DNA from: Shimia aestuarii
GTDB lineage: Bacteria > Pseudomonadota > Alphaproteobacteria > Rhodobacterales > Rhodobacteraceae
Assembly: GCF_900114635.1 (NCBI RefSeq)
Contig: NZ_FOTQ01000004.1
Span: forward strand, 124,001-188,000
DNA length: 64,000 nucleotides
Direction: 5' to 3'
The notes beneath the pieces are model-generated. The model made no database searches, was not told where the DNA came from, and saw only the letters and a list, made by a program, of their open reading frames with translations. A program made the position numbers and the translations under genes. This document shows positions 1 to 64,000 of this stretch, piece by piece. Position 1 is the first letter of the stretch. Each line of letters starts with the position of its first letter.

Positions 1-78
1 CGTGTGTGGAACCGAATGCCTGTTGGAGCAAGGTGTAATATTGCACATGTTATCAAATTTTGTTGGGCCGCCCATCAG

Positions 79-178
79 GGGGCGTTGCCCCGTCACAGCA
101 CGCTGTGCCCCCCCCCCAGGGTATTTGAGGACCATTGAGAAGGACAGACGTGCTGTTTCTCAATGGTCATAAATACCC
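79..178. repeat. GC-hairpin plus GTATTT repeat element, with an inverted second copy
   Basis: A small GGGGC/GCCCC hairpin (79-83/87-91) and a run of ten C (108-117) are followed by GGGTATTTGAGGACCATTGAG (from 119). An inverted near-copy lies at 157-178. The arms 119-141 and 157-178 pair almost perfectly around a 15-nt loop, with one small internal mismatch. The element lies just past the stop of the minus-strand CorC-like gene and could end its transcript. Related elements occur near 16.45 kb and 59.8 kb. The first 201 bases hold no gene that I can support. Confidence 0.6.
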
Positions 179-201
179 AAATCCCGCGCTTGCGGTATCG
201 C

Positions 202-1509
202 TCAGAGGGGTCGGATCTTGAGATGGGTGATCCGGTTGTCCTTGCGCCCGGTGACTTCGAAGCGGAAGCCGTGGAAGGAGAAGACCTGCCCCACGGTGGG
301 GATCATCTGGGCTTCGTGGATGACCAGACCGGCAATGGTGTTGGCCTCGTCATCAGGCAGGTTCCAGTCGGTGGCGCGGTTGAGATCGCGGATGGTCATG
401 GCGCCCTCGATCAGGAACTGGCCGTCCTCGGATTTGCCGATTGGGTGTTCTGCGTCGGGGTCAAATTCGTCGGTGATCTCGCCCACGATCTCTTCGAGAA
501 TGTCTTCCAGCGTGATCAGCCCCTGCAGTGAACCGTATTCATCCACCACGAGCGCAAAATGCGAGCGGCGGCGCAGGAACTGGCGCATCTGGTCGTCGAG
601 CGAGGTGGTTTCGGGCACGAAATAGGGTTTCTTGGCGACCTTGGTGATGTCGAAATTGGTCAGGTCGGCAAGGCTGCCTTCGGCGTCGGCAATCTGGCGG
701 TGCATGCCGCGCAGGAGATCCTTGGCGTGGACCACGCCAATGATGTTTTCGGGCTCGTCCTTGAAGACCGGCAAGCGGGTGTAGTTGCTTTCGAGACACT
801 GTGCGAGCACGTCGGCGGGGTCGCTGTCGGCGTCGATCATCTCGATGCCGGAGCGGTGCAACATGATCTCTTCGACGGCGCGTTCGGAGAGGTCCAGCGC
901 GCCAAGGATACGGTCGCGGTCTTCCTTTTCGACGATGCCTTCGGAATGGCCAAGCTGGATCGCGCCAGCGATCTCCTCGCGCACAGCAAGGATATGGCTG
1001 TCGGGATCAGTCTGCACGCCGAACACGCGCAGCACGCCGCGCACCAAGAGGCGCACGGCCGAGACCACGGGGGCGAAGACGCGCACCACGATGCCGATCG
1101 TTCCGGCGACGCGCGAGGCGGCGGTTTCGGGGGCGGTGATGGCATAGGTTTTGGGCAGCACCTCGGCAAAGATCAGCACGAGCAGTGTCATCACCAGCGT
1201 GGCCAGCGCGACGCCGCTTTCGCCGAAGGCGCGGGTAAAGAGCGCGGTGGCCAGCGAGGCAGCAAGGATATTGACGAGGTTGTTGCCCAGAAGAACGGAG
1301 CCGATCAGGCGTTCATTGTCCTCGGTGATATCAAGCGCCTTTTGCGCACCGCGGTTGCCCCGGTCGGCCTGTGTGCGCAGCTTGCCGCGCGAGGCGGCGG
1401 TGAGTGCGGTTTCGCTGCCTGAAAAGAAGGCCGAGAGGATCAGAAGCCCGGCGATGGCGCCGGCGCTGATCCAGAATGAGCTGTCGAGAGTGGCGGTGGT
1501 TGCGTCCAT
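202..1509 (-). CDS. CNNM/CorC-HlyC family membrane protein with CBS pair
   Basis: A 435-aa inner-membrane protein. The N-terminal DUF21 (CNNM) domain spans roughly residues 10-190 with three or four hydrophobic helices and the conserved FSGSETALTA motif. A CBS pair follows (about 205-330; TRLPVF and FALVVDEYGS are typical), then a C-terminal CorC_HlyC domain (about 345-433). Family members act in Mg2+/Co2+ efflux or homeostasis; the old hemolysin label is misleading. It lies 67 nt downstream of xerD on the same strand and may be co-transcribed. The ion cannot be assigned from sequence. Confidence 0.9.
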   Translation of the reverse strand: MDATTATLDSSFWISAGAIAGLLILSAFFSGSETALTAASRGKLRTQADRGNRGAQKALDITEDNERLIGSVLLGNNLVNILAASLATALFTRAFGESGVALATLVMTLLVLIFAEVLPKTYAITAPETAASRVAGTIGIVVRVFAPVVSAVRLLVRGVLRVFGVQTDPDSHILAVREEIAGAIQLGHSEGIVEKEDRDRILGALDLSERAVEEIMLHRSGIEMIDADSDPADVLAQCLESNYTRLPVFKDEPENIIGVVHAKDLLRGMHRQIADAEGSLADLTNFDITKVAKKPYFVPETTSLDDQMRQFLRRRSHFALVVDEYGSLQGLITLEDILEEIVGEITDEFDPDAEHPIGKSEDGQFLIEGAMTIRDLNRATDWNLPDDEANTIAGLVIHEAQMIPTVGQVFSFHGFRFEVTGRKDNRITHLKIRPL

Positions 1510-1576
1510 GGTCCTGACCCGTTGGTTCCATTTGGGTTATGGGGGCAGGCGGGGGCGCAATCAAGGGGCTGGGGGG

Positions 1577-2515
1577 TCAGTTGTCGTCGCTGTCACGTGC
1601 CAGCGGGTGATTTTCCAGCACCAGATCGCGCAAGCGTTCATCAAGGACGTGGGTGTAAATCTCGGTCGTGGCCACGTCGGCATGGCCCAGAAGCGTCTGG
1701 ATGGCGCGCAGATCGGCGCCGTTGGCCAGAAGGTGTGTCGCAAAAGCGTGGCGCAGGGTGTGGGGCGTGACCTTGTCCGGGGAAACACCACCCGCGACCG
1801 CCAGCTCCTTGATCAGCATGTAGAAACGATGTCGGGTCAGGTGGCCGGATTTGCCGCGCGAGGGGAAGAGGAAGCGCGACGGTGCGTGCCCATCGGCCCG
1901 GCGCGCGTCTTCGGCGGCATCGCGGGTTTTGAGCCATGCCGCGAGCGCCGTCCGCGCGGGGGGCGAGAGCGGCACCATGCGCTCTTTGGAGCCTTTGCCC
2001 ATGACCAGCAGCATACGTGGATCGCCGCGCGCGGCGGAGACCGGCAGGCTTACGAGCTCGGTGACGCGCATGCCCGTGGCATAAAGGAGTTGCATCAGGC
2101 AAGTGTTGCGCAGGCGGTCGGTTTCGGAGCGGCCCGTGGTGCGGGCCGCGTCGATCAGGCGATCGACCTCAAGCACATCGAGCGTCTTTGGCAAACGTTT
2201 GGACCGGCCCGGCCCCTTGATCTGGATCGCGGGGTTGTCGTTGCGCCAGCCTTCTTCGAAGGCGAAACGATAGAGTTGTTTGATCGCGGAGAGGCGGCGG
2301 GCGCGGGTGGATTGGGCCAGCCCTTCGGCGTCACAGGCGACGAGGTAAGCTTCGATGTCGCTGCGCTGGATCGCGGCGAAATCCAGACCCTTGCCCTTGG
2401 CCCAGTCGGAAAAGGCGCGCAGGTCGCGGGCATAGGCCAGCTGCGTGTTCCGGGCCGCGCCGAGGTCGGCGGCCTGAGCGTCAAGAAAGGTCGATATCCA
2501 GTTCAGGTTGTCCAT
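1577..2515 (-). CDS. xerD: Site-specific tyrosine recombinase XerD
   Basis: A 312-aa tyrosine recombinase that, with XerC, resolves chromosome dimers at dif. An N-terminal SAM-like core-binding domain (about 1-100) precedes the catalytic domain. The full catalytic set is visible: R150 (ATGMR), K174 (GKGSK), H252 and R255 (HTLRH), H278 (LLGH) and nucleophile Y287 (EIYTH). Length and lack of integrase extras fit XerC/D rather than a phage or island integrase. The XerD assignment over XerC is by overall resemblance. It starts 3 nt after the stop of the 506-aa exported protein, so the two are probably one transcript. Confidence 0.9.
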   Translation of the reverse strand: MDNLNWISTFLDAQAADLGAARNTQLAYARDLRAFSDWAKGKGLDFAAIQRSDIEAYLVACDAEGLAQSTRARRLSAIKQLYRFAFEEGWRNDNPAIQIKGPGRSKRLPKTLDVLEVDRLIDAARTTGRSETDRLRNTCLMQLLYATGMRVTELVSLPVSAARGDPRMLLVMGKGSKERMVPLSPPARTALAAWLKTRDAAEDARRADGHAPSRFLFPSRGKSGHLTRHRFYMLIKELAVAGGVSPDKVTPHTLRHAFATHLLANGADLRAIQTLLGHADVATTEIYTHVLDERLRDLVLENHPLARDSDDN

Positions 2516-2518
2516 GCA

Positions 2519-4039
2519 TCACCCCCGTGTATCGAGCAGCGCCACCTGCAGGGCGGCGCGCCGGGCCGTGTCTTCGAGACCGACGGCGCGCAGGGTGGCC
2601 AGCGCCTCGGTTAGGGCGCCAAGATCGCCCGCGGCCCCGTCATCCATGAGCGCCATGGCGTGCAGGATGGCTTCGCCCAGTTGCCCCCGTGCGAGCATGG
2701 TCGAGATTTCCTGTGGTACACCTGCGCCGTGCCAGGCATCGGCAATGGCACGGTGCGTGCGGTCCTGGGGCAGGCGGGGCGGCATACCCAGCGCGAGACC
2801 AGCGAGGAAATCGCGCGGTCCGGCATGGGCGGCACGTTCGTATTCGGCGGACAAGAGCGCGATGTCGCGGGCCTGTCGGGCGGTCACGCCCTGCAAGGGG
2901 AGCGTGAGCAGGGCGCTGCCGTAAAGCCGGGCAAAGGGGGTTTCCAGATGCACCTGCTGCATTGCCGCCCATGCGCCGGGCAGGGTTTCCGCAACGCGTC
3001 CGGCATCGCGGTTGGTCATGGCGCGGTCAAACGCCTGAAGGGCCGAGACCCGGTCCCAGATCATGCCCGACGCGGCCGGTTTACGTTCGGTGTAGATTCC
3101 GAGAAGGCGGTTTTCATGCAGGGCGGAGGTGCGGGCCAGCCGTTCGGCGGCCTCGAGCTGGGCTTTCCAGCCAGCGGTATCGCGCAGATCGGCATGGGCA
3201 TAGGGGCGCGGCAGGGTGGTGGTGGTCTGGCCCTCGCCGATGGCTTCGTAGAGGCGGAACTTGAGTGGGCTCGGGGTGGTGGCCGCGACCAGCAGAGGTT
3301 CACCTTCAAAGAGATCAGGATCGAGGAAGCGCAGCAAGAGGGCGTCCATTTCCTCGGAAATGAGGCCCAGCGCCTTGGCGGTGTCGAGCGTCAGGGCCGC
3401 GGCGCGCCAATCGCCCGCGCGGGCGGTACAGAAGATACGTGCGCCGTACCCCGGGGCGAGGTGCGGTGCCGCGGTCAACGCCTCGCAGGCGGCATTTTCT
3501 TCTCCCATCAGAAGTGTCACGTCGAACCAGCGGGCAAAGAGTGACGGCGTGTCGGGGCCTGCACGCTCGAGCAGGGCGGCGGCCTGTTCCAAGGCACCCA
3601 TTTCGACCAACTTGTCTACGCGGGCCAGAAGCAATTCATTGGCCGTTCCGGCGTCAAGCGGTGCATTGGCCTCGGCCAGAAGCAGGGTGTAGAGCAGCGC
3701 CTGCATCGCAGGAACGACCTCGGCGCGCTGGTCATGAACCATGTCGGCCAGACGCGATGCGTTGGAATTGGACCAGAGCGTGCTGGGCAGGCCGGTCACC
3801 GAGGACGGCAGGAGACCGACCGAATCGCGCCCTTCCTGATCAAGCGACGTGACGTCGATGGCAGGCGTGGCGACGCCTTCGCTCACCGGGGGCTCGGCAA
3901 TGGGCAGGCCCATGTCGAGCGTCACCGTTGGGGTTGGGTTCAGCCATTCGATGGCCGAGAGCGGAGCGTCCTCGGCCAAGAGCGGAGTGACAGGGACAAG
4001 CGCGGCCAGCGCCGCGAGCAGGATGGGCTTAGTTACCAT
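2519..4039 (-). CDS. Exported protein of unknown function (506 aa)
   Basis: I do not recognise a domain. The ORF can open further upstream, but ATG at 4039 is preferred because it gives MVTKPILLAALAALVPVTPL, a clean signal peptide with a likely cut after LLAEDA, and because the longer N-terminus only covers another small gene in a different frame. The mature protein is mostly helical and rich in Ala and Leu, resembling a periplasmic repeat-helix protein. Its start overlaps the end of the 49-aa membrane peptide gene by 11 nt, suggesting translational coupling, and its stop lies 3 nt before xerD. Function is open. Confidence 0.7.
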   Translation of the reverse strand: MVTKPILLAALAALVPVTPLLAEDAPLSAIEWLNPTPTVTLDMGLPIAEPPVSEGVATPAIDVTSLDQEGRDSVGLLPSSVTGLPSTLWSNSNASRLADMVHDQRAEVVPAMQALLYTLLLAEANAPLDAGTANELLLARVDKLVEMGALEQAAALLERAGPDTPSLFARWFDVTLLMGEENAACEALTAAPHLAPGYGARIFCTARAGDWRAAALTLDTAKALGLISEEMDALLLRFLDPDLFEGEPLLVAATTPSPLKFRLYEAIGEGQTTTTLPRPYAHADLRDTAGWKAQLEAAERLARTSALHENRLLGIYTERKPAASGMIWDRVSALQAFDRAMTNRDAGRVAETLPGAWAAMQQVHLETPFARLYGSALLTLPLQGVTARQARDIALLSAEYERAAHAGPRDFLAGLALGMPPRLPQDRTHRAIADAWHGAGVPQEISTMLARGQLGEAILHAMALMDDGAAGDLGALTEALATLRAVGLEDTARRAALQVALLDTRG

Positions 4040-4178
4040 GCAGTTCCACGGGAATGCGCGTTTCGCTTTGGGGCGCCGAGAAATCGGCGCCGAAGATCGG
4101 GCCGATATAGGCATAGGCCACAAGGGCGATGATCGCCAACAGTACCAGTCCCAGAATTGCACGGATCAGTTTGCCCAT
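4029..4178 (-). CDS. Small single-pass membrane protein (49 aa)
   Basis: A short gene reading MGKLIRAILGLVLLAIIALV at its start, so one N-terminal transmembrane helix (about residues 5-27), then a short polar tail ending in PVELHGN. It is first in a minus-strand set with the 506-aa exported protein and xerD, and its last 11 nt overlap the start of the next gene in another frame. Such tight overlap suggests a real translated unit. Function is unknown; it could be a partner of the exported protein. Confidence 0.65.
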   Translation of the reverse strand: MGKLIRAILGLVLLAIIALVAYAYIGPIFGADFSAPQSETRIPVELHGN

Positions 4179-4310
4179 GATTGCCCTCAATTTTCCTGCC
4201 CATTTTTTTCCAACATATAACTGGCCTTTTGGCCAAGATCACGTCATTCAGTGCGAAATCGTGAAATATGAGCGAGGCTTGGCCGATCAGGGGTCAGTGA
4301 TGGGCGGTTC

Positions 4311-4862
4311 ATGGGCTATGAATTGAAAAAGACGGTTGTGCTTGTCGGCATGATGGGCGCCGGAAAAACCGCCGTAGGGCGCGCTCTGGCCGCCAAGCTG
4401 GGCGTGGCGTTTCTGGATTCGGATGCCGAGATCGAGAAAGCCGCCAACATGACCATCGCCGAAATATTCGCCCGCGATGGCGAGCCGTTTTTCCGCGCCA
4501 AGGAAAGCCAGGTGATCGAACGACTGCTGGAAAGCGAACGCTGCATCCTGTCGACCGGGGGCGGGGCCTACCTCGCCGAGGGCAACCGGGCGATGATTGC
4601 CGAGAAGGGCGTGGCGGTCTGGTTGAATGCGGATGTGGACCTGTTGTGGACCCGGGTCAGGCACAAGGACACGCGCCCACTGTTGCGTACATCGAACCCG
4701 CGCAAGACGCTGGAAGAGATTTTTGCCGCGCGGGTGCCGTTTTACCAGCTGGCGGAGTTGCCCGTCGCCACGCAGGCCGGGTTTTCAATTGAACAGACCG
4801 CAGAGCGGGTGATTGAGGCGCTGAAGACGCGCCCGGATGTTTTGGTGGAGAATGACGCATGA
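4311..4862 (+). CDS. aroK: Shikimate kinase
   Basis: A 183-aa cytosolic P-loop kinase that phosphorylates shikimate at O3 in the chorismate pathway. The Walker A motif GMMGAGKTAVGR lies at about residues 13-24, the shikimate-binding DSDAEIE and FFRAKE segments follow, and STGGGAY is the conserved Gly-rich motif. It is divergent from the 49-aa peptide gene, with about 130 nt between them for promoters. Its stop overlaps the aroB start as ATGA, so the pair is translationally coupled. Confidence 0.95.
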   Translation: MGYELKKTVVLVGMMGAGKTAVGRALAAKLGVAFLDSDAEIEKAANMTIAEIFARDGEPFFRAKESQVIERLLESERCILSTGGGAYLAEGNRAMIAEKGVAVWLNADVDLLWTRVRHKDTRPLLRTSNPRKTLEEIFAARVPFYQLAELPVATQAGFSIEQTAERVIEALKTRPDVLVENDA

Positions 4863-5971
4863 TGGAAACGGTGCATGTCGGCCTAGAGGGGCGCGCCTAT
4901 GACATTCACATCGGGCCGGGGCTTCTGGCGCGGTCCGGCGCGCTGATCGCGCCGTTTCTCAAGCGCAAGCAGGTCTGTGTTGTCACCGATGAGAATGTCG
5001 CCGCACTGCATCTTGAGGGCTTGCGGGCGGGACTGGCTGCAGAAGGGATTGCCTGCGAGGCGATTGTGCTGCCCGCGGGCGAAAGCACCAAAAGCTGGCC
5101 GCATTTTGAGCGCACGGTGGAATGGCTGCTGGAGCAGAAGGTTGAGCGGCGTGACCTCGTGGTTGCGCTTGGCGGCGGGGTGATAGGCGATCTCACGGGA
5201 TTTGCGGCGTCGGTTTTGCGTCGGGGCGTGGGCTTTGTACAGATCCCGACGAGCCTTCTGGCGCAGGTCGACAGTTCGGTGGGGGGCAAGACCGGGATCA
5301 ACGCGCCGCAGGGCAAGAACCTGATCGGGGCGTTTCATCAGCCCACGCTGGTGCTGGCGGATACCGAGGTGCTGGGCACACTGACGCCGCGCGATTTCCT
5401 TGCCGGGTACGGCGAGGTGGTGAAATACGGGCTGCTGGGGGATAGCAATTTCTTCGAGTGGCTTGAAGAGCAGGGGCCTGCACTGGCGGCGGGTGACATG
5501 GGCGCGCGGATCGCGGCGGTGAAACGCTCCTGCGAGATGAAGGCCGAGATCGTGATGCGCGACGAGACCGAACAGGGGGATCGGGCGCTGTTGAACCTTG
5601 GCCATACTTTCTGTCACGCGCTGGAAGCGGCAACTGGCTATGGCGACCGGCTCTTGCATGGTGAGGGCGTGGCGATTGGCTGTGCGCTGGCGTTCGAGCT
5701 TTCGTATCGGCTGGGCCTGTGTTCGCAGGAAGATCCGAGCCGGGTGCGTCAGCATCTGTCCGAAATGGGCATGAAGGTCGATCTCAAGGATATTCCCGGC
5801 GACTTGCCGGAGGCCGAAGTGCTTCTTGACCTGATGGGGCAGGATAAGAAGGTGGTCGACGGGCAGTTGCGTTTCATTCTGGCGCGCGGGATTGGCGAGG
5901 CCTTCGTGACGGCGGATGTGCCGCGCGAGACGGTCCTGACCTTGCTGCGGGAAGAGCTGGCGCGCTGCTGA
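4859..5971 (+). CDS. aroB: 3-dehydroquinate synthase
   Basis: A 370-aa enzyme that converts DAHP to 3-dehydroquinate, the second step of the shikimate pathway, using NAD+ and a divalent metal. The nucleotide-binding ALGGGVIGDLTGFAAS, the SSVGGKTGIN segment and the metal-ligand regions around GHTFCHALE and LLHGEGVAIG are all present. Length is normal. It overlaps aroK by 4 nt. The next gene, trpB, is about 100 nt downstream, so one region serves chorismate formation and then tryptophan synthesis. Confidence 0.95.
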   Translation: MMETVHVGLEGRAYDIHIGPGLLARSGALIAPFLKRKQVCVVTDENVAALHLEGLRAGLAAEGIACEAIVLPAGESTKSWPHFERTVEWLLEQKVERRDLVVALGGGVIGDLTGFAASVLRRGVGFVQIPTSLLAQVDSSVGGKTGINAPQGKNLIGAFHQPTLVLADTEVLGTLTPRDFLAGYGEVVKYGLLGDSNFFEWLEEQGPALAAGDMGARIAAVKRSCEMKAEIVMRDETEQGDRALLNLGHTFCHALEAATGYGDRLLHGEGVAIGCALAFELSYRLGLCSQEDPSRVRQHLSEMGMKVDLKDIPGDLPEAEVLLDLMGQDKKVVDGQLRFILARGIGEAFVTADVPRETVLTLLREELARC

Positions 5972-6073
5972 GGTGCTCGCGGTGGCCCCTTGGGCGACCG
6001 CGTCAAAACGTCTTATCACGGTTGCCCAAAAAACAGTCAAAGTGCCGTGGACTGAATTTTTGGGAGAAGCTGA

Positions 6074-7282
6074 ATGTCATCTTATTTGAAATCGACACCG
6101 AACGCGGAAGGCTATTTCGGGGAGTATGGTGGCGCGATGCTGCCGCCGGTTCTGGAGCCGCATTTCAAGGAGATCGCCGAGGCCTATGCCAAGATTTCGA
6201 ACTCGGCAGAGTACATTCGAGACCTGCGTTACGTGCGAAAGCATTTCCAGGGGCGGCCGACGCCGGTTTCGTATCTGCGGAACCTGAGTGACATGTCCGG
6301 GGGCGCGCAGATCTATGCCAAGCGCGAAGACCTGAACCATACCGGGGCGCACAAGCTCAACCATTGCATGGCCGAAGCCTTGCTCGCCAAGCATATGGGT
6401 AAGACCAAGCTGATGGCGGAAACCGGCGCCGGGCAGCATGGCGTGGCGCTGGCCACGGCGGCGGCCTATTTCGGCATGGAATGCGAAATCCACATGGGCG
6501 AGATCGACATCGCCAAGGAAGCGCCGAACGTCACGCGGATGAAGCTGCTGGGTGCCGAAGTGGTGCCGGTGGGCTTTGGTGGGCGGTCGCTCAAGGAAGC
6601 GGTGGATTCGGCGTTCCAGTCTTATGTGCCTCAGGCCGACACGGCGCTGTTTGCAATCGGTTCGGTGGTGGGGCCGCATCCCTTCCCGATGATGGTGCGG
6701 GATTTCCAGCATATAGTGGGCATCGAGGCGCGCGAGCAGTTCCTTGAGATGACCGGGAACCTGCCCGATATCGTGGCGGCCTGTGTCGGGGGCGGATCGA
6801 ACGCGATGGGCATCTTTGCCGGGTTCATCGAGGACGAGGACGTGGCGCTTTACGGGGTTGAGCCGCTTGGCACGTCGTCCAAGCTGGGCGATCACGCGGC
6901 GACGATCACCTATGGCGAAGACGGTGACATTCACGGTTTCCGCACCATGCTGCTCAAGGACGAAAACGGCGAACCTGCGCCGGTGCACACGGTGGCCTCG
7001 GGGCTGGATTACCCCGGTGTCGGGCCGGAGCATGCGCATCTTTACCGGACCGGCAAGGCGAATTACGTGGCCGCGGATGACAAGGAGGCGCTGAACGCGT
7101 TTTATGCGTTGTCGCGCCATGAAGGCATCATCCCGGCGCTGGAAAGCGCGCATGCGGTGGCCTTTGCCATGCGCGAAGCAAAGAACCATCCGGGCAAGTC
7201 GATCCTGATCAACCTGTCGGGGCGGGGTGACAAGGATATCGACTATGTCACCGAAACCTATGGGTTTGGGGACGAAAGCTGA
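6074..7282 (+). CDS. trpB: Tryptophan synthase beta chain
   Basis: A 402-aa PLP enzyme that condenses indole with serine. The PLP lysine is in GAHKLNH, the [10 protein letters not shown] loop binds the serine carboxylate, and [10 protein letters not shown] cups the cofactor phosphate. This is the standard TrpB1 type. The alpha chain trpA and trpF are not next to it here, so the trp genes are scattered. A weak AG-rich site (GGGAGAAGCTGA) sits just before the ATG. A set of hairpins and a strong bidirectional terminator lie between it and convergent pepT. Confidence 0.95.
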
Positions 7283-7294
7283 ACCAAAGGCGCG

Positions 7295-7342
7295 AGCCTG
7301 TTCCCATCGAGGGAACAGGCTGGCGGGCCCGCTGAAGCGGGC
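7295..7342. repeat. Two tandem perfect hairpins after trpB
   Basis: An 11-bp perfect stem (7295-7305/7311-7321, AGCCTGTTCCC and complement, 5-nt loop) is followed by a 6-bp GC stem (7327-7332/7337-7342). Neither has a T run. They sit just before the true terminator, between convergent trpB and pepT, and could protect transcript ends. Confidence 0.6.
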
Positions 7343-7353
7343 GGTTGCAATAC

Positions 7354-7388
7354 AAAAACGCCGGAGGAATGATCCTCCGGCGTTTTTT
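7354..7388. terminator. Bidirectional Rho-independent terminator
   Basis: The stem AAAAACGCCGGAGGA/TCCTCCGGCGTTTTT around an ATGA loop is followed by a T run on the plus strand and preceded by an A run that gives a U run on the minus strand. It can end both trpB and pepT transcripts. Confidence 0.9.
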
Positions 7389-7407
7389 TTGGTCATGGAA
7401 AGCTGTG

Positions 7408-8658
7408 TCAGCCGTGCTTGGCGGCGATCTGAACGAGCTGGGCACAGATCCGGGTCGAAAGCACCATGTCCTGAACGCTGATCCATTCAAGCGGGCCGTG
7501 AATGTCCTGCATGCCGGTGAAGAGGTTGGGGCAGGGCACGCCCAGTTCGGTCAGGCGCGAGCCGTCGGTGCCGCCCCGGATGATCCCCGGCTTAGGCGTT
7601 ATCCCTTCGGCGCGATAGGCATCTTGGGCAATGTCGACCGGGGTCATGTCCTCTTCGAGCCAGTAGCGCATGTTGCGGTATTGCTTGGTGATCTCGCAGG
7701 TCACGGTTGCGCCGGGGAAGGCGGCCTCGGCAGCGGCGCAGGCATTCTTGAGGCGGGTGCGGCGGGCGTCGAGGCCTTCGCGTTCGAAATCACGCAGGAT
7801 GAAGCGAATCTCGGCCTCGGCCGAGCCGCCTTCGAGCCCGTAGACATGGATGAAGCCTTCACGATCGGACGTGGTTTCGGGGGTTTCGCCGGGCTTGTCG
7901 AGATCGGCCACGATATGCGCGGCGACGTGCAGCGCATTGACCAGCTTGTCCTTGGCATAGCCGGGATGGGCGGACACGCCTGTTACCTTGACCAAGGCGC
8001 CGTCGGCGGAAAAGCCTTCGAACTCGATCTCGCCCACGCGGGCGCCGTCGAGCGTATAGGCGAAATCGACATCGAAATCGGTGGGAAGTTGTGGATCGAC
8101 ACCGCGCCCGATCTCTTCGTCCGGCGTGAAGGCAAGCCGCACCTTGCCATGTTCGAGGCCCGGTGTGGTAAGCAGGTACTCGGCCATGGTCATGATGATC
8201 GCCACGCCGGCCTTGTCATCCGCGCCAAGCAGCGTCAGGCCGGAAGCCGTGATGATGTCATCCCCGACCTTGGAGGCAAGGTAGTCCGATTTGGAGGGGC
8301 TGAGCACCAGATCGGGCGCGTCCGGGTAGGTGATGTCGGACCCGTCCCAATTCGCATGCACGCGTGGTTTCACCCCGGTCGCGTTAAACTGGGGCGCGGT
8401 ATCGACATGGGCGCAAAAGCCGATGGTTGGCGCGTCGGCCACGGTGGCGGGCACCGTGGCGAGGACCGCGCCATAGGGGGTCAGGGTGATGTCCGATGCC
8501 CCGATCCGCTCCAGCTCGGCCACGAGATGCCGGGACATGTCGAGCTGAATCGCGGTGCTGGGTTGCGTTGTCGCGTTTTCGTCACTTTGGCTGTCGATGG
8601 CGCAATAGGTGACAAGACGCGCCTGCAGCGCCGCCGCGAAATCGGGAAAACCGGTCAT
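7408..8658 (-). CDS. pepT: Peptidase T (tripeptide aminopeptidase)
   Basis: A 416-aa cytosolic M20B zinc aminopeptidase that removes N-terminal residues from tripeptides. Metal-ligand motifs are visible: FCAHVDTAP (His and catalytic Asp), GADDKAG (bridging Asp), TPDEEIG (catalytic Glu plus ligand) and YTLDGARVGEIEFE. The dimerisation lid lies in the middle. Length matches the family. The next gene upstream on the same strand is ssb, only 13 nt away, so they may share a transcript although functionally unrelated. Confidence 0.93.
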   Translation of the reverse strand: MTGFPDFAAALQARLVTYCAIDSQSDENATTQPSTAIQLDMSRHLVAELERIGASDITLTPYGAVLATVPATVADAPTIGFCAHVDTAPQFNATGVKPRVHANWDGSDITYPDAPDLVLSPSKSDYLASKVGDDIITASGLTLLGADDKAGVAIIMTMAEYLLTTPGLEHGKVRLAFTPDEEIGRGVDPQLPTDFDVDFAYTLDGARVGEIEFEGFSADGALVKVTGVSAHPGYAKDKLVNALHVAAHIVADLDKPGETPETTSDREGFIHVYGLEGGSAEAEIRFILRDFEREGLDARRTRLKNACAAAEAAFPGATVTCEITKQYRNMRYWLEEDMTPVDIAQDAYRAEGITPKPGIIRGGTDGSRLTELGVPCPNLFTGMQDIHGPLEWISVQDMVLSTRICAQLVQIAAKHG

Positions 8659-8671
8659 GTGTCAGGTCCGC

Positions 8672-9184
8672 TTAGAACGGGATTTCGTCGTCAAGGTCGC
8701 GCGAGGGGGCCGAGCCACCCTGGTTGCCGCCGCCAAAATTCCCGCCGCCCTGATCGTAGCCGCCGCCATAGTTGCCCTGGTCGTAGCCGCCCTGCGAACC
8801 GCCGCCATAGCCGCCCTGATCGCCGCCGCCACTGCGCCCGTCGAGCATGACCAGCGTGCCGCCGAAGCCCTGCAGAACAACTTCGGTCGAATAACGGTCC
8901 TGACCGGACTGGTCCTGCCATTTGCGGGTCTGAAGCTGGCCTTCGATGTAAACCTTGGAACCTTTGCGCAGGTATTGCTCGGCCACGCGCACGAGCCCTT
9001 CCTGGAAAATGGCCACGGAGTGCCACTCGGTCCGTTCGCGGCGTTCGCCGGTGTTGCGGTCTTTCCATGTCTCAGAGGTGGCAATGCGCAGATTGCAGAC
9101 CTTGCCGCCGTTCTGGAAGCTGCGCACCTCGGGGTCGCGCCCCAGGTTGCCCACGAGAATTACCTTGTTCACCGATCCGGCCAT
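8672..9184 (-). CDS. ssb: Single-stranded DNA-binding protein
   Basis: A 170-aa protein that coats ssDNA in replication and repair. Residues 1-110 form the OB fold ([20 protein letters not shown] start, WHSVAIF core). A Gly/Gln/Tyr-rich disordered linker of about 45 residues follows, built from GGYGGG-like and GGYDQG-like repeats. The acidic tip DLDDEIPF docks SSB partners. Length is usual for alphaproteobacteria. No LexA box was found in front of it. The 217-nt gap to the divergent transglycosylase gene carries promoters for both; a DnaA-box-like TGTGGAAAA lies at 9266-9274. Confidence 0.95.
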
Positions 9185-9401
9185 GCGCCTGTCTCCCTCG
9201 GAATCTGTATTGCTTTGTTCAGGGCACCATACACCATTGCCCCTGCCAAATGGGAAGTCGATTCTTGTGGAAAACCCCTTTGGCCGCGCAATTGCCGTGG
9301 CGAATTTCGGCCATAGGGCGCAGGGGCCGTGCGGTTGATCTGGAAATTTCCCGATAAAATGTTATAAATCACCGCAAAACACGGGTGGGACAGACAAAGT
9401 C

Positions 9402-9989
9402 ATGTCGTGGAAAGTGAGTGGTATAGTGGTTGCAGCCTTGCTGGCAGCGTCTCCGGCGCTGGCGCAGAGCGCGTTTTCAACCAAGTCGCAGGCGCGGCTG
9501 TTCAAGAACCAGACCAAGCTTCTGGATGGGCGGGCGTCTGAGCAATACAAGAACTCGGTACGTCTCAAACCCAAGCCGGTTTATACCCCCTCGAAATGGG
9601 GTGATGGGCGTTTCAAGGGAAAGTACAACGGCCCCTATCTGGCCATGGCGCGGCAGGCAGCGGCGCTGCATGGGGTGCCAGTGGATCTATTCCTGAAACT
9701 GGTTCAGCAGGAATCCGGCTGGAACGCTTCGGCCAAATCGCACAAGGGCGCGCTGGGGCTGGCGCAGCTGATGCCCGAGACGGCAAGGGTTCTGAGGGTG
9801 GACCCTCTGGACCCGCAGCAGAACCTTGAGGGTGGCGCGCGCTATCTCAGCCAGCAATACCGCAAGTTCGGTTCGTGGCGGCTTGCGTTGGCGGCGTATA
9901 ACGCGGGGCCGGAAGCGGTGACAAAATATGGCGGCGTGCCGCCCTACAAGGAAACCCAGAATTACGTGCGTGTGATCCTCGGGCTCTGA
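9402..9989 (+). CDS. Exported lytic transglycosylase (SLT domain)
   Basis: A 195-aa periplasmic murein transglycosylase. Residues 1-22 are a signal peptide ending ALAQS. The SLT domain starts near residue 77; QQESGWN carries the catalytic Glu (E104), followed by [13 protein letters not shown] and the [10 protein letters not shown] motif. It cleaves the MurNAc-GlcNAc bond to give 1,6-anhydro ends. It is a compact soluble form with no LysM or substrate-binding extension. The di-heme peroxidase gene follows by 74 nt on the same strand with no evident functional link. Confidence 0.9.
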
Positions 9990-10063
9990 CGCGCCGTTTG
10001 ACGGATATCAATTCCCCTTTTGCAGGACCTGATAGAACGGCTCCGGACAGAGAAGGAGCGGTG

Positions 10064-11200
10064 ATGCGCGGGTTTGTCTTGTTGAGTGCTTTTGCGCTGG
10101 GGCTGGTGGGAAACGGTCTGGCCGAGCCGCGCGAAGCCCGTCTTGCGGCATTAGGGGAACGGCTGTTCTTTGAAACGCGCCTGTCGCTGAATGAAACGCA
10201 ATCCTGTGCCACCTGTCACGACCCGGCGCACGCCTTCACCGATCCGCGCGAGACCATCGTGGGGCGGGCTGTGTCGTTGGGGGATGACGGGGTTTCGCTT
10301 GGGGATCGAAATGCGCCGACGCTGGGCTATGCGGCCCATGTTCCCGCGTTTCATCGCAACGGGGCGGGGCGCTATGTGGGCGGGCTGTTTCATGACGGTC
10401 GGGCGGCGACGCTGGAAGAGCAGGCCGGGGGACCGCCGCTCAATCCGCTGGAAATGGCCATGCCGGACCGGGCGGCGGTCGTGGCGCGGCTGGCGGCGGA
10501 TCGGGAGTACGTGCTGGCCTTTGAAGAAGCGTTTGGGGCGGGTGTGTTGACCACACCGGACACCGGGTTCGCGGCGATGACGCAAGCCATTGCCGCCTTT
10601 GAGCGCACGGAGCCGTTTTCGCCCTTTGACAGCAAGTATGACCGCTCTTTGCGAGGAGAGGCCACGCTTAGCCGTCAGGAAAAACGGGGCCGGGACTTGT
10701 TCTTTGACCCGGAGGCCACGAATTGCAGCCTGTGCCATCAGTCATCTCCGCGTGCTGATGATCCGGGCGAAATTTTCACGAGCTTCGAGTATCACAATAT
10801 CGGTATTCCGGTGAACAAAGCCGTGCGCGCCGCTCATGGGCGGGCCGGACGGGACGCGGGATTGCTGGACAATCCGGGTGTTGATCATCCGGCAGAGGCT
10901 GGTCGGTTCCGGGTGCCGACCCTGCGCAACGTCGCGGTGACGGGGCCGTACATGCATAATGGCGTGTTCACCGACCTGCGCACGGCGGTCCGGTTTTACA
11001 ACAAGTACCAGTCCAAGCGACGCAAGTGGCAGGTCAACCCGGAAACCGGTGAGCCGTGGGCGCTGCCGGAGGTGTTCATGACGCTGGCGGTGGGAGAGCT
11101 AACCGAAGGGGAAGCCCTTTCTGAGCGCGATATCGACGCGATCGTGGCGTTTCTGAGAACCCTGACGGATGCGCAATATGAGCACCTGCTTGAGGACTAG
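10064..11200 (+). CDS. Di-heme cytochrome c peroxidase (MauG/CcpA family)
   Basis: A 378-aa periplasmic protein with two c-type heme sites: CATCH at residues 48-52 and CSLCH at 221-225. The ATG at 10064 is preferred over an upstream one because it follows AAGGAG and opens directly into a signal peptide (MRGFVLLSAFALGLVGNGLA). Family members reduce H2O2 with electrons from a small cytochrome, or, as in MauG, carry out protein post-translational oxidation. No methylamine dehydrogenase genes are near, so a peroxidase role is the safer reading. MHNGVFTDLRTAVRFYN is a typical C-terminal motif. Confidence 0.88.
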   Translation: MRGFVLLSAFALGLVGNGLAEPREARLAALGERLFFETRLSLNETQSCATCHDPAHAFTDPRETIVGRAVSLGDDGVSLGDRNAPTLGYAAHVPAFHRNGAGRYVGGLFHDGRAATLEEQAGGPPLNPLEMAMPDRAAVVARLAADREYVLAFEEAFGAGVLTTPDTGFAAMTQAIAAFERTEPFSPFDSKYDRSLRGEATLSRQEKRGRDLFFDPEATNCSLCHQSSPRADDPGEIFTSFEYHNIGIPVNKAVRAAHGRAGRDAGLLDNPGVDHPAEAGRFRVPTLRNVAVTGPYMHNGVFTDLRTAVRFYNKYQSKRRKWQVNPETGEPWALPEVFMTLAVGELTEGEALSERDIDAIVAFLRTLTDAQYEHLLED

Positions 11201-11212
11201 GATCTGCTGATC

Positions 11213-11548
11213 CTACCGCCCCTCGGGGCCGTCATAGGCGCGTTCGACCTTGGCGACGCGCAGGGTGTAATGCTCGTACCAGCGGGTCTTGCCCAGTTTT
11301 TGTGCCAGAAGATGCTCGGAGACCTGTTTCCAGGCCTTAAGCGCGGCCTCGTCCTGCCAATAGCTGACGGTGATGCCGAGGCCATCCGCGTCGCGCGTGG
11401 ATTCGATGCCGATATAGCCCGGCTGGCCGGCGGCAAGTTCCACCATCCTGTCTGCCATGGCGCCATAGCCCTGATCCCCCTCGCGTCGTTGCGCGGTGAA
11501 GATGACAGCGTAATAGGGCGGTTCGGGCAGGGGGGCAAAACGGGTCAT
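11213..11548 (-). CDS. Antibiotic biosynthesis monooxygenase (ABM) fold protein
   Basis: A 111-aa dimeric alpha-beta barrel protein. AVIFTAQRR, QPGYIGIESTRD and ITVSYWQDEAALKAWK are the usual ABM strands and helix. Relatives include heme-degrading monooxygenases, quinol monooxygenases and many uncharacterised members, so the substrate is unknown. It is convergent with the peroxidase gene (13 nt between stops). A strong hairpin terminator separates its start from the upstream sulfatase gene, so it has its own promoter. Confidence 0.75.
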   Translation of the reverse strand: MTRFAPLPEPPYYAVIFTAQRREGDQGYGAMADRMVELAAGQPGYIGIESTRDADGLGITVSYWQDEAALKAWKQVSEHLLAQKLGKTRWYEHYTLRVAKVERAYDGPEGR

Positions 11549-11584
11549 GGGCGAAGGCTAGGCCGGAGTGCGGACTCTGGCAAG

Positions 11585-11622
11585 GAAAAGCGCCGCCCCT
11601 TGCAGGGGCGGCGCGTTTTTTG
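11585..11622. terminator. Bidirectional Rho-independent terminator
   Basis: A perfect 10-bp stem, CGCCGCCCCT/AGGGGCGGCG (11591-11600/11604-11613), is flanked by AAAAG on the left and GTTTTTT on the right. It lies just after the minus-strand sulfatase stop and mainly serves that gene. Confidence 0.88.
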
Positions 11623-11637
11623 GGAGTGGTGGGCGGC

Positions 11638-13218
11638 TTATTGCGAGAAGCCGCCTTCGGATGCAGTCTGTTCCTGAACATGCGCCTCGTTCTTGACGGC
11701 GGAACCGCGCGGGGGGAAATTCGCGAAGGTGCCCAGATGCGCCTGCACAAGCCGGGCCGCTGGGCCAAAGGCCCACATCTTGTTACCCATCCAGCGGGTA
11801 TACATGCCCGATTCCTCGGCCGCTTTTTCATAGGGGTCGCGCCGGAGATTGAACAACAGCGGCGCGTTCAGCTCTTCCTTGGGGCCGGCCCAGCCTTTTT
11901 CCTGGATCACGAAATGCGCCTTCCAGTCGCGATAGCGCACCGCCTGCAGGTTTGTGCCTTCGTAATAGATGATCTCGTTCCGGTTGGAGCCGGTTTCACC
12001 CGTCAGGAAGGACATCTGGTTATAGCCGTCGAGATGCACCTTGTAACCTTCGTAGCCCTCTTTCAGACGCGCGGGCAGGTCCTCGGGGCCACCAGCGGCG
12101 GCGACAAGGGTGGGCATCCAGTCCAGACCGTCAAAGATACCATTGGCGACGACACCCGCGGGCACCTTGCCGGGCCACCGGATGATGGCCGGAACACGGA
12201 AGCCGCCTTCCCAGGTTGTGCCTTTTTCGCCGTGGAAGGGCGTGGTGCCGCCATCCGGCCAAGTCATGGTTTCGGGACCATTGTCCGAGGTGAAAACGAC
12301 AAGGGTGTTGTCGGAGATGCCCAGTTCGTCCAGGTGTCCCAGTACCTTGCCGACATTGTCGTCAAGTTCCTTCATCACGACGTCCTGAAGCCCGCGACCG
12401 TTCCCCAGCATCGCCTCGTATTTCGGGCTGAGATGGGTCCAGACATGCGCGCGGGCCGGGGCCATCCAGACAAAGAACGGCGTCTCGCTGTCCACGGCGC
12501 GGTTTATGAAATCGAGTGTTTTGGCCGTCACTTCGTCTTCGAGCGTTTTCTGACGTTTGGGCGGGGCGGGGCCGTCATCCACGATACGTTGTTTGCCGAC
12601 CTTGCCCCACCGGGGATCGACGGTTTCGTCCTCTTCCTCGGTTGCCCAGGCGTGGATGATGTTGCGAGGTCCAAACTGGGCCGCGAACTCCGGATCATCC
12701 GGCCAGTCCGGGTCGGTCGTGTATTCCATCGCATTGAGGTGATAGAGCCAGCCCCAATATTCGTCGAACCCCTTGTTGGTTGGCAGGAAGCGGTTCTGAT
12801 CCCCCAAATGGTTCTTGCCGAACTGGCCCGTGGTATAGCCCAGTGATTTCAGCATGTTGGCAAGGGTTGGATCTTCGGGCGCAAGGCCGACCGGATCGCC
12901 GGGCAAACCCACGGTGTGCATACCGGTGCGCACCGGAAATTGCCCCGTGATGAAGGCAGACCGACCGGCCGTGCATGAAGGCTGGGCATAATAATCTGTC
13001 AGGCGCGTGCCCTGTGCCGCCAGGGTGTCGAGGTTGGGCGTTTCGATGCTTTTGACACCTTGATGATAGCTGCCAAGGCTGGCCCAACCAACATCGTCTG
13101 CCATGATGACGAGGATGTTCGGCTTGTCCTGTGCGTGCGCTGAGACGGTGAATGTCACCAGCAGCCCAAGGCCGGCGGCCAAGGGGCGCATCAGACTGGA
13201 CAATGAGATATGTCGCAT
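11638..13218 (-). CDS. Exported type I sulfatase (arylsulfatase family)
   Basis: A 526-aa alkaline-phosphatase-fold sulfatase with a signal peptide ending SAHAQ (residues 1-30). The core NILVIMADDVGW supplies the Ca2+-binding Asp pair. The maturation signature CTAGR at C82 provides the cysteine that becomes formylglycine. The Ala where many sulfatases have Pro is tolerated in the family. Tyr, Trp and Pro-rich C-terminal features fit arylsulfatases. No formylglycine-generating enzyme is encoded in the window. A LysR gene is divergent and is a likely regulator. The natural sulfate ester is unknown. Confidence 0.88.
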   Translation of the reverse strand: MRHISLSSLMRPLAAGLGLLVTFTVSAHAQDKPNILVIMADDVGWASLGSYHQGVKSIETPNLDTLAAQGTRLTDYYAQPSCTAGRSAFITGQFPVRTGMHTVGLPGDPVGLAPEDPTLANMLKSLGYTTGQFGKNHLGDQNRFLPTNKGFDEYWGWLYHLNAMEYTTDPDWPDDPEFAAQFGPRNIIHAWATEEEDETVDPRWGKVGKQRIVDDGPAPPKRQKTLEDEVTAKTLDFINRAVDSETPFFVWMAPARAHVWTHLSPKYEAMLGNGRGLQDVVMKELDDNVGKVLGHLDELGISDNTLVVFTSDNGPETMTWPDGGTTPFHGEKGTTWEGGFRVPAIIRWPGKVPAGVVANGIFDGLDWMPTLVAAAGGPEDLPARLKEGYEGYKVHLDGYNQMSFLTGETGSNRNEIIYYEGTNLQAVRYRDWKAHFVIQEKGWAGPKEELNAPLLFNLRRDPYEKAAEESGMYTRWMGNKMWAFGPAARLVQAHLGTFANFPPRGSAVKNEAHVQEQTASEGGFSQ

Positions 13219-13301
13219 GTCGGAATCCTGTGGAATGAATTGATGAAGGGCCGCACATTCGGCGACTTGAATGGAAGCCTAGCTTTCGGGCCGCCACCTC
13301 T

Positions 13302-13320
13302 CAATTTGCCGATGCAATTG
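13302..13320. promoter_or_regulatory. Candidate LysR operator in the sulfatase/LysR divergent region
   Basis: The inverted repeat CAATT-N9-AATTG contains a T-N11-A core, the usual LysR-type binding form. It lies between the divergent sulfatase and LysR genes, about 36 nt before the regulator start, so it could control both. Confidence 0.4.
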
Positions 13321-13355
13321 TTTCGCATTATGAAAGGAACGAGAGAAAAAGTGAA

Positions 13356-14303
13356 ATGATAGGGCGGGCCATGATTGACGAAACTCCCTTGAAGGCAATC
13401 CTCAGCCTGGCGCAAACAGGTCGCCTTCAGGACAGTGCGCGTGCTTTGGGGGTGTCAAACGCCACTCTGTCGCGCATCGTTCAACGTGCCGAGGACGAGC
13501 TTGGCATGGTCCTGTTCACAAGAGGCCGAATGGGCTTTGCGCTAACGGCGAGTGGGCGCGCCTTCCTGCCGCTGGCCGAGCGGCTGTTGGATGATCTGGG
13601 ACGGTTTCACAACAAGGCGGATGCGTTGGTTGATGGTGGCGGGGCAAGGCTTGTCATCGGCTGCGGACCGCTGACCACCCGCACCATCGTCGCGCCGATC
13701 CTGAGCGATATGATGTCGGACATGCCCGACCTTCAAAGCCAGATCACGGTTGGTGCGGCAGAGGAACCGATTGCCCAGCTGGAACGCGGAGAACTGGACA
13801 TCTTTGTCGGCGATCTGACGCATACGCCATGGACCGACCAGATCGAGATACAGGTGCTGGACAAGCGACCGGTTGTTTTTGTCGCCGGTCGCAATCATCC
13901 CCTACATCGGGATGGTCCACATCATCTGGCTGACGTGTTGCGCGAATATCCTCTGGGCTCGCCATTTCTCCACAAGCACTGGCAGGCCGCGCTGAGCTCG
14001 ATGCTGGACGACGACGCGGCGGAAGGGGGAAAGACGCGACGTCTGCCACAGGTGCAATGTGACGATTATGCGTTTCTTGCCGCGCTTTGCCAGACCAGCA
14101 CCATGGTTGTTGGCGGCATGGCTGAAACCTTTGCCGAGCATGTCGCCCAGGGTGATCTGCGCCCAATCCGGTTGCACCGAACGATGACGTGGAACATCTG
14201 CATCGCCCGGCGCCTCGGTGCGCGCTCTCTTGCTGAGGACCGGTTCTGGGACGCGGTCATAGCGCGCGACTGCCGCACGCATGGCACGGCATTTGCGCTT
14301 TGA
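13356..14303 (+). CDS. LysR family transcriptional regulator
   Basis: A 315-aa regulator with an N-terminal winged HTH (ILSLAQTGRLQDSARALGVS and following) and a C-terminal periplasmic-binding-like effector domain from about residue 95. Two starts are possible, ATG 13356 or ATG 13371; neither has a strong ribosome site, and the second gives a more typical LysR N-terminus. It is divergent from the sulfatase, the usual arrangement for a LysR protein and its target. It converges with the ABC ATPase gene. The effector is unknown. Confidence 0.88.
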   Translation: MIGRAMIDETPLKAILSLAQTGRLQDSARALGVSNATLSRIVQRAEDELGMVLFTRGRMGFALTASGRAFLPLAERLLDDLGRFHNKADALVDGGGARLVIGCGPLTTRTIVAPILSDMMSDMPDLQSQITVGAAEEPIAQLERGELDIFVGDLTHTPWTDQIEIQVLDKRPVVFVAGRNHPLHRDGPHHLADVLREYPLGSPFLHKHWQAALSSMLDDDAAEGGKTRRLPQVQCDDYAFLAALCQTSTMVVGGMAETFAEHVAQGDLRPIRLHRTMTWNICIARRLGARSLAEDRFWDAVIARDCRTHGTAFAL

Positions 14304-14318
14304 GCGGTTGGCCTTGCG

Positions 14319-16406
14319 TTACTCGGCCGCGATCTTGATCACTGGGGTCATGCGCGCAAGAATATCATCCGCGAGGTGGCATTTGACCTGATGGCCTTCG
14401 GCGAGCTGGCGGACGGGCGGTACCTCTTGCTCACACAGGCCCCCGGGCACCTCGGATTTCCAGCGGCAGCGCGTCTGGAAGGGGCAGCCCGGCGGCGGGT
14501 TCATGGCCGAAGGAATGTCGCCCTCAAGAACGATGTGCTCCTTCTCCACGGACGTATCGGCAATCGGCACCGCCGAGAGCAGCGCCTCGGTATAAGGGTG
14601 ATAGGGGGGCGCAAAAACCTGGTCGGTGGATCCCATCTCGACCACGTGGCCAAGATACATGACCATGACCCGATCGCTGAGATAACGCACGATGGAAAGG
14701 TCATGGGAAATGAAGAGCAGCGTGGTTTTTTCCTCGCGCTGGATTTCCATCAAGAGGTCGGTCACGGCGGCCTGCACCGACACGTCCAGCGCCGAGACAG
14801 GCTCGTCTGCCACCACGATGCGGGCCCCGCCCGCAAAGGCGCGGGCGATGCCGACACGCTGTTTCTGTCCGCCCGAAAGCTGGCGCGGCATGCGATCGGC
14901 AAAGGCGCGAGGCAGTTTGACGAGGTCGAGCAGTTCCAGCATGCGCTTACGCCGGTCGGCTTCGGACTCTCCAACGCCGAAGATTTCCAGGGCGCGCATG
15001 ATCTGGCGGCCCACGGTCATCGACGGGTTCAGCGTATCAAACGGGTTCTGGAACACCATCTGCACGTCGGCCACCGTCTTGGTGTCGCGTTTCTGGATTG
15101 GGGTTTGTTCGATGTTGTTCCCATCAAGGAGGATTTGCCCGTCGGTGGCTGTTTCCAACCCCATCAGCACCTTGGCAAAGGTGGATTTGCCGCACCCCGA
15201 CTCGCCGACAATGGCCAGCGTTTCGGATTCGCGTGCCTCGAAGGACAGGGTTTCGTTGGCCTTGACCACCTTCTTGTCGCCGCCGCCAAAGAGGGCATTG
15301 GCCGCCACTTCGTAGTATTTCTTGAGATTGTCCATCTTGAGAACAACCTTGCCGACCTCGGCCTTTTCCTTTTGCTCACCCATGGTGATCGGGGCGTTCC
15401 AGTCGATCTCCTCGGATTTAAGACAACGGGTTGAATGGCGCTCGAAGCCTTTGACATTCACCATTGGAATGTCCTGGGCATCACAGCGTCCTTCCTCGAA
15501 ATAGTCACAGCGCGGGCCAAAGTTACACCCCGGCGGGCGTTCGTGGGGCAAAGGGAAGTTGCCCGGAATCGCCACCAGCGGGCGCGCATTCTTGTCCGCT
15601 CCGGGAAGTGGGATAGATCGGAACAGCGCCTGCGTATAGGGGTGCTGCATGTTGTCGAACACATCTTCGATCGAGCCGCGCTCGACCGCTTCGCCGGAAT
15701 ACATCACACAGAGGCGATCACAGGTTTCAAGCACAAGGCCGAGATTGTGCGAGATGAAGAGCATCGACGTGCCGTATTTCTTGCCCAGATCCTTGACCAG
15801 TTCCACGACCGCCGCCTCGACGGTGACATCAAGCGCGGTGGTGGGTTCATCAAGGATCAGGAGCGCCGGTTTGGACATCAGCGCCATCGCGATCACGATC
15901 CGCTGCTGCTGGCCGCCCGAAAGCTGGTGCGGGAAGGAATTGAGCATCCGCTCCGGATCGGGCAGGCGCACATCCGTGACCACCTCGAGTGCACGGTCCC
16001 GCGCCTCTTTTTCGCCGATCCCCTCGTGGATCATCGGCACTTCCATGAGCTGCTTGCCGATCTTCATCGCGGGGTTCAGCGAGGCCATGGGCTCCTGATA
16101 GATCATGGCGATCTCGTTGCCGCGAATGTCGCGCAGCTCGTCAGCGCTCATTTCCGAAAGATCGCGGCCCTTGAACTTGATGGTGCCGCCGACGATCTTG
16201 CCGTTCTTGCCTAGGTCCTGCATGACGCCCAGCGCCACGGTGGATTTGCCGCAACCGGATTCCCCGACAAGGCCCACGGCCTCGCCCGGTTGCACCCGGA
16301 CCGAGAAATCCATCACTGCGGGGATCTCGCGCAGGCGGGTAAAAAAGGAGATGGACAGCTTGTCGATCTCAAGGATCGGGCCATCATAATCTGCCAACTT
16401 GCTCAT
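14319..16406 (-). CDS. Peptide-type ABC transporter, two fused ATPase domains
   Basis: A 695-aa fusion of DppD-like and DppF-like ATPases. Domain 1 has Walker A GESGCGKST (48-56), LSGGQ (162-166) and LLILDEP (182-188). Domain 2 has Walker A at 401-409 and LSGGQ at 510-514. Each half ends with the Cys-containing oligopeptide-transporter extension (PPGCNFGPRC, PPGCPFQTRC). It powers import through the two permeases encoded just upstream on the same strand. Fused ATPases are known in this superfamily. Substrate could be a peptide, a sugar or another solute; the missing binding protein prevents a call. Confidence 0.9.
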   Translation of the reverse strand: MSKLADYDGPILEIDKLSISFFTRLREIPAVMDFSVRVQPGEAVGLVGESGCGKSTVALGVMQDLGKNGKIVGGTIKFKGRDLSEMSADELRDIRGNEIAMIYQEPMASLNPAMKIGKQLMEVPMIHEGIGEKEARDRALEVVTDVRLPDPERMLNSFPHQLSGGQQQRIVIAMALMSKPALLILDEPTTALDVTVEAAVVELVKDLGKKYGTSMLFISHNLGLVLETCDRLCVMYSGEAVERGSIEDVFDNMQHPYTQALFRSIPLPGADKNARPLVAIPGNFPLPHERPPGCNFGPRCDYFEEGRCDAQDIPMVNVKGFERHSTRCLKSEEIDWNAPITMGEQKEKAEVGKVVLKMDNLKKYYEVAANALFGGGDKKVVKANETLSFEARESETLAIVGESGCGKSTFAKVLMGLETATDGQILLDGNNIEQTPIQKRDTKTVADVQMVFQNPFDTLNPSMTVGRQIMRALEIFGVGESEADRRKRMLELLDLVKLPRAFADRMPRQLSGGQKQRVGIARAFAGGARIVVADEPVSALDVSVQAAVTDLLMEIQREEKTTLLFISHDLSIVRYLSDRVMVMYLGHVVEMGSTDQVFAPPYHPYTEALLSAVPIADTSVEKEHIVLEGDIPSAMNPPPGCPFQTRCRWKSEVPGGLCEQEVPPVRQLAEGHQVKCHLADDILARMTPVIKIAAE

Positions 16407-16450
16407 GTTCCGTTCTCCCTGTTGGAGCGGTGGGCATGCGCCCTGTATGT

Positions 16451-16499
16451 CTTCATTTTGCCTGAAATACTCCGGGGGACCGGGGGGCTGGCCCCCCGG
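16451..16499 (-). repeat. GC-hairpin plus GTATTT repeat element
   Basis: Read on the minus strand, a near-perfect hairpin CCGGGGGGC/GCCCCCCGG (16480-16499) leads into CCCCCGGAGTATTTCAGGCA and then AAATGAAG. It lies between the ABC permease and fused ATPase genes. It matches the element at 79-178 and 59761-59828 in order and wording. It may trim or pause the transcript within the transport operon. Confidence 0.6.
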
Positions 16500-16511
16500 C
16501 CACCGAAGGTA

Positions 16512-17963
16512 TCAGTCTCTCAGGCTTTCTTCGCGCAAGCCGTCGGCCAGCAGGTTCAGGCCCAGCACAAGGCTCAGCAAGGACAGTGCCGGCACGATCG
16601 CGGGGTGCGGATAGATCGACAACAGCTTGCGTCCATCGTTGATCGTGGTCCCCCAGTCCGGGCTTTCGGGCGGCAGGCCAAGGCCAAAGAAGCCCAGTGT
16701 CCCGAGAAGGATCGTGGTGTAGCCGATACGCAGGCAGAAATCGACGATCAGAGGGCCGCGCGCATTGGGCAGGATCTCCCACAGCATGATGTACCATGGA
16801 CCCTCGCCACGGGTCTGGGCGGCGGCGACGTAGTCGCGGGTCTGTATGTCCATCACCAGCCCGCGCACGATGCGGAACACCGTGGGCGAGTTCACGAAGA
16901 CCACCGACACGAACACCACCAATATCCCTGAGTTGATGTTGAAGAGATCCATGAAGCCCGGCAGCACGTTGATCACCGTGCCCGGCGCGGAAATCGCTGA
17001 AAGATAGAGCCAGATCATCACCAGCAGGATCGCTGACAAAAGCGGCGTGCGCAGTTTGGGGCGGGTGTAGAACCGCGAGTTCAGCAATACGCCGACAAAG
17101 ATGATCGGGAAGGCAAAAAGCACCATGGCCATGTAGTTCGGGATGCCGGTTGCCACGATTTCCGGTGTCACCAGAAGGTAGAACAGCAGGATTACCGGGA
17201 AGGCCAGCACGAGATTGGCAAGAAACGACAGGAAGGCGTCGAGCTTGCCGCCGAAATACCCCGCTGGAAGGCCCAGCGTAATCCCGACCATGAAGGCGAA
17301 CAGTGTCGCGAAGGGCGCAATCACGATCACGATGACCGACCCGTGCACCATGCGGCTGAACACGTCGCGGGCAAGGTTGTCGCCACCCAGAAGGTAATAG
17401 GGATAGACCCCTTCTTCGAGATTGCGCAATGGCGTGCCCGGCACCTTGTTCTTCATGCCCGAGAGCTGGGTCAGGGGGTCATGCACCGCGATCATGTCGA
17501 AAAGCCCGACAAACAGCGCCGTGTAAAACCAGAACATCAGAAGGCCGAAACCGATCATGCCGATCATGCTGTCAAACAGCTTGCCATAAAGCCCAAGCCT
17601 GCGCTTGTAGGTGATTGACAGCAGGAACGTCACCACGAGGGCAATCCAGACCGGGGCGAACTGGGCGGCGAGCGCGCCGACAATGCCAACCGTTCCAAGC
17701 GGCGTGAACATGCCGGCCAGGATGTAAAGCAGCACCAGCGCAACCAGCGCCAGGAGGCTGTATTTCACGCCCAAGCCGATCATCGCGTTTGGGCCTGTTC
17801 CGCGCCCGATGGTGCCATCGGCATTGATCACTTCGCTCACGGGCGGAAGGAGGTATGAGCCGATGATCTGCAGCACCACGGCGGCGATGAAGATATAGGC
17901 GACGAGGGTGAAGACCGGATCGACGATTGCGCCGAAAGAGCCTGTCCAGGTAAGTGGTTCCAT
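16512..17963 (-). CDS. Peptide-type ABC transporter permease, DppC-like, long form
   Basis: A 483-aa inner-membrane permease. The C-terminal half holds the binding-protein-dependent permease domain with the EAA-like loop (AAAQTRGEGPWYIMLWEILP) and the LGLGLPPESPDWG ending seen in DppC/OppC. The N-terminal half adds several extra hydrophobic segments, making it well above the usual 280-330 aa. The LGGDNLARDVFSRMVHGSV motif, before the domain, is typical. It pairs with the DppB-like permease 15 nt upstream and the fused ATPase downstream. Confidence 0.88.
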   Translation of the reverse strand: MEPLTWTGSFGAIVDPVFTLVAYIFIAAVVLQIIGSYLLPPVSEVINADGTIGRGTGPNAMIGLGVKYSLLALVALVLLYILAGMFTPLGTVGIVGALAAQFAPVWIALVVTFLLSITYKRRLGLYGKLFDSMIGMIGFGLLMFWFYTALFVGLFDMIAVHDPLTQLSGMKNKVPGTPLRNLEEGVYPYYLLGGDNLARDVFSRMVHGSVIVIVIAPFATLFAFMVGITLGLPAGYFGGKLDAFLSFLANLVLAFPVILLFYLLVTPEIVATGIPNYMAMVLFAFPIIFVGVLLNSRFYTRPKLRTPLLSAILLVMIWLYLSAISAPGTVINVLPGFMDLFNINSGILVVFVSVVFVNSPTVFRIVRGLVMDIQTRDYVAAAQTRGEGPWYIMLWEILPNARGPLIVDFCLRIGYTTILLGTLGFFGLGLPPESPDWGTTINDGRKLLSIYPHPAIVPALSLLSLVLGLNLLADGLREESLRD

Positions 17964-17978
17964 GTCTCAGACCCTCCC

Positions 17979-19064
17979 TTATGAAATCCGGATGCGTGGG
18001 TTGAGGTAGACGTAGCCGATATCCGAGATCAGCTGCGTGACCAGAACCACGAAGACCGAGACCACCGAGACCGCGAGAAGCATCTCGATATCGTTGTTGC
18101 CGGCTGCGTTCACCAGCTGCCAGCCGAAGCCGGTATAGGAGAACAGTGTTTCCACGATCACCACGCCGTTGAGCAGCCATGGGAACTGCAGCATGATGAC
18201 GGTGAAGGGCGCGATCAGCGCGTTCCGGAGCGCGTGTTTCATCACGATATTGCGGAAGCTGACGCCCTTGAGCCGCGCGGTGCGGATATACTGTGCCGTC
18301 ATGACCTCGGCCATGGAGGCGCGTGTCATGCGGGCGATATAGCCCATGCCGTAAAGCGCTACGGTCAGCACGGGCAGGGTGAAATTCTCGAAGGTCACCT
18401 TGTCCATCGCCGTTTTTGCGGTGCCCTTGAAAAGCGCCTTGCCCTCGATCAGCCCCATCTCGTGCAGCCACGGCCCAATCCCGTTCCGGGTTGAGGCCAG
18501 AAGCGCGATGAAGATCACGCCGGAGACATATTCAGGTGTTGCCGTTGACAGGATCGAGGCGGTCGACAGGGTGCGGTCGGTGCGCGAGCCTTCGTTCATG
18601 CCCGCCAACACGCCGATGATCAGGGCCGAGGGCACCATGACCACCATGACCCAGAACATCAGCTTGCCTGTATTGGCCAGACGAGAGCCCAGAACATTGG
18701 CAACAGGTTCCTTGGCCACGGTCGAAAAGCCCCAGTCGCCCTGCAGGATGCCGCAGTAACGCGGGGTATCCTCGGGCGCCACGCCCGGGCGGACACATTT
18801 GCCGACGACGGATCCGTCTTCCTTGGTCATCGCGTGGCCCGGCAGAACTCCGAGCCATTGCAGGTACTTGATCGGGGTGGGCTGAAGGTAGCCGCGATCC
18901 CCGAGATAGCTGGCGACGGCTTCTTCCGACATGCGGAAGTTGCCCTGGGTCTTGGCCAGTTTTTCAAGATTGGGGTACAGGTTGGTCAGGAAGAAAACGA
19001 TGTAGGTCAGGCAGATTGCCGTGAGCAACATCATTCCGAACCGCCTAAGTATGAATAGTCCCAT
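17979..19064 (-). CDS. Peptide-type ABC transporter permease, DppB-like
   Basis: A 361-aa membrane protein with an N-terminal anchor (MGLFILRRFGMMLLTAICLT), a periplasmic stretch with a Cys pair (GKCVRPG and RYCGIL), and the six-helix permease domain with an EAA motif (RTARLKGVSFRNIVMKHALR). It ends in the usual YVYLNPRIR. It is first in a three-gene minus-strand operon with the long DppC-like permease and the fused ATPase. No solute-binding protein gene is adjacent; it must be elsewhere or be shared. Confidence 0.9.
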   Translation of the reverse strand: MGLFILRRFGMMLLTAICLTYIVFFLTNLYPNLEKLAKTQGNFRMSEEAVASYLGDRGYLQPTPIKYLQWLGVLPGHAMTKEDGSVVGKCVRPGVAPEDTPRYCGILQGDWGFSTVAKEPVANVLGSRLANTGKLMFWVMVVMVPSALIIGVLAGMNEGSRTDRTLSTASILSTATPEYVSGVIFIALLASTRNGIGPWLHEMGLIEGKALFKGTAKTAMDKVTFENFTLPVLTVALYGMGYIARMTRASMAEVMTAQYIRTARLKGVSFRNIVMKHALRNALIAPFTVIMLQFPWLLNGVVIVETLFSYTGFGWQLVNAAGNNDIEMLLAVSVVSVFVVLVTQLISDIGYVYLNPRIRIS

Positions 19065-19474
19065 GTGGTTCCCTGTTCTTTAGACCGCGCCCGCGTCCCG
19101 AGAGCCGGGGTGAAAGCGCTGGTGGCAAGGACGGGATCGCCCGCAAGGGCGCCCCCTGTGTCAGTTATTGTTCAGCAGCAAGCGGGGCAGAATGCCCGTG
19201 CAAGGGGGCGTGTGAGATCGAAAAGAACGACGCCGCAGATGCGGTAACAGTGGTCTGGCTGGCGTATTGGCAACGATTATCCCCCGGCGTGCCATGTCGC
19301 GTGCTGAACAAGCGATTTTGTTATGTGATGCCGTCGGATGCGGCATCTGTTTTGGTTATGAGCTTCATTCGGCAACAGAATTGGCGTTACGTCAACGGTT
19401 GCTATCGTCATTTAAGGGGCAAAAAACGACATCGCCGGTGTCGAATTTGGCAAATGAGGGGCTCGCAGGCGTGA
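19065..19474. other. Gene-free stretch before the ABC operon
   Basis: About 410 bases between the DppB-like start and the AraC stop. I see no convincing gene. A 7-bp inverted repeat GATGCCG/CGGCATC (19327-19333/19341-19347) could be an operator or a hairpin. The region must contain the ABC operon promoter, but I could not place a clear -35/-10 pair. Confidence 0.4.
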
Positions 19475-20383
19475 TCAGATACGGGGGCGGTCGCCCTGGG
19501 CCTGTTTGCGAATCTGGCTGGGTGCGTGGCCGAAGTGCTGTTGCGAAAACCGCGTGAAATAGGCCGCGCTGCCGAACCCGAGCGACGCGGCAATCTCGTT
19601 TATCGGCTTTTCAGTGTGGATCAGAAGGGCGCGGGCTTCGTGCTGGACCATTTGGGAAAGCATATCGGCAGCGGTCAGTCCGGCGCATTGGCGGCAGACC
19701 CGGGTCAGGTGGGTTGGCGTGATGTCGAGCTGGTCGGCATAGGCGGCCATGGATTGCCCGGAGCGGAATTCGAGCGCCAAGAGATCGCAGAAGCGTCGCA
19801 CCAGTCGTTCGGCGGCCTTGGCCGGGGGTAGGGGGCCAATGCTCTGGATCTGGCGGCGCAGCGCGATCGACATGAGATGCGCCTGTGCGTTGAGTGCCTC
19901 GGCGACAAAGGGGCGATCCTCGTGCAGTTCGCGGCGCATGTCATCGAGGATGCCGGTCATCTCGGCCTGCGAAAGTCCATCAGTCAGGCGCAGATGCTGA
20001 GTACGGTCGGGCAGGGTGACGCGGCCGTCATCGGGGATCAGGATCGCCTGGCCCTGAACCTGCAATCCAAGTTCGAAGGCCAGAAGCTTTCCCGCCGGAA
20101 TGAAGAGCGCATTGTGGGGGCCAAAACCGCGGCGCAGTCCGTGCAAGAGGACGCGCCCCTGACCACGGGTGGTCCAGAGCAGAATATGGTGGTTGCGCAC
20201 ATGCAGCTGTTCCAGAAGCCAGGGTTCGCCTTTTACGAGCTGCGCGATGGTCAGCACCTTGATCTGAGAGAGCGGTCGATCCGGAGAGGGATGCCGAGGC
20301 ACGCTTTCGGACTTGGCCGATTGCAGGGGTTGCGGGCCCGGACGCGTCATGAATGACGGGATATGTAAATTTCGTGTGGTCAT
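19475..20383 (-). CDS. AraC family transcriptional regulator
   Basis: A 302-aa regulator. The C-terminal AraC HTH pair spans about residues 205-300 (SMAAYADQLDITPTHLTRVC, then INEIAASLGFGSAAYFTRFS). The N-terminal half is a cupin-like effector domain. The open frame runs further upstream through the miaA end, so ATG 20383 is chosen; ATG 20350 is also possible and neither has a good ribosome site. Its target is unknown; it is not divergent from the ABC operon but lies upstream on the same strand. Effector cannot be deduced. Confidence 0.82.
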   Translation of the reverse strand: MTTRNLHIPSFMTRPGPQPLQSAKSESVPRHPSPDRPLSQIKVLTIAQLVKGEPWLLEQLHVRNHHILLWTTRGQGRVLLHGLRRGFGPHNALFIPAGKLLAFELGLQVQGQAILIPDDGRVTLPDRTQHLRLTDGLSQAEMTGILDDMRRELHEDRPFVAEALNAQAHLMSIALRRQIQSIGPLPPAKAAERLVRRFCDLLALEFRSGQSMAAYADQLDITPTHLTRVCRQCAGLTAADMLSQMVQHEARALLIHTEKPINEIAASLGFGSAAYFTRFSQQHFGHAPSQIRKQAQGDRPRI

Positions 20384-20438
20384 CTGGGCACTATGGATGC
20401 CCCGGATGTCGTTTTTTGGCAAGCGAGTCGATTCTTGG

Positions 20439-21320
20439 TCAGGCGGATTCCGGCCTGTACCTGATCCAGTTTCGCATTTTTGAACGGAACCACGTGCGTT
20501 GCCGTTTGGCGAACTGGCGCGTTGCCACCGTGGCCTGCATGCGGGCCTCGTCCAGCGTGAGGGCGCCTTGCAAATGCGCGACGAGTTCAGGTGCGCCGAT
20601 GGCTTTGGCCGAGAGGTGGGCCGGATTCCACGTGGCAAGGTTGGCGCGGGCCTCGTCGAGCGCGCCGTGTTCCAGCATCAGGTCAAATCGGCGGGAAATG
20701 CGGGCGTTGAGCCACTCTTTGTCCACGTCGAACAGAATGGCGGTCGTTTCTGACAAGGGCAGCAGGGGGGGCGGGGTGTTGTCCTGCCAGTCGGCCAATG
20801 GACGACCCGTGGCCTGCAGGACCTCCCATGCCCGTTGCACGCGCATCGGGTTGAGACGGTCGATTCGGGTGGCGGTTTCGGCATCGAGTTCGGCCAGAAG
20901 CGTTTCGAACCCTTCTCGTGCGACGCGGGCATTGGCCGTTTCGCGAATATCTGGAGGGGTGGCTGGAATATCGGCTAACCCCTGTGTGAGCGCGGTGAAA
21001 TAGAGGCCGGTGCCGCCGACGATTATGGGGCGTTCGGAGCCCTTCAGAAGCGGGGCAACCTCGCGCAGCCAGTGGCCCACCGAGTATTCGGCGTCAAAGG
21101 GGACATGCCCGTAAAGCAGGTGTGGCGCGCGCTGCTCATCCTCTTGCGAGGGCCGCGCGGTCAGCACGCGCCAGTTGGCAAACACCTGGATGGCGTCGGC
21201 ATTGACAATCACACCGCCGCCCCGTTCGGCAATCTCGAGCGCAAGCGCGCTTTTGCCGCTGGCAGTCGGGCCAGCGATCAGGACGGGCTGATCTTTGGGA
21301 ATGTCTGGCAGGACTGTCAT
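20439..21320 (-). CDS. miaA: tRNA dimethylallyltransferase
   Basis: A 293-aa enzyme that adds a dimethylallyl group to N6 of A37 in tRNAs reading U-starting codons. Walker A GPTASGKS is at residues 17-24, followed by NADAIQVF, where most relatives have NADS(M/A)Q, and [11 protein letters not shown]. The RxxR-type substrate motifs follow. It is divergent from pyrH, with about 120 nt between starts. Length is normal for the family. Confidence 0.94.
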
Positions 21321-21439
21321 GGCAATTGGGCGCCCGAAAACGTGAAATCATGGAATTGAGGGAACTCTCGCATTGAACCTGACCGCGTTTTCCGACATTT
21401 TGCGCGCGATCCTAAATCGACGCGCAGAGGAAGTGCAAC

Positions 21440-22174
21440 ATGAGCGACGACACCGCCCCGAACGAGACCACCTACAACCGTGTGATGCTCAAGATTTCGG
21501 GGGAGGCGCTCATGGGAGACCAGGGCTTTGGCCTGCATCCCCCTACGGTGCAGCGGATCGCCCGCGAGGTGAAATCGGTTCATGATATGGGCGTCGAAAT
21601 CTGCATGGTGATTGGCGGCGGCAACATTTTCCGGGGGCTGCAGGGCTCGGCGCAGGGGATGGAGCGCACCACGGCCGACTACATGGGCATGCTGGCGACG
21701 GTCATGAACGCGCTTGGGATGCAGTCGGCTCTTGAGGCCGAAGGTGTCTTTACCCGCGTGATTTCCGCCATCCGCATGGATGAGGTGTGCGAGCCCTATA
21801 TCCGTCGCCGCGCGGTGCGCCACCTTGAAAAGAAGCGGGTCTGCATATTTGCCGCGGGAACCGGCAACCCCTATTTCACTACCGACACAGCGGCGACGCT
21901 GCGTGCCAACGAGATGGCCTGTGAAGCGATCTTCATGGGCAAGAACGGGGTGGACGGGGTCTATGACAAGGATCCCAAGGAACACGACGACGCCACTCGC
22001 TATGATCAGGTGAGCTATGATGACGTGCTGACCAAGCGTCTGAAGGTGATGGATGCCAGCGCAATTGCGCTGGCGCGGGAAAACAACCTGCCGATCATCG
22101 TCTTCGGTCTGGACGAGCCGGGCGGGTTCAAGGGCATTCTCGCGGGCCGGGGCACCTATACAAAGGTCCAGTGA
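21440..22174 (+). CDS. pyrH: UMP kinase
   Basis: A 244-aa hexameric amino-acid-kinase-fold enzyme that makes UDP from [15 protein letters not shown] is the phosphate-binding start; [10 protein letters not shown], the [13 protein letters not shown] segment and [13 protein letters not shown] are hallmark motifs. It begins the pyrH-frr-uppS-cdsA-dxr-rseP-bamA-skp-fabZ-lpx run that is nearly universal in proteobacteria. A good AGAGGAAGTGCAAC site precedes the ATG. Confidence 0.96.
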
Positions 22175-22234
22175 AGCCTTTAGAGTACAGAATGAAACAG
22201 GGGTGCATGGCCCCGGCAAAAAAAGAGCAAGCCA

Positions 22235-22801
22235 ATGTCCGAAGAAGACTTTGAGATTGATACCGACGACCTGACCCGCCGCATGGATGGCGCCATGGGG
22301 GCGTTGAAGACCGAATTTGCATCGCTGCGCACCGGGCGGGCTTCGGCAACGATGCTGGAACCGGTGATGGTGGATGCCTACGGTCAGAAGACCCCGATCA
22401 ACCAGGTGGGAACGGTCAACGTGCCCGAGCCGCGCATGGTGACGGTCAATGTCTGGGACAAGTCGCTGGTTAGCGCCGTGGAAAAGGCGATCATGAATTC
22501 CGGCCTCGGCATCAACCCGCAGACAAACGGCACGATCGTGATGCTGCCGATTCCCGAGTTGAACGAGGAACGCCGCGCAGAGCTGGCACGGGTGGCCGCG
22601 CAATATGCCGAACATGCCCGCGTCGCGATCCGCAACGTGCGTCGTGACGGCATGGACCAGATCAAGAAGGCCAAGTCCGCTGGCATGTCGGAAGATGACC
22701 AGAAGATCTGGGAAGGCGAAGTACAGGACCTGACCGACCGTTTCATCAAGCAGGTCGACGCGGCGCTTGAGCACAAGCAAGCCGAAATCATGCAGGTGTA
22801 A
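22235..22801 (+). CDS. frr: Ribosome recycling factor
   Basis: A 188-aa tRNA-shaped protein that, with EF-G, splits the post-termination ribosome. The conserved [27 protein letters not shown] and [20 protein letters not shown] segments are present. The family is usually 185 aa. It lies 60 nt after pyrH and 5 nt before uppS. Confidence 0.96.
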
Positions 22802-22806
22802 CGCAA

Positions 22807-23529
22807 ATGCCCGAGGACATCACTGCGCAAGGTCCGCGCCATGTGGCCATCATCATGGATGGCAACGGCCGCTGGGCCCAGGCCCGGGGGCGTCCTCGGT
22901 TGTTCGGCCACCATGCAGGGGCCAAACGGGTCAAGGAAATCGTGCGCGCCTGTAAACCGCTGGGCGTCAAGTACCTGACTATATTTGGTTTTTCGACGGA
23001 AAACTGGAAGCGGACGCAATCCGAGGTGGCCGGGCTGATGAGCCTGTTCCGCGCCTATATCCGCAAGGAAGCGCGGGCGTTGAAGGCCGAAGGTGTGCGG
23101 GTGCGATTTATTGGCGACCGTCCGGGATTGGATGCCAAGCTGCGCGCGCTCATGGATGAGCTGGAAGAGCTGACGGCGGAGAATGACGAGGTCAACCTGA
23201 CCATCGCGCTCAATTACGGGGGGCGGGACGAGGTGGCCCGCGCGACCCAGCGCCTTGCCGAAGATGTTCAGGCCGGGCGGCTCAAACCGGAAGAGGTGAA
23301 CGAAGAAACCCTTCCGAAATACCTTGATACCTGCGTGTTGCCCGATCCCGACCTGGTGATCCGTACAAGCGGAGAGGCACGGATTTCCAACTTTCTTCTA
23401 TGGCAGTCAGCCTATGCGGAGTACGAGTTCATCGACACGCTTTGGCCAGATTTCTCGGAAGACGAGTTTCGGCGGCTGGTTGTTTCCTATTCCATGCGTG
23501 ACCGCAGATTCGGTGCAGTAAGCGCGTGA
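22807..23529 (+). CDS. uppS: Isoprenyl transferase (undecaprenyl diphosphate synthase)
   Basis: A 240-aa cis-prenyltransferase that builds the C55 carrier lipid for peptidoglycan and O-antigen. HVAIIMDGNGRWA carries the catalytic Asp and P-loop; GHHAGAKRV, FSTENWKR and the C-terminal RTSGEARISNFLLWQSAYAE binding site are intact. It overlaps the cdsA GTG start by 4 nt. Confidence 0.95.
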   Translation: MPEDITAQGPRHVAIIMDGNGRWAQARGRPRLFGHHAGAKRVKEIVRACKPLGVKYLTIFGFSTENWKRTQSEVAGLMSLFRAYIRKEARALKAEGVRVRFIGDRPGLDAKLRALMDELEELTAENDEVNLTIALNYGGRDEVARATQRLAEDVQAGRLKPEEVNEETLPKYLDTCVLPDPDLVIRTSGEARISNFLLWQSAYAEYEFIDTLWPDFSEDEFRRLVVSYSMRDRRFGAVSA

Positions 23530-24299
23530 GCGGGGCGGGCGGCACATGGGGCGATCTGCCGGCGCGGTTGGGCTCGGCAGCGGTCATGCTGATCATCGGG
23601 GCGTCGGCGATCTGGGCCGGCGGCGTGTGGTTTCACGAACTGGTGGCGCTGATCTGTGGCGGCATGATCTGGGAATTCTCGCGACTGATGGGGCCGGAAA
23701 AGCGCCGTTTCGCGATTCCGATGGGCGTTCTGGCAGCGGCGGCCATGGCGGCGACCATGTTCCTGCCGGGGCAGGCGGTCCTGCCTGTGCTTTTGGCGGT
23801 GGCCATCGCAGGGGCAACGCAGCTTGAGAAAGATCGTTTGATATACGGCGCTTATGCGTCGGCGTTGATCCTTGCCTGCTATGGGCTGATCGTTGTTCGC
23901 GATGTGCGCGGCGCCTATTGGATCGTTTGGCTGGTGTCGGTGGTCGTGGCCACAGACGTTGCTGGATATTTTGCCGGGCGTCTGCTTGGCGGGCCGAAAT
24001 TCTGGCCGAAGGTCAGCCCCAAGAAAACCTGGTCCGGGACGATTGCGGGCTGGATTGCGGCAGGGGCCGTGGGTGTTGTGTTCGGTGGGCCGGCATTGAT
24101 CGTGCTGAGCGTATTGACCTCCTTTGCTTCGCAGATGGGCGATGCGGCTGAAAGCGCGCTCAAGCGGCGGGCAGGGATCAAGGACAGCTCCAACCTCATT
24201 CCGGGGCATGGAGGATTGCTGGACCGGTTTGACGCTATGATGGGCGCGGCATTGTTCGTTTTGTTGATGGGGGCGGCGCTGGGGCTGCCGGCACTATGA
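23526..24299 (+). CDS. cdsA: Phosphatidate cytidylyltransferase
   Basis: A 257-aa polytopic membrane enzyme that makes CDP-diacylglycerol, the precursor of all phospholipids. It has the C-terminal CDS signature (SQMGDAAESALKRRAGIKDS and GHGGLLDRFDAM), with the catalytic Asp pair. The start is GTG inside the uppS stop (GTGA), so translation is coupled. Several hydrophobic helices fill residues 10-200. Confidence 0.94.
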   Translation: MSGAGGTWGDLPARLGSAAVMLIIGASAIWAGGVWFHELVALICGGMIWEFSRLMGPEKRRFAIPMGVLAAAAMAATMFLPGQAVLPVLLAVAIAGATQLEKDRLIYGAYASALILACYGLIVVRDVRGAYWIVWLVSVVVATDVAGYFAGRLLGGPKFWPKVSPKKTWSGTIAGWIAAGAVGVVFGGPALIVLSVLTSFASQMGDAAESALKRRAGIKDSSNLIPGHGGLLDRFDAMMGAALFVLLMGAALGLPAL

Positions 24300-25468
24300 G
24301 AAAAGTCAGTATTTTCGGGGCGACGGGGTCGATCGGGCAGAACACGATCGACCTGATCGCACGTGAACCCGGTGCCTATGATGTGGTGGCGCTTACCGGG
24401 GGACAGAACATCGCGCGCCTTGCGGCGGATGCGCGGCGGCTTAATGCACAGATCGCGGTTACGGCAGATGAATCACGCCTTGGCGAATTGCGCGAGGCAC
24501 TGGCCGGGTCTGGTGTGGAGGCGGCGGCAGGCACGCGGGCGATTGTCGAAGCGGCCACGCGTCCCGCGGATTGGGTGATGAGCGCGATTGTCGGCGCGGC
24601 GGGGCTGGCGCCGGGAATGAAGGCACTTGAGCAAGGGGCGACGCTGGCGCTTGCCAACAAGGAATCACTGGTCACGGCGGGCGAACTGATCATGCGCACG
24701 GCGCGTCAGCATGGCGGGCGTATCCTGCCGGTGGACAGTGAACATTCTGCCGTATTCCAGGGCCTCGTTGGCGAGGACATGAGCGCGGTGGAGCGGATCA
24801 TCATCACCGCCAGTGGTGGTGCGTTTCGTGATTGGAGCCTGCAGGAGATGGCCAGGGCGACCCCGGAACAGGCCGCGAAACATCCGAATTGGGATATGGG
24901 GCTGCGGATCACCATCGACAGTGCCAGCATGTTCAACAAGGCGTTGGAAGTTATTGAAACCAAGGAGTTCTTTGGTTGTCCGCACAGCATGATCGAGGTG
25001 CTTGTGCACCCCGAATCGATGGTGCATGCGTTGGTCGGTTTCAAAGACGGGGCGTTGATGGCGCATGTCGGTCCACCCGATATGCGTCATGCCATCGGGT
25101 ATGCGCTGCATTGGCCGGACCGGCGCAAACTGCCGGTCGAGCGGCTTGACCTCGCCAAGATCGGAACATTCACATTCCGCCAGCCCGATCCGGTGCGTTA
25201 CCCGGCACTTCGGCTTGCGCATGAGGTGTTGGAGGCAGGAGGACTGGCGGGGGCGGTGTTCAACGCCGCCAAGGAAACCGCGTTGGACGGGTTCCTGGCC
25301 CGGCGGATCGGTTTTCTTCAGATGGCCGAGGTGGTTGAGGAGGTGCTTGAACGCCTCGTGGCATCACAATGCCTTAAGAATGCCGAAATGACCCTTGATA
25401 CCGTGCAGGAAACTGACCATCTGGCTCGCAAGACGGCCCAAGAGGTCATGGCTGAGCAGGACAGGTAG
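24296..25468 (+). CDS. dxr: 1-deoxy-D-xylulose 5-phosphate reductoisomerase
   Basis: A 390-aa NADPH enzyme that converts DXP to MEP, the first committed step of the MEP isoprenoid pathway. FGATGSIGQNT binds NADPH; ANKESLVTAGE, DSEHSAVFQ and SASMFNKALEVIE are active-site motifs with metal ligands. It overlaps cdsA by 4 nt and stands 9 nt before rseP. It supplies the same isoprenoid pathway used by uppS upstream. Confidence 0.96.
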   Translation: MRKVSIFGATGSIGQNTIDLIAREPGAYDVVALTGGQNIARLAADARRLNAQIAVTADESRLGELREALAGSGVEAAAGTRAIVEAATRPADWVMSAIVGAAGLAPGMKALEQGATLALANKESLVTAGELIMRTARQHGGRILPVDSEHSAVFQGLVGEDMSAVERIIITASGGAFRDWSLQEMARATPEQAAKHPNWDMGLRITIDSASMFNKALEVIETKEFFGCPHSMIEVLVHPESMVHALVGFKDGALMAHVGPPDMRHAIGYALHWPDRRKLPVERLDLAKIGTFTFRQPDPVRYPALRLAHEVLEAGGLAGAVFNAAKETALDGFLARRIGFLQMAEVVEEVLERLVASQCLKNAEMTLDTVQETDHLARKTAQEVMAEQDR

Positions 25469-25477
25469 GAACGCGTT

Positions 25478-26824
25478 TTGGACATTTTTTCCCTTCTTCC
25501 GGGTTTCGGGAACTCGATTCTGGTGGTGCTGGCCTTTGTTGTTGCCTTGTCGGTGATCGTGGCGATCCACGAATATGGGCACTACATTGTCGGGCGTTGG
25601 TCGGGGATCGAGGCGGAAGTGTTCTCGCTCGGGTTTGGGCCGGTGATTTGGTCGCGCCACGACAAGCGGGGCACGAAATGGCAGCTCGCGGCGTTTCCGC
25701 TCGGGGGCTATGTGCGCTTCAAGGGAGATGCGAACGCGGCCAGCGGCAAGGACGGCGAAGCCATGGAAGGGCTGTCGGACGAAGAGCGGCGCAGCACCAT
25801 GCATGGCGCACCGCTTTGGGCACGCACGGCCACTGTGGCTGCGGGTCCCTTTTTCAACTTTATCCTGTCGATCCTGATCTTTGCCGGCGTGTTGATGTCC
25901 AATGGTAAGGTGGGCGACGCGCTGATCGTTGGCGAACTGCGTGACCTTCCGGGGGTGAACTATACCCTGAAGGAAGGTGACGAGGTTCTGGCGATTGACG
26001 GTCGGGCGCTGCCGTCGATGGAAGACGGCGATGCATATGATGCCTTCTGGGAAGACATGACCAAGGCCAATCCACTGCCTTATGAGGTGGTGCGGGCCGG
26101 GGAAACCATCGAGGTGACAGGGCCTTACCTCTATCCGCCGATCGTGCTTCATCTCGCGCCGAAATCGGCGGCCTATTCTGCCGGATTGCAGGTCGGGGAT
26201 GTGTTTACGGCGATTGACGGGACCCCCATCGTGGCGTTTGCGCAGCTCAAGGACGCGGTGGAGAACGGCAATGGAAAGACGCTGCAGCTCACGGTCAACC
26301 GGGGGGGAGCCGAGCAGATGTTCGACCTGACACCGCGCCGGGTGGACGAGCCGCAGGAAGATGGCGGGTTCAAGACCTATTGGCGGATCGGTATCGGCGG
26401 TGGGCTGGCGTTCGAACCGGCCACGGAAGCGCTGGGGCCGGGGGCTGCGGTCTGGAGCGGGGTCAAGCAGACCGGGCGCATCATCGAGGGGTCGATCTCG
26501 GGACTGTATCACATGGTCACAGGCGCGATCAGCAGTTGCAACCTGTCGGGGCCGGTGGGCATTGCGCAGACCTCGGGCGCGATGGCGAGTCAGGGTTTGC
26601 AGAGCTTTGTTTGGTTCATCGCGGTGTTGTCGACGGCAATCGGCATGCTCAACCTGTTCCCCATCCCGATCCTGGATGGCGGGCACCTGGTATTCTATGC
26701 CTATGAGGCCGTGACCGGCAAACCGCCAAGCGACGGGGCATTGCGTATCCTGATGACGATTGGCCTGACAATTGTGCTTGGATTGATGGCCTTCGGCCTG
26801 ACCAACGACCTGTTTTGCCCATAA
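25478..26824 (+). CDS. rseP: RIP metalloprotease RseP
   Basis: A 448-aa site-2 protease in the inner membrane. The zinc motif HEYGH is at residues 31-35; the third ligand lies in PIPILDGGHLVFY near the C-terminus. Two PDZ domains sit between the catalytic helices (LKEGDEVLAIDGRALP and AAYSAGLQVGDVFTAIDG). It uses a TTG start. It cleaves anti-sigma factors or signal-peptide remnants; the substrate here is unknown. It is in the usual place between dxr and bamA. Confidence 0.95.
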   Translation: MDIFSLLPGFGNSILVVLAFVVALSVIVAIHEYGHYIVGRWSGIEAEVFSLGFGPVIWSRHDKRGTKWQLAAFPLGGYVRFKGDANAASGKDGEAMEGLSDEERRSTMHGAPLWARTATVAAGPFFNFILSILIFAGVLMSNGKVGDALIVGELRDLPGVNYTLKEGDEVLAIDGRALPSMEDGDAYDAFWEDMTKANPLPYEVVRAGETIEVTGPYLYPPIVLHLAPKSAAYSAGLQVGDVFTAIDGTPIVAFAQLKDAVENGNGKTLQLTVNRGGAEQMFDLTPRRVDEPQEDGGFKTYWRIGIGGGLAFEPATEALGPGAAVWSGVKQTGRIIEGSISGLYHMVTGAISSCNLSGPVGIAQTSGAMASQGLQSFVWFIAVLSTAIGMLNLFPIPILDGGHLVFYAYEAVTGKPPSDGALRILMTIGLTIVLGLMAFGLTNDLFCP

Positions 26825-26903
26825 GCGCCACGGGTGTGCCCCATTTCTGCCAGAATCCCTGCCTAGCTTTGGCGGTGACGAACACAGAACCAAGGCCAAT
26901 GTC

Positions 26904-27041
26904 ATGCACACGATTGAAGACGGATACCGCGCACTCGGATTGCTGATTGATATCAACTGGGATCGCCTGTTGTTCCCGGCGGCGATATTGGGCGGACTGA
27001 TGCTTGGTGCGTATCTAGGCATGTTCCTCAGCCAGTTCTGA
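26904..27041 (+). CDS. Small membrane protein (45 aa) between rseP and bamA
   Basis: This short frame begins MHTIEDGYRALGLLIDINWD and continues with one hydrophobic segment (about residues 22-43) ending LSQF. A CAAGG-containing sequence lies about 10 nt upstream. It has no recognised domain. Its position inside the outer-membrane biogenesis cluster, together with codon use like its neighbours, supports a real gene. A hairpin at 27073-27096 follows. Function unknown. Confidence 0.6.
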   Translation: MHTIEDGYRALGLLIDINWDRLLFPAAILGGLMLGAYLGMFLSQF

Positions 27042-27072
27042 GCCCCCTTAGGAACCGGTTTGACGGCAATGG

Positions 27073-27096
27073 CCCGCCACCAGATGATGTGGCGGG
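27073..27096 (+). other. Hairpin after the 45-aa gene
   Basis: The stem CCCGCCAC/GTGGCGGG with an 8-nt loop lies after the small gene stop. It lacks a clean T run, so it may be an mRNA 3' end or attenuator rather than a classic terminator. Confidence 0.4.
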
Positions 27097-27118
27097 TCAT
27101 TGTCATTCTACCAAGCCC

Positions 27119-27127
27119 TGTGGATAA
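27119..27127 (-). promoter_or_regulatory. Perfect DnaA box before bamA
   Basis: TGTGGATAA is the exact complement of TTATCCACA. It lies 92 nt before the bamA start. A single box may be chance, or could link transcription to DnaA. Confidence 0.35.
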
Positions 27128-27218
27128 CTCGACAAACGCCTGCGCGTATTGGTCTTTTGACAAGAGGCCTCAGACTCGGTAGTCACGTTCCAACTGGGAT
27201 GTCTTGCGGAGTTTGGGA

Positions 27219-29570
27219 ATGGCCAAACATGAAAGAGCTTTGGCGGTGGCCAAAGACGGCGGCAATACACGACTTCGACAGATCGTATTTGCGTTTTTCT
27301 TTTTGATTTCAGCGGTTTTGCTTGCGCTTCCGAATTTGGCTTCGGCGCAGCAGTACCAGTTCGGCAGTATCGGCGTCGAAGGTAATCAACGGATCGAATC
27401 CGCTGCGGTGATCAGCTATGCCGGGCTCAAGACGGGTCAGACCGTCTCTGCCGGGCAATTGAACGCGGCCTATCAGCGGGTTTTGGCCAGTGGGTTGTTC
27501 GAGACCGTGGAGCTTGTTCCCAGCGGAAACCGGCTGGTCATCAAGGTGCAGGAATACCCGACGATCAACCTGATCAACTTCGAAGGCAATGCGCGGCTCA
27601 AGGATGATGCGCTGGCCAGCTTGATCGAATCGCAATCGCGGCGGGTGCTGAACCCGACGGTTGCGGAGCGTGACGCGGCGCGGATCACCGAGGCCTATGC
27701 GCAGTCCGGGCGCCTTGCCGCGCGGGTCACGCCGCGCATCATCCGCCGCAGCGACAACCGCGCCGATCTCATTTTCGAGATTTTCGAAGGCGGCATTGTT
27801 GAAATCGAGCGGATCGGATTTGTCGGCAACCAGGAATACTCGGACCGTCGCCTGCGCCGCGTGCTGGGCACCAAACAGGCGGGTCTTCTGCGTGCCCTGT
27901 TCAAGCAGGACACCTATGTCGACGACCGGATCGAGTTCGACAAACAGGTTTTGCGCGACTTTTACCTGTCGCGTGGCTTTGTCGATTTTCGCGTAACCAG
28001 CGTGAATGCGGAACTGTCGCGGGAACGGGACAGCTATTTCATCACCTTCAATATTCAGGAAGGGCAGCAGTTCGAATTCGGCAAAATCACCGCGACCAGC
28101 GAAGTGGCCGGCGCGGATCCTGATGAATATCTTGCCGCGATCAAGCTCAAGCCCGGCGTAATGTATTCGCCGTTGCAGGTAGAAAACGCCATCGCGCGCA
28201 TGGAGACAAAGGCGCTCAAGCAGGGGCTGGATTTTGTCCGGGTCGATCCGCGCATCACGCGCGACGATGCGAATCTGGCGCTGGACGTGGAGTTCGCCAT
28301 TGTCAAAGGCCCGCGCATCTTCGTTGAACGTATCGACATCGAAGGCAACACGACCACGATCGACCGGGTGATCCGTCACCAGTTCCGCATCGTCGAAGGT
28401 GATCCGTTCAACCCGCGCGAAATCCGCGAAAGCGCCGAGCGCATTCGCGCGCTGGAGTTCTTTGAAACCGCCGAGGTGAATGCCCGTGAGGGGAGCTCGC
28501 CCGATCAGGTGGTGATCGACGTGGACGTTGTCGAAAAGCCCACGGGTTCGCTCTCATTTGGCGCGACCTACGGAACCAATGACGGGTTCGGCCTCGTCGT
28601 GCGCTTCAACGAGCGCAACTTCCTTGGTCGTGGTCAAACTGTTGGGTTCTCGTTCTCGACGGCGTCGACCATCACCGATTATGGATTCAACTTCCTTGAA
28701 CCGGCGTTCCTGGGTCGTGATCTCGCGGCCGGTTTTGCGCTGCGCTATCAGGAGTATGAGCCCAACGAGGCCCGCTTCAGCAACACGATTGGTGAGTTTC
28801 AGCCGACACTGGCGTTCCCGGTCAGTGAATATGGTGAGATGGCGTTGCGGTATACGCTGCAGAACTCGGAAATGGATATCAACAATGGTGAAGCGCTCGC
28901 CGGTTCGATCATCGACACGGAAGCGGCGCGCGGCGATATCTGGAAAAGCTCGGTCGGCTATACCTACAGCTTTGATACACGCAACCGCGGGCTTGATCCG
29001 AACCGGGGCGTTTTGCTTGAGTTTGGTCAGGATTTCGGTGGCCTTGGTGGGGATTACACCTTCATCAAGACCACTGCGCGTGCGATTGCAGAAACCCGGG
29101 TTTACCACGAGGAAATCACCCTGCGGGCGGTGCTTGAGGGCGGGGCGCTCTATTCGCCCGACAAAGACAGCCGCGCGGATGACCGTTTCATCACCACGGC
29201 GCGCAATATTCGCGGTTTTGAGCCCTTCGGGATCGGCCCGCGTGAATATCAGGGCGGCGGAGTGCAGGATGACGCGCTTGGCGGTAACTACTATGCCGTG
29301 GCCCGGTTTGAGGCAGAGTTCCCGCTGGGCTTGCCCGATGAACTCGGGATCAGGGGTGGTCTGTTCTATGATATCGGATCGCTCTGGGGGCTGGATGTTT
29401 CGTCGCCCAACGTGATCTATGAAGATTTCTCGTTGCGCCACGTGGTCGGCTTCTCTCTGTTCTGGGAAACGGCGATTGGGCCGCTGCGTTTCAACTTCTC
29501 CAAGGCGATCCAGAAAGAGAAGTTCGACAAGGAGCAGAACTTTGACTTCACCGTTAGCGCCCAGTTCTAA
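27219..29570 (+). CDS. bamA: Outer membrane protein assembly factor BamA
   Basis: A 783-aa outer-membrane protein that inserts beta-barrel proteins. The N-terminus is a long signal peptide ending ALPNLASAQQ. Five POTRA domains cover about residues 48-420 (each with the VEGNQRI-like or IDIEGNTTT-like pattern). The 16-strand barrel follows, ending FTVSAQF with the terminal Phe recognised by the Bam machine. ATG 27219 is preferred over an in-frame TTG at 27204. Skp-like chaperone, fabZ and lpxA follow directly. Confidence 0.95.
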   Translation: MAKHERALAVAKDGGNTRLRQIVFAFFFLISAVLLALPNLASAQQYQFGSIGVEGNQRIESAAVISYAGLKTGQTVSAGQLNAAYQRVLASGLFETVELVPSGNRLVIKVQEYPTINLINFEGNARLKDDALASLIESQSRRVLNPTVAERDAARITEAYAQSGRLAARVTPRIIRRSDNRADLIFEIFEGGIVEIERIGFVGNQEYSDRRLRRVLGTKQAGLLRALFKQDTYVDDRIEFDKQVLRDFYLSRGFVDFRVTSVNAELSRERDSYFITFNIQEGQQFEFGKITATSEVAGADPDEYLAAIKLKPGVMYSPLQVENAIARMETKALKQGLDFVRVDPRITRDDANLALDVEFAIVKGPRIFVERIDIEGNTTTIDRVIRHQFRIVEGDPFNPREIRESAERIRALEFFETAEVNAREGSSPDQVVIDVDVVEKPTGSLSFGATYGTNDGFGLVVRFNERNFLGRGQTVGFSFSTASTITDYGFNFLEPAFLGRDLAAGFALRYQEYEPNEARFSNTIGEFQPTLAFPVSEYGEMALRYTLQNSEMDINNGEALAGSIIDTEAARGDIWKSSVGYTYSFDTRNRGLDPNRGVLLEFGQDFGGLGGDYTFIKTTARAIAETRVYHEEITLRAVLEGGALYSPDKDSRADDRFITTARNIRGFEPFGIGPREYQGGGVQDDALGGNYYAVARFEAEFPLGLPDELGIRGGLFYDIGSLWGLDVSSPNVIYEDFSLRHVVGFSLFWETAIGPLRFNFSKAIQKEKFDKEQNFDFTVSAQF

Positions 29571-29576
29571 GTCGTG

Positions 29577-30131
29577 ATGGACCGGCTGTTTGCGCTTATT
29601 GCCTCGGTTTTGCTGGCCTTTGGGCCGGCAGGGCCAGGGCAGGCACAAGAGACGGGCGCGCCGATTTCGGCCATTCTGACGATCGACAGCGAGCGTCTTT
29701 TCACGGACTCGCAATTCGGCCAGCGCGTGGCACGCGAAATTGCCGCCGAGCAGTCGGTTCTACGGGCCGAGAACCGCCAGATGGAGGCCAAGCTGGCCGA
29801 GGAAGAAAAGGTTCTTACCGAGAAACGCAAAGAAATGACGGCGGCGGATTTTCGGGCCGTGGCGGATGCATTTGACCGCCGGGTCGAGGAGATCCGTGAT
29901 TTCCAGGACAACAAGGCGCGCGAGATTGCCTTGCGCCAGGAGCGAGAGGAAGCGCAGTTCGTTCAGGCCGCGCGCCCGGTGCTGGCCGAGTTGATGCGCG
30001 AAGCGCGGGCATCGGTTATCCTGGAACAGCGCACGATTCTGCTTTCGGACAACGCAATCGACGTCACGCAGGAAGCGATTGGCCGGCTGGATGCGGCCAT
30101 CGGCGACGGATCGGGTCTTCAGCGGGAATAG
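29577..30131 (+). CDS. OmpH/Skp-like periplasmic chaperone
   Basis: A 184-aa exported protein with a signal peptide ending PGQAQE. From residue about 45 onward it is a long coiled coil rich in Glu, Lys and Arg (AEEEKVLTEKRKEMTAADFR), the arm form of Skp. Skp-type trimers hold unfolded outer-membrane proteins for BamA. GTG at 29574 is an alternative start just before the ATG. It begins 6 nt after bamA. Confidence 0.85.
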   Translation: MDRLFALIASVLLAFGPAGPGQAQETGAPISAILTIDSERLFTDSQFGQRVAREIAAEQSVLRAENRQMEAKLAEEEKVLTEKRKEMTAADFRAVADAFDRRVEEIRDFQDNKAREIALRQEREEAQFVQAARPVLAELMREARASVILEQRTILLSDNAIDVTQEAIGRLDAAIGDGSGLQRE

Positions 30132-30223
30132 GCCGCGGGACCATGCGCGCGCTTGCCCAACCGGGGCAGGGTTGCTAGGGACTTGTTCCAACACATGCAC
30201 ACAAATGACGGGAGCTTCTCGGG

Positions 30224-30688
30224 ATGTCCGAAGAATTGAAAAGCGCAGATATCGGCCTGATCCAGCGGATTATTCCGCATCGCTATCCGTTTCTTCTCGT
30301 GGACAAGGTCGTCGATATCGACGGCTATACCTCGGCACGGGGCATCAAGAACGTCACGATGAACGAGCCGCATTTCCAAGGGCACTTTCCGGGCAAACCG
30401 ATCATGCCGGGCGTGACCATTGTCGAGGCGATGGCACAGACCAGCGCGGTGATGGTGGGCGTAGCGATGGACATGGCCGACAAAGAGTTGCTGGTCTATT
30501 TCATGGGCATCGACAAATGCAAATTCCGCCGGATGGTGGTGCCGGGCGATGTTTTGGAAATGAACGTGAAAACCGTGCGCGGGCGGCCGGGCGGCAAGGT
30601 GTGGAAGTTCGAAGGGGTGGCCACTGTCGAAGGAGAAATGGCCTGTGAAGTCGAGTTCACGGCCATGATGGACCTGCCCAAGGAGTAA
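30224..30688 (+). CDS. fabZ: 3-hydroxyacyl-[ACP] dehydratase FabZ
   Basis: A 154-aa hotdog-fold dehydratase of type II fatty acid synthesis. [20 protein letters not shown] contains the catalytic His and Glu. It lies between the Skp-like gene and lpxA, as usual, linking fatty acid and lipid A synthesis through shared 3-hydroxyacyl-ACP. Confidence 0.95.
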
Positions 30689-30693
30689 CCCGG

Positions 30694-31491
30694 ATGGCCA
30701 TTGCGCAAAGTGCAACAGTGCACGCTTCGGCGGTTGTTGAAGAAGGTGCCGTCATCGGAGAAGGCTGCGTTATCGGCCCACTTTGCGTGGTGGGAGCGCA
30801 CGTGGTGCTCAAAGAGCGGGTTGAGCTCAAATCACATGTGGTCGTGACCGGGCAGACCGAGATCGGGGCAGACACCGTGGTGTTTTCCTTTGCCGTGATC
30901 GGCGAGGTGCCGCAGGACCTCAAATTCAAGGGCGAGGCGTCACGACTTGTTATCGGGGAACGCAACCGCATCCGGGAGCACGTGACGATGAACACCGGCA
31001 CCGAGGGCGGTGGCGGTATCACGTGCGTTGGTGATGACGGTCTGTTCATGGCGGGCTGTCACATCGCGCATGACGCCCAGATCGGCAATCGGGTGATCGT
31101 GGTCAATTCCGCTGCCGTTGCCGGACATTGCGTAATCGAGGATGACGTGATCATCGGCGGGTTGTGCGGCATACACCAATGGGTGCGGATCGGGCATGGC
31201 GCGATTATTGGCGCGCTCTCGATGGTGACAAATGACGTGATTCCTTATGGCCTTGTTCAAGGGCCGCGCGGCGCGCTGGACGGGCTGAACCTTGTCGGGT
31301 TGAAGCGCCGGGGCGTGGCACGTGCGGACATTACCGCGCTGCGGGCAGCGTTCCAGATGCTGGCGCAGGGCGAAGGGGCGTTCATGGAACGCGCAACGCG
31401 TCTCGGGGAGGAAACCGAGAGCGCCTATGTGCAGGAAATCGTGGATTTCATTCTGGGCGACACGGACCGGTCGTTCCTGACGCCGGGCTGA
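30694..31491 (+). CDS. lpxA: UDP-N-acetylglucosamine acyltransferase LpxA
   Basis: A 265-aa trimeric left-handed beta-helix enzyme that starts lipid A synthesis by adding a 3-hydroxyacyl chain to UDP-GlcNAc. Hexapeptide repeats run from about residue 8 to 190; HIAHDAQIGN contains the catalytic His. A C-terminal helical domain follows. It begins 5 nt after fabZ and 3 nt before lpxI. Confidence 0.95.
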   Translation: MAIAQSATVHASAVVEEGAVIGEGCVIGPLCVVGAHVVLKERVELKSHVVVTGQTEIGADTVVFSFAVIGEVPQDLKFKGEASRLVIGERNRIREHVTMNTGTEGGGGITCVGDDGLFMAGCHIAHDAQIGNRVIVVNSAAVAGHCVIEDDVIIGGLCGIHQWVRIGHGAIIGALSMVTNDVIPYGLVQGPRGALDGLNLVGLKRRGVARADITALRAAFQMLAQGEGAFMERATRLGEETESAYVQEIVDFILGDTDRSFLTPG

Positions 31492-31494
31492 GCC

Positions 31495-32295
31495 ATGGGA
31501 CGTCTGGCAATTCTGTCCGGGGGTGGCGCACTGCCGCGTTTGCTGGCCGAGGCGCATCCGGATGCGCTGCGCGTGGTGTTCAAGGGCGTGGCCCATGATA
31601 TGCCCGACCCGGTTGAAGTGCATTCCTTTGAGAAAATGGGCGGCCTTTTTGACGCCTTGCGATCCGCTGGTGTGGACGAGTTGGTTCTGGCCGGGGCAAT
31701 GGGGCGTCCGGCTCTGAACCCGGCCGAATTCGACGCCGGGATGATGGCGATTGCACCGCGCCTCTTGCCCGCCTTGCATGGCGGCGATGATGCCATTCTG
31801 CGCCTGATTATCGCCGTTTTCGAAGAACAGGGGTTCCGCGTGGTGGGCGCGCATGAGGTGCTGCCAGCGCTGACCGTGCCCGAGGGGCTGTTTGCCGGGC
31901 CGGAGCCGAGTGCGGACGCGTTGAAAGATGCAGAGAAGGCGAGCGACATTCTTTTGGCATTGTCGCCTTTGGATGTGGGGCAGGGCGCCGTGGTCGCGGC
32001 CGGGCTGTGTCTTGGGGTTGAGACGTTGCAGGGCACGGATGCCATGTTGCGCTTTGTGGCAGAGACGCCCGCGCATCTGCGCCGCGGCAAGGGCGTGTTC
32101 GTCAAGGCACCCAAGCGGGGGCAGGATCTGCGCGTGGACATGCCTGCGATTGGTCCGCAGACAGTGCAGAACGCCGCAGAGGCGGGGCTTGAGGGGATCG
32201 TGGTGTCAGCCGGCAAGGTCTTGTTGCTTGAGGCAGAGGCCACGCGTGCAGCCCTTGAAGACACCGGGCTGTTCCTTTTGGGACGGGTGCTCTGA
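31495..32295 (+). CDS. lpxI: UDP-2,3-diacylglucosamine pyrophosphatase LpxI
   Basis: A 266-aa DUF1009 protein that cleaves UDP-2,3-diacyl-GlcN to lipid X by attack at the alpha phosphate. Alphaproteobacteria use it in place of LpxH. LAILSGGGALPRLLAE, DELVLAGAMGRPAL and KAPKRGQDLRVDMPAIGPQT are family motifs. It overlaps lpxB by 1 nt, so the two steps are coupled. Confidence 0.92.
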   Translation: MGRLAILSGGGALPRLLAEAHPDALRVVFKGVAHDMPDPVEVHSFEKMGGLFDALRSAGVDELVLAGAMGRPALNPAEFDAGMMAIAPRLLPALHGGDDAILRLIIAVFEEQGFRVVGAHEVLPALTVPEGLFAGPEPSADALKDAEKASDILLALSPLDVGQGAVVAAGLCLGVETLQGTDAMLRFVAETPAHLRRGKGVFVKAPKRGQDLRVDMPAIGPQTVQNAAEAGLEGIVVSAGKVLLLEAEATRAALEDTGLFLLGRVL

Positions 32296-33458
32296 TGAAG
32301 GTGTTCCTGGTCGCGGGCGAAATGTCGGGAGACAAGCTTGGCGGCGCGCTGATGGCGGGGCTGAAAACGCTTGTGCCGGAGGTGTCATTTCATGGGATTG
32401 GCGGTCCTGCGATGCAGGCCGAGGGGCTTACAAGCCAATTTCCGATGGAAGAACTGAGCGTGATGGGCATTGCCGAGGTGCTGCCCAAGTACCGCCATCT
32501 CAAGCGGCGGATTGCCGAGACCGCCGAGGCGGTTCTGCAGGCTCGACCGGATGTATTGATCACCATCGACAGCCCGGATTTCTCGTTGCGCGTGGCGCGG
32601 ATCGTCAAGGACCGGAGCGATATTCGCACCGTGCATTACGTGGCCCCGACGGTTTGGGCGTGGCGTGCGGGGCGTGCCGAGAAGATGTCGAAAATGATCG
32701 ATCAGGTGCTCGCGCTGTTGCCGTTCGAGCCGCCCTATATGGAAGCGGTGGGAATGCGCTGTGACTTTGTCGGGCATCCGGTGACTACCGAACCCGTGGC
32801 AAGTGACGCGGAGGTGTTGCAGTTCCGCGAAGCGCATGGGTTGGGCACATCGCCCGTGCTGCTTTTGCTGCCGGGATCGCGCCGGGGCGAGGTTTCGCGA
32901 CTGGGACCGATCTTTGGGCAGGTGCTGCGCGATGTTTTGAATGCGCGCCCTGATCTGCGGGTGGTTCTGCCTGCGGCGGCGCCTGTGGCCGAAATGGTCA
33001 AGGAGATGTGCCGCGATTGGCCGGGTCAGGTGATCGTGCTGGACCCGCGGGATCGATTAGAGCACGAAGCGCAGGCCGAGAAAAGAGCGGCGTTCCGGGC
33101 CGCAGACGTGGCCCTTGCAGCCTCTGGCACGGTTTCTCTGGAGCTGGCCGCGGCTGGCACGCCGATGGTAATTGCCTATGACATGAACTGGCTCAGCCGC
33201 CAGATCATCGGCATGATGCTCAAGGTGGATACGGTGACGCTGGTCAATCTGGTGAGCGAGACTCGCGCGGTGCCGGAATTGATCGGGGCCGCCTGTCGGG
33301 CCGATCGGATTGCGCCAGTGGTGCTGGATGTACTGGGCGATCCAAGCGCACAGGCCGAGGCAATGCAGATCACCATGGACCGGTTGGGTCGCGGTGGCGA
33401 AGCGCCGGGGATTCGGGCGGCCAAGGCGGTGCTGGATGGTTTGGGGCGGCTTCCATGA
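32295..33458 (+). CDS. lpxB: Lipid-A-disaccharide synthase
   Basis: A 387-aa GT-B glycosyltransferase that joins UDP-2,3-diacyl-GlcN and lipid X. VAGEMSGDKLGGALM, the VAPTVWAWRAGR segment and LPGSRRGEVSRLGP are typical; the C-terminal nucleotide-binding half has AASGTVSLELAAAGTPMV. It ends with an ATGA overlap into the CadD-like gene. Confidence 0.95.
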   Translation: MKVFLVAGEMSGDKLGGALMAGLKTLVPEVSFHGIGGPAMQAEGLTSQFPMEELSVMGIAEVLPKYRHLKRRIAETAEAVLQARPDVLITIDSPDFSLRVARIVKDRSDIRTVHYVAPTVWAWRAGRAEKMSKMIDQVLALLPFEPPYMEAVGMRCDFVGHPVTTEPVASDAEVLQFREAHGLGTSPVLLLLPGSRRGEVSRLGPIFGQVLRDVLNARPDLRVVLPAAAPVAEMVKEMCRDWPGQVIVLDPRDRLEHEAQAEKRAAFRAADVALAASGTVSLELAAAGTPMVIAYDMNWLSRQIIGMMLKVDTVTLVNLVSETRAVPELIGAACRADRIAPVVLDVLGDPSAQAEAMQITMDRLGRGGEAPGIRAAKAVLDGLGRLP

Positions 33459-34018
33459 GCCTTGCGGTTTTTGCGTTTTCGGTGACGCTGGCGCTGATCC
33501 TGACCAATCTCGACAATCTGGCCGTGATGGTGGCGCTCATGTTGCGGTTGCCCAAGAAACGTGTGCTGATCGCATTTGTCACTGCACAGGTCATCGTGCT
33601 GGCCGTCGCCAAGGCCATCGCGGAAGGGATCGAGATCGGCTTGTCGGCACAGGCCGGTTGGCTTGGCATAGTACCAATACTGATCGGGGTGCGCGCCCTT
33701 TTGCAGGAAAATGGCGGTGAGGGACCGAAGGCGCGCGATGACGCGACTCTTGTGGCGTTGGTGCTCCTGTTCCTGAGTATTTCCAGCGACAGCCTGATTG
33801 TGCTGGCGCCGTTGCTGGCAGATGCCGCGCCGGGGCACCGTGTAGCGGGGATATTCGGGGCGATTCTGGCGTGGGGCGGTTTGATGGCAGCGGGTCTGAA
33901 AACCGCACAAGCTGGCGGCACGACCGGGTGGGCCCGGCGGTTGGAACGATTGGCGCCTTGGGTGATGATCGCCGTCGGAACCTATGTCCTGCTCGATACC
34001 GCGACCGATATGACCTGA
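33455..34018 (+). CDS. CadD-like / LysE-superfamily membrane protein
   Basis: A 187-aa membrane protein with five or six predicted helices. LILTNLDNLAVMVALM resembles the TNxDNL motif of the CadD cadmium-resistance family in the LysE superfamily. It overlaps lpxB by 4 nt, so it is translated from the lipid A operon, although its role there is not obvious. A GC hairpin follows. Substrate is unknown; the family call is moderate. Confidence 0.55.
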   Translation: MSLAVFAFSVTLALILTNLDNLAVMVALMLRLPKKRVLIAFVTAQVIVLAVAKAIAEGIEIGLSAQAGWLGIVPILIGVRALLQENGGEGPKARDDATLVALVLLFLSISSDSLIVLAPLLADAAPGHRVAGIFGAILAWGGLMAAGLKTAQAGGTTGWARRLERLAPWVMIAVGTYVLLDTATDMT

Positions 34019-34019
34019 G

Positions 34020-34043
34020 GCGCGCCGCGGGGGAGCGGCGCGC
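34020..34043. terminator. GC hairpin between convergent genes
   Basis: The stem GCGCGCCG/CGGCGCGC (34020-34027/34036-34043) lies between the CadD-like gene and convergent mnmA. It has no T run, so it may act as a weak terminator or transcript end protector. Confidence 0.5.
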
Positions 34044-34052
34044 TATGGCGTG

Positions 34053-35198
34053 TTACTGACCGCGCCAGATCCAGCCGCCGCCAAAGATGCGGCTGCCTTC
34101 GGTTTCATAGAACACACAAGCCTGACCCGGTGACACCCCTTCTTCGGGGGTCAACAGTTCGATCTCGGCCGTGTCCGGTCCGGTCGGGCGGATGACCGCT
34201 TCACGCGGGGGGCGGGTCGAGCGGACCTTGACCGCGAGGTGCCATTCCGTCTGACTGTCGAACGGGGCATCGCCAAGCCAGTTGATTTCCCGCACTGGAA
34301 TGATCCGGGTGGCGAGCATCTCTTTTGGACCAACCACGACCTGTTTGGCGTCGACGTCCAGTTTCACGACGTAAAGCGGCTCGGTCAGTCCACCGATACC
34401 GAGGCCGCGGCGTTGGCCGATCGTGTAGTGAATCACGCCCTTGTGCGTGCCCAGGACGCGACCATCGGCGTGCACGATTTCGCCCGGTTCAGCCGAGCCT
34501 GGGCGCAGTTTCTCGATAACGCTGGCATAATCGCCATTAGGTACAAAGCAGATGTCCTGACTGTCAGGCTTGTCAGCCACGGCGAGTCCGTATTCTGCCG
34601 CCAGAGCGCGTGTAGCGTCCTTGGAAGGGAGGTGGCCCAGCGGAAAACGCAGATAGTCGAGCTGTTCCGGTGTGGTGGAGAACAGGAAATAGGACTGGTC
34701 GCGCGAGGCATCCGCCGCGCTGTGCAGCTCGGGGCCGTTTTCACCCACCATACGCTGGATGTAATGGCCGGTGGCCATGCAATCGGCATCCAGATCCTTG
34801 GCTGTTTCAAGAAGGTCCTTGAATTTGACGCGTTCGTTGCAGCGGATGCAGGGAACGGGTGTGGCCCCGGCGAGATAGCTGTCGGCGAATTCGTCGATCA
34901 CCGCGTCCTGAAAGATATTCTCGTAGTCGAGCACGTAGTGAGGGAAGCCCTTTTCTTCGGCTACGCGACGCGCGTCGTGAATGTCGATCCCGGCACAGCA
35001 TGCGCCTTTCTTGGCAAGCGCCGCGCCGTGGTCATAAAGCTGGAGCGTGACACCAACCACGTCATAGCCTTCGTCGGCAAGCTTGGCCGCGACGACGGAG
35101 GAGTCCACGCCGCCCGACATGGCCACCACCACGCGGGTTTCAGAAGGTGGCTTGGCAAAGCCAAGCGAGTTGAGGGTCGTGTCGCCGTCAAGGGCCAT
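34053..35198 (-). CDS. mnmA: tRNA-specific 2-thiouridylase MnmA
   Basis: A 381-aa enzyme that thiolates U34 of tRNA Lys, Glu and Gln. The PP-loop SGGVDSS is at residues 28-34. Catalytic cysteines are in [13 protein letters not shown] and [11 protein letters not shown]. It is divergent from sciP. Confidence 0.94.
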
Positions 35199-35262
35199 GG
35201 GAATCTCCGAAACTGAAGTCGTCGAGAATATAGGAAAATCTTAATTACTCTCAAGCCCCGGT

Positions 35263-35277
35263 TTCAGGTCTCGTTAA
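35263..35277 (+). promoter_or_regulatory. Candidate CtrA box before sciP
   Basis: TTCA-N7-TTAA matches seven of eight positions of the TTAA-N7-TTAA CtrA site. It lies 43 nt before the preferred sciP start. SciP genes are CtrA targets in Caulobacter. Confidence 0.45.
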
Positions 35278-35319
35278 GCGGTTTGGCGCAGCATGAGCGC
35301 CAGAACGAGGATGAGAGTG

Positions 35320-35598
35320 ATGTTTCTGAAGAAAGTGGAAGGGCCGAGATGTGTTACCCTGGCCGACGGGCGGGTGATGACCCGCGCGGATCTGCCCCCC
35401 GGTGATACCAAAAGATGGGTGGCGTCGCGAAAGGCTGCGGTGGTGCGCGGAGTCGCCTATGGGTTGATCAGTCAGGATGAGGCGCTGAGCTTGTACGGGT
35501 TGAGTGAAGAAGAATTTGGTGAATGGGTTACGGCGGTGTCGCGGCACGGGGTTGAAGCCTTGAAAGCCACAAGTTTACAAAAATATAGACAACCATAA
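35320..35598 (+). CDS. sciP: DUF1153 protein, CtrA inhibitor SciP
   Basis: A 92-aa HTH protein. MFLKKVEGPR, DGRVMTRADLPPGDTKRWVA, then a Trp-type HTH (LISQDEALSLYGLSEEEF) and LKATSLQKYRQ are the SciP/DUF1153 pattern. In Caulobacter, SciP binds CtrA and blocks its activation of target promoters. ATG 35320 matches the usual family start; ATG 35293 is the longer alternative. ctrA follows 95 nt downstream on the same strand, an informative pairing for cell-cycle control. Confidence 0.85.
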   Translation: MFLKKVEGPRCVTLADGRVMTRADLPPGDTKRWVASRKAAVVRGVAYGLISQDEALSLYGLSEEEFGEWVTAVSRHGVEALKATSLQKYRQP

Positions 35599-35625
35599 GG
35601 AGAATGCCCTAGTTTCTGGGTGTCG

Positions 35626-35640
35626 GTAACTCGGGATTAA
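35626..35640 (+). promoter_or_regulatory. Candidate CtrA box before ctrA
   Basis: GTAA-N7-TTAA matches seven of eight positions of the CtrA site. It lies 54 nt before the ctrA start, so autoregulation is possible. Confidence 0.5.
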
Positions 35641-35693
35641 CCTTTTTTGTTCACGGTTAGGTCCAACGACGCCCCTGATGCGAGGAGTTTTCT

Positions 35694-36413
35694 ATGCGTG
35701 TTCTGTTGGTTGAGGATGATCCGACAACGTCCAAAAGTATCGAGATGATGCTGACCCATGCCAATCTCAACGTCTATGCGACGGACCTTGGGGAAGAGGG
35801 CATTGATCTGGCAAAACTGTATGACTATGACCTGATCCTTTTGGACCTTGGACTGCCGGACATGAATGGGCACGAGGTTTTGCGCCAGTTGCGCATTGCA
35901 CGGGTGGATACGCCGATCCTGATCCTGTCAGGGGCGGATGACACGGAAAGCAAGCTCAAGGGATTTGGGTTTGGGGCGGATGATTACCTGACCAAACCAT
36001 TCCATCGAGACGAACTGGTGGCACGAATTCACGCCATCATCCGCCGCTCCAAGGGGCATTCTCAGTCGATCATCAAGACCGGGCGTGTGTCGGTCAATCT
36101 GGATGCCAAGACTGTCGAGGTGGATGGCAAACCGGTGCACCTGACCGGTAAGGAATACCAGATGCTCGAGCTTTTGAGCCTGCGCAAGGGAACAACCCTC
36201 ACCAAGGAGATGTTTCTGAACCATCTTTACGGCGGCATGGATGAGCCGGAACTCAAGATCATCGACGTTTTCATCTGTAAGCTTCGCAAGAAGCTGAGCG
36301 AGGCTTCGGATGGAGCAAATTACATCGAAACAGTCTGGGGGCGAGGGTATGTTCTGCGCGACCCTGAACCGGGCAGCATCGGTGATGAAGAACAGATGGC
36401 GCTGCGCGCCTGA
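35694..36413 (+). CDS. ctrA: Cell cycle response regulator CtrA
   Basis: A 239-aa OmpR-type response regulator. The receiver holds the acidic pocket VEDD and phospho-acceptor D51 ([13 protein letters not shown]), with T and K in the usual places. The winged HTH (about 125-230) has [20 protein letters not shown] and [12 protein letters not shown], nearly invariant in CtrA. It ends ALRA rather than the AlaAla ClpXP tag of Caulobacter CtrA, so turnover may differ. In Rhodobacterales it controls motility and gene transfer agents rather than being essential. A GAGGAG site precedes the start. Confidence 0.95.
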
Positions 36414-36429
36414 CCGTTCCCTGACACTG

Positions 36430-40872
<4,443 letters not shown>

Positions 40873-40900
40873 GCCCGCTCTTCTCTAAATGTTCTCAAAT

Positions 40901-40915
40901 GTTCCCAAAAAGTTC
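40901..40915 (+). promoter_or_regulatory. LexA box (GTTC-N7-GTTC)
   Basis: GTTC-CCAAAAA-GTTC is an exact match to the alphaproteobacterial SOS box GTTC-N7-GTTC. A third GTTC at 40891-40894 is spaced 6 nt from the first. The box lies 63 nt before the 40-aa gene and is not followed by another gene on that strand, so that gene is its only obvious target. Confidence 0.7.
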
Positions 40916-40977
40916 TTTACAGGGCGTTAATGATGTGAGAACAAATAGGCAACAAATGAGAGAGCAGGAGCAAGCCA

Positions 40978-41100
40978 ATGATGCACCAGATCAAATCCGT
41001 GATGCGCAATTCCCGCCAGACGCTGTTTCAGGATGCGTTGGGGGGGCTGGCTCTTGTTGTCATGATGGTCGTGGCGCTGCACGTGCCCGGCTTTGCCTGA
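40978..41100 (+). CDS. Small single-pass membrane protein (40 aa), likely SOS-induced
   Basis: This gene encodes a short basic N-terminus (about residues 1-18, QIKSVMRNSRQTLF) and one transmembrane helix (about 19-38), ending HVPGFA. A GAGCAGGAGCAAGCC ribosome site lies just before the double ATG. It follows a perfect LexA box and is closed by a strong terminator (41261-41297), so it is a single-gene transcript. It resembles Caulobacter SidA in size and topology but not in recognisable sequence. Its role is unknown; blocking cell division after damage is an inference from context. Confidence 0.65.
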   Translation: MMHQIKSVMRNSRQTLFQDALGGLALVVMMVVALHVPGFA

Positions 41101-41260
41101 GTTTTCTGCCTGCGGCCTTTACGCCGGTCCATCCGCCCGCATCCTGTCCCCAATTTGATGCGGTTCTGACTGACACTGCCTGTCCCATGTCCTGAAGGGT
41201 ATTCTGCCTTAATCCCCCTTCGTGATGGCCCGGGTCCCACGTAAAAGACGCACCAAACTG

Positions 41261-41297
41261 CCGCCGCCTCTCATGCGAGAGTGCGGCGGTTTTTTTT
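41261..41297 (+). terminator. Rho-independent terminator after the 40-aa gene
   Basis: The outer stem CCGCCGC/GCGGCGG (41261-41267/41283-41289) encloses CTCTC/GAGAG with an ATGC loop. A run of eight T follows on the plus strand. It lies 160 nt after the small gene stop and ends its transcript. Confidence 0.88.
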
Positions 41298-41315
41298 GTT
41301 GGGCTCGAGAGGAGA

Positions 41316-41768
41316 TCACGCGCAGTTGGCCTGTTCGGCCTGTTCCATGGCTTCTGCAGTCGCTTCGAGCGCGAGCAGGATCGAGGCGTGGCGGTTCTTG
41401 TAATCGCGCGCCGGGCGGAGGACTTCGAGACCGTCGAACGGGGCGGGCGGCGTCGGGCCGTCCTGTTTCAGCATCGCTCTGAGGGCATCACGGGCGGCTT
41501 CGATCTCGGCACGGCTTTGGCCGATTACGTTGGCCCCAACCACCGAAGCGGCCGCCTGACCCAAGGCGCAGGCTTTGACGTCCTGTCCGAAATCCTCCAC
41601 GCGCCCATCCTTGAGCACGACATCCACGGTGACAGTCGAACCACAAAGTGGCGAGCGTTTCTTAACCGTGGCATCCGGGGCTGCGAGCCGGTCGGTATGC
41701 GGAATGGCCGCGGCCAGTTGCAGAATCTGGCCCGAGTAAAGCTTGATCAGGTCATTATCGACGGACAT
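41316..41768 (-). CDS. Iron-sulfur cluster assembly scaffold (IscU/NifU-N type)
   Basis: A 150-aa protein with the NifU N-terminal fold. Conserved cysteines lie in PLCGSTVTVD and KACALGQAAASV, and a third near the C-terminus; an Asp-bearing LKDGRVEDFG segment is typical. It holds nascent Fe-S clusters during assembly. No suf or isc genes lie next to it, so its system is unclear. It is divergent from hisI by about 70 nt. Confidence 0.8.
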   Translation of the reverse strand: MSVDNDLIKLYSGQILQLAAAIPHTDRLAAPDATVKKRSPLCGSTVTVDVVLKDGRVEDFGQDVKACALGQAAASVVGANVIGQSRAEIEAARDALRAMLKQDGPTPPAPFDGLEVLRPARDYKNRHASILLALEATAEAMEQAEQANCA

Positions 41769-41836
41769 CGCGGTTTCCTTTGCTCTGTGATTCCTAGATA
41801 GAGGTCAAAACGGCTGATGCAAAGAGGGACGATGGT

Positions 41837-42196
41837 ATGGGCTTTGATCCGAATTCGCTGACTTACAACGAGGCGGGGTTGATCCCGGCGATTGCGCAAG
41901 ACGCCGAAAGTGGCGAGGTGCTGATGATGGCATGGATGAATGCCGAGGCGGTGGCACGCACGCTGGACACGCAGCGGGTGACCTATTGGAGCCGGTCACG
42001 GCAGAGCTTTTGGATAAAGGGGGAAAGCTCGGGCCATGTGCAGGAACTGGTGGATTTCCGATTCGATTGCGACAACGACTGTCTTTTGGTGCTGGTGAGC
42101 CAGACCGGACCGGCCTGTCACACCAACCGACGCAGTTGCTTTTATACTGCGGTGCGCGATGGGAAAGAGGTCGAGCTGATGGCGCCGATGGCGTGA
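41837..42196 (+). CDS. hisI: Phosphoribosyl-AMP cyclohydrolase
   Basis: A 119-aa enzyme for the third step of histidine synthesis. [38 protein letters not shown] and the zinc-site cysteines in [25 protein letters not shown] are intact. It lacks the HisE domain, which must be a separate protein. It converges with gluQRS. Confidence 0.94.
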
Positions 42197-42251
42197 GCGG
42201 CTCCTTGCGCCATGCCTGCGGCACGCGTTTGTTGGGCAAGATGACAGCGGT

Positions 42252-43094
42252 TTAGAGGCCGACCATTTCGCGAATGTCGTTCGGGCTCGCGCCGTCGGCC
42301 CGGTATTTTGAAATGGCACGGGCGTCGTCGCGCTTGGCAAGCCGCTTTCCTTGATCGTCGCGGATCAAGTCGTGGTGGTGGTACGTGGGTGTCGGCAGAT
42401 CAAGCAGGTGTTGCAACACGACGTGAATGCGGGTCGCTTCAAAGAGATCGGCACCGCGGATCACATGGGTGACGCCCGTCGCCACGTCATCCAGCACCAC
42501 GGAGAGGTGGTAGGACGCGGCCATTTGCCGGCGGGACAGCACGACATCGCCGATCGTGGTAACCAGATCAGATTTTTCGAGTTCGTGGTGGCCTGCGTGG
42601 GCGGGGCCGGTTTCAGAGAACGCGGCGGGGAGGCCGATGTCACAGCCAGCTGCCATGTTGAGACGGGTGCAGGTATCGGCGTTTGGGGAAAGGTTCAGGT
42701 CACGGCAGGTGCCGGGATAGATGCGCCCGTCGGGGCCGAATTCCGGCACACCTTCCTGAGGGGCGTTGGAGGCGGCGTCGATGTCGCGCCGGGAGCAACC
42801 GCATTCAAAGGTCAATCCACGCTCGCGCAGCTTCGCAAGCGTGGTCTCGTAATCTTGAAAATGTGCGGATTGACGGCGAACGGGGCCGTCCCATGAAATG
42901 CCGAGCCAGGTGAGGTCTTCATAGATCTGGTCTTCCCAGTGGGGTCGGGCACGGGATTGGTCGAGATCATCTATCCGAAGCAGAAAGCGTCCATCGGCGG
43001 CGCGCGCCATGTCATGCGCGAGAAGCGCGGAGTAGGCATGCCCCAGATGCAATGGACCTGTGGGAGACGGTGCAAAGCGTGTGGTGAATATCAC
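42252..43094 (-). CDS. gluQRS: Glutamyl-Q tRNA(Asp) synthetase
   Basis: A 280-aa truncated GluRS paralogue lacking the anticodon-binding domain. It charges the queuosine of tRNA-Asp with glutamate. FAPSPTGPLHLGHAYS is the HIGH motif, GKRLAKRD is the KMSKS-like motif, and the zinc site has CGCSRRD plus Y and TCRDL. It overlaps the methyltransferase gene by 4 nt. Confidence 0.92.
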   Translation of the reverse strand: MIFTTRFAPSPTGPLHLGHAYSALLAHDMARAADGRFLLRIDDLDQSRARPHWEDQIYEDLTWLGISWDGPVRRQSAHFQDYETTLAKLRERGLTFECGCSRRDIDAASNAPQEGVPEFGPDGRIYPGTCRDLNLSPNADTCTRLNMAAGCDIGLPAAFSETGPAHAGHHELEKSDLVTTIGDVVLSRRQMAASYHLSVVLDDVATGVTHVIRGADLFEATRIHVVLQHLLDLPTPTYHHHDLIRDDQGKRLAKRDDARAISKYRADGASPNDIREMVGL

Positions 43095-43702
43095 AGTTTT
43101 TCAATCACATACACGGTGGAGTGGATGTTGCGCGCGGGCAGGTGAGGGCCGCGCTCACGAAAGAGCAGACGCACCGTTGCGGTATCGACATATTCATTCA
43201 GCCGGGCTTCATATGCGCGGTCTTTGAGCGCGTGGTCATTGTAGGAAAAAGTCATCAGGCCGCCTTGGTTCAAAAGGCCAACCAGCTTGTCGAACGTATC
43301 AAGCGGCGCGGCTCCGGGGCCGATCACACCGATGGCGGCGATGGCGGTGTAGTCCCCTTTGGCAACAGGTAGCGGTGCGTCGAGTTCTACTTTGGTCAAC
43401 GTTCGATAAAGGTTCTTCTCCTCCGCCTGCGTCAGCATTTCAGACGAAAGATCGAACCCGTGCATGTTTGTGAACCCTTCGGCGTGAAGCGCGAGGCCCG
43501 ACAGGCCGGTGCCACATCCAAAATCGAGGATCGGGGCGTCTTTGTCTTTGAGGAATCGTGCGAGGGCCGAGGCGCAGCGGCCCGGCGTGACATAGCCGTT
43601 CTCGGTGACTTCCTCTTCATAAGAGGTCGCCCAATCGTCATAAAACTCGGCGACGCCCTTGCCGATATAGTCATAAACCTTGTCGAGGAACTTGCGTGTC
43701 AT
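43091..43702 (-). CDS. Class I SAM-dependent methyltransferase
   Basis: A 203-aa Rossmann-fold methyltransferase. ILDFGCGTGLSGLALHAEGF is the SAM-binding motif I, HGFDLSSEML the acidic loop, and YTAIAAIGVIGPGAAP motif IV. It overlaps gluQRS by 4 nt and is likely co-transcribed. The substrate cannot be assigned; the operon context suggests tRNA modification but does not prove it. Confidence 0.8.
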   Translation of the reverse strand: MTRKFLDKVYDYIGKGVAEFYDDWATSYEEEVTENGYVTPGRCASALARFLKDKDAPILDFGCGTGLSGLALHAEGFTNMHGFDLSSEMLTQAEEKNLYRTLTKVELDAPLPVAKGDYTAIAAIGVIGPGAAPLDTFDKLVGLLNQGGLMTFSYNDHALKDRAYEARLNEYVDTATVRLLFRERGPHLPARNIHSTVYVIEKL

Positions 43703-43739
43703 GTCCTAAGAATAGGCGCAGGCACGGCCGTTCGTCCAG

Positions 43740-45083
43740 TCAGCTTTGCGCGTCGAGCCAGCCTTGCCAGTCGGCCTTGGCCCGGTCGGTATAGGCCTTG
43801 TAGCGATCCTTGCGGCCACGGCGTCCGCCTTTCAGCCCGTCAACGGGCTGAAACAGGCCGAAGTTGACGTTCATCGGTTGGAAGGTCTTGGCCTCGGCAC
43901 CACCGGTGATGTGGTGCACAAGTGCACCCATGGCCGAGTTGAGCGGGGCGGTGGGCAACGGTTTGCCAAGGATTTCCGCCGCCGCAAGACGCCCGGCAAG
44001 AAGGCCCATGGCGGCGCTTTCGACATAGCCTTCAACGCCCGTAACCTGACCGGCAAAGCGGATGTTAGGACGTGACCTGAGGCGCATCTGGTCATCGAGA
44101 AGCGTGGGTGAATTGAGGAAGGTGTTGCGGTGAATGCCACCCAGCCGCGCAAACGAGGCGTTCTCAAGACCCGGGATCATCTTGAACACTTCGGTCTGGG
44201 CGCCGTATTTCATCTTGGTCTGAAAGCCGACGATATTATAGAGCGTTCCCAACGCGTTATCCCGGCGTAATTGCACCACGGCATAGGCTTTTTCATCCGG
44301 CTTATGGGCGTTGGTCAGGCCGACGGGCTTCATTGGTCCGTGGCGCAGGGTCTCGCGGCCGCGTTCGGCCATGACCTCGATCGGCAGGCAGCCGTCAAAG
44401 TAGCCAGCGGTTTCTCCCTCGTGGAACTCGGTCTTGTCGGCGGCGAGAAGCGCGTCAATAAAGGCCTCGTATTGGTCGCGGTTCATCGGGCAGTTGAGAT
44501 AGGCTTTTTGCTCTTCCTCGGTTTCGCCCTTGTCGTAGCGCGACTGCATCCAGGCCACGTCCATGTCGATGGACTCGGCATAGACGATGGGAGCGATCGC
44601 GTCGAAAAAAGCGAGCCTTTCGGCGCCCGTTTCGGCCTGAATCGCGGCGCCAAGCGCAGAAGAGGTCAGCGGGCCGGTGGCGATGATCCAGTGGCCATCG
44701 CTGGGCAACTCGGTGATCTCACCGTATTCCACCCGCACGTTTGGCAGGGCGCGCAGGGTGTCAGTCACGCTCTCGGAGAACGGATCGCGGTCCACAGCCA
44801 GGGCACCGCCTGCGGGCAGGCGGTGTTTGTCGGCCATGGCCATGATCAGCCCGTTGGCCGCGCGCATCTCCCAATGCAGGAGGCCCACGGCGTTCTGTTC
44901 GTCATCATCCGAGCGGAACGAGTTGGAACAGACCATCTCGGCCAAGTTGCCGGTGCGATGGGCAAAGGTTTCCACCTTGGGGCGCATTTCGTGGATCACC
45001 ACGTTGACGCCCATGTTCGCGGCCTGCCATGCGGCCTCGGATCCGGCCATGCCGCCGCCGACGATATGCAATTCCTGTGTCAT
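43740..45083 (-). CDS. trmFO: Folate-dependent tRNA (uracil-54-C5)-methyltransferase TrmFO
   Basis: A 447-aa FAD enzyme that makes m5U54 in tRNA using methylenetetrahydrofolate. [16 protein letters not shown] is the FAD motif; NSFRSDD and [13 protein letters not shown] are family motifs. ATG 45083 is chosen over an upstream in-frame ATG because it begins directly with the FAD motif. A structured gene-free stretch lies just upstream. Confidence 0.92.
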
Positions 45084-45612
45084 GCAAGGGCACATAGGGT
45101 AGGGGCGCGGTTTTGGAAAGGGGGGAGATGGCTTTCGGGTCGCCGCGGTCATTTGGCTTGGCCAGAGAGAGCTGACCCAGGAGGGATCTTTTGCCGGCGG
45201 CGACCCGAAGTATGCGAAAAAATCGCGTTCGCTCCGTTCCGGTTATGACACGCGACCCGTTTCGCGCAAAGCCACAATTCGGAAAAACATGTGCCGCAAA
45301 TCGGAAACAATTGGTTCAAACTGTTGGCAAATTGGAGGTGGAAAGAAGTGGCGCGGCCTTCGAAGGATCGAGGTAAGCTGGTTTGATCCCCGAAGGGCCG
45401 CGCAACCCGCGATGAGGGCAAACCTCACGCTGAGCGAACACAGTAACGGTCGTATCTTGTGGGGGACCGTTACGAGAGCCGGAACAGCTATGGCCTCCCG
45501 GCTTGACCGCCGCAACTGGGGTGCTGGGCGCTCCGATGGCCATATTGCGTTGAAAACGCGCGGGAAATAAAGTGGGGCATCGGAAAAACACCGTTGCCCC
45601 AGTCGAAACGCG
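45084..45612. other. Gene-free, hairpin-rich intergenic region
   Basis: About 530 bases between trmFO and the crotonase gene. It holds four inverted repeats. A 13-bp perfect pair, TTCGGGTCGCCGC/GCGGCGACCCGAA (45134-45146/45197-45209), comes first. A 12-bp GC stem with one bulge (45351-45362/45391-45403) encloses a second stem GGATC/GATCC. A 9-bp pair, GTAACGGTC/GACCGTTAC (45443-45451/45465-45473), and a 6-bp pair (45477-45482/45498-45503) follow. The one open frame here (45289-45570) has codon use unlike neighbours. A noncoding RNA or leader is likely; its strand is unknown. Confidence 0.55.
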
Positions 45613-46398
45613 TTATTGCTGCCAGTTTGGGTCGCGTTTTTCGAGAAAAGCGCTGATCCCTTCCTCGGTGTCGCGATAGAGCATGTTTTGAACCATCGCG
45701 TCGCCGGTATAGTCATAGGCCGCCTCGAGCGGCATTTGCAGCTGGTTATAGAAGGATTCCTTGCCAATCTTGACCGCCGCGCCAAGTTTACCCGCCACGG
45801 TCTCGGCCAATTCTGTGGTGGCCGCTTCAAGAGAGTCGGCGGGGACGGCGCGGTTGATCAGGCCAAGCGCTTCAGCGCGGGACGTGTCGATGAACTGCCC
45901 GGTGGTGAGCATCTCGAACGCCTGTTTTCGCGGGATATTGCGGGTAAGCGCCACCATCGGGGTCGAGCAGAACAGGCCGATATTGACGCCGTTCACGCCA
46001 AACCGGGTGCCTTCGGCGGCAACGGCCATGTCGCAGGTGGCCACAAGCTGACATCCTGCGGCGGTGGCGATCCCGTGGACCTGTGCGATCACCGGCTGTG
46101 GCAGTTTCTGGATTGTCTGCATCATGGTGGCGCAGCGGTCGAAGAGATCCTTGAAATAGGCCTTGCCGCCATCCTCGGCCTGACGTCCTGCGGTCATCTG
46201 TTTGAGGTCGTGCCCGGCACAGAAGGCCTTGCCCGCTCCCGAGAGCACGATGGCACGTATCGAGCGGTCTTCGGCCAACGCATCGAAGGTGGATTGCAGC
46301 TCCGCCAACATCTCGTCGGACAGGGCATTCAGCCGCTCGGGGCTGTTCATTGTCAGGTAAGCGACGGCATTTGTGTCGCGACGTTCCAGAATTCCCAT
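45613..46398 (-). CDS. Enoyl-CoA hydratase/isomerase family protein, ECHDC3-like
   Basis: A 261-aa crotonase-fold protein. AFCAGHDLKQM and CDMAVAAEGTRFGVNG supply the oxyanion hole. The segment NIGLFCSTPMVALTRNIPRK resembles human ECHDC3, where the usual catalytic Glu is replaced. Hydratase activity is therefore doubtful. ATG 46398 has a GGAG site 6 nt before it and is preferred over a TTG at 46410. It is divergent from the thioesterase gene. Confidence 0.82.
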   Translation of the reverse strand: MGILERRDTNAVAYLTMNSPERLNALSDEMLAELQSTFDALAEDRSIRAIVLSGAGKAFCAGHDLKQMTAGRQAEDGGKAYFKDLFDRCATMMQTIQKLPQPVIAQVHGIATAAGCQLVATCDMAVAAEGTRFGVNGVNIGLFCSTPMVALTRNIPRKQAFEMLTTGQFIDTSRAEALGLINRAVPADSLEAATTELAETVAGKLGAAVKIGKESFYNQLQMPLEAAYDYTGDAMVQNMLYRDTEEGISAFLEKRDPNWQQ

Positions 46399-46454
46399 CT
46401 TGCTCTCCAAATTCTTTGCGGCAAGCTTAACGGTGCTGAGCAGGGAGGAAAAGC

Positions 46455-46880
46455 ATGCAGGCAGTCATGAGCCCGGAAGATATGATGGCGTTTCTTGAGA
46501 CCGTATTTCCACAGGTGCGAGGTGAGTTCCTTGTCGAGGAAATGGACGGGGTCAATACGGTGGTGCGGTTGCTCGTGGGCGAGAAACATCTGCGCCCGGG
46601 AGGCACCATTTCCGGCCCTTCAATGTTTGGACTGGCGGATGTGACCGCCTATGTGGCCACCATGGCGCGGATCGGGAAGGAGCCGCTGACCGTGACGACC
46701 AACTGTTCGCTCGATTTCATGCGCAAACCGGTCTCGGGCAAGGATCTTTTGGCCAAGGCGCGGTTGCTCAAGCTGGGGCGGAGCCTGTCGGTCACGGATA
46801 TCCTGATTTATTCGGAAGGTATGGCAGAGCCGGTTGCGCGCGCCAATATGACCTATGCGATTCCGCCCAAACGCGGTTGA
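46455..46880 (+). CDS. PaaI-family hotdog thioesterase
   Basis: A 141-aa protein with a single hotdog fold. RPGGTISGPSMFGLADVTAYVATM is the PaaI-type active-site segment (Gly, Asp), and TTNCSLDFMRKP follows. Relatives hydrolyse acyl-CoA or aryl-CoA. It is divergent from the ECHDC3-like gene, which may act on related CoA esters, an inference. Confidence 0.78.
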   Translation: MQAVMSPEDMMAFLETVFPQVRGEFLVEEMDGVNTVVRLLVGEKHLRPGGTISGPSMFGLADVTAYVATMARIGKEPLTVTTNCSLDFMRKPVSGKDLLAKARLLKLGRSLSVTDILIYSEGMAEPVARANMTYAIPPKRG

Positions 46881-46970
46881 TGGGGCTGGATATATATTCG
46901 GCAAATGATATATGAGGTCTGAACCCGATATTTCGCGGGCGCAATTCGTGACTTTTCAGGGAGCCAAGCC

Positions 46971-47951
46971 ATGGCAGAGGTCCAGACAGAAACCGAAATG
47001 CCCCATGCGCGGCTGATGCATTTCCCGGTGCCGATGTTCGCCATCGTCATGGGGCTGATGGGATTGGCGCTGGCGTTGCACAGTGCGGATGCGACCCTGC
47101 CGGTGGCGGGGATCCTGTCGGTTTGGGTGACATTGGCCGGGATCGTCGTGTTTGGGGTGATCGCGCTTTTTTATGTTGCCAAGCTGCTGCGGCACCCGCA
47201 TGCCGTCGTGGGGGAGTGGAATCATCCGGTACGGCTTGCCTTTTTCCCTGCGATTTCGATTTCGATGCTGCTGATTGCGACCGCGCTTTTGCCTCAGGCC
47301 AAGGACGTGGCACGGTTGGTGTGGATCGTGGGCGCTGCTTTTCAGGGTGTGTTGACGCTTGCGGTGATCTCGGGCTGGATCAGCCATCGGTCCTTTCAGG
47401 TTGGGCAGTTGACCCCGGCATGGTTCATCCCTGCGGTGGGGAATGTCGTGGTGCCCATCGCGGGGGCGCAGCTGGGATATGTTGAGTTGTCCTGGCTGTT
47501 CTTCTCGACCGGGATCATCTTCTGGATTGTTCTTCTGACACTTGTGTTCAACCGGCTGATTTTCCATGACCCGATCCCCGGCAAGCTTTTGCCGACCTTG
47601 GTGATCCTCGTGGCGCCGCCCGCAGTTGGGTTTTTGGCCTATCTGTCGTTGAATGGCGGCGTGGACGGGTTCGCACGGGTGTTGCTGAATGCCGGCTATG
47701 TGTTTGCCGCGCTGGTCGCGGTGCAGGCCCCCAAGTTTCGCAGATTGCCCTTTGCCCTGCCGTGGTGGGCGTTGAGCTTTCCGGTTGCGGCGCTGACCAT
47801 TGCCTCGTTCCGTTTTGCCGCGATGACCGGCTCGGGCGCGCATGAGGTGATCGGGCTGGGATTGCTGGCGGTTCTGATCCTGATCATGGCGGGGTTGATC
47901 TACCGCACATGCATTGCTGTGCTGCGCGGAGAGATTTGCGTTCCGGAATAA
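46971..47951 (+). CDS. SLAC1/TehA family (TDT) membrane protein
   Basis: A 326-aa membrane protein with about ten helices in the TDT/SLAC1 fold. HFPVPMFAIVMGLMGLAL opens the fold; PAWFIPAVGNVVVPIAG and LPFALPWWALSFPVAALT are typical TM5 and TM9 regions. Relatives include TehA anion channels and C4-dicarboxylate transporters. Substrate is unknown. Confidence 0.85.
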   Translation: MAEVQTETEMPHARLMHFPVPMFAIVMGLMGLALALHSADATLPVAGILSVWVTLAGIVVFGVIALFYVAKLLRHPHAVVGEWNHPVRLAFFPAISISMLLIATALLPQAKDVARLVWIVGAAFQGVLTLAVISGWISHRSFQVGQLTPAWFIPAVGNVVVPIAGAQLGYVELSWLFFSTGIIFWIVLLTLVFNRLIFHDPIPGKLLPTLVILVAPPAVGFLAYLSLNGGVDGFARVLLNAGYVFAALVAVQAPKFRRLPFALPWWALSFPVAALTIASFRFAAMTGSGAHEVIGLGLLAVLILIMAGLIYRTCIAVLRGEICVPE

Positions 47952-48038
47952 GGGCAAAGGGAGTGATATTTTGTGGGGTAATATAATACCTAATTTGTAA
48001 GATGTTGTTTTTGCTGAAGTAAAACGGCAATACTCCGC

Positions 48039-48066
48039 TTGACGTGACCACTGTCTGCTTTATAAC
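48039..48066 (+). promoter_or_regulatory. Sigma-70 promoter for rplM-rpsI
   Basis: -35 TTGACG (48039-48044), 16-bp spacer, -10 TATAAC (48061-48066). It lies 66 nt before rplM and fits a strong ribosomal promoter. Confidence 0.7.
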
Positions 48067-48084
48067 CCGCGCATCGAATTCCGG

Positions 48085-48102
48085 TGCACCGTCATCGGTG
48101 CA
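48085..48102 (+). other. Hairpin in the rplM leader
   Basis: TGCACCG/CGGTGCA around a TCAT loop lies in the 5' leader between promoter and rplM. It may be a ribosomal-protein control site, by analogy with the L13 leader control known in E. coli; the analogy is in position only. Confidence 0.4.
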
Positions 48103-48131
48103 TCCGTCAACCAAATCTCAGGTAGACCAAC

Positions 48132-48590
48132 ATGAAAACCTTTTCTGCTACTCCGGCAGACATCGACAAGAAATGGATCATCATCGACGCCGAAGGCGTG
48201 GTGCTGGGCCGTCTTGCGTCGATCGTCGCCATGCGCCTGCGCGGCAAGCACAAGGCCACCTTCACTCCGCATATGGACATGGGTGACAATGTCATCGTGA
48301 TCAACGCGGACAAGATTCAACTGACCGGCAACAAGCGTCAGGAGAACTACTACTGGCATACCGGCCACCCCGGTGGCATCAAGGAACGCACCAAGCAGCA
48401 GATCCTTGAAGGCGCGCATCCCGAGCGCGTGGTTATCAAAGCTGTTCAGCGCATGCTGCCCGGCAACCGCCTGTCGCGCAAGCAGATGACCAACCTGCGC
48501 GTTTACGCCGGTGCCGAACATCCGCACGAGGCACAGCAGCCTGAAGTGCTGGATGTCAAATCCATGAACAAGAAAAACACCCGGAGCTAA
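48132..48590 (+). CDS. rplM: 50S ribosomal protein L13
   Basis: A 152-aa ribosomal protein. [16 protein letters not shown] and [20 protein letters not shown] are the family signature. It precedes rpsI by 3 nt, the universal L13-S9 pair. The leader has a strong promoter and a hairpin. Confidence 0.97.
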
Positions 48591-48593
48591 TCA

Positions 48594-49079
48594 ATGGCCG
48601 ATCAAATCAACTCGCTTGAAGAGCTGAACGCCGTGGCCGGTGATGAAGCTCAAGTCGAAGTCGCAGCCCCGCGTGAGCCCGTCCGTGACGAGCTGGGCCG
48701 TTCCTATGCCACCGGCAAGCGTAAAGACGCTGTTGCCCGCGTCTGGATCAAGCCCGGTTCGGGCAAGGTCGTCGTGAACGGCAAGGATCAGGACAAGTAT
48801 TTTGCACGTCCGGTTCTGCAGCTGATCCTGCGCCAGCCGTTCCAGGTTGCCGGCGTTGAAGGTGAATTCGACGTATACGCCACCGTGAAAGGCGGCGGTC
48901 TGACCGGTCAGGCCGGTGCGGTGAAGCACGGGATTTCGAAAGCTCTGCAGCTTTATGAACCCTCCCTGCGCGCGCCGCTGAAAGCCGCTGGCTTCCTGAC
49001 CCGCGACAGCCGCGTGGTGGAACGTAAGAAATACGGTAAGCGCAAAGCACGTCGTTCGTTCCAGTTCTCGAAGCGTTAA
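48594..49079 (+). CDS. rpsI: 30S ribosomal protein S9
   Basis: A 161-aa ribosomal protein with an acidic N-terminal extension of about 30 residues. [20 protein letters not shown] and the C-terminal RKAKYGK-like basic tail ([16 protein letters not shown]) that reaches the P site are intact. A strong terminator follows. Confidence 0.97.
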
Positions 49080-49104
49080 TCCGACGCACGAGGGACAGTA
49101 TTGC

Positions 49105-49134
49105 AAAAGGGCCGCCCAGTTGGGTGGCCCTTTT
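49105..49134. terminator. Bidirectional terminator after rpsI
   Basis: AAAAGGGCCGCCCA/TGGGTGGCCCTTTT is a 14-bp stem with one G-U pair and a 2-nt loop, followed by more T. It ends rplM-rpsI and the convergent hydrolase gene. Confidence 0.9.
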
Positions 49135-49144
49135 CTTTTGCAGC

Positions 49145-50395
49145 TCAGTTGTAGAGTTGGTGCAGCCGTTCCGGATAGTTTGCAGGGAAGCGCCAAACTG
49201 GGCCCACGGTACGCTCCAGACCACGCTTATGCGGCGCCTGACCGTGCATCAGGGACAATAGGATATCGCTGCTGGTCCAGGGTGACGAGCGGAAATACCA
49301 ATGGCCGTTCCCCGTCGCAGCGCCGGGCGCGTCGGTTACGTCGATCAGGGACCGTTTTTCCATCCGGGCCAGAGCTTCTTCGATATGGGCTGTCTCTGGG
49401 GTGCTCTCCCAGACTTGTCCCAGACGGTTTCGCCCAAAAAGGAAACGCGACAAGGCCAGTGCGGAGTCGCTGCCCGAGAGGTAGAGAGAAAACCGGTCGA
49501 CTGCATCGAGAAGCCCGTCGGCGACGGCCTCGGCGAAATAGCCACGGTCCAGGTCGCTGGCGACCAGAACGACCTGCCCGAGACGGGCTGGGCTGTGTCC
49601 GGCTTTGTGTTGCAGCGCGATCTGGTACGCGGTTTCGAAGGCCAGACGCGATCCCGCGCTGTATCCGATCAGGTGGACGCGCCGGACGTTGGTCTCGCTG
49701 GAAAGAAATTCGATCAGAGAACGCAGGTTGCGCCGGGTGGCATCAGCGGTTTCCAGATCGCGGAGATAGGCAAAACGACTGGGCGTCGCGGGCCAATTGT
49801 AGCTGATGAACGCGCCCCGATAACCGAGATAATGGTGCAGCTCTTTGGCCGCGAGAGTCGGGTACTCGAAATCGACGTTGTAACCATGGACATAGATATA
49901 GGCGTCGCTCCCTCCGGAGCGCGCGAGCTGTTGATTGATCTGGTTGCGAAAGTCGGCCTTGGTCTTGGCCAGAACCGCCGCTTCGGGGTACTGGACCAGG
50001 GGATTGAGTGGCTCGATTGGCAGTGGGCCGATCTCATTGACCCCGGTAACGGAAAGCGTGCGTTTTGTCTTGGACTCGCTGGAAAGTGTCAGTTCGCGCA
50101 ACTCGCCCAGCGTGGTGATGGGCGGGGACATTGTGACTTCGGCCGTACCTACCCTGAGAATCTGGCCCCGCCGGTTGGCATAGAAGTCGCTGGCATCCTC
50201 GGGCGTGGCTGGCGCGCGGTCGGTCGCGTAGAACAAGGTGTTGTGGCTCAGCGCGCGCGAAGTGTTTCCCTTGAAAGGATCAATTGCGCCGCTGGTGACG
50301 GAGACCGGTGACGGCATCAGCACGATTTCATTGTACTGTTTTTCTCCGCAAGCGGTGAGGAACAGGACCAGGAAAAGAAGGAGTTTGCGCGCCAT
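49145..50395 (-). CDS. DUF900 alpha/beta hydrolase lipoprotein
   Basis: A 416-aa predicted lipoprotein. The signal ends LFLTACG, with lipidated Cys near residue 15. The hydrolase fold has an oxyanion-loop-like YVHGYNVDFE and nucleophile elbow GYSAGSR; the catalytic His is near the C-terminus. ATG 50395 is favoured; GTG 50401 overlaps the TetR stop. It follows tetR in the same operon. Substrate is unknown. Confidence 0.8.
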   Translation of the reverse strand: MARKLLLFLVLFLTACGEKQYNEIVLMPSPVSVTSGAIDPFKGNTSRALSHNTLFYATDRAPATPEDASDFYANRRGQILRVGTAEVTMSPPITTLGELRELTLSSESKTKRTLSVTGVNEIGPLPIEPLNPLVQYPEAAVLAKTKADFRNQINQQLARSGGSDAYIYVHGYNVDFEYPTLAAKELHHYLGYRGAFISYNWPATPSRFAYLRDLETADATRRNLRSLIEFLSSETNVRRVHLIGYSAGSRLAFETAYQIALQHKAGHSPARLGQVVLVASDLDRGYFAEAVADGLLDAVDRFSLYLSGSDSALALSRFLFGRNRLGQVWESTPETAHIEEALARMEKRSLIDVTDAPGAATGNGHWYFRSSPWTSSDILLSLMHGQAPHKRGLERTVGPVWRFPANYPERLHQLYN

Positions 50396-50397
50396 TG

Positions 50398-51018
50398 TCA
50401 CGAATCCGGCCTGATCAGGCCAAGCCCGCGCAGGTAGACGCCAATGCCGCTTTCAAGCAGGTCTTCGGGAGAAAAGGGCGACTGGGTGCCGGGGCTGTTG
50501 CGGGCATAGAGTTCGACGACGCCGTGGCTCATCGCCCAGATATGGGCCGAGAACATGCTGGCGGGCGGGCGTTTTTCCGGTGGGATGTGCTGGCTGAGGT
50601 CAGTGGCGGCGCGCTCCATCACACCACGAGCGCGGGCGGCAACCTCGGCCAGTTCGGGTGTGCGATTGACGGAAATTCCGCTTTCGAACATGGCGATATA
50701 ATGCCCCGGATAGCGGCGCGCAAAGGCGAGATAGGCGCGGCCTGTGGCCTCGAATGATGCCAGTGCCGAAGGTTGTCCCTTTTCATAGGCATATTGCATC
50801 AGGTCGGCGAAAATCTCGTAGCCTTGTCGCGCGGCCTCGGCGATCAGGTCTTCGCGCCCCTCGAAGTGGCGATACACGGCGGCTGGAGTAACGCCGGCCT
50901 GTTTCGCTGCCTCGGAGAGAGTAAACCCGGTCGGGCCCTTGGTTTCGATCAGCTTGAGCGCTGCTTCGACCAAAGCCTGACGGAGATTGCCGTGATGATA
51001 GCCGCGTTTCTTAGGCAT
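50398..51018 (-). CDS. TetR family transcriptional regulator
   Basis: A 206-aa regulator with an N-terminal HTH ([28 protein letters not shown]) and a ligand-binding helical domain. ATG 51018 overlaps the ppk2 stop and matches the usual TetR start, whereas the longer frame would read through ppk2. It sits between ppk2 and the hydrolase lipoprotein; it may control either. Confidence 0.87.
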
Positions 51019-51880
51019 TCCAGATGTCCGGCCCCCCGCAGATCGTCGGATCAATGGACCCAATGGCCTTGGCATCCTTGCGATCATAGTCAAGCTTGCT
51101 CAGCACTGCGCGGATCGCATTGAGCCGGGCGCGGCGCTTGTCATCCGAGCGTACAATGGTCCATGGCGCAAGCTCGCCGTGGCTACGGGTGAGGGTTTCG
51201 GAGATGGCCTTGGTGTAATCATCCCAGCGTTTCAGACCTTCGACGTCGATCCAGCTGAGTTTCCATTGCTTGAGCGGGTCGCTTTCACGGGCGAGGAAAC
51301 GGCGCAGTTGTTCGGCGCGGCCGACATTCATCCAGATCTTGAAAACATAGATGCCGTCGTTCACCAGCGTTTCTTCGAACGGGGTCACCTGGCGAAAAAA
51401 GCGCGCGCGCTGATCGTCATCGCAGAAACCGAAGACCTTTTCCACGACACCGCGATTGTACCACGAGCGGTCATAGAACACGATCTCACCACCCGCTGGC
51501 AGGTGATCGATGTAGCGCTGGAAATACCATTGCGTTTGTTCTGCGTCCGTGGGTTTGGAAAGCGCCACAACTCGCGCGCCGCGTGGATTAAGATTCTCAC
51601 GGAAGCGTTTGATTGTGCCGCCTTTTCCGGCAGCATCACGGCCTTCGAAGATGATCGCGATCCGTGCGCCTGTCTCCTTGGCCCAGTGCTGCATCTTGAC
51701 CAGTTCGATTTGCAGCGCTTTTAGTTCAGCCTCGTAGGCTTTGCGATTGAGCCGTTCGCCATGCGGGTAGGACGGGTCAAGGATTTCATTCTTGTCGGCG
51801 CGCTTGATCGCGTTGTGGACCGCTTTGGGAGCGTCGTTCTTGTAGAACGCGCTGATTGCGCCATCAAATGGCAACTCCAT
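51011..51880 (-). CDS. ppk2: Polyphosphate kinase 2 (class I)
   Basis: A 289-aa enzyme that transfers phosphate between polyphosphate and nucleoside diphosphates. [16 protein letters not shown] is Walker [14 protein letters not shown] is the Walker B-like region, and [19 protein letters not shown] is the lid. The stop overlaps the TetR start by 8 nt. Confidence 0.92.
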
Positions 51881-51922
51881 GAAACCTCTCCCTTTTTTTC
51901 ACACTATGACGGCAGCGCGCAG

Positions 51923-52882
51923 TTAGCGCAATCCGGCACGAGACGCCGCACGGTGGATGGCTTGGATCACCTCTGTCTGTGCGGCGTGCTGCGGCATGTG
52001 TCCAATGCCGGGCAGAACGGTCAGCTTTGCACCCGAAATTATGGCGGCGAGGGGACGGGCGTGGATATCGAGCCCCACAATCGTGTCTATGTCGCCATGC
52101 ACGATTTCGGTTGGCACCCGAATGTCCGGGTAGTGCGGGGCCATTTCGGTGATCTCGTCGAGCAGGTTGGCGCGTTGCAAGGCATTTGCGCGTAAGGAAT
52201 CGCGCCTCAGCGTGAGGCCCGCGCCAATATGGTCAAGATATCCATCCGGAGCGGTCTGGGGATCGAAGATATCGGAAACTTCGCGCTCGACACGCTCGTC
52301 ATGGATATAGGCGGTCAGCACGGGGATCGCCAGTGGGCCAAGGAAGGGATGGGACAGAACGCGATAATACAGGCTGAGTGGCGTGGTCCATGGCAGGCCC
52401 GGTCCGGCCAGTGTCACAAGGGCAGAAAGGCGATCCGGGTGGTAGGTCGCCCAGGCAAGGGCGACCGCCCCGCCATAGGAGTGACCGACGACGATCGGGG
52501 ATTTGGCGCCAAGCTGCTCGGCGGCTTTGATGAAAAGCCCGGCCTGTTGACGGATCGTTGCGCCGGTTTTGTTGATGCGCTCGGTATAGCCAAGGCCGGG
52601 GCGGTCGAAGACGATGACACGGTAGTCAGCGGCCAGGGCGGGGGCGAGCGCATGGGTGAAGTCGCGCGCATTGCCCGAGGCCCCGTGGATCAGGACAAGG
52701 TCCGGGCCTTCGCCCATGACAACGGCATGCACGGCGTGGCCATCAACCTGAAGGATTTGCCCCTCGGGCGGAAACATGGCCTCGGCTTGCCGCTCGTGCT
52801 GGCGGGCGCGATGCGTGGTCCAGACCGACGCGACCACCAGAAGAAAAGCGAATAATATGAATGCCTTACCTGCCAATGTCAT
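51923..52882 (-). CDS. Alpha/beta hydrolase
   Basis: A 319-aa hydrolase with an N-terminal hydrophobic anchor. [12 protein letters not shown] is the oxyanion loop; [12 protein letters not shown] carries the nucleophile Ser; Asp and His lie in HGDIDTIVG and GIGHMPQHA. It overlaps the metA end by 17 nt. Haloalkane dehalogenase or esterase activity cannot be separated by sequence. Confidence 0.82.
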
Positions 52883-53789
52883 TCATGTCGTAATGCGTGG
52901 TCTCGTAGACCTCGGTGATCCAGTTGCCGTAAAGCAGATGCGCGTGGCTGCGCCAGCGGTTCTGTGGCGGGCGGGACGGATCGTCATCGGGATAGTAGTT
53001 GCAGGGCACGTTGATCGGTGTGCCATTGGCGACGTCGCGGTCATATTCCTGTTTGAGCGTATCGCTGTCATACTCGAAATGATTGAAGATATAGAGCGCG
53101 CGATGCTCCGGGTCTTCGACCAGACAGGGGCCGACCTCATCGCTGCTGAGTAGGGTCTTGAGGGCGGGGACGGCGTCGATCTCGGCCTGTTTCATCTCGG
53201 TCCAGCGGCTAACCGGAATGACGCAATCATCTGAAAATCCACGCAAATAATGGCTTGCGGGGTCCATGTTGCGATGCCGGAAACAGCCAAACGCCTTGGC
53301 GTCGAGCATGTGTTTCCTGACGCCGTGGAAATGGTTGATCATCGCCATGCCGCCCCAGCAGACGCCGAAGGTGGAATGCACGTTGGTCTGGGTCCATTCA
53401 AAGACTTCGATCAATTCTTGCCAATAGGTTACGTCTTCGAACGGGAGGTGTTCGATGGGCGCCCCAGTGATGATCAGGCCGTCGAATTTCTCGCCCGTTG
53501 CCTTCACCTCGGAGAAGGGGCGGTAAAACTCGGCCATATGTTCAGCGGCGGTGTTCTTGGTCTGATGTTCGCTCATACGGATTAAGGAAAACTCAATCTG
53601 TAGCGCGGTTGCGCCGATCAGGCGTGCGAACTGGTTCTCGGTCTGGATCTTCTTGGGCATCAGGTTCAAGAGGCCGATGCGCAAGGGGCGAATGTCCTGA
53701 CGGGCGGCCTGGTCCTCGGACATAACCATCACACCTTCGCGCGAAAGCACGTCAAAGGCAGGGAGGTCCGAAGGAAGCTTGATAGGCAT
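52866..53789 (-). CDS. metAA: Homoserine O-acetyltransferase (MetA type)
   Basis: A 307-aa enzyme that activates homoserine for methionine synthesis. [14 protein letters not shown] and [10 protein letters not shown] (catalytic C144) are MetA motifs. At the specificity site, GAPIEHLPF has Glu where E. coli MetA has Gly, the substitution that favours acetyl-CoA over succinyl-CoA. ATG 53789 matches the family start. A P-loop ATPase gene is 37 nt upstream. Confidence 0.92.
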
Positions 53790-53826
53790 GTCAGGTCTTT
53801 CCGTATGGCGTTTGTGAAGGGGGTAG

Positions 53827-54699
53827 TTAGGCAGTTTGGCCTTGTTTCTCAAGGGTCTGTGCGATCAGGGCGTTGAAATCCGAGGCGGTTGTGACCTTGG
53901 AGACGTCTTCTGCGGTGACGGTCACGCCCCAGCGCGCCATGGCGGCATAGCGGGGCTGGCGGTGGGCCAGCGCCTTGGCGTAGGTCCAGCGGACAAAGGC
54001 GTTCGGGTCGACCTGCGCTTCGGATTTTCCGGTTTCGGCAAGGTATTCCTGCCAGCGCGCGAGAAGAAACTCGGGCTGGTAGTACATCGGCTTGGGCGCG
54101 CGGTCGAAGCGGCGGATCAGTTCTTCGGTATGGGCCTCGGACCCCTTGATCCAAACCATCAGTGCATTTGAAGAAAGCGCATTCAAAACAGGGTCTTGCG
54201 GGTCTTCGGGATCCACGACTTCGCAGATGGAGCCGCCGGTGTCACAGACAAAATGGTCATAGCCATAAAGCGTTTGGGCGCGGTCGATGAAGTGGGCGGT
54301 GTCGAGCAGGGCGGCGGTTTCGGCGACGTGGTGCTGATCCTGTCGGCGCATGTATTCGTCAAATGGAACGCCGCCGAGATCGGGGTTCCCGGGCTTGCCC
54401 AAATAGGTCGAAAGCGGAGCTAAGTTATTGAAAGTAATGTTGGAACCGATATAGATCGAGTCCGACATCAGGAGTTCCCGCAGGAAAGGGACCTTCATCG
54501 CCTCGCGTTTGGCGTTGTCGGCGATGTGTTCGCCCATGTAGCGGGTGCCGATCCGGTAGTCGATCGAGTAGTGGAACCATTCACCGCTGTCCCGCAAGAT
54601 ATTGGAAACATGTGTTTTTCCAAGGCCGGACATGCCGAAAAGCACAACTTTGCGGCGCGCGGCGTCTTGCCAGGTTTGTGCGGTTGGATAGATCATCAA
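53827..54699 (-). CDS. P-loop ATPase of unknown function
   Basis: A 290-aa protein with Walker A GMSGLGKT at residues 22-29. The sequence around [17 protein letters not shown] is conserved-looking but not known to me. It ends with a likely helical tail. It is upstream of metA on the same strand, so it may share its control. A hairpin lies in its leader. No enzymatic function can be assigned. Confidence 0.7.
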
Positions 54700-54720
54700 C
54701 CCATTCCTTTACGATCTCCC

Positions 54721-54741
54721 CGCAGGTGGTAGCCGCCTGCG
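54721..54741 (-). other. Leader hairpin before the ATPase-metA genes
   Basis: CGCAGG/CCTGCG is a 6-bp stem with a 9-nt loop in the RNA, followed by GGGGAGATCG and an AAAGG ribosome site. It lies 22 nt before the start. A regulatory leader is possible, as metA genes often have SAM-sensing leaders, but I could not match a known riboswitch. Confidence 0.3.
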
Positions 54742-54782
54742 CCCAAGCGGTCAACGGCAATCCCTGGACACTTGAATCCGGG

Positions 54783-54837
54783 CCTCGGTTTTGCGTCGGT
54801 GAAACGTCGGTGAAACGTCGGTATTGCGTCGGTATTG
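54783..54837 (+). repeat. 11-bp tandem repeats before the sulfurtransferase
   Basis: Two copies of CGTCGGTGAAA (54794-54804, 54805-54815) and two of CGTCGGTATTG (54816-54826, 54827-54837) run head to tail, with a degenerate fifth unit at 54783. A unit of 11 bp is one DNA turn, so all copies face one side of the helix. They lie 61 nt before the rhodanese gene. Confidence 0.75.
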
Positions 54838-54897
54838 AGGAAGGTTTGGCGCAAGTTGGCCTGCTGCGGTAAGGTGTTGTTAAGAGGAGGGACACCC

Positions 54898-55779
54898 ATG
54901 GCCCATCAACGTTTCCGGTTTCCCGAGGCGATTGTCGAAACCGGCTGGCTTGCCGTGCATTTGAACGATCCCGATCTGCGGGTATTTGATTGTACCACCT
55001 ATCTTGAGTTCACGCCTGACGAGGCTCGACCCTATGATGTCGTGAGCGGGCATGAGTCCCATTTGCATGGCCACATTCCCGGCGCAGGCTATCTTGATTT
55101 GCAGGGCGCGTTTTCGACCCCGGACGCGCCGTTCGCCATGAGCCTGCCGCGTGTCGAGGACGCCGTGCGCGCGTTTGAGATGCATGGCGTCTCAGATGGC
55201 ACGCGGGTCGTGCTTTACAGCCGAACGACGCTGCCGTGGGCGACACGGTTCTGGTGGATGCTGCGCTGGATCGGGTTTGACAACGCGGCAATCCTGAATG
55301 GTGGGTTCGCGAAATGGCAGGCCGAGGGGCATCCGGTAGAACAGGGCGAAAATCGCTATGCTGCCGGAAAGATCACGCCCAGGCCTCGGCCCGGGGTTTT
55401 TGTCGGGAAGGACGAAGTGCTGGCAGGGACAGATGCGGCGCAGACCTGTGTCGTCAACGCACTCAGTCCGGACCTGCATTCCGGTGAGAATGACCGCTAT
55501 GGGCGGGCGGGGCGCATTCCGGGGAGCGTGAACGTGCCAGCGGCGTCCGTGGTGGAAGCGGAGAGTCAGATCCTGAAACCATATAGCGAGATCGCGGCGG
55601 CGTTCGAGGCGTCCGGGGCAAGTGGCGCAGCGCGGCAGATCACCTATTGCGGCGGTGGGATATTCGCGACGCTGGATGCGTTCCTGTTGCACCAGTTGGG
55701 ATGCGAGGATGTGGCGGTGTATGACAATTCGATGAGCGAATGGGCCAATGACCCGTCGCTGCCGATGGAAACCGACTAG
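54898..55779 (+). CDS. sseA: Tandem-rhodanese sulfurtransferase (SseA type)
   Basis: A 293-aa enzyme of two rhodanese domains. The C-terminal active-site loop is CGGGIFA (in ITYCGGGIF), the form that handles thiosulfate or 3-mercaptopyruvate. A strong AAGAGGAGGG precedes the chosen ATG. The 11-bp tandem repeats lie upstream. It converges with the first EamA gene by 4 nt. Confidence 0.88.
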   Translation: MAHQRFRFPEAIVETGWLAVHLNDPDLRVFDCTTYLEFTPDEARPYDVVSGHESHLHGHIPGAGYLDLQGAFSTPDAPFAMSLPRVEDAVRAFEMHGVSDGTRVVLYSRTTLPWATRFWWMLRWIGFDNAAILNGGFAKWQAEGHPVEQGENRYAAGKITPRPRPGVFVGKDEVLAGTDAAQTCVVNALSPDLHSGENDRYGRAGRIPGSVNVPAASVVEAESQILKPYSEIAAAFEASGASGAARQITYCGGGIFATLDAFLLHQLGCEDVAVYDNSMSEWANDPSLPMETD

Positions 55780-56696
55780 ACCGGTTTGGCGGAGAAGATG
55801 CGAAAAACCCGCCCGTCGATTACAGCAAGCCCAAGGGCGAGGAGCGCAAAGCCAATCAGGGCGCGGGGCGCGACGGTTTCCCCCAGAACCAGCCAGCCAA
55901 GGCAGATGGCAAAGGGCGGGATCAACAAGGTGACGAGCAGAAGATTGCCCGACCCTGCAACGGCAAGCAGGCGGTAATAGAGAAGGTAGGCACCTGCAGT
56001 GGCGATCAGCGAAGCAAAGCCAATGGCGCCCCATGTGACGGGCATCAGTGCAAAATCAAACGGGCCTTCGACGCTCCATGCCATGGGCAGGATCATCACG
56101 CTTGAGGCGGTCAGCATCCCGGCGGCGGCGACCTGTGGCGACAGGCCATTGAGCGTTGCGCGCGCCCATGCGCCGGCAAAGGCGTAAGACAGGGTGGCGG
56201 CGACGGCGGCCAGTTGGGCCAAGTTGCGTGGATCAAGGTGGGTCAGGTTGGAAAGGCCGATGGCGGTTGCCACACCGAGAAAGCCGAGGCCGACGCCAAG
56301 CGCCTTGCGGACGCTGAGGCGCTCATCGGCAAAGAAGAGCGCGGCGACCACCACGCCAAAGATGGCGGTGGTGGCGTTGAAGATCGAGGCGAGGCCGCTT
56401 TCGATGGACAGTTGCGCCCAGTTCAGCAGGGCGAAGGGCAGGATGTTGTTGAGCAATCCCATGACAAGAAACGCCCCCCAGACGCGGGGTTCCCGTGGCA
56501 CCGGTAAGCGGCGCATCAGGACCACCGCCCAGAGCACCAGCGTGGCCCAGAACACGCGATGGGCCACTAGGGTGAGCACGCCGATTTCGTTCAGCGCGAG
56601 GCGGCTGGCCAGAAAGATGCCCCCCCAGATCAGGCCGAGCAGCAAGAGTTCGGCCCATGCGGAAGGGGACAGGGATTTTTGGGTAATCGCGCTCAT
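55776..56696 (-). CDS. EamA/DMT family exporter
   Basis: A 306-aa inner-membrane protein of ten helices in two EamA repeats. GLIWGGIFLASRLAL is the usual N-terminal motif. EamA proteins export amino acids, nucleosides or other small metabolites. It overlaps the end of the rhodanese gene by 4 nt on the opposite strand. Confidence 0.86.
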   Translation of the reverse strand: MSAITQKSLSPSAWAELLLLGLIWGGIFLASRLALNEIGVLTLVAHRVFWATLVLWAVVLMRRLPVPREPRVWGAFLVMGLLNNILPFALLNWAQLSIESGLASIFNATTAIFGVVVAALFFADERLSVRKALGVGLGFLGVATAIGLSNLTHLDPRNLAQLAAVAATLSYAFAGAWARATLNGLSPQVAAAGMLTASSVMILPMAWSVEGPFDFALMPVTWGAIGFASLIATAGAYLLYYRLLAVAGSGNLLLVTLLIPPFAICLGWLVLGETVAPRALIGFALLALGLAVIDGRVFRIFSAKPV

Positions 56697-56737
56697 GGTC
56701 GGACCCTAGCGGCGCAGTTAGTGGCGCGCGACCCGGA

Positions 56738-57607
56738 TCATGCGGATTTCGGACGGCGGGTCTGGGTCCAGATATTGAGGTAATTGCCGCCAAAGATGAG
56801 CAGCGCGCCGATCACCACAAAGATGTCGATGGGTTCATTGTAGAGCAACACGCCCACCACGGCGATCAGCGGCAGGCGGACAAAATCGATGGGCATGACA
56901 ACGGTGGCGGGGGCGAGGCTGAGCGCGGTGGTGAGGCAGAAATGGGCGACCAGTCCGGCGCATCCGATCAGCACGAGCCACGGGACCGAGGCGGCAGAGG
57001 GCAGGGAGATGTCCCCGTCAAACCCGGCGCAGATCAGGCCAAAGACGGCCTGCATCACGGTCAGGTAGAACAGGATGCAGGTGATGGTCTGATTGCGGGT
57101 GAGTTTGCGGGTGAAGAGCGCCGAGAGCGCAAAGCCAATGGCGGCAAGGGCGGCCGTCACCTGTCCGGGATCGAAGGTCTCGGGGGACGGGCGGGCCACG
57201 ACGAGGATGCCGACAAAGCCGATGATGGCAGAGAGCGCACCAACCGGCGTGATGCGTTCGCCAAGGATCAGCGGGGCGAGAAGGATCGCCCAGAGCGGCG
57301 AGGTGAATTCCAGCGCAAAGACCTGCGCAAGCGGGATCACCGTGATCGAGCAGAACCACAGGTTCTGTCCTGCGAAGTGGCTGATATTACGCACCAAATG
57401 CAGACCGAGGTTGCGGGTGTTCACCTGATTGATCGTGCCCGCAACGGTGGCGACGATGAGCACGATCGCGATGCCGACAAAGCTTCGGTACATCATGATT
57501 TCGAACGTATCGAGCTCGAAACTCACGGCGCGTCCGGCGATGGCCATGGAGGTGAAGGAGAGGATGGCGCCGCTCATCCAGAGTGCGGCCTTGAGGGTAT
57601 CGCTCAT
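56738..57607 (-). CDS. EamA/DMT family exporter (second)
   Basis: A 289-aa membrane protein of ten helices. NLWFCSITVIPLAQVFALEF is typical for the family. ATG 57607 gives MSDTLKAALWM and is preferred over an upstream ATG. It lies 41 nt upstream of the first EamA gene on the same strand. The two proteins are only distantly alike and are not a duplication. Confidence 0.86.
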   Translation of the reverse strand: MSDTLKAALWMSGAILSFTSMAIAGRAVSFELDTFEIMMYRSFVGIAIVLIVATVAGTINQVNTRNLGLHLVRNISHFAGQNLWFCSITVIPLAQVFALEFTSPLWAILLAPLILGERITPVGALSAIIGFVGILVVARPSPETFDPGQVTAALAAIGFALSALFTRKLTRNQTITCILFYLTVMQAVFGLICAGFDGDISLPSAASVPWLVLIGCAGLVAHFCLTTALSLAPATVVMPIDFVRLPLIAVVGVLLYNEPIDIFVVIGALLIFGGNYLNIWTQTRRPKSA

Positions 57608-57617
57608 CTTTGTGTCC

Positions 57618-57971
57618 TTATTCCGCAACCGTGCAGCAGCCGTGCTGCAGGCGGTGGGCGGGCTGTCCTGTCAGCAGGTAATAGCGCAGCGGAAAGGTGC
57701 CGGAGGCGATGGCGCAGGGGAGTTCGTCAAGGATCAGGGTGGCGGGCGCATCGTTGAGATGCGTGGTCCAGGCCCTTGGAAAGGTGGTGGCGCTGTCCAG
57801 TGGCGTGAGCGGTAAGGTCGCGGTCTCGTTGGGTGCGTGGCGGATATGCAGGCGGTTGCCTTCGATGGTCATGACCGGCAACCCGCCCACGTCCTCGCAG
57901 GCCAGAGGCGGCAGGGCGAAGCCTGTCGTGGCGGGAAGGATTGCAACGAGTGTCATCAGGGCGTGACGCAT
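57618..57971 (-). CDS. Exported protein of unknown function (117 aa)
   Basis: A short protein with a signal peptide (MRHALMTLVAILPATTGFAL) and three mature Cys residues, one near the mature start and a CC pair (HGCCTVAE) at the end. ATG 57971 is chosen because it opens into the signal. It precedes the second EamA gene by 10 nt on the same strand. I recognise no family. Confidence 0.6.
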   Translation of the reverse strand: MRHALMTLVAILPATTGFALPPLACEDVGGLPVMTIEGNRLHIRHAPNETATLPLTPLDSATTFPRAWTTHLNDAPATLILDELPCAIASGTFPLRYYLLTGQPAHRLQHGCCTVAE

Positions 57972-58068
57972 GAAGGGCCTCTTGGGTGTTGGCCCATGTT
58001 TGGCAGTGGCGCCGCGGAAGTTCCAGCGCTTTGTTGCACATGTGAAGGAGGTGGCGTTCGCGCAATGC

Positions 58069-58098
58069 AAAACGCCGCCCCGTGGGAGAGCGGCGTTT
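58069..58098 (-). terminator. Terminator after guaA
   Basis: AAACGCCGC/GCGGCGTTT (58070-58078/58090-58098) with an A run that gives U on the minus strand. It ends guaA just after its stop. Confidence 0.8.
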
Positions 58099-58137
58099 CG
58101 ACATGGATCGTGGCTCAGGGTTTGGCCGGATCGGCGC

Positions 58138-59697
<1,560 letters not shown>

Positions 59698-59760
59698 GAG
59701 CGCGGATTAGCGCCTGCGCAGGGTTTGCGCAAGCGTGTTTGCGCGCTGTGACATGGGGAA

Positions 59761-59828
59761 GGGGGGCTGTCTGCCCCCCGGCCTGCAATGCAGGCGCTCC
59801 CCCCGAGGATATTTCCGGCAAAAGGAAG
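59761..59828 (+). repeat. GC-hairpin plus GTATTT-like repeat element
   Basis: A GGGGGGC/GCCCCCC hairpin (59761-59779) and GCCTGC/GCAGGC (59781-59795) lead into CCCCCCGAGGATATTTCCGG and AAAAGGAAG. It lies between divergent guaA and the MttB gene. It is the third copy of the element in the window. Confidence 0.6.
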
Positions 59829-59954
59829 GGGAATGGGCGGAAATTTGCGGGGCGATGTCGCATTCTTGTTCCAATGGCCGCTAATTTGCCGTGACGCGGG
59901 TGAATTGCAGGCTAGATCAGGAGCAGGATAACGCTTCAGGCGCGAGGAATTGAC

Positions 59955-61499
59955 ATGGCAGAAGCAACGACACGTCGGCGGAGCCGCTCGGGTGGAGGGG
60001 CCGCACGTCGGGCCGAACGCACCACGCTCAAGATCGAGACCGCAAAATACATCGAACGCAACATTCCGCTGTTCGAGATCCTCAACGAGGAAGCGCTCGA
60101 AATAATCGAGGCCAATGCGGAATTGATTCTTGAAGAGGTTGGCGTGAATTTCGTCAACAATCCCGGGGCGCTGGAGCGCTGGCGCAATGCGGGTGCCGAT
60201 GTCGAGGGCGAACGTGTGCGCATTCCGCGCGGCCTTGCGCGGGAGCTTTGCAAGACGGCGCCGTCGCGGATCACGCAGCACGCGCGCAACCCCGAGCGGA
60301 CCGTCGAGATCGGTGGCAACACGCTGGTTTGCGCCCCGGTCTATGGCCCGCCCTTCGTCCGGGATTTGGATGGTGGTCGGCGTTATGCGACGATGGATGA
60401 TTTCCAGAAATTCGTGAAGCTGGGCTACATGTCCAAGTGGTTGCACCATTCGGGCGGTACGGTTTGTGAACCGACTGACGTGGCGGTGAACAAGCGTCAC
60501 CTGGACATGTTGCTGGCGCACATGACCCTGTCGGACAAGCCGTTCATGGGCTCGGTCACGGAACCCAGCCGCGCGCAGGACAGCGTTGAGATGTGTGAAA
60601 TCCTGTTCGGCAAAGAGTTCGTGCAGGAAAACACGGTGATGACGTCGCTCATCAACATCAACTCGCCCATGACCTTTGACGACGTGATGATGGGCGCGCT
60701 TGAGGTTTACGCGGCCAACAACCAGGCCTGCATCGTGTCGCCCTTTATCGTGGGTGGTGCCATGGCGCCGGTGTCGGTGGCGGGCACGCTGACGCAGGTC
60801 TTGGCCGAGGTGCTGGCGGGGATCGCCTATTCGCAGTTGATCCGCCCCGGCGCGCCGGTGATCTTCGGGGCCTTCGTGACCTCGATCGACATGAATTCGG
60901 GGGCGCCGACCTTTGGCACGCCGGAAGCGAGCCAGATCCTTTATGGGGCCGGTCAGCTGGCGCGTCGTCTTGGTCTGCCGTTCCGTTCGGGTGGGGGCTT
61001 GTGCGGCTCGAAGCTGCCGGATGCGCAGGCAGCCTATGAAACCGCGCACACGCACAACGCGGCGCTGTTGGGCGGCGTGAACTTCATGCTGCATTCGTGT
61101 GGCTGGCTGGAAGGCGGGCTGGTGTCGAGCTTTGAGAAATTCGTGATGGACGCGGATCAGCTTGGCGTGTTGCACCAGATGGCGCGCGGCGTGAGCCATG
61201 ACGAGAACGCGCAGGCGCTGGACGCGATCCGTGAAGTGGGGCCGGGGGGGCATTACCTTGGCTGCGCCCACACGCAGGCGAACTTCAAAGAGGCGTTCTG
61301 GCGGTCTGAACTGCTTGACTACAAACCGTTCGAGACATGGGAAGACGAGGGTGCGCGCGATACGCAGGCGCTGGCGTCGCTGCGGGTGGAAAAACTGCTG
61401 GCGGGCTATCAGAAACCCGCCATGGATCCAGGCGTGGAAGAGGCGCTCAACGCCTATGTCGCCGAGAAGAAAGCCTCGATGCCGGACAGCTTCATCTGA
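59955..61499 (+). CDS. MttB-family corrinoid methyltransferase (no pyrrolysine)
   Basis: A 514-aa TIM-barrel protein of the trimethylamine methyltransferase family. There is no in-frame TAG, so it lacks pyrrolysine, like glycine betaine or other quaternary amine methyltransferases. The AFVTSIDMNSGAPTFGTPE and FRSGGGLCGSKLPDAQAAYE segments are family motifs. The basic N-terminal tail (RRRSRSGGGAARR) is an odd extension. No corrinoid protein gene is next to it, so its partner is elsewhere. Confidence 0.85.
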   Translation: MAEATTRRRSRSGGGAARRAERTTLKIETAKYIERNIPLFEILNEEALEIIEANAELILEEVGVNFVNNPGALERWRNAGADVEGERVRIPRGLARELCKTAPSRITQHARNPERTVEIGGNTLVCAPVYGPPFVRDLDGGRRYATMDDFQKFVKLGYMSKWLHHSGGTVCEPTDVAVNKRHLDMLLAHMTLSDKPFMGSVTEPSRAQDSVEMCEILFGKEFVQENTVMTSLININSPMTFDDVMMGALEVYAANNQACIVSPFIVGGAMAPVSVAGTLTQVLAEVLAGIAYSQLIRPGAPVIFGAFVTSIDMNSGAPTFGTPEASQILYGAGQLARRLGLPFRSGGGLCGSKLPDAQAAYETAHTHNAALLGGVNFMLHSCGWLEGGLVSSFEKFVMDADQLGVLHQMARGVSHDENAQALDAIREVGPGGHYLGCAHTQANFKEAFWRSELLDYKPFETWEDEGARDTQALASLRVEKLLAGYQKPAMDPGVEEALNAYVAEKKASMPDSFI

Positions 61500-61509
61500 T
61501 CCAACTGGC

Positions 61510-61803
61510 CTAGCAAGTGCCTTGTGAGGCCCGCAAGACGCGGGCTTCGCCCATCATGGCGATGAGAATGTCGACATGTTTGACCAATGAATAGGCGGCG
61601 TCGCTTGTGCGTCGCTGCCGGTTCAGGTCGTCTTCCAATTCCATCAGACGCATCAGGGCCGCGCCGCTGCGCGGCAAAGGGCCATACCCCAGATGCCGCT
61701 TGAGGTGCTGTTCGCGCCGGTATTCGTTTGCGCCCGCGCGGGCCGCGCGGATCAGCAGGCGGGGACGGTTCAGGCTGTTGAGCATGGCGAGGATGTCTTT
61801 CAT
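61510..61803 (-). CDS. DUF6477 family protein
   Basis: A 97-aa protein, mostly helical (RPRLLIRAARAGANEYRREQ and LMRLMELEDDLNRQRR). The pattern is that of DUF6477, a Rhodobacterales family. ATG 61803 is chosen over an upstream ATG since it matches the family start. It is divergent from the DUF6456 protein, 244 nt apart. A role with that protein in gene transfer agent control is an inference. Confidence 0.7.
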   Translation of the reverse strand: MKDILAMLNSLNRPRLLIRAARAGANEYRREQHLKRHLGYGPLPRSGAALMRLMELEDDLNRQRRTSDAAYSLVKHVDILIAMMGEARVLRASQGTC

Positions 61804-61936
61804 GGAATCACTCCTGTCTTGGATTGACCCCAGAAAGCACAACTATAGCGGGTGTTGCATGTAGCGCAGAACAGCGTACGCGGTCTTTCGGGAGCGTTCA
61901 CGTTTTGGAAACAATACTGACCTCACGGCTCGAATG

Positions 61937-61951
61937 TTAACAGCTAGGTAA
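61937..61951 (+). promoter_or_regulatory. Candidate CtrA box before the DUF6456 gene
   Basis: TTAA-N7-GTAA matches seven of eight CtrA site positions. It lies 97 nt before the DUF6456 start in the divergent region shared with DUF6477. Confidence 0.5.
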
Positions 61952-61967
61952 GAATTCAATTCTAAGT

Positions 61968-62000
61968 TGTGGAAAATTCGAGGGAAAACCTTGTGGGTAA
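61968..62000 (-). promoter_or_regulatory. Two DnaA-box-like sites
   Basis: TGTGGAAAA (61968-61976) and TGTGGGTAA (61992-62000) each differ by one base from the complement of TTATCCACA. They face the same way, 24 nt apart, next to the CtrA box. Confidence 0.35.
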
Positions 62001-62047
62001 CTAGGGCACTTGTCCTGACCCGTACGGAGCAGAAGGAGAACGGTGGG

Positions 62048-63130
62048 ATGCGTATGGAAAGCCGCAATGAAGATTTGCCTGCCTGGGTACCTGAGAGTGT
62101 TGCGCGGTACGTGGCGCATACCGAGGACGGGTTGTCGATCCGGGAACTGGCGCGGCGTGACGGATGCCATGCATCCACCATCCTGCGCCAGATCCGCAAA
62201 TTAGAGTCCAAGCGGGATGATCCGCTGATCGATGCGGCCCTGGACCGGTTCCGTCGCGCGTCGGAGCGGGGAAGTCCGGCAAAACCGAAGGCACAACAGG
62301 CGGTCCCAAGCGAAGACACGGTGATGCAGGAAGGGCGGCGTGTTCTGAGCCGGCTGTGCGAAACGGGTGCAGTGCTGGCCGTGGCGCGGGACATGGACAA
62401 GGCGGTGGTCGTGCGCGACCGGGGTGATGGGGGATCGGCGCGCACGGCCGTGGTAGACAGGGACGTGGCACAGGCCATGGTCCTGAAGGACTGGATCAGT
62501 TGTTCGGCGCAGGGGCGCATCGCGCAATACACGATCACGGCGGCAGGGAAGGCTGCGCTGCAGCGCATGCTGGCCGAGGCGGAAAATGCCGCGCAGGGCT
62601 TTGCCGAGGCACAAAACCCGTTTGCCGAGCAGCATCGCGCGTGGGGCGAAAAGACCGTGCGCGAGAAGGGACGCACGCGGCAGATGCGGTTCAACATGGC
62701 CGAGAGCCCGCTCACATCGCTGGCGCGGCGCAAGGACAAGGATGGCAAACCGTTCCTGAGCACCGATCTTGTCGCAGCCGGAGAGCGGTTGCGCGAGGAT
62801 TTTGAGCTGGCGCAGATGGGGCCGCGCGTCGGGCAGAACTGGGAGCGGTTCCTGACCGGGGGCGAGCGTGGCGGGTATCGGCCCGACAGCGGCGTCGGAT
62901 CCGGCCCCGATGGCGCGCGCGAGCGCGTGGCGAAGGCTCTGGAAGATCTTGGCGATGGGCTGTCGGACGTCGCATTGCGCTGTTGCTGTTTCCTGGAAGG
63001 GTTGGAAACCGCGGAAAAGCGGCTGGGTTGGTCGGCGCGGTCGGGCAAGATCGTGCTACGGATTGCGCTGATGCGGCTGCGCGAACATTATCGCGGACAG
63101 GCCGGGGGCGCCGGGGATTACATCGGTTGA
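62048..63130 (+). CDS. DUF6456 HTH protein, candidate GafA-like GTA activator
   Basis: A 360-aa DNA-binding protein. An HTH at 28-52 (LSIRELARRDGCHASTILRQ) is DnaA- or sigma-like; a possible winged helix covers 95-175; the C-terminal DUF6456 domain (about 235-350) has PFLSTDLVAAGERLREDFEL and a sigma-region-4-like HTH (TAEKRLGWSARSGKIVLRIA). ATG 62048 follows AAGGAG. GafA of Rhodobacter capsulatus, a direct activator of gene transfer agent genes, has this layout as I recall it. The DUF6477 neighbour and CtrA box support the match, which needs alignment. Confidence 0.7.
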   Translation: MRMESRNEDLPAWVPESVARYVAHTEDGLSIRELARRDGCHASTILRQIRKLESKRDDPLIDAALDRFRRASERGSPAKPKAQQAVPSEDTVMQEGRRVLSRLCETGAVLAVARDMDKAVVVRDRGDGGSARTAVVDRDVAQAMVLKDWISCSAQGRIAQYTITAAGKAALQRMLAEAENAAQGFAEAQNPFAEQHRAWGEKTVREKGRTRQMRFNMAESPLTSLARRKDKDGKPFLSTDLVAAGERLREDFELAQMGPRVGQNWERFLTGGERGGYRPDSGVGSGPDGARERVAKALEDLGDGLSDVALRCCCFLEGLETAEKRLGWSARSGKIVLRIALMRLREHYRGQAGGAGDYIG

Positions 63131-63135
63131 AACAA

Positions 63136-63168
63136 AAACGGCCCGCAGGACATGCGGGCCGTTTCTTT
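63136..63168. terminator. Bidirectional Rho-independent terminator
   Basis: AAACGGCCCGCA/TGCGGGCCGTTT (63136-63147/63153-63164) with a 5-nt loop and T-rich flank lies between convergent DUF6456 and peroxiredoxin genes. Confidence 0.9.
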
Positions 63169-63184
63169 TGGAAGCCGAAGCGGT

Positions 63185-63733
63185 TTACGCGGCGGTTTCC
63201 ACGTTGGCTGCTTCGAGATACTTGAGCAGGTTTTCGGGCGAGCTTTCGCCATAGGGGTCAGCGCCGTGGTTGTCTTCGAGGCCGGGCTCTTCGAACCAAG
63301 CTTCAACCTTGCCGTCATTGATGATGGCGGCATAGCGCCAGGACCGCAGGCCAAAGCCGAGGTTGTCTTTACGCACCAGCATGCCGACTTTGCGGGTGAA
63401 TTCGCCGGACCCGTCGGGGATCACTTTGACGTTCTTGATGCCCTGCGCTTCGGCCCATTTGTTCATCACGAAGCTGTCGTTGACGGACATGCAGTAGATG
63501 TCCTCGATGCCCAGTTCCTGGAACTTGGCAAAATTGTCCTCAAAGCCCGGAAGCTGGTAGGTCGAGCAGGTCGGGGTGAAGGCACCCGGCAGCGAGAACA
63601 GGATCACGCGCTTGCCCTTGAAATAGTCGTCGCTGGTCACATCCTGCCAGCGGAACGGGTTCGGGCCGCCAACGGCTTCGTCACGCACGCGGGTTTTGAA
63701 AACGACATTGGGGACTTTTACGCCAACTTGCAT
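63185..63733 (-). CDS. Peroxiredoxin (Prx5 type)
   Basis: A 182-aa thiol peroxidase. FSLPGAFTPTCSTYQLPGFE has the peroxidatic Cys in the PxxxTxxC site. RSWRYAAIINDGKVEAWF and a C-terminal helix match the atypical 2-Cys Prx5 group. It reduces H2O2 or organic peroxides. It is divergent from lipA. Confidence 0.9.
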   Translation of the reverse strand: MQVGVKVPNVVFKTRVRDEAVGGPNPFRWQDVTSDDYFKGKRVILFSLPGAFTPTCSTYQLPGFEDNFAKFQELGIEDIYCMSVNDSFVMNKWAEAQGIKNVKVIPDGSGEFTRKVGMLVRKDNLGFGLRSWRYAAIINDGKVEAWFEEPGLEDNHGADPYGESSPENLLKYLEAANVETAA

Positions 63734-63944
63734 CGGGTGATTCCTCTTTGATTTGAATGGTCCGGCGCGACTTATAGCAATTCTAAACTAGGGCGCAATG
63801 CTGCATTTGCTAAGTATCTTTCTGCAGCTGCAAAGCGACCGGGAATTGTGCGAGACACATGGCTGGGTTGCGATTCTGGTACTAGCGGGAACCGTGCGCT
63901 ATGGTATGCACTCAGGAATCCATGTTGCCCCGAGGTAAAGACCA

Positions 63945-64000
63945 TTGCGTGACTTGAAACTGCCCGAACAGCGCCACCCGGAAAAAGCCCACCGTCCGGA
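63945..64000 (+). CDS. lipA: Lipoyl synthase, N-terminal fragment
   Basis: The first 18 codons of a gene cut by the window end. LRDLKLPEQRHPEKAHRPD, read from a TTG start, matches the conserved beginning of rhodobacteral LipA. A GAGG lies about 9 nt before it. LipA is a radical SAM enzyme that inserts sulfur into octanoyl groups; none of its Fe-S motifs are in the window. Confidence 0.7.
   Translation, partial: MRDLKLPEQRHPEKAHRP

Follow-up and report, generated by a model that had tools for sequence, protein, structure and literature searches.

The gafA locus of Shimia aestuarii: a CtrA box and clustered DnaA-like boxes at a putative on-switch for gene transfer agents

The gafA and DUF6477 genes

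The window, as we term the whole 64,000-nucleotide stretch of Shimia aestuarii DNA that was analyzed, contains a forward-strand open reading frame (62048-63130) that encodes a protein of 360 amino acids. As had been predicted from the letters of the DNA, this is a DUF6456 protein: the domain occupies residues 213-349 (E=1.9e-61, 206.5 bits versus a Pfam cut-off of 26.3), and the gene is the only one of its kind in the S. aestuarii genome. The N-terminal helix-turn-helix (HTH) that had been claimed along with it is hinted at by Pfam but falls below the cut-off; the best match is HTH_38, at 20.5 of 27 bits. The open reading frame that follows this gene presumably encodes a peroxiredoxin. In Rhodobacter capsulatus, lipA (published, and seen by us as an open reading frame) adjoins gafA instead.

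Our R. capsulatus reference was genome G467, whose gene transfer agent (GTA) portal matches chain Rcc01684 of PDB entry 6tba at 100% identity over 382 residues. It has a single DUF6456 gene, which encodes 382 amino acids, and the product carries E8, S9, L34, S43, I45, L46, R50, R51 and Q54, the function-critical N-terminal residues of GafA as numbered in PMC9638019. Over residues 1-360, the window protein has 57% identity to this GafA (E=1e-128); it shares the HASTILR stretch and has six of the nine residues at the same numbers (E8, L34, S43, I45, L46 and R50); S9, R51 and Q54 are replaced by D, K and S. Given the portal-identified reference, the length of its GafA, the nine residues and the end-to-end identity, the window protein is, by its sequence, the orthologue of R. 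capsulatus GafA, and its membership is settled at that level. The original prediction thus placed the protein in the right group, for it matches R. capsulatus GafA itself. When named genomes were scanned with a GafA alignment, R. capsulatus was not among the best 80 of 557 matches. Identity is higher within the genus (78% to Shimia abyssi and 76% to Thiosulfatihalobacter marinus), by which we mean the grouping of the genome collection, which takes in these two species and Shimia sp. Alg240-R146.

GafA, the switch behind the release of virus-like particles of gene transfer in some marine bacteria, is reported throughout the Rhodobacterales (PMC6363796, PMC9638019). The R. capsulatus protein is described as similar to winged-helix proteins in its middle part and to sigma-4 HTHs at its C-terminus; it binds the GTA promoter and the omega subunit of RNA polymerase, and it is required for GTA production (PMC6363796, PMC9638019). 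We also found DUF6456 in our control genome, Caulobacter vibrioides. According to PMC11150451, the N-terminal part of GafA has a homologue in GafY of Caulobacter crescentus and the C-terminal part one in GafZ; that system has two genes under RogA and IHF control, whereas S. aestuarii has one gene.

Divergent from gafA, and 244 bases away from it, lies a minus-strand gene (61510-61803) for a 97-residue DUF6477 protein (E=1.5e-37, over the Pfam cut-off), again as predicted. Compared with R. capsulatus rcc01866, it is 47% identical over residues 1-90, and a divergent DUF6477 match lies beside gafA in 61 of the 69 loci read. The part in GTA expression that had been ascribed to rcc01866 calls for a correction: the gene is reported to be necessary for particle maturation and lysis, and particles are still produced without it (PMC9638019). 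The mutant is said there to resemble a cckA mutant, a phenotype that DUF6477 acting together with CtrA would fit. The predicted structure of the window's DUF6477 protein is a confident model of five helices, for which no solved structural relative was found. Its best viral structure match is a 72-residue protein of Roseophage RDJL Phi 2 (probability 1.00, E=0.047), probably the counterpart, to judge from its size, of the small gene gp36 of RDJL Phi 1; a sequence search of the phage collection with DUF6477 gave no match. In RDJL Phi 1, gp36 follows gp37, annotated as ctrA, which in turn follows gp38, a GafA-like gene (24% identity, 93% cover). The phage genes run in one direction, and they differ from the window in having a ctrA gene among them. 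Such phages have been published as carrying gafA, a piece of ctrA and rcc01866. One record filed as a phage, L034 (MW462191.1), has a protease II, a DNA-binding protein by its gafA-like gene and a "sulfur acceptor protein", which look chromosomal.

Two further observations concern the DUF6477 side. The adjoining open reading frame of the window (59955-61499) has a relative in 57 of the 68 gafA loci of related genomes, and we take it to resemble the MttB trimethylamine methyltransferase family. In the spacer between the two genes, at about 61835-61870, there is a conserved GCACAAC...GGGTGTTGC element, which stands at the same place in relatives and has a similar sequence in R. capsulatus; it is possibly a promoter or operator of the DUF6477 gene.

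The capacity for gene transfer agents

A search of the S. aestuarii genome recovered an RcGTA-type structural cluster, as would be expected of an organism with this regulator according to the original prediction. The cluster occupies a stretch of about 20 kb on another contig (L003), with its genes on one strand in the order large terminase, portal, prohead protease, capsid, head-tail connector, head completion, tail completion, tail tube, a GTA-gp10-type gene, a 230-residue open reading frame with no Pfam match, DUF2460, baseplate hub, NlpC/P60, a GTA_TIM protein of 1,306 residues and DUF7742, followed by a serine acetyltransferase. The cluster genes that were read are open and complete by Pfam. 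The GTA_TIM protein scores 1,564 bits against chain 8A of 6tba, and the portal 640 bits against Rcc01684. A GH108 endolysin lies about 66 kb from the cluster on the same contig. With GafA orthology, an RcGTA-type cluster and an endolysin in one genome, the suggestion that S. aestuarii may make GTAs is a fair one.

Just before the presumed g1 start, most of 18 aligned rows from the genus share a strongly conserved leader, TGTGCGGAGGGG-NN-ACTGCGCATGAGAGGCAATGAGCAC, possibly an operator or an RNA hairpin. On L003, where the terminase starts at 15475 on the minus strand, the leader lies upstream of that start, and a sequence like TTGAC-N17-TATAAT is found still further upstream.

Among 120 relatives, DUF6456 was found in 74, GTA_TIM in 66 and DUF6477 in 64. 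Three of these genomes (G004, G054 and G069) keep gafA and the DUF6477 gene with no GTA_TIM (E<=0.001) and no GTA portal (E<=1e-150); perhaps GafA has another job in them, or the cluster was lost recently. The gafA gene is broken in G017 and matched in two pieces in G051, both of which still have GTA_TIM and terminase, and these genomes represent natural losses of the activator. In G027, there is a stop inside the domain.

The CtrA box and the DnaA-like boxes of the control region

The control region was compared across gafA loci from 68 relatives and the window, 69 in all; five gafA matches that were weak, short or distant (G046, G083, G086, G089 and G105) were left out. Nine of the 69 loci (G006, G024, G035, G037, G039, G052, G074, G075 and G080) lacked a usable DUF6477 match or a usable gafA start, or were cut by a contig end, and stand outside the counts of 60 gafA-DUF6477 spacers. 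A second set, from named genomes, used 77 of 80 loci (L184, L215 and L220 were left out). The two sets overlap, with at least four shared genomes (L153 is G014, L154 is G002, L214 is G018 and L180 is G043). Shuffled controls preserved dinucleotides for counts of DnaA boxes and mononucleotides for the CtrA box, spaced pairs and inverted repeat.

The predicted CtrA-like box, TTAA-N7-GTAA, is literally present in the window at 61937-61952 on the plus strand (TTAACAGCTAGGTAAG), with one mismatch in ten to the TTAAC-N6-GTAAC that aligned spacers share. At this threshold of no more than one mismatch in ten, the box is found in 42 of the 60 spacers and in 66 of the 77 from the overlapping named set, as against 21 of 1,200 shuffled spacers. 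From the end of the box to the gafA start codon there are 95 bp in the window and 69 bp in R. capsulatus, where CtrA is reported to bind the equivalent box; the latter figure fits the published distance of 65-71 bp (PMC6363796). In many spacers, TAGGTT or TAAGTT stands some 10 bases past the box (TAAGTT at 61963-61968, plus strand, in the window). On its position and conservation this could be a -10 element, the CtrA box then covering the -35. The assignment is doubtful, because RNA-seq placed the R. capsulatus gafA start site further upstream, at the CtrA box, about 87 bp before the start codon (PMC6363796).

The regulator expected at this box is encoded in the same window, about 26 kb away: ctrA lies at 35694-36365 on the plus strand (NF045991, 429.5 bits versus a cut-off of 350). 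A motif match upstream of it, GTAAC-N6-TTAAC at 35626-35641 on the same strand (GTAACTCGGGATTAAC), is the CtrA box of ctrA itself.

Upstream of the gafA CtrA box, at 61895-61913, is an imperfect copy of an inverted repeat, TNTTYA-N7-NAAANA, from which the window's copy departs at the first base. It is a candidate site for the C-terminal domain of GafA, the binding elements of which, according to PMC11150451, have not been mapped at nucleotide resolution. Of the spacers that have a CtrA box, 16 of 42 and 23 of 66 carry the repeat with its start 40-43 bp upstream of that box (39 of 108 over the two overlapping sets), versus a mean of 0.015 of 42, and at most 1, in shuffles. In R. capsulatus, the copy TCTTTAGAGTTTATAAAGA forms a perfect dyad 41 bp upstream of the CtrA box and 107-126 bases before the start codon. 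The C-terminal domain is reported to bind a 50-bp fragment of the R. capsulatus gafA promoter in EMSA (PMC9638019). Fragment 3 of that assay is presumably the distal one, and TCTTTAGAGTTTATAAAGA should lie within it.

Downstream of the CtrA box are the two DnaA-box-like sites of the original prediction, TTTTCCACA at 61968-61976 and TTACCCACA at 61992-62000, both on the minus strand and each with one mismatch to TTATNCACA. They form a pair spaced 24 bp apart. On their own the two sites would be weak, but relatives have the pair at the same position. The 60 spacers hold 17 perfect TTATNCACA sites (mean 0.37, highest 3, in 100 shuffles) and, when one mismatch is allowed, 78 sites (mean 10.8, SD 3.0, highest 21). 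A single strand carries 16 of the 17 perfect sites and 70 of the 78; in the genus, most sites stand near -80, -68 and -56 relative to the gafA start codon. In the named set, 13 of the 77 spacers have a perfect box, 44 have a site with at most one mismatch and 33 have none. Box density is 1.19 per kb in the spacers versus 0.006 in the rest of the loci, a difference of about 200-fold (0.75 versus 0.002 in the named set). Since the rest of the loci is mostly coding, the shuffles are the fairer control. Pairs spaced 11-13 or 23-25 bp occur in 20 of 60 spacers and in 15 of the 77 named ones; 200 shuffles gave a mean of 0.025 of 60 and a maximum of 1.

Searches of 24 whole genomes of the genus for the 24-bp pair gave seven exact matches, of which six are at gafA. 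When one mismatch was allowed, there were 25 matches, 10 of them at gafA, the window's included, and no other place in the genus has the pair as often. The six exact matches at gafA come from close relatives and are not six independent events. A reversed-pattern control gave two matches, and another sequence recurs elsewhere in four genomes. For the group of loci, the clustering of putative DnaA boxes at the gafA promoter is beyond chance. A "DnaA-type" control region, as it had been called, is thus borne out at the level of sequence, in boxes that are enriched and position-specific across relatives.

What reads these boxes?

It is improbable, although by no means negligibly so, that the locus is simply a GafA locus under CtrA exactly as in R. 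capsulatus, with DnaA-like boxes that have no role. The R. capsulatus spacer has the same arrangement and contains no DnaA-like box; 20 of the 60 spacers have no site even at one mismatch; and the window's boxes are imperfect. The same facts weigh against gating by DnaA, as does the published start site of R. capsulatus gafA, with which the proposed -10 element does not agree. A set of boxes with no role, however, would be hard to square with their density, the bias toward one strand, the 12/24-bp spacing, the frequency of spaced pairs relative to shuffles and the place of gafA as the commonest home of the 24-bp pair.

GafA itself, with its DnaA-like N-terminal domain, could read the sites, and the boxes would then serve autoregulation. 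Residues 1-86 of the R. capsulatus protein are reported to resemble the DNA-binding domain of DnaA and to bind the gafA promoter, though non-specifically (PMC9638019). Against this stand the same paper's report that the N-terminal domain is dispensable for autoregulation, and the box-free gafA promoter of R. capsulatus, whose GafA nevertheless has the same HASTILR stretch. We also examined the DNA upstream of the GTA terminase, where the domain is reported to bind specifically in R. capsulatus. Of 63 places with GTA_TIM, 52 were taken; two had no such stretch, and the remaining 50 and the window's genome gave 51 upstream regions, of which the 40 with a terminase match were counted. These sequences, of up to 720 bp, contain nine sites with at most one mismatch versus 11.7 expected, which is no excess, and two perfect boxes versus 0.4 expected, too few to decide. 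The terminase counts and the R. capsulatus promoter weaken the case for GafA, a reader that we consider quite improbable; given the lack of a near-match excess upstream of the terminase, DnaA, the initiator of DNA replication, is on balance the better candidate.

We lean, with some reserve, toward DnaA gating in the following form: gafA and the divergent DUF6477 gene (rcc01866) would be the dedicated on-switch of an RcGTA-type GTA, with CtrA activating gafA and DnaA gating it. Binding of CtrA to its box at 61937-61952 would start gafA transcription. GafA would then boost its own promoter and turn on the GTA cluster via the omega subunit, as has been shown in R. capsulatus. In this lineage, unlike in R. 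capsulatus, DnaA would also bind boxes located 15 to 48 bases past the CtrA box, which would place it either in the start region or in the 5' leader, according to the position of the transcription start. We observe the boxes and their conservation, and infer that DnaA reads them and that its effect is repression. Most likely, DnaA would repress gafA as long as its active form is abundant and would let go of it when DnaA activity falls.

Loss of the CtrA box in one Shimia clade

Among the 24 genomes of the genus that are readable at the gafA spacer, 10 keep the CtrA box, the window included, and 14 do not. (G006, cut by a contig end, is not in this count; G024, which stands outside the 60-spacer counts, was read separately for box loss and for the dyad described below.) On a GafA tree of 62 rows, from which G017 was omitted for its broken gene, the 13 box-less rows with an intact gene require one change, versus a shuffled mean of 12.0. 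Support for the box-less clade is 94/93, and it appears in 94% of 200 bootstrap trees, a bootstrap that had not fully settled. On this tree, the CtrA box was lost once within the genus, and not in S. aestuarii. It is also missing, at the same threshold, from five of the 37 spacers of other genera (G028, G044, G047, G054 and G060) and from 11 of the 77 named spacers.

Two simple accounts of this loss were rejected. CtrA as such is still there: ctrA is over its cut-off in 25 of 25 genomes of the genus. Further, in all 10 genomes of the genus whose rows were listed, ctrA is preceded by a CtrA box at a distance of 51-55 bp, and G004, G007, G008, G015 and G019, all box-less at gafA, keep it. Nor has the box moved, for no match with at most one mismatch in ten was found anywhere in the loci, of about 2.8 kb, of the 14 box-less species.

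Where the CtrA box was, 10 of the 14 box-less species have a dyad, TRCACRGC-N8-GCTGTGYA, with conserved arms and a variable loop. These are G003, G007, G010, G011, G012 (one base off), G017, G019, G020, G022 and G024; their spacers are L069, L072, L078, L087, L088, L090-L092, L094 and L100, the last being that of G017. In these species, the arms of the dyad and the first DnaA-like site overlap. The dyad was found in none of the 10 box-keeping members of the genus, none of the 37 spacers of other genera and none of the 77 named spacers. The other four box-less species, G004, G008, G015 and G018, have a different sequence at this position.

Control sites of this kind might be expected to drift in a decaying system, in which the regulator is kept and GTAs are no longer made. 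The relatives with broken gafA genes (G017, G051 and G027), and those with gafA but no GTA_TIM or portal, speak for such decay. Selection and gene content argue otherwise. The dN/dS of gafA was computed for ten pairs: five box-less pairs gave 0.05-0.14 and five box-keeping ones 0.08-0.21, although several of the dS values come close to saturation. A TerL pair, G008-G018 (0.36), was left out, since its dN and a protein identity of 96% disagree. With dN/dS this low, gafA is not decaying. For the S. aestuarii genome itself, in which the cluster genes read are complete, decay is quite unlikely.

A wider reading, to which we give somewhat less than an even chance, is that in Shimia and some other roseobacters the master switch for GTAs is coupled directly to chromosome replication: a DnaA-box array just past the CtrA box at gafA would let DnaA activity gate particle production, beside or instead of CtrA, and one clade would have exchanged CtrA for a dyad-binding regulator in most of its species. 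According to this proposal, a Shimia clade with no CtrA at all at the promoter would be keeping gafA under strong selection.

The gafA/DUF6477 locus as such is of a known kind. The open-access literature searched describes neither a DnaA-box array at gafA nor a clade-specific replacement of its CtrA box. Of the papers that pair "gene transfer agent" with "DnaA box", none is about gafA by its title, and the text available from PMC6473078 mentions DnaA but names no DnaA box at gafA. That paper does suggest that in Dinoroseobacter shibae the positions of genes couple such traits to replication.

What matters here is the question of what sets the time of GTA production and the small number of cells that take part in it. 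A DnaA-box array at gafA, absent from the model species R. capsulatus, would make a coupling to replication directly testable. The Shimia clade that has lost the CtrA box is a natural experiment that bears on the need for CtrA in switching on GTAs.
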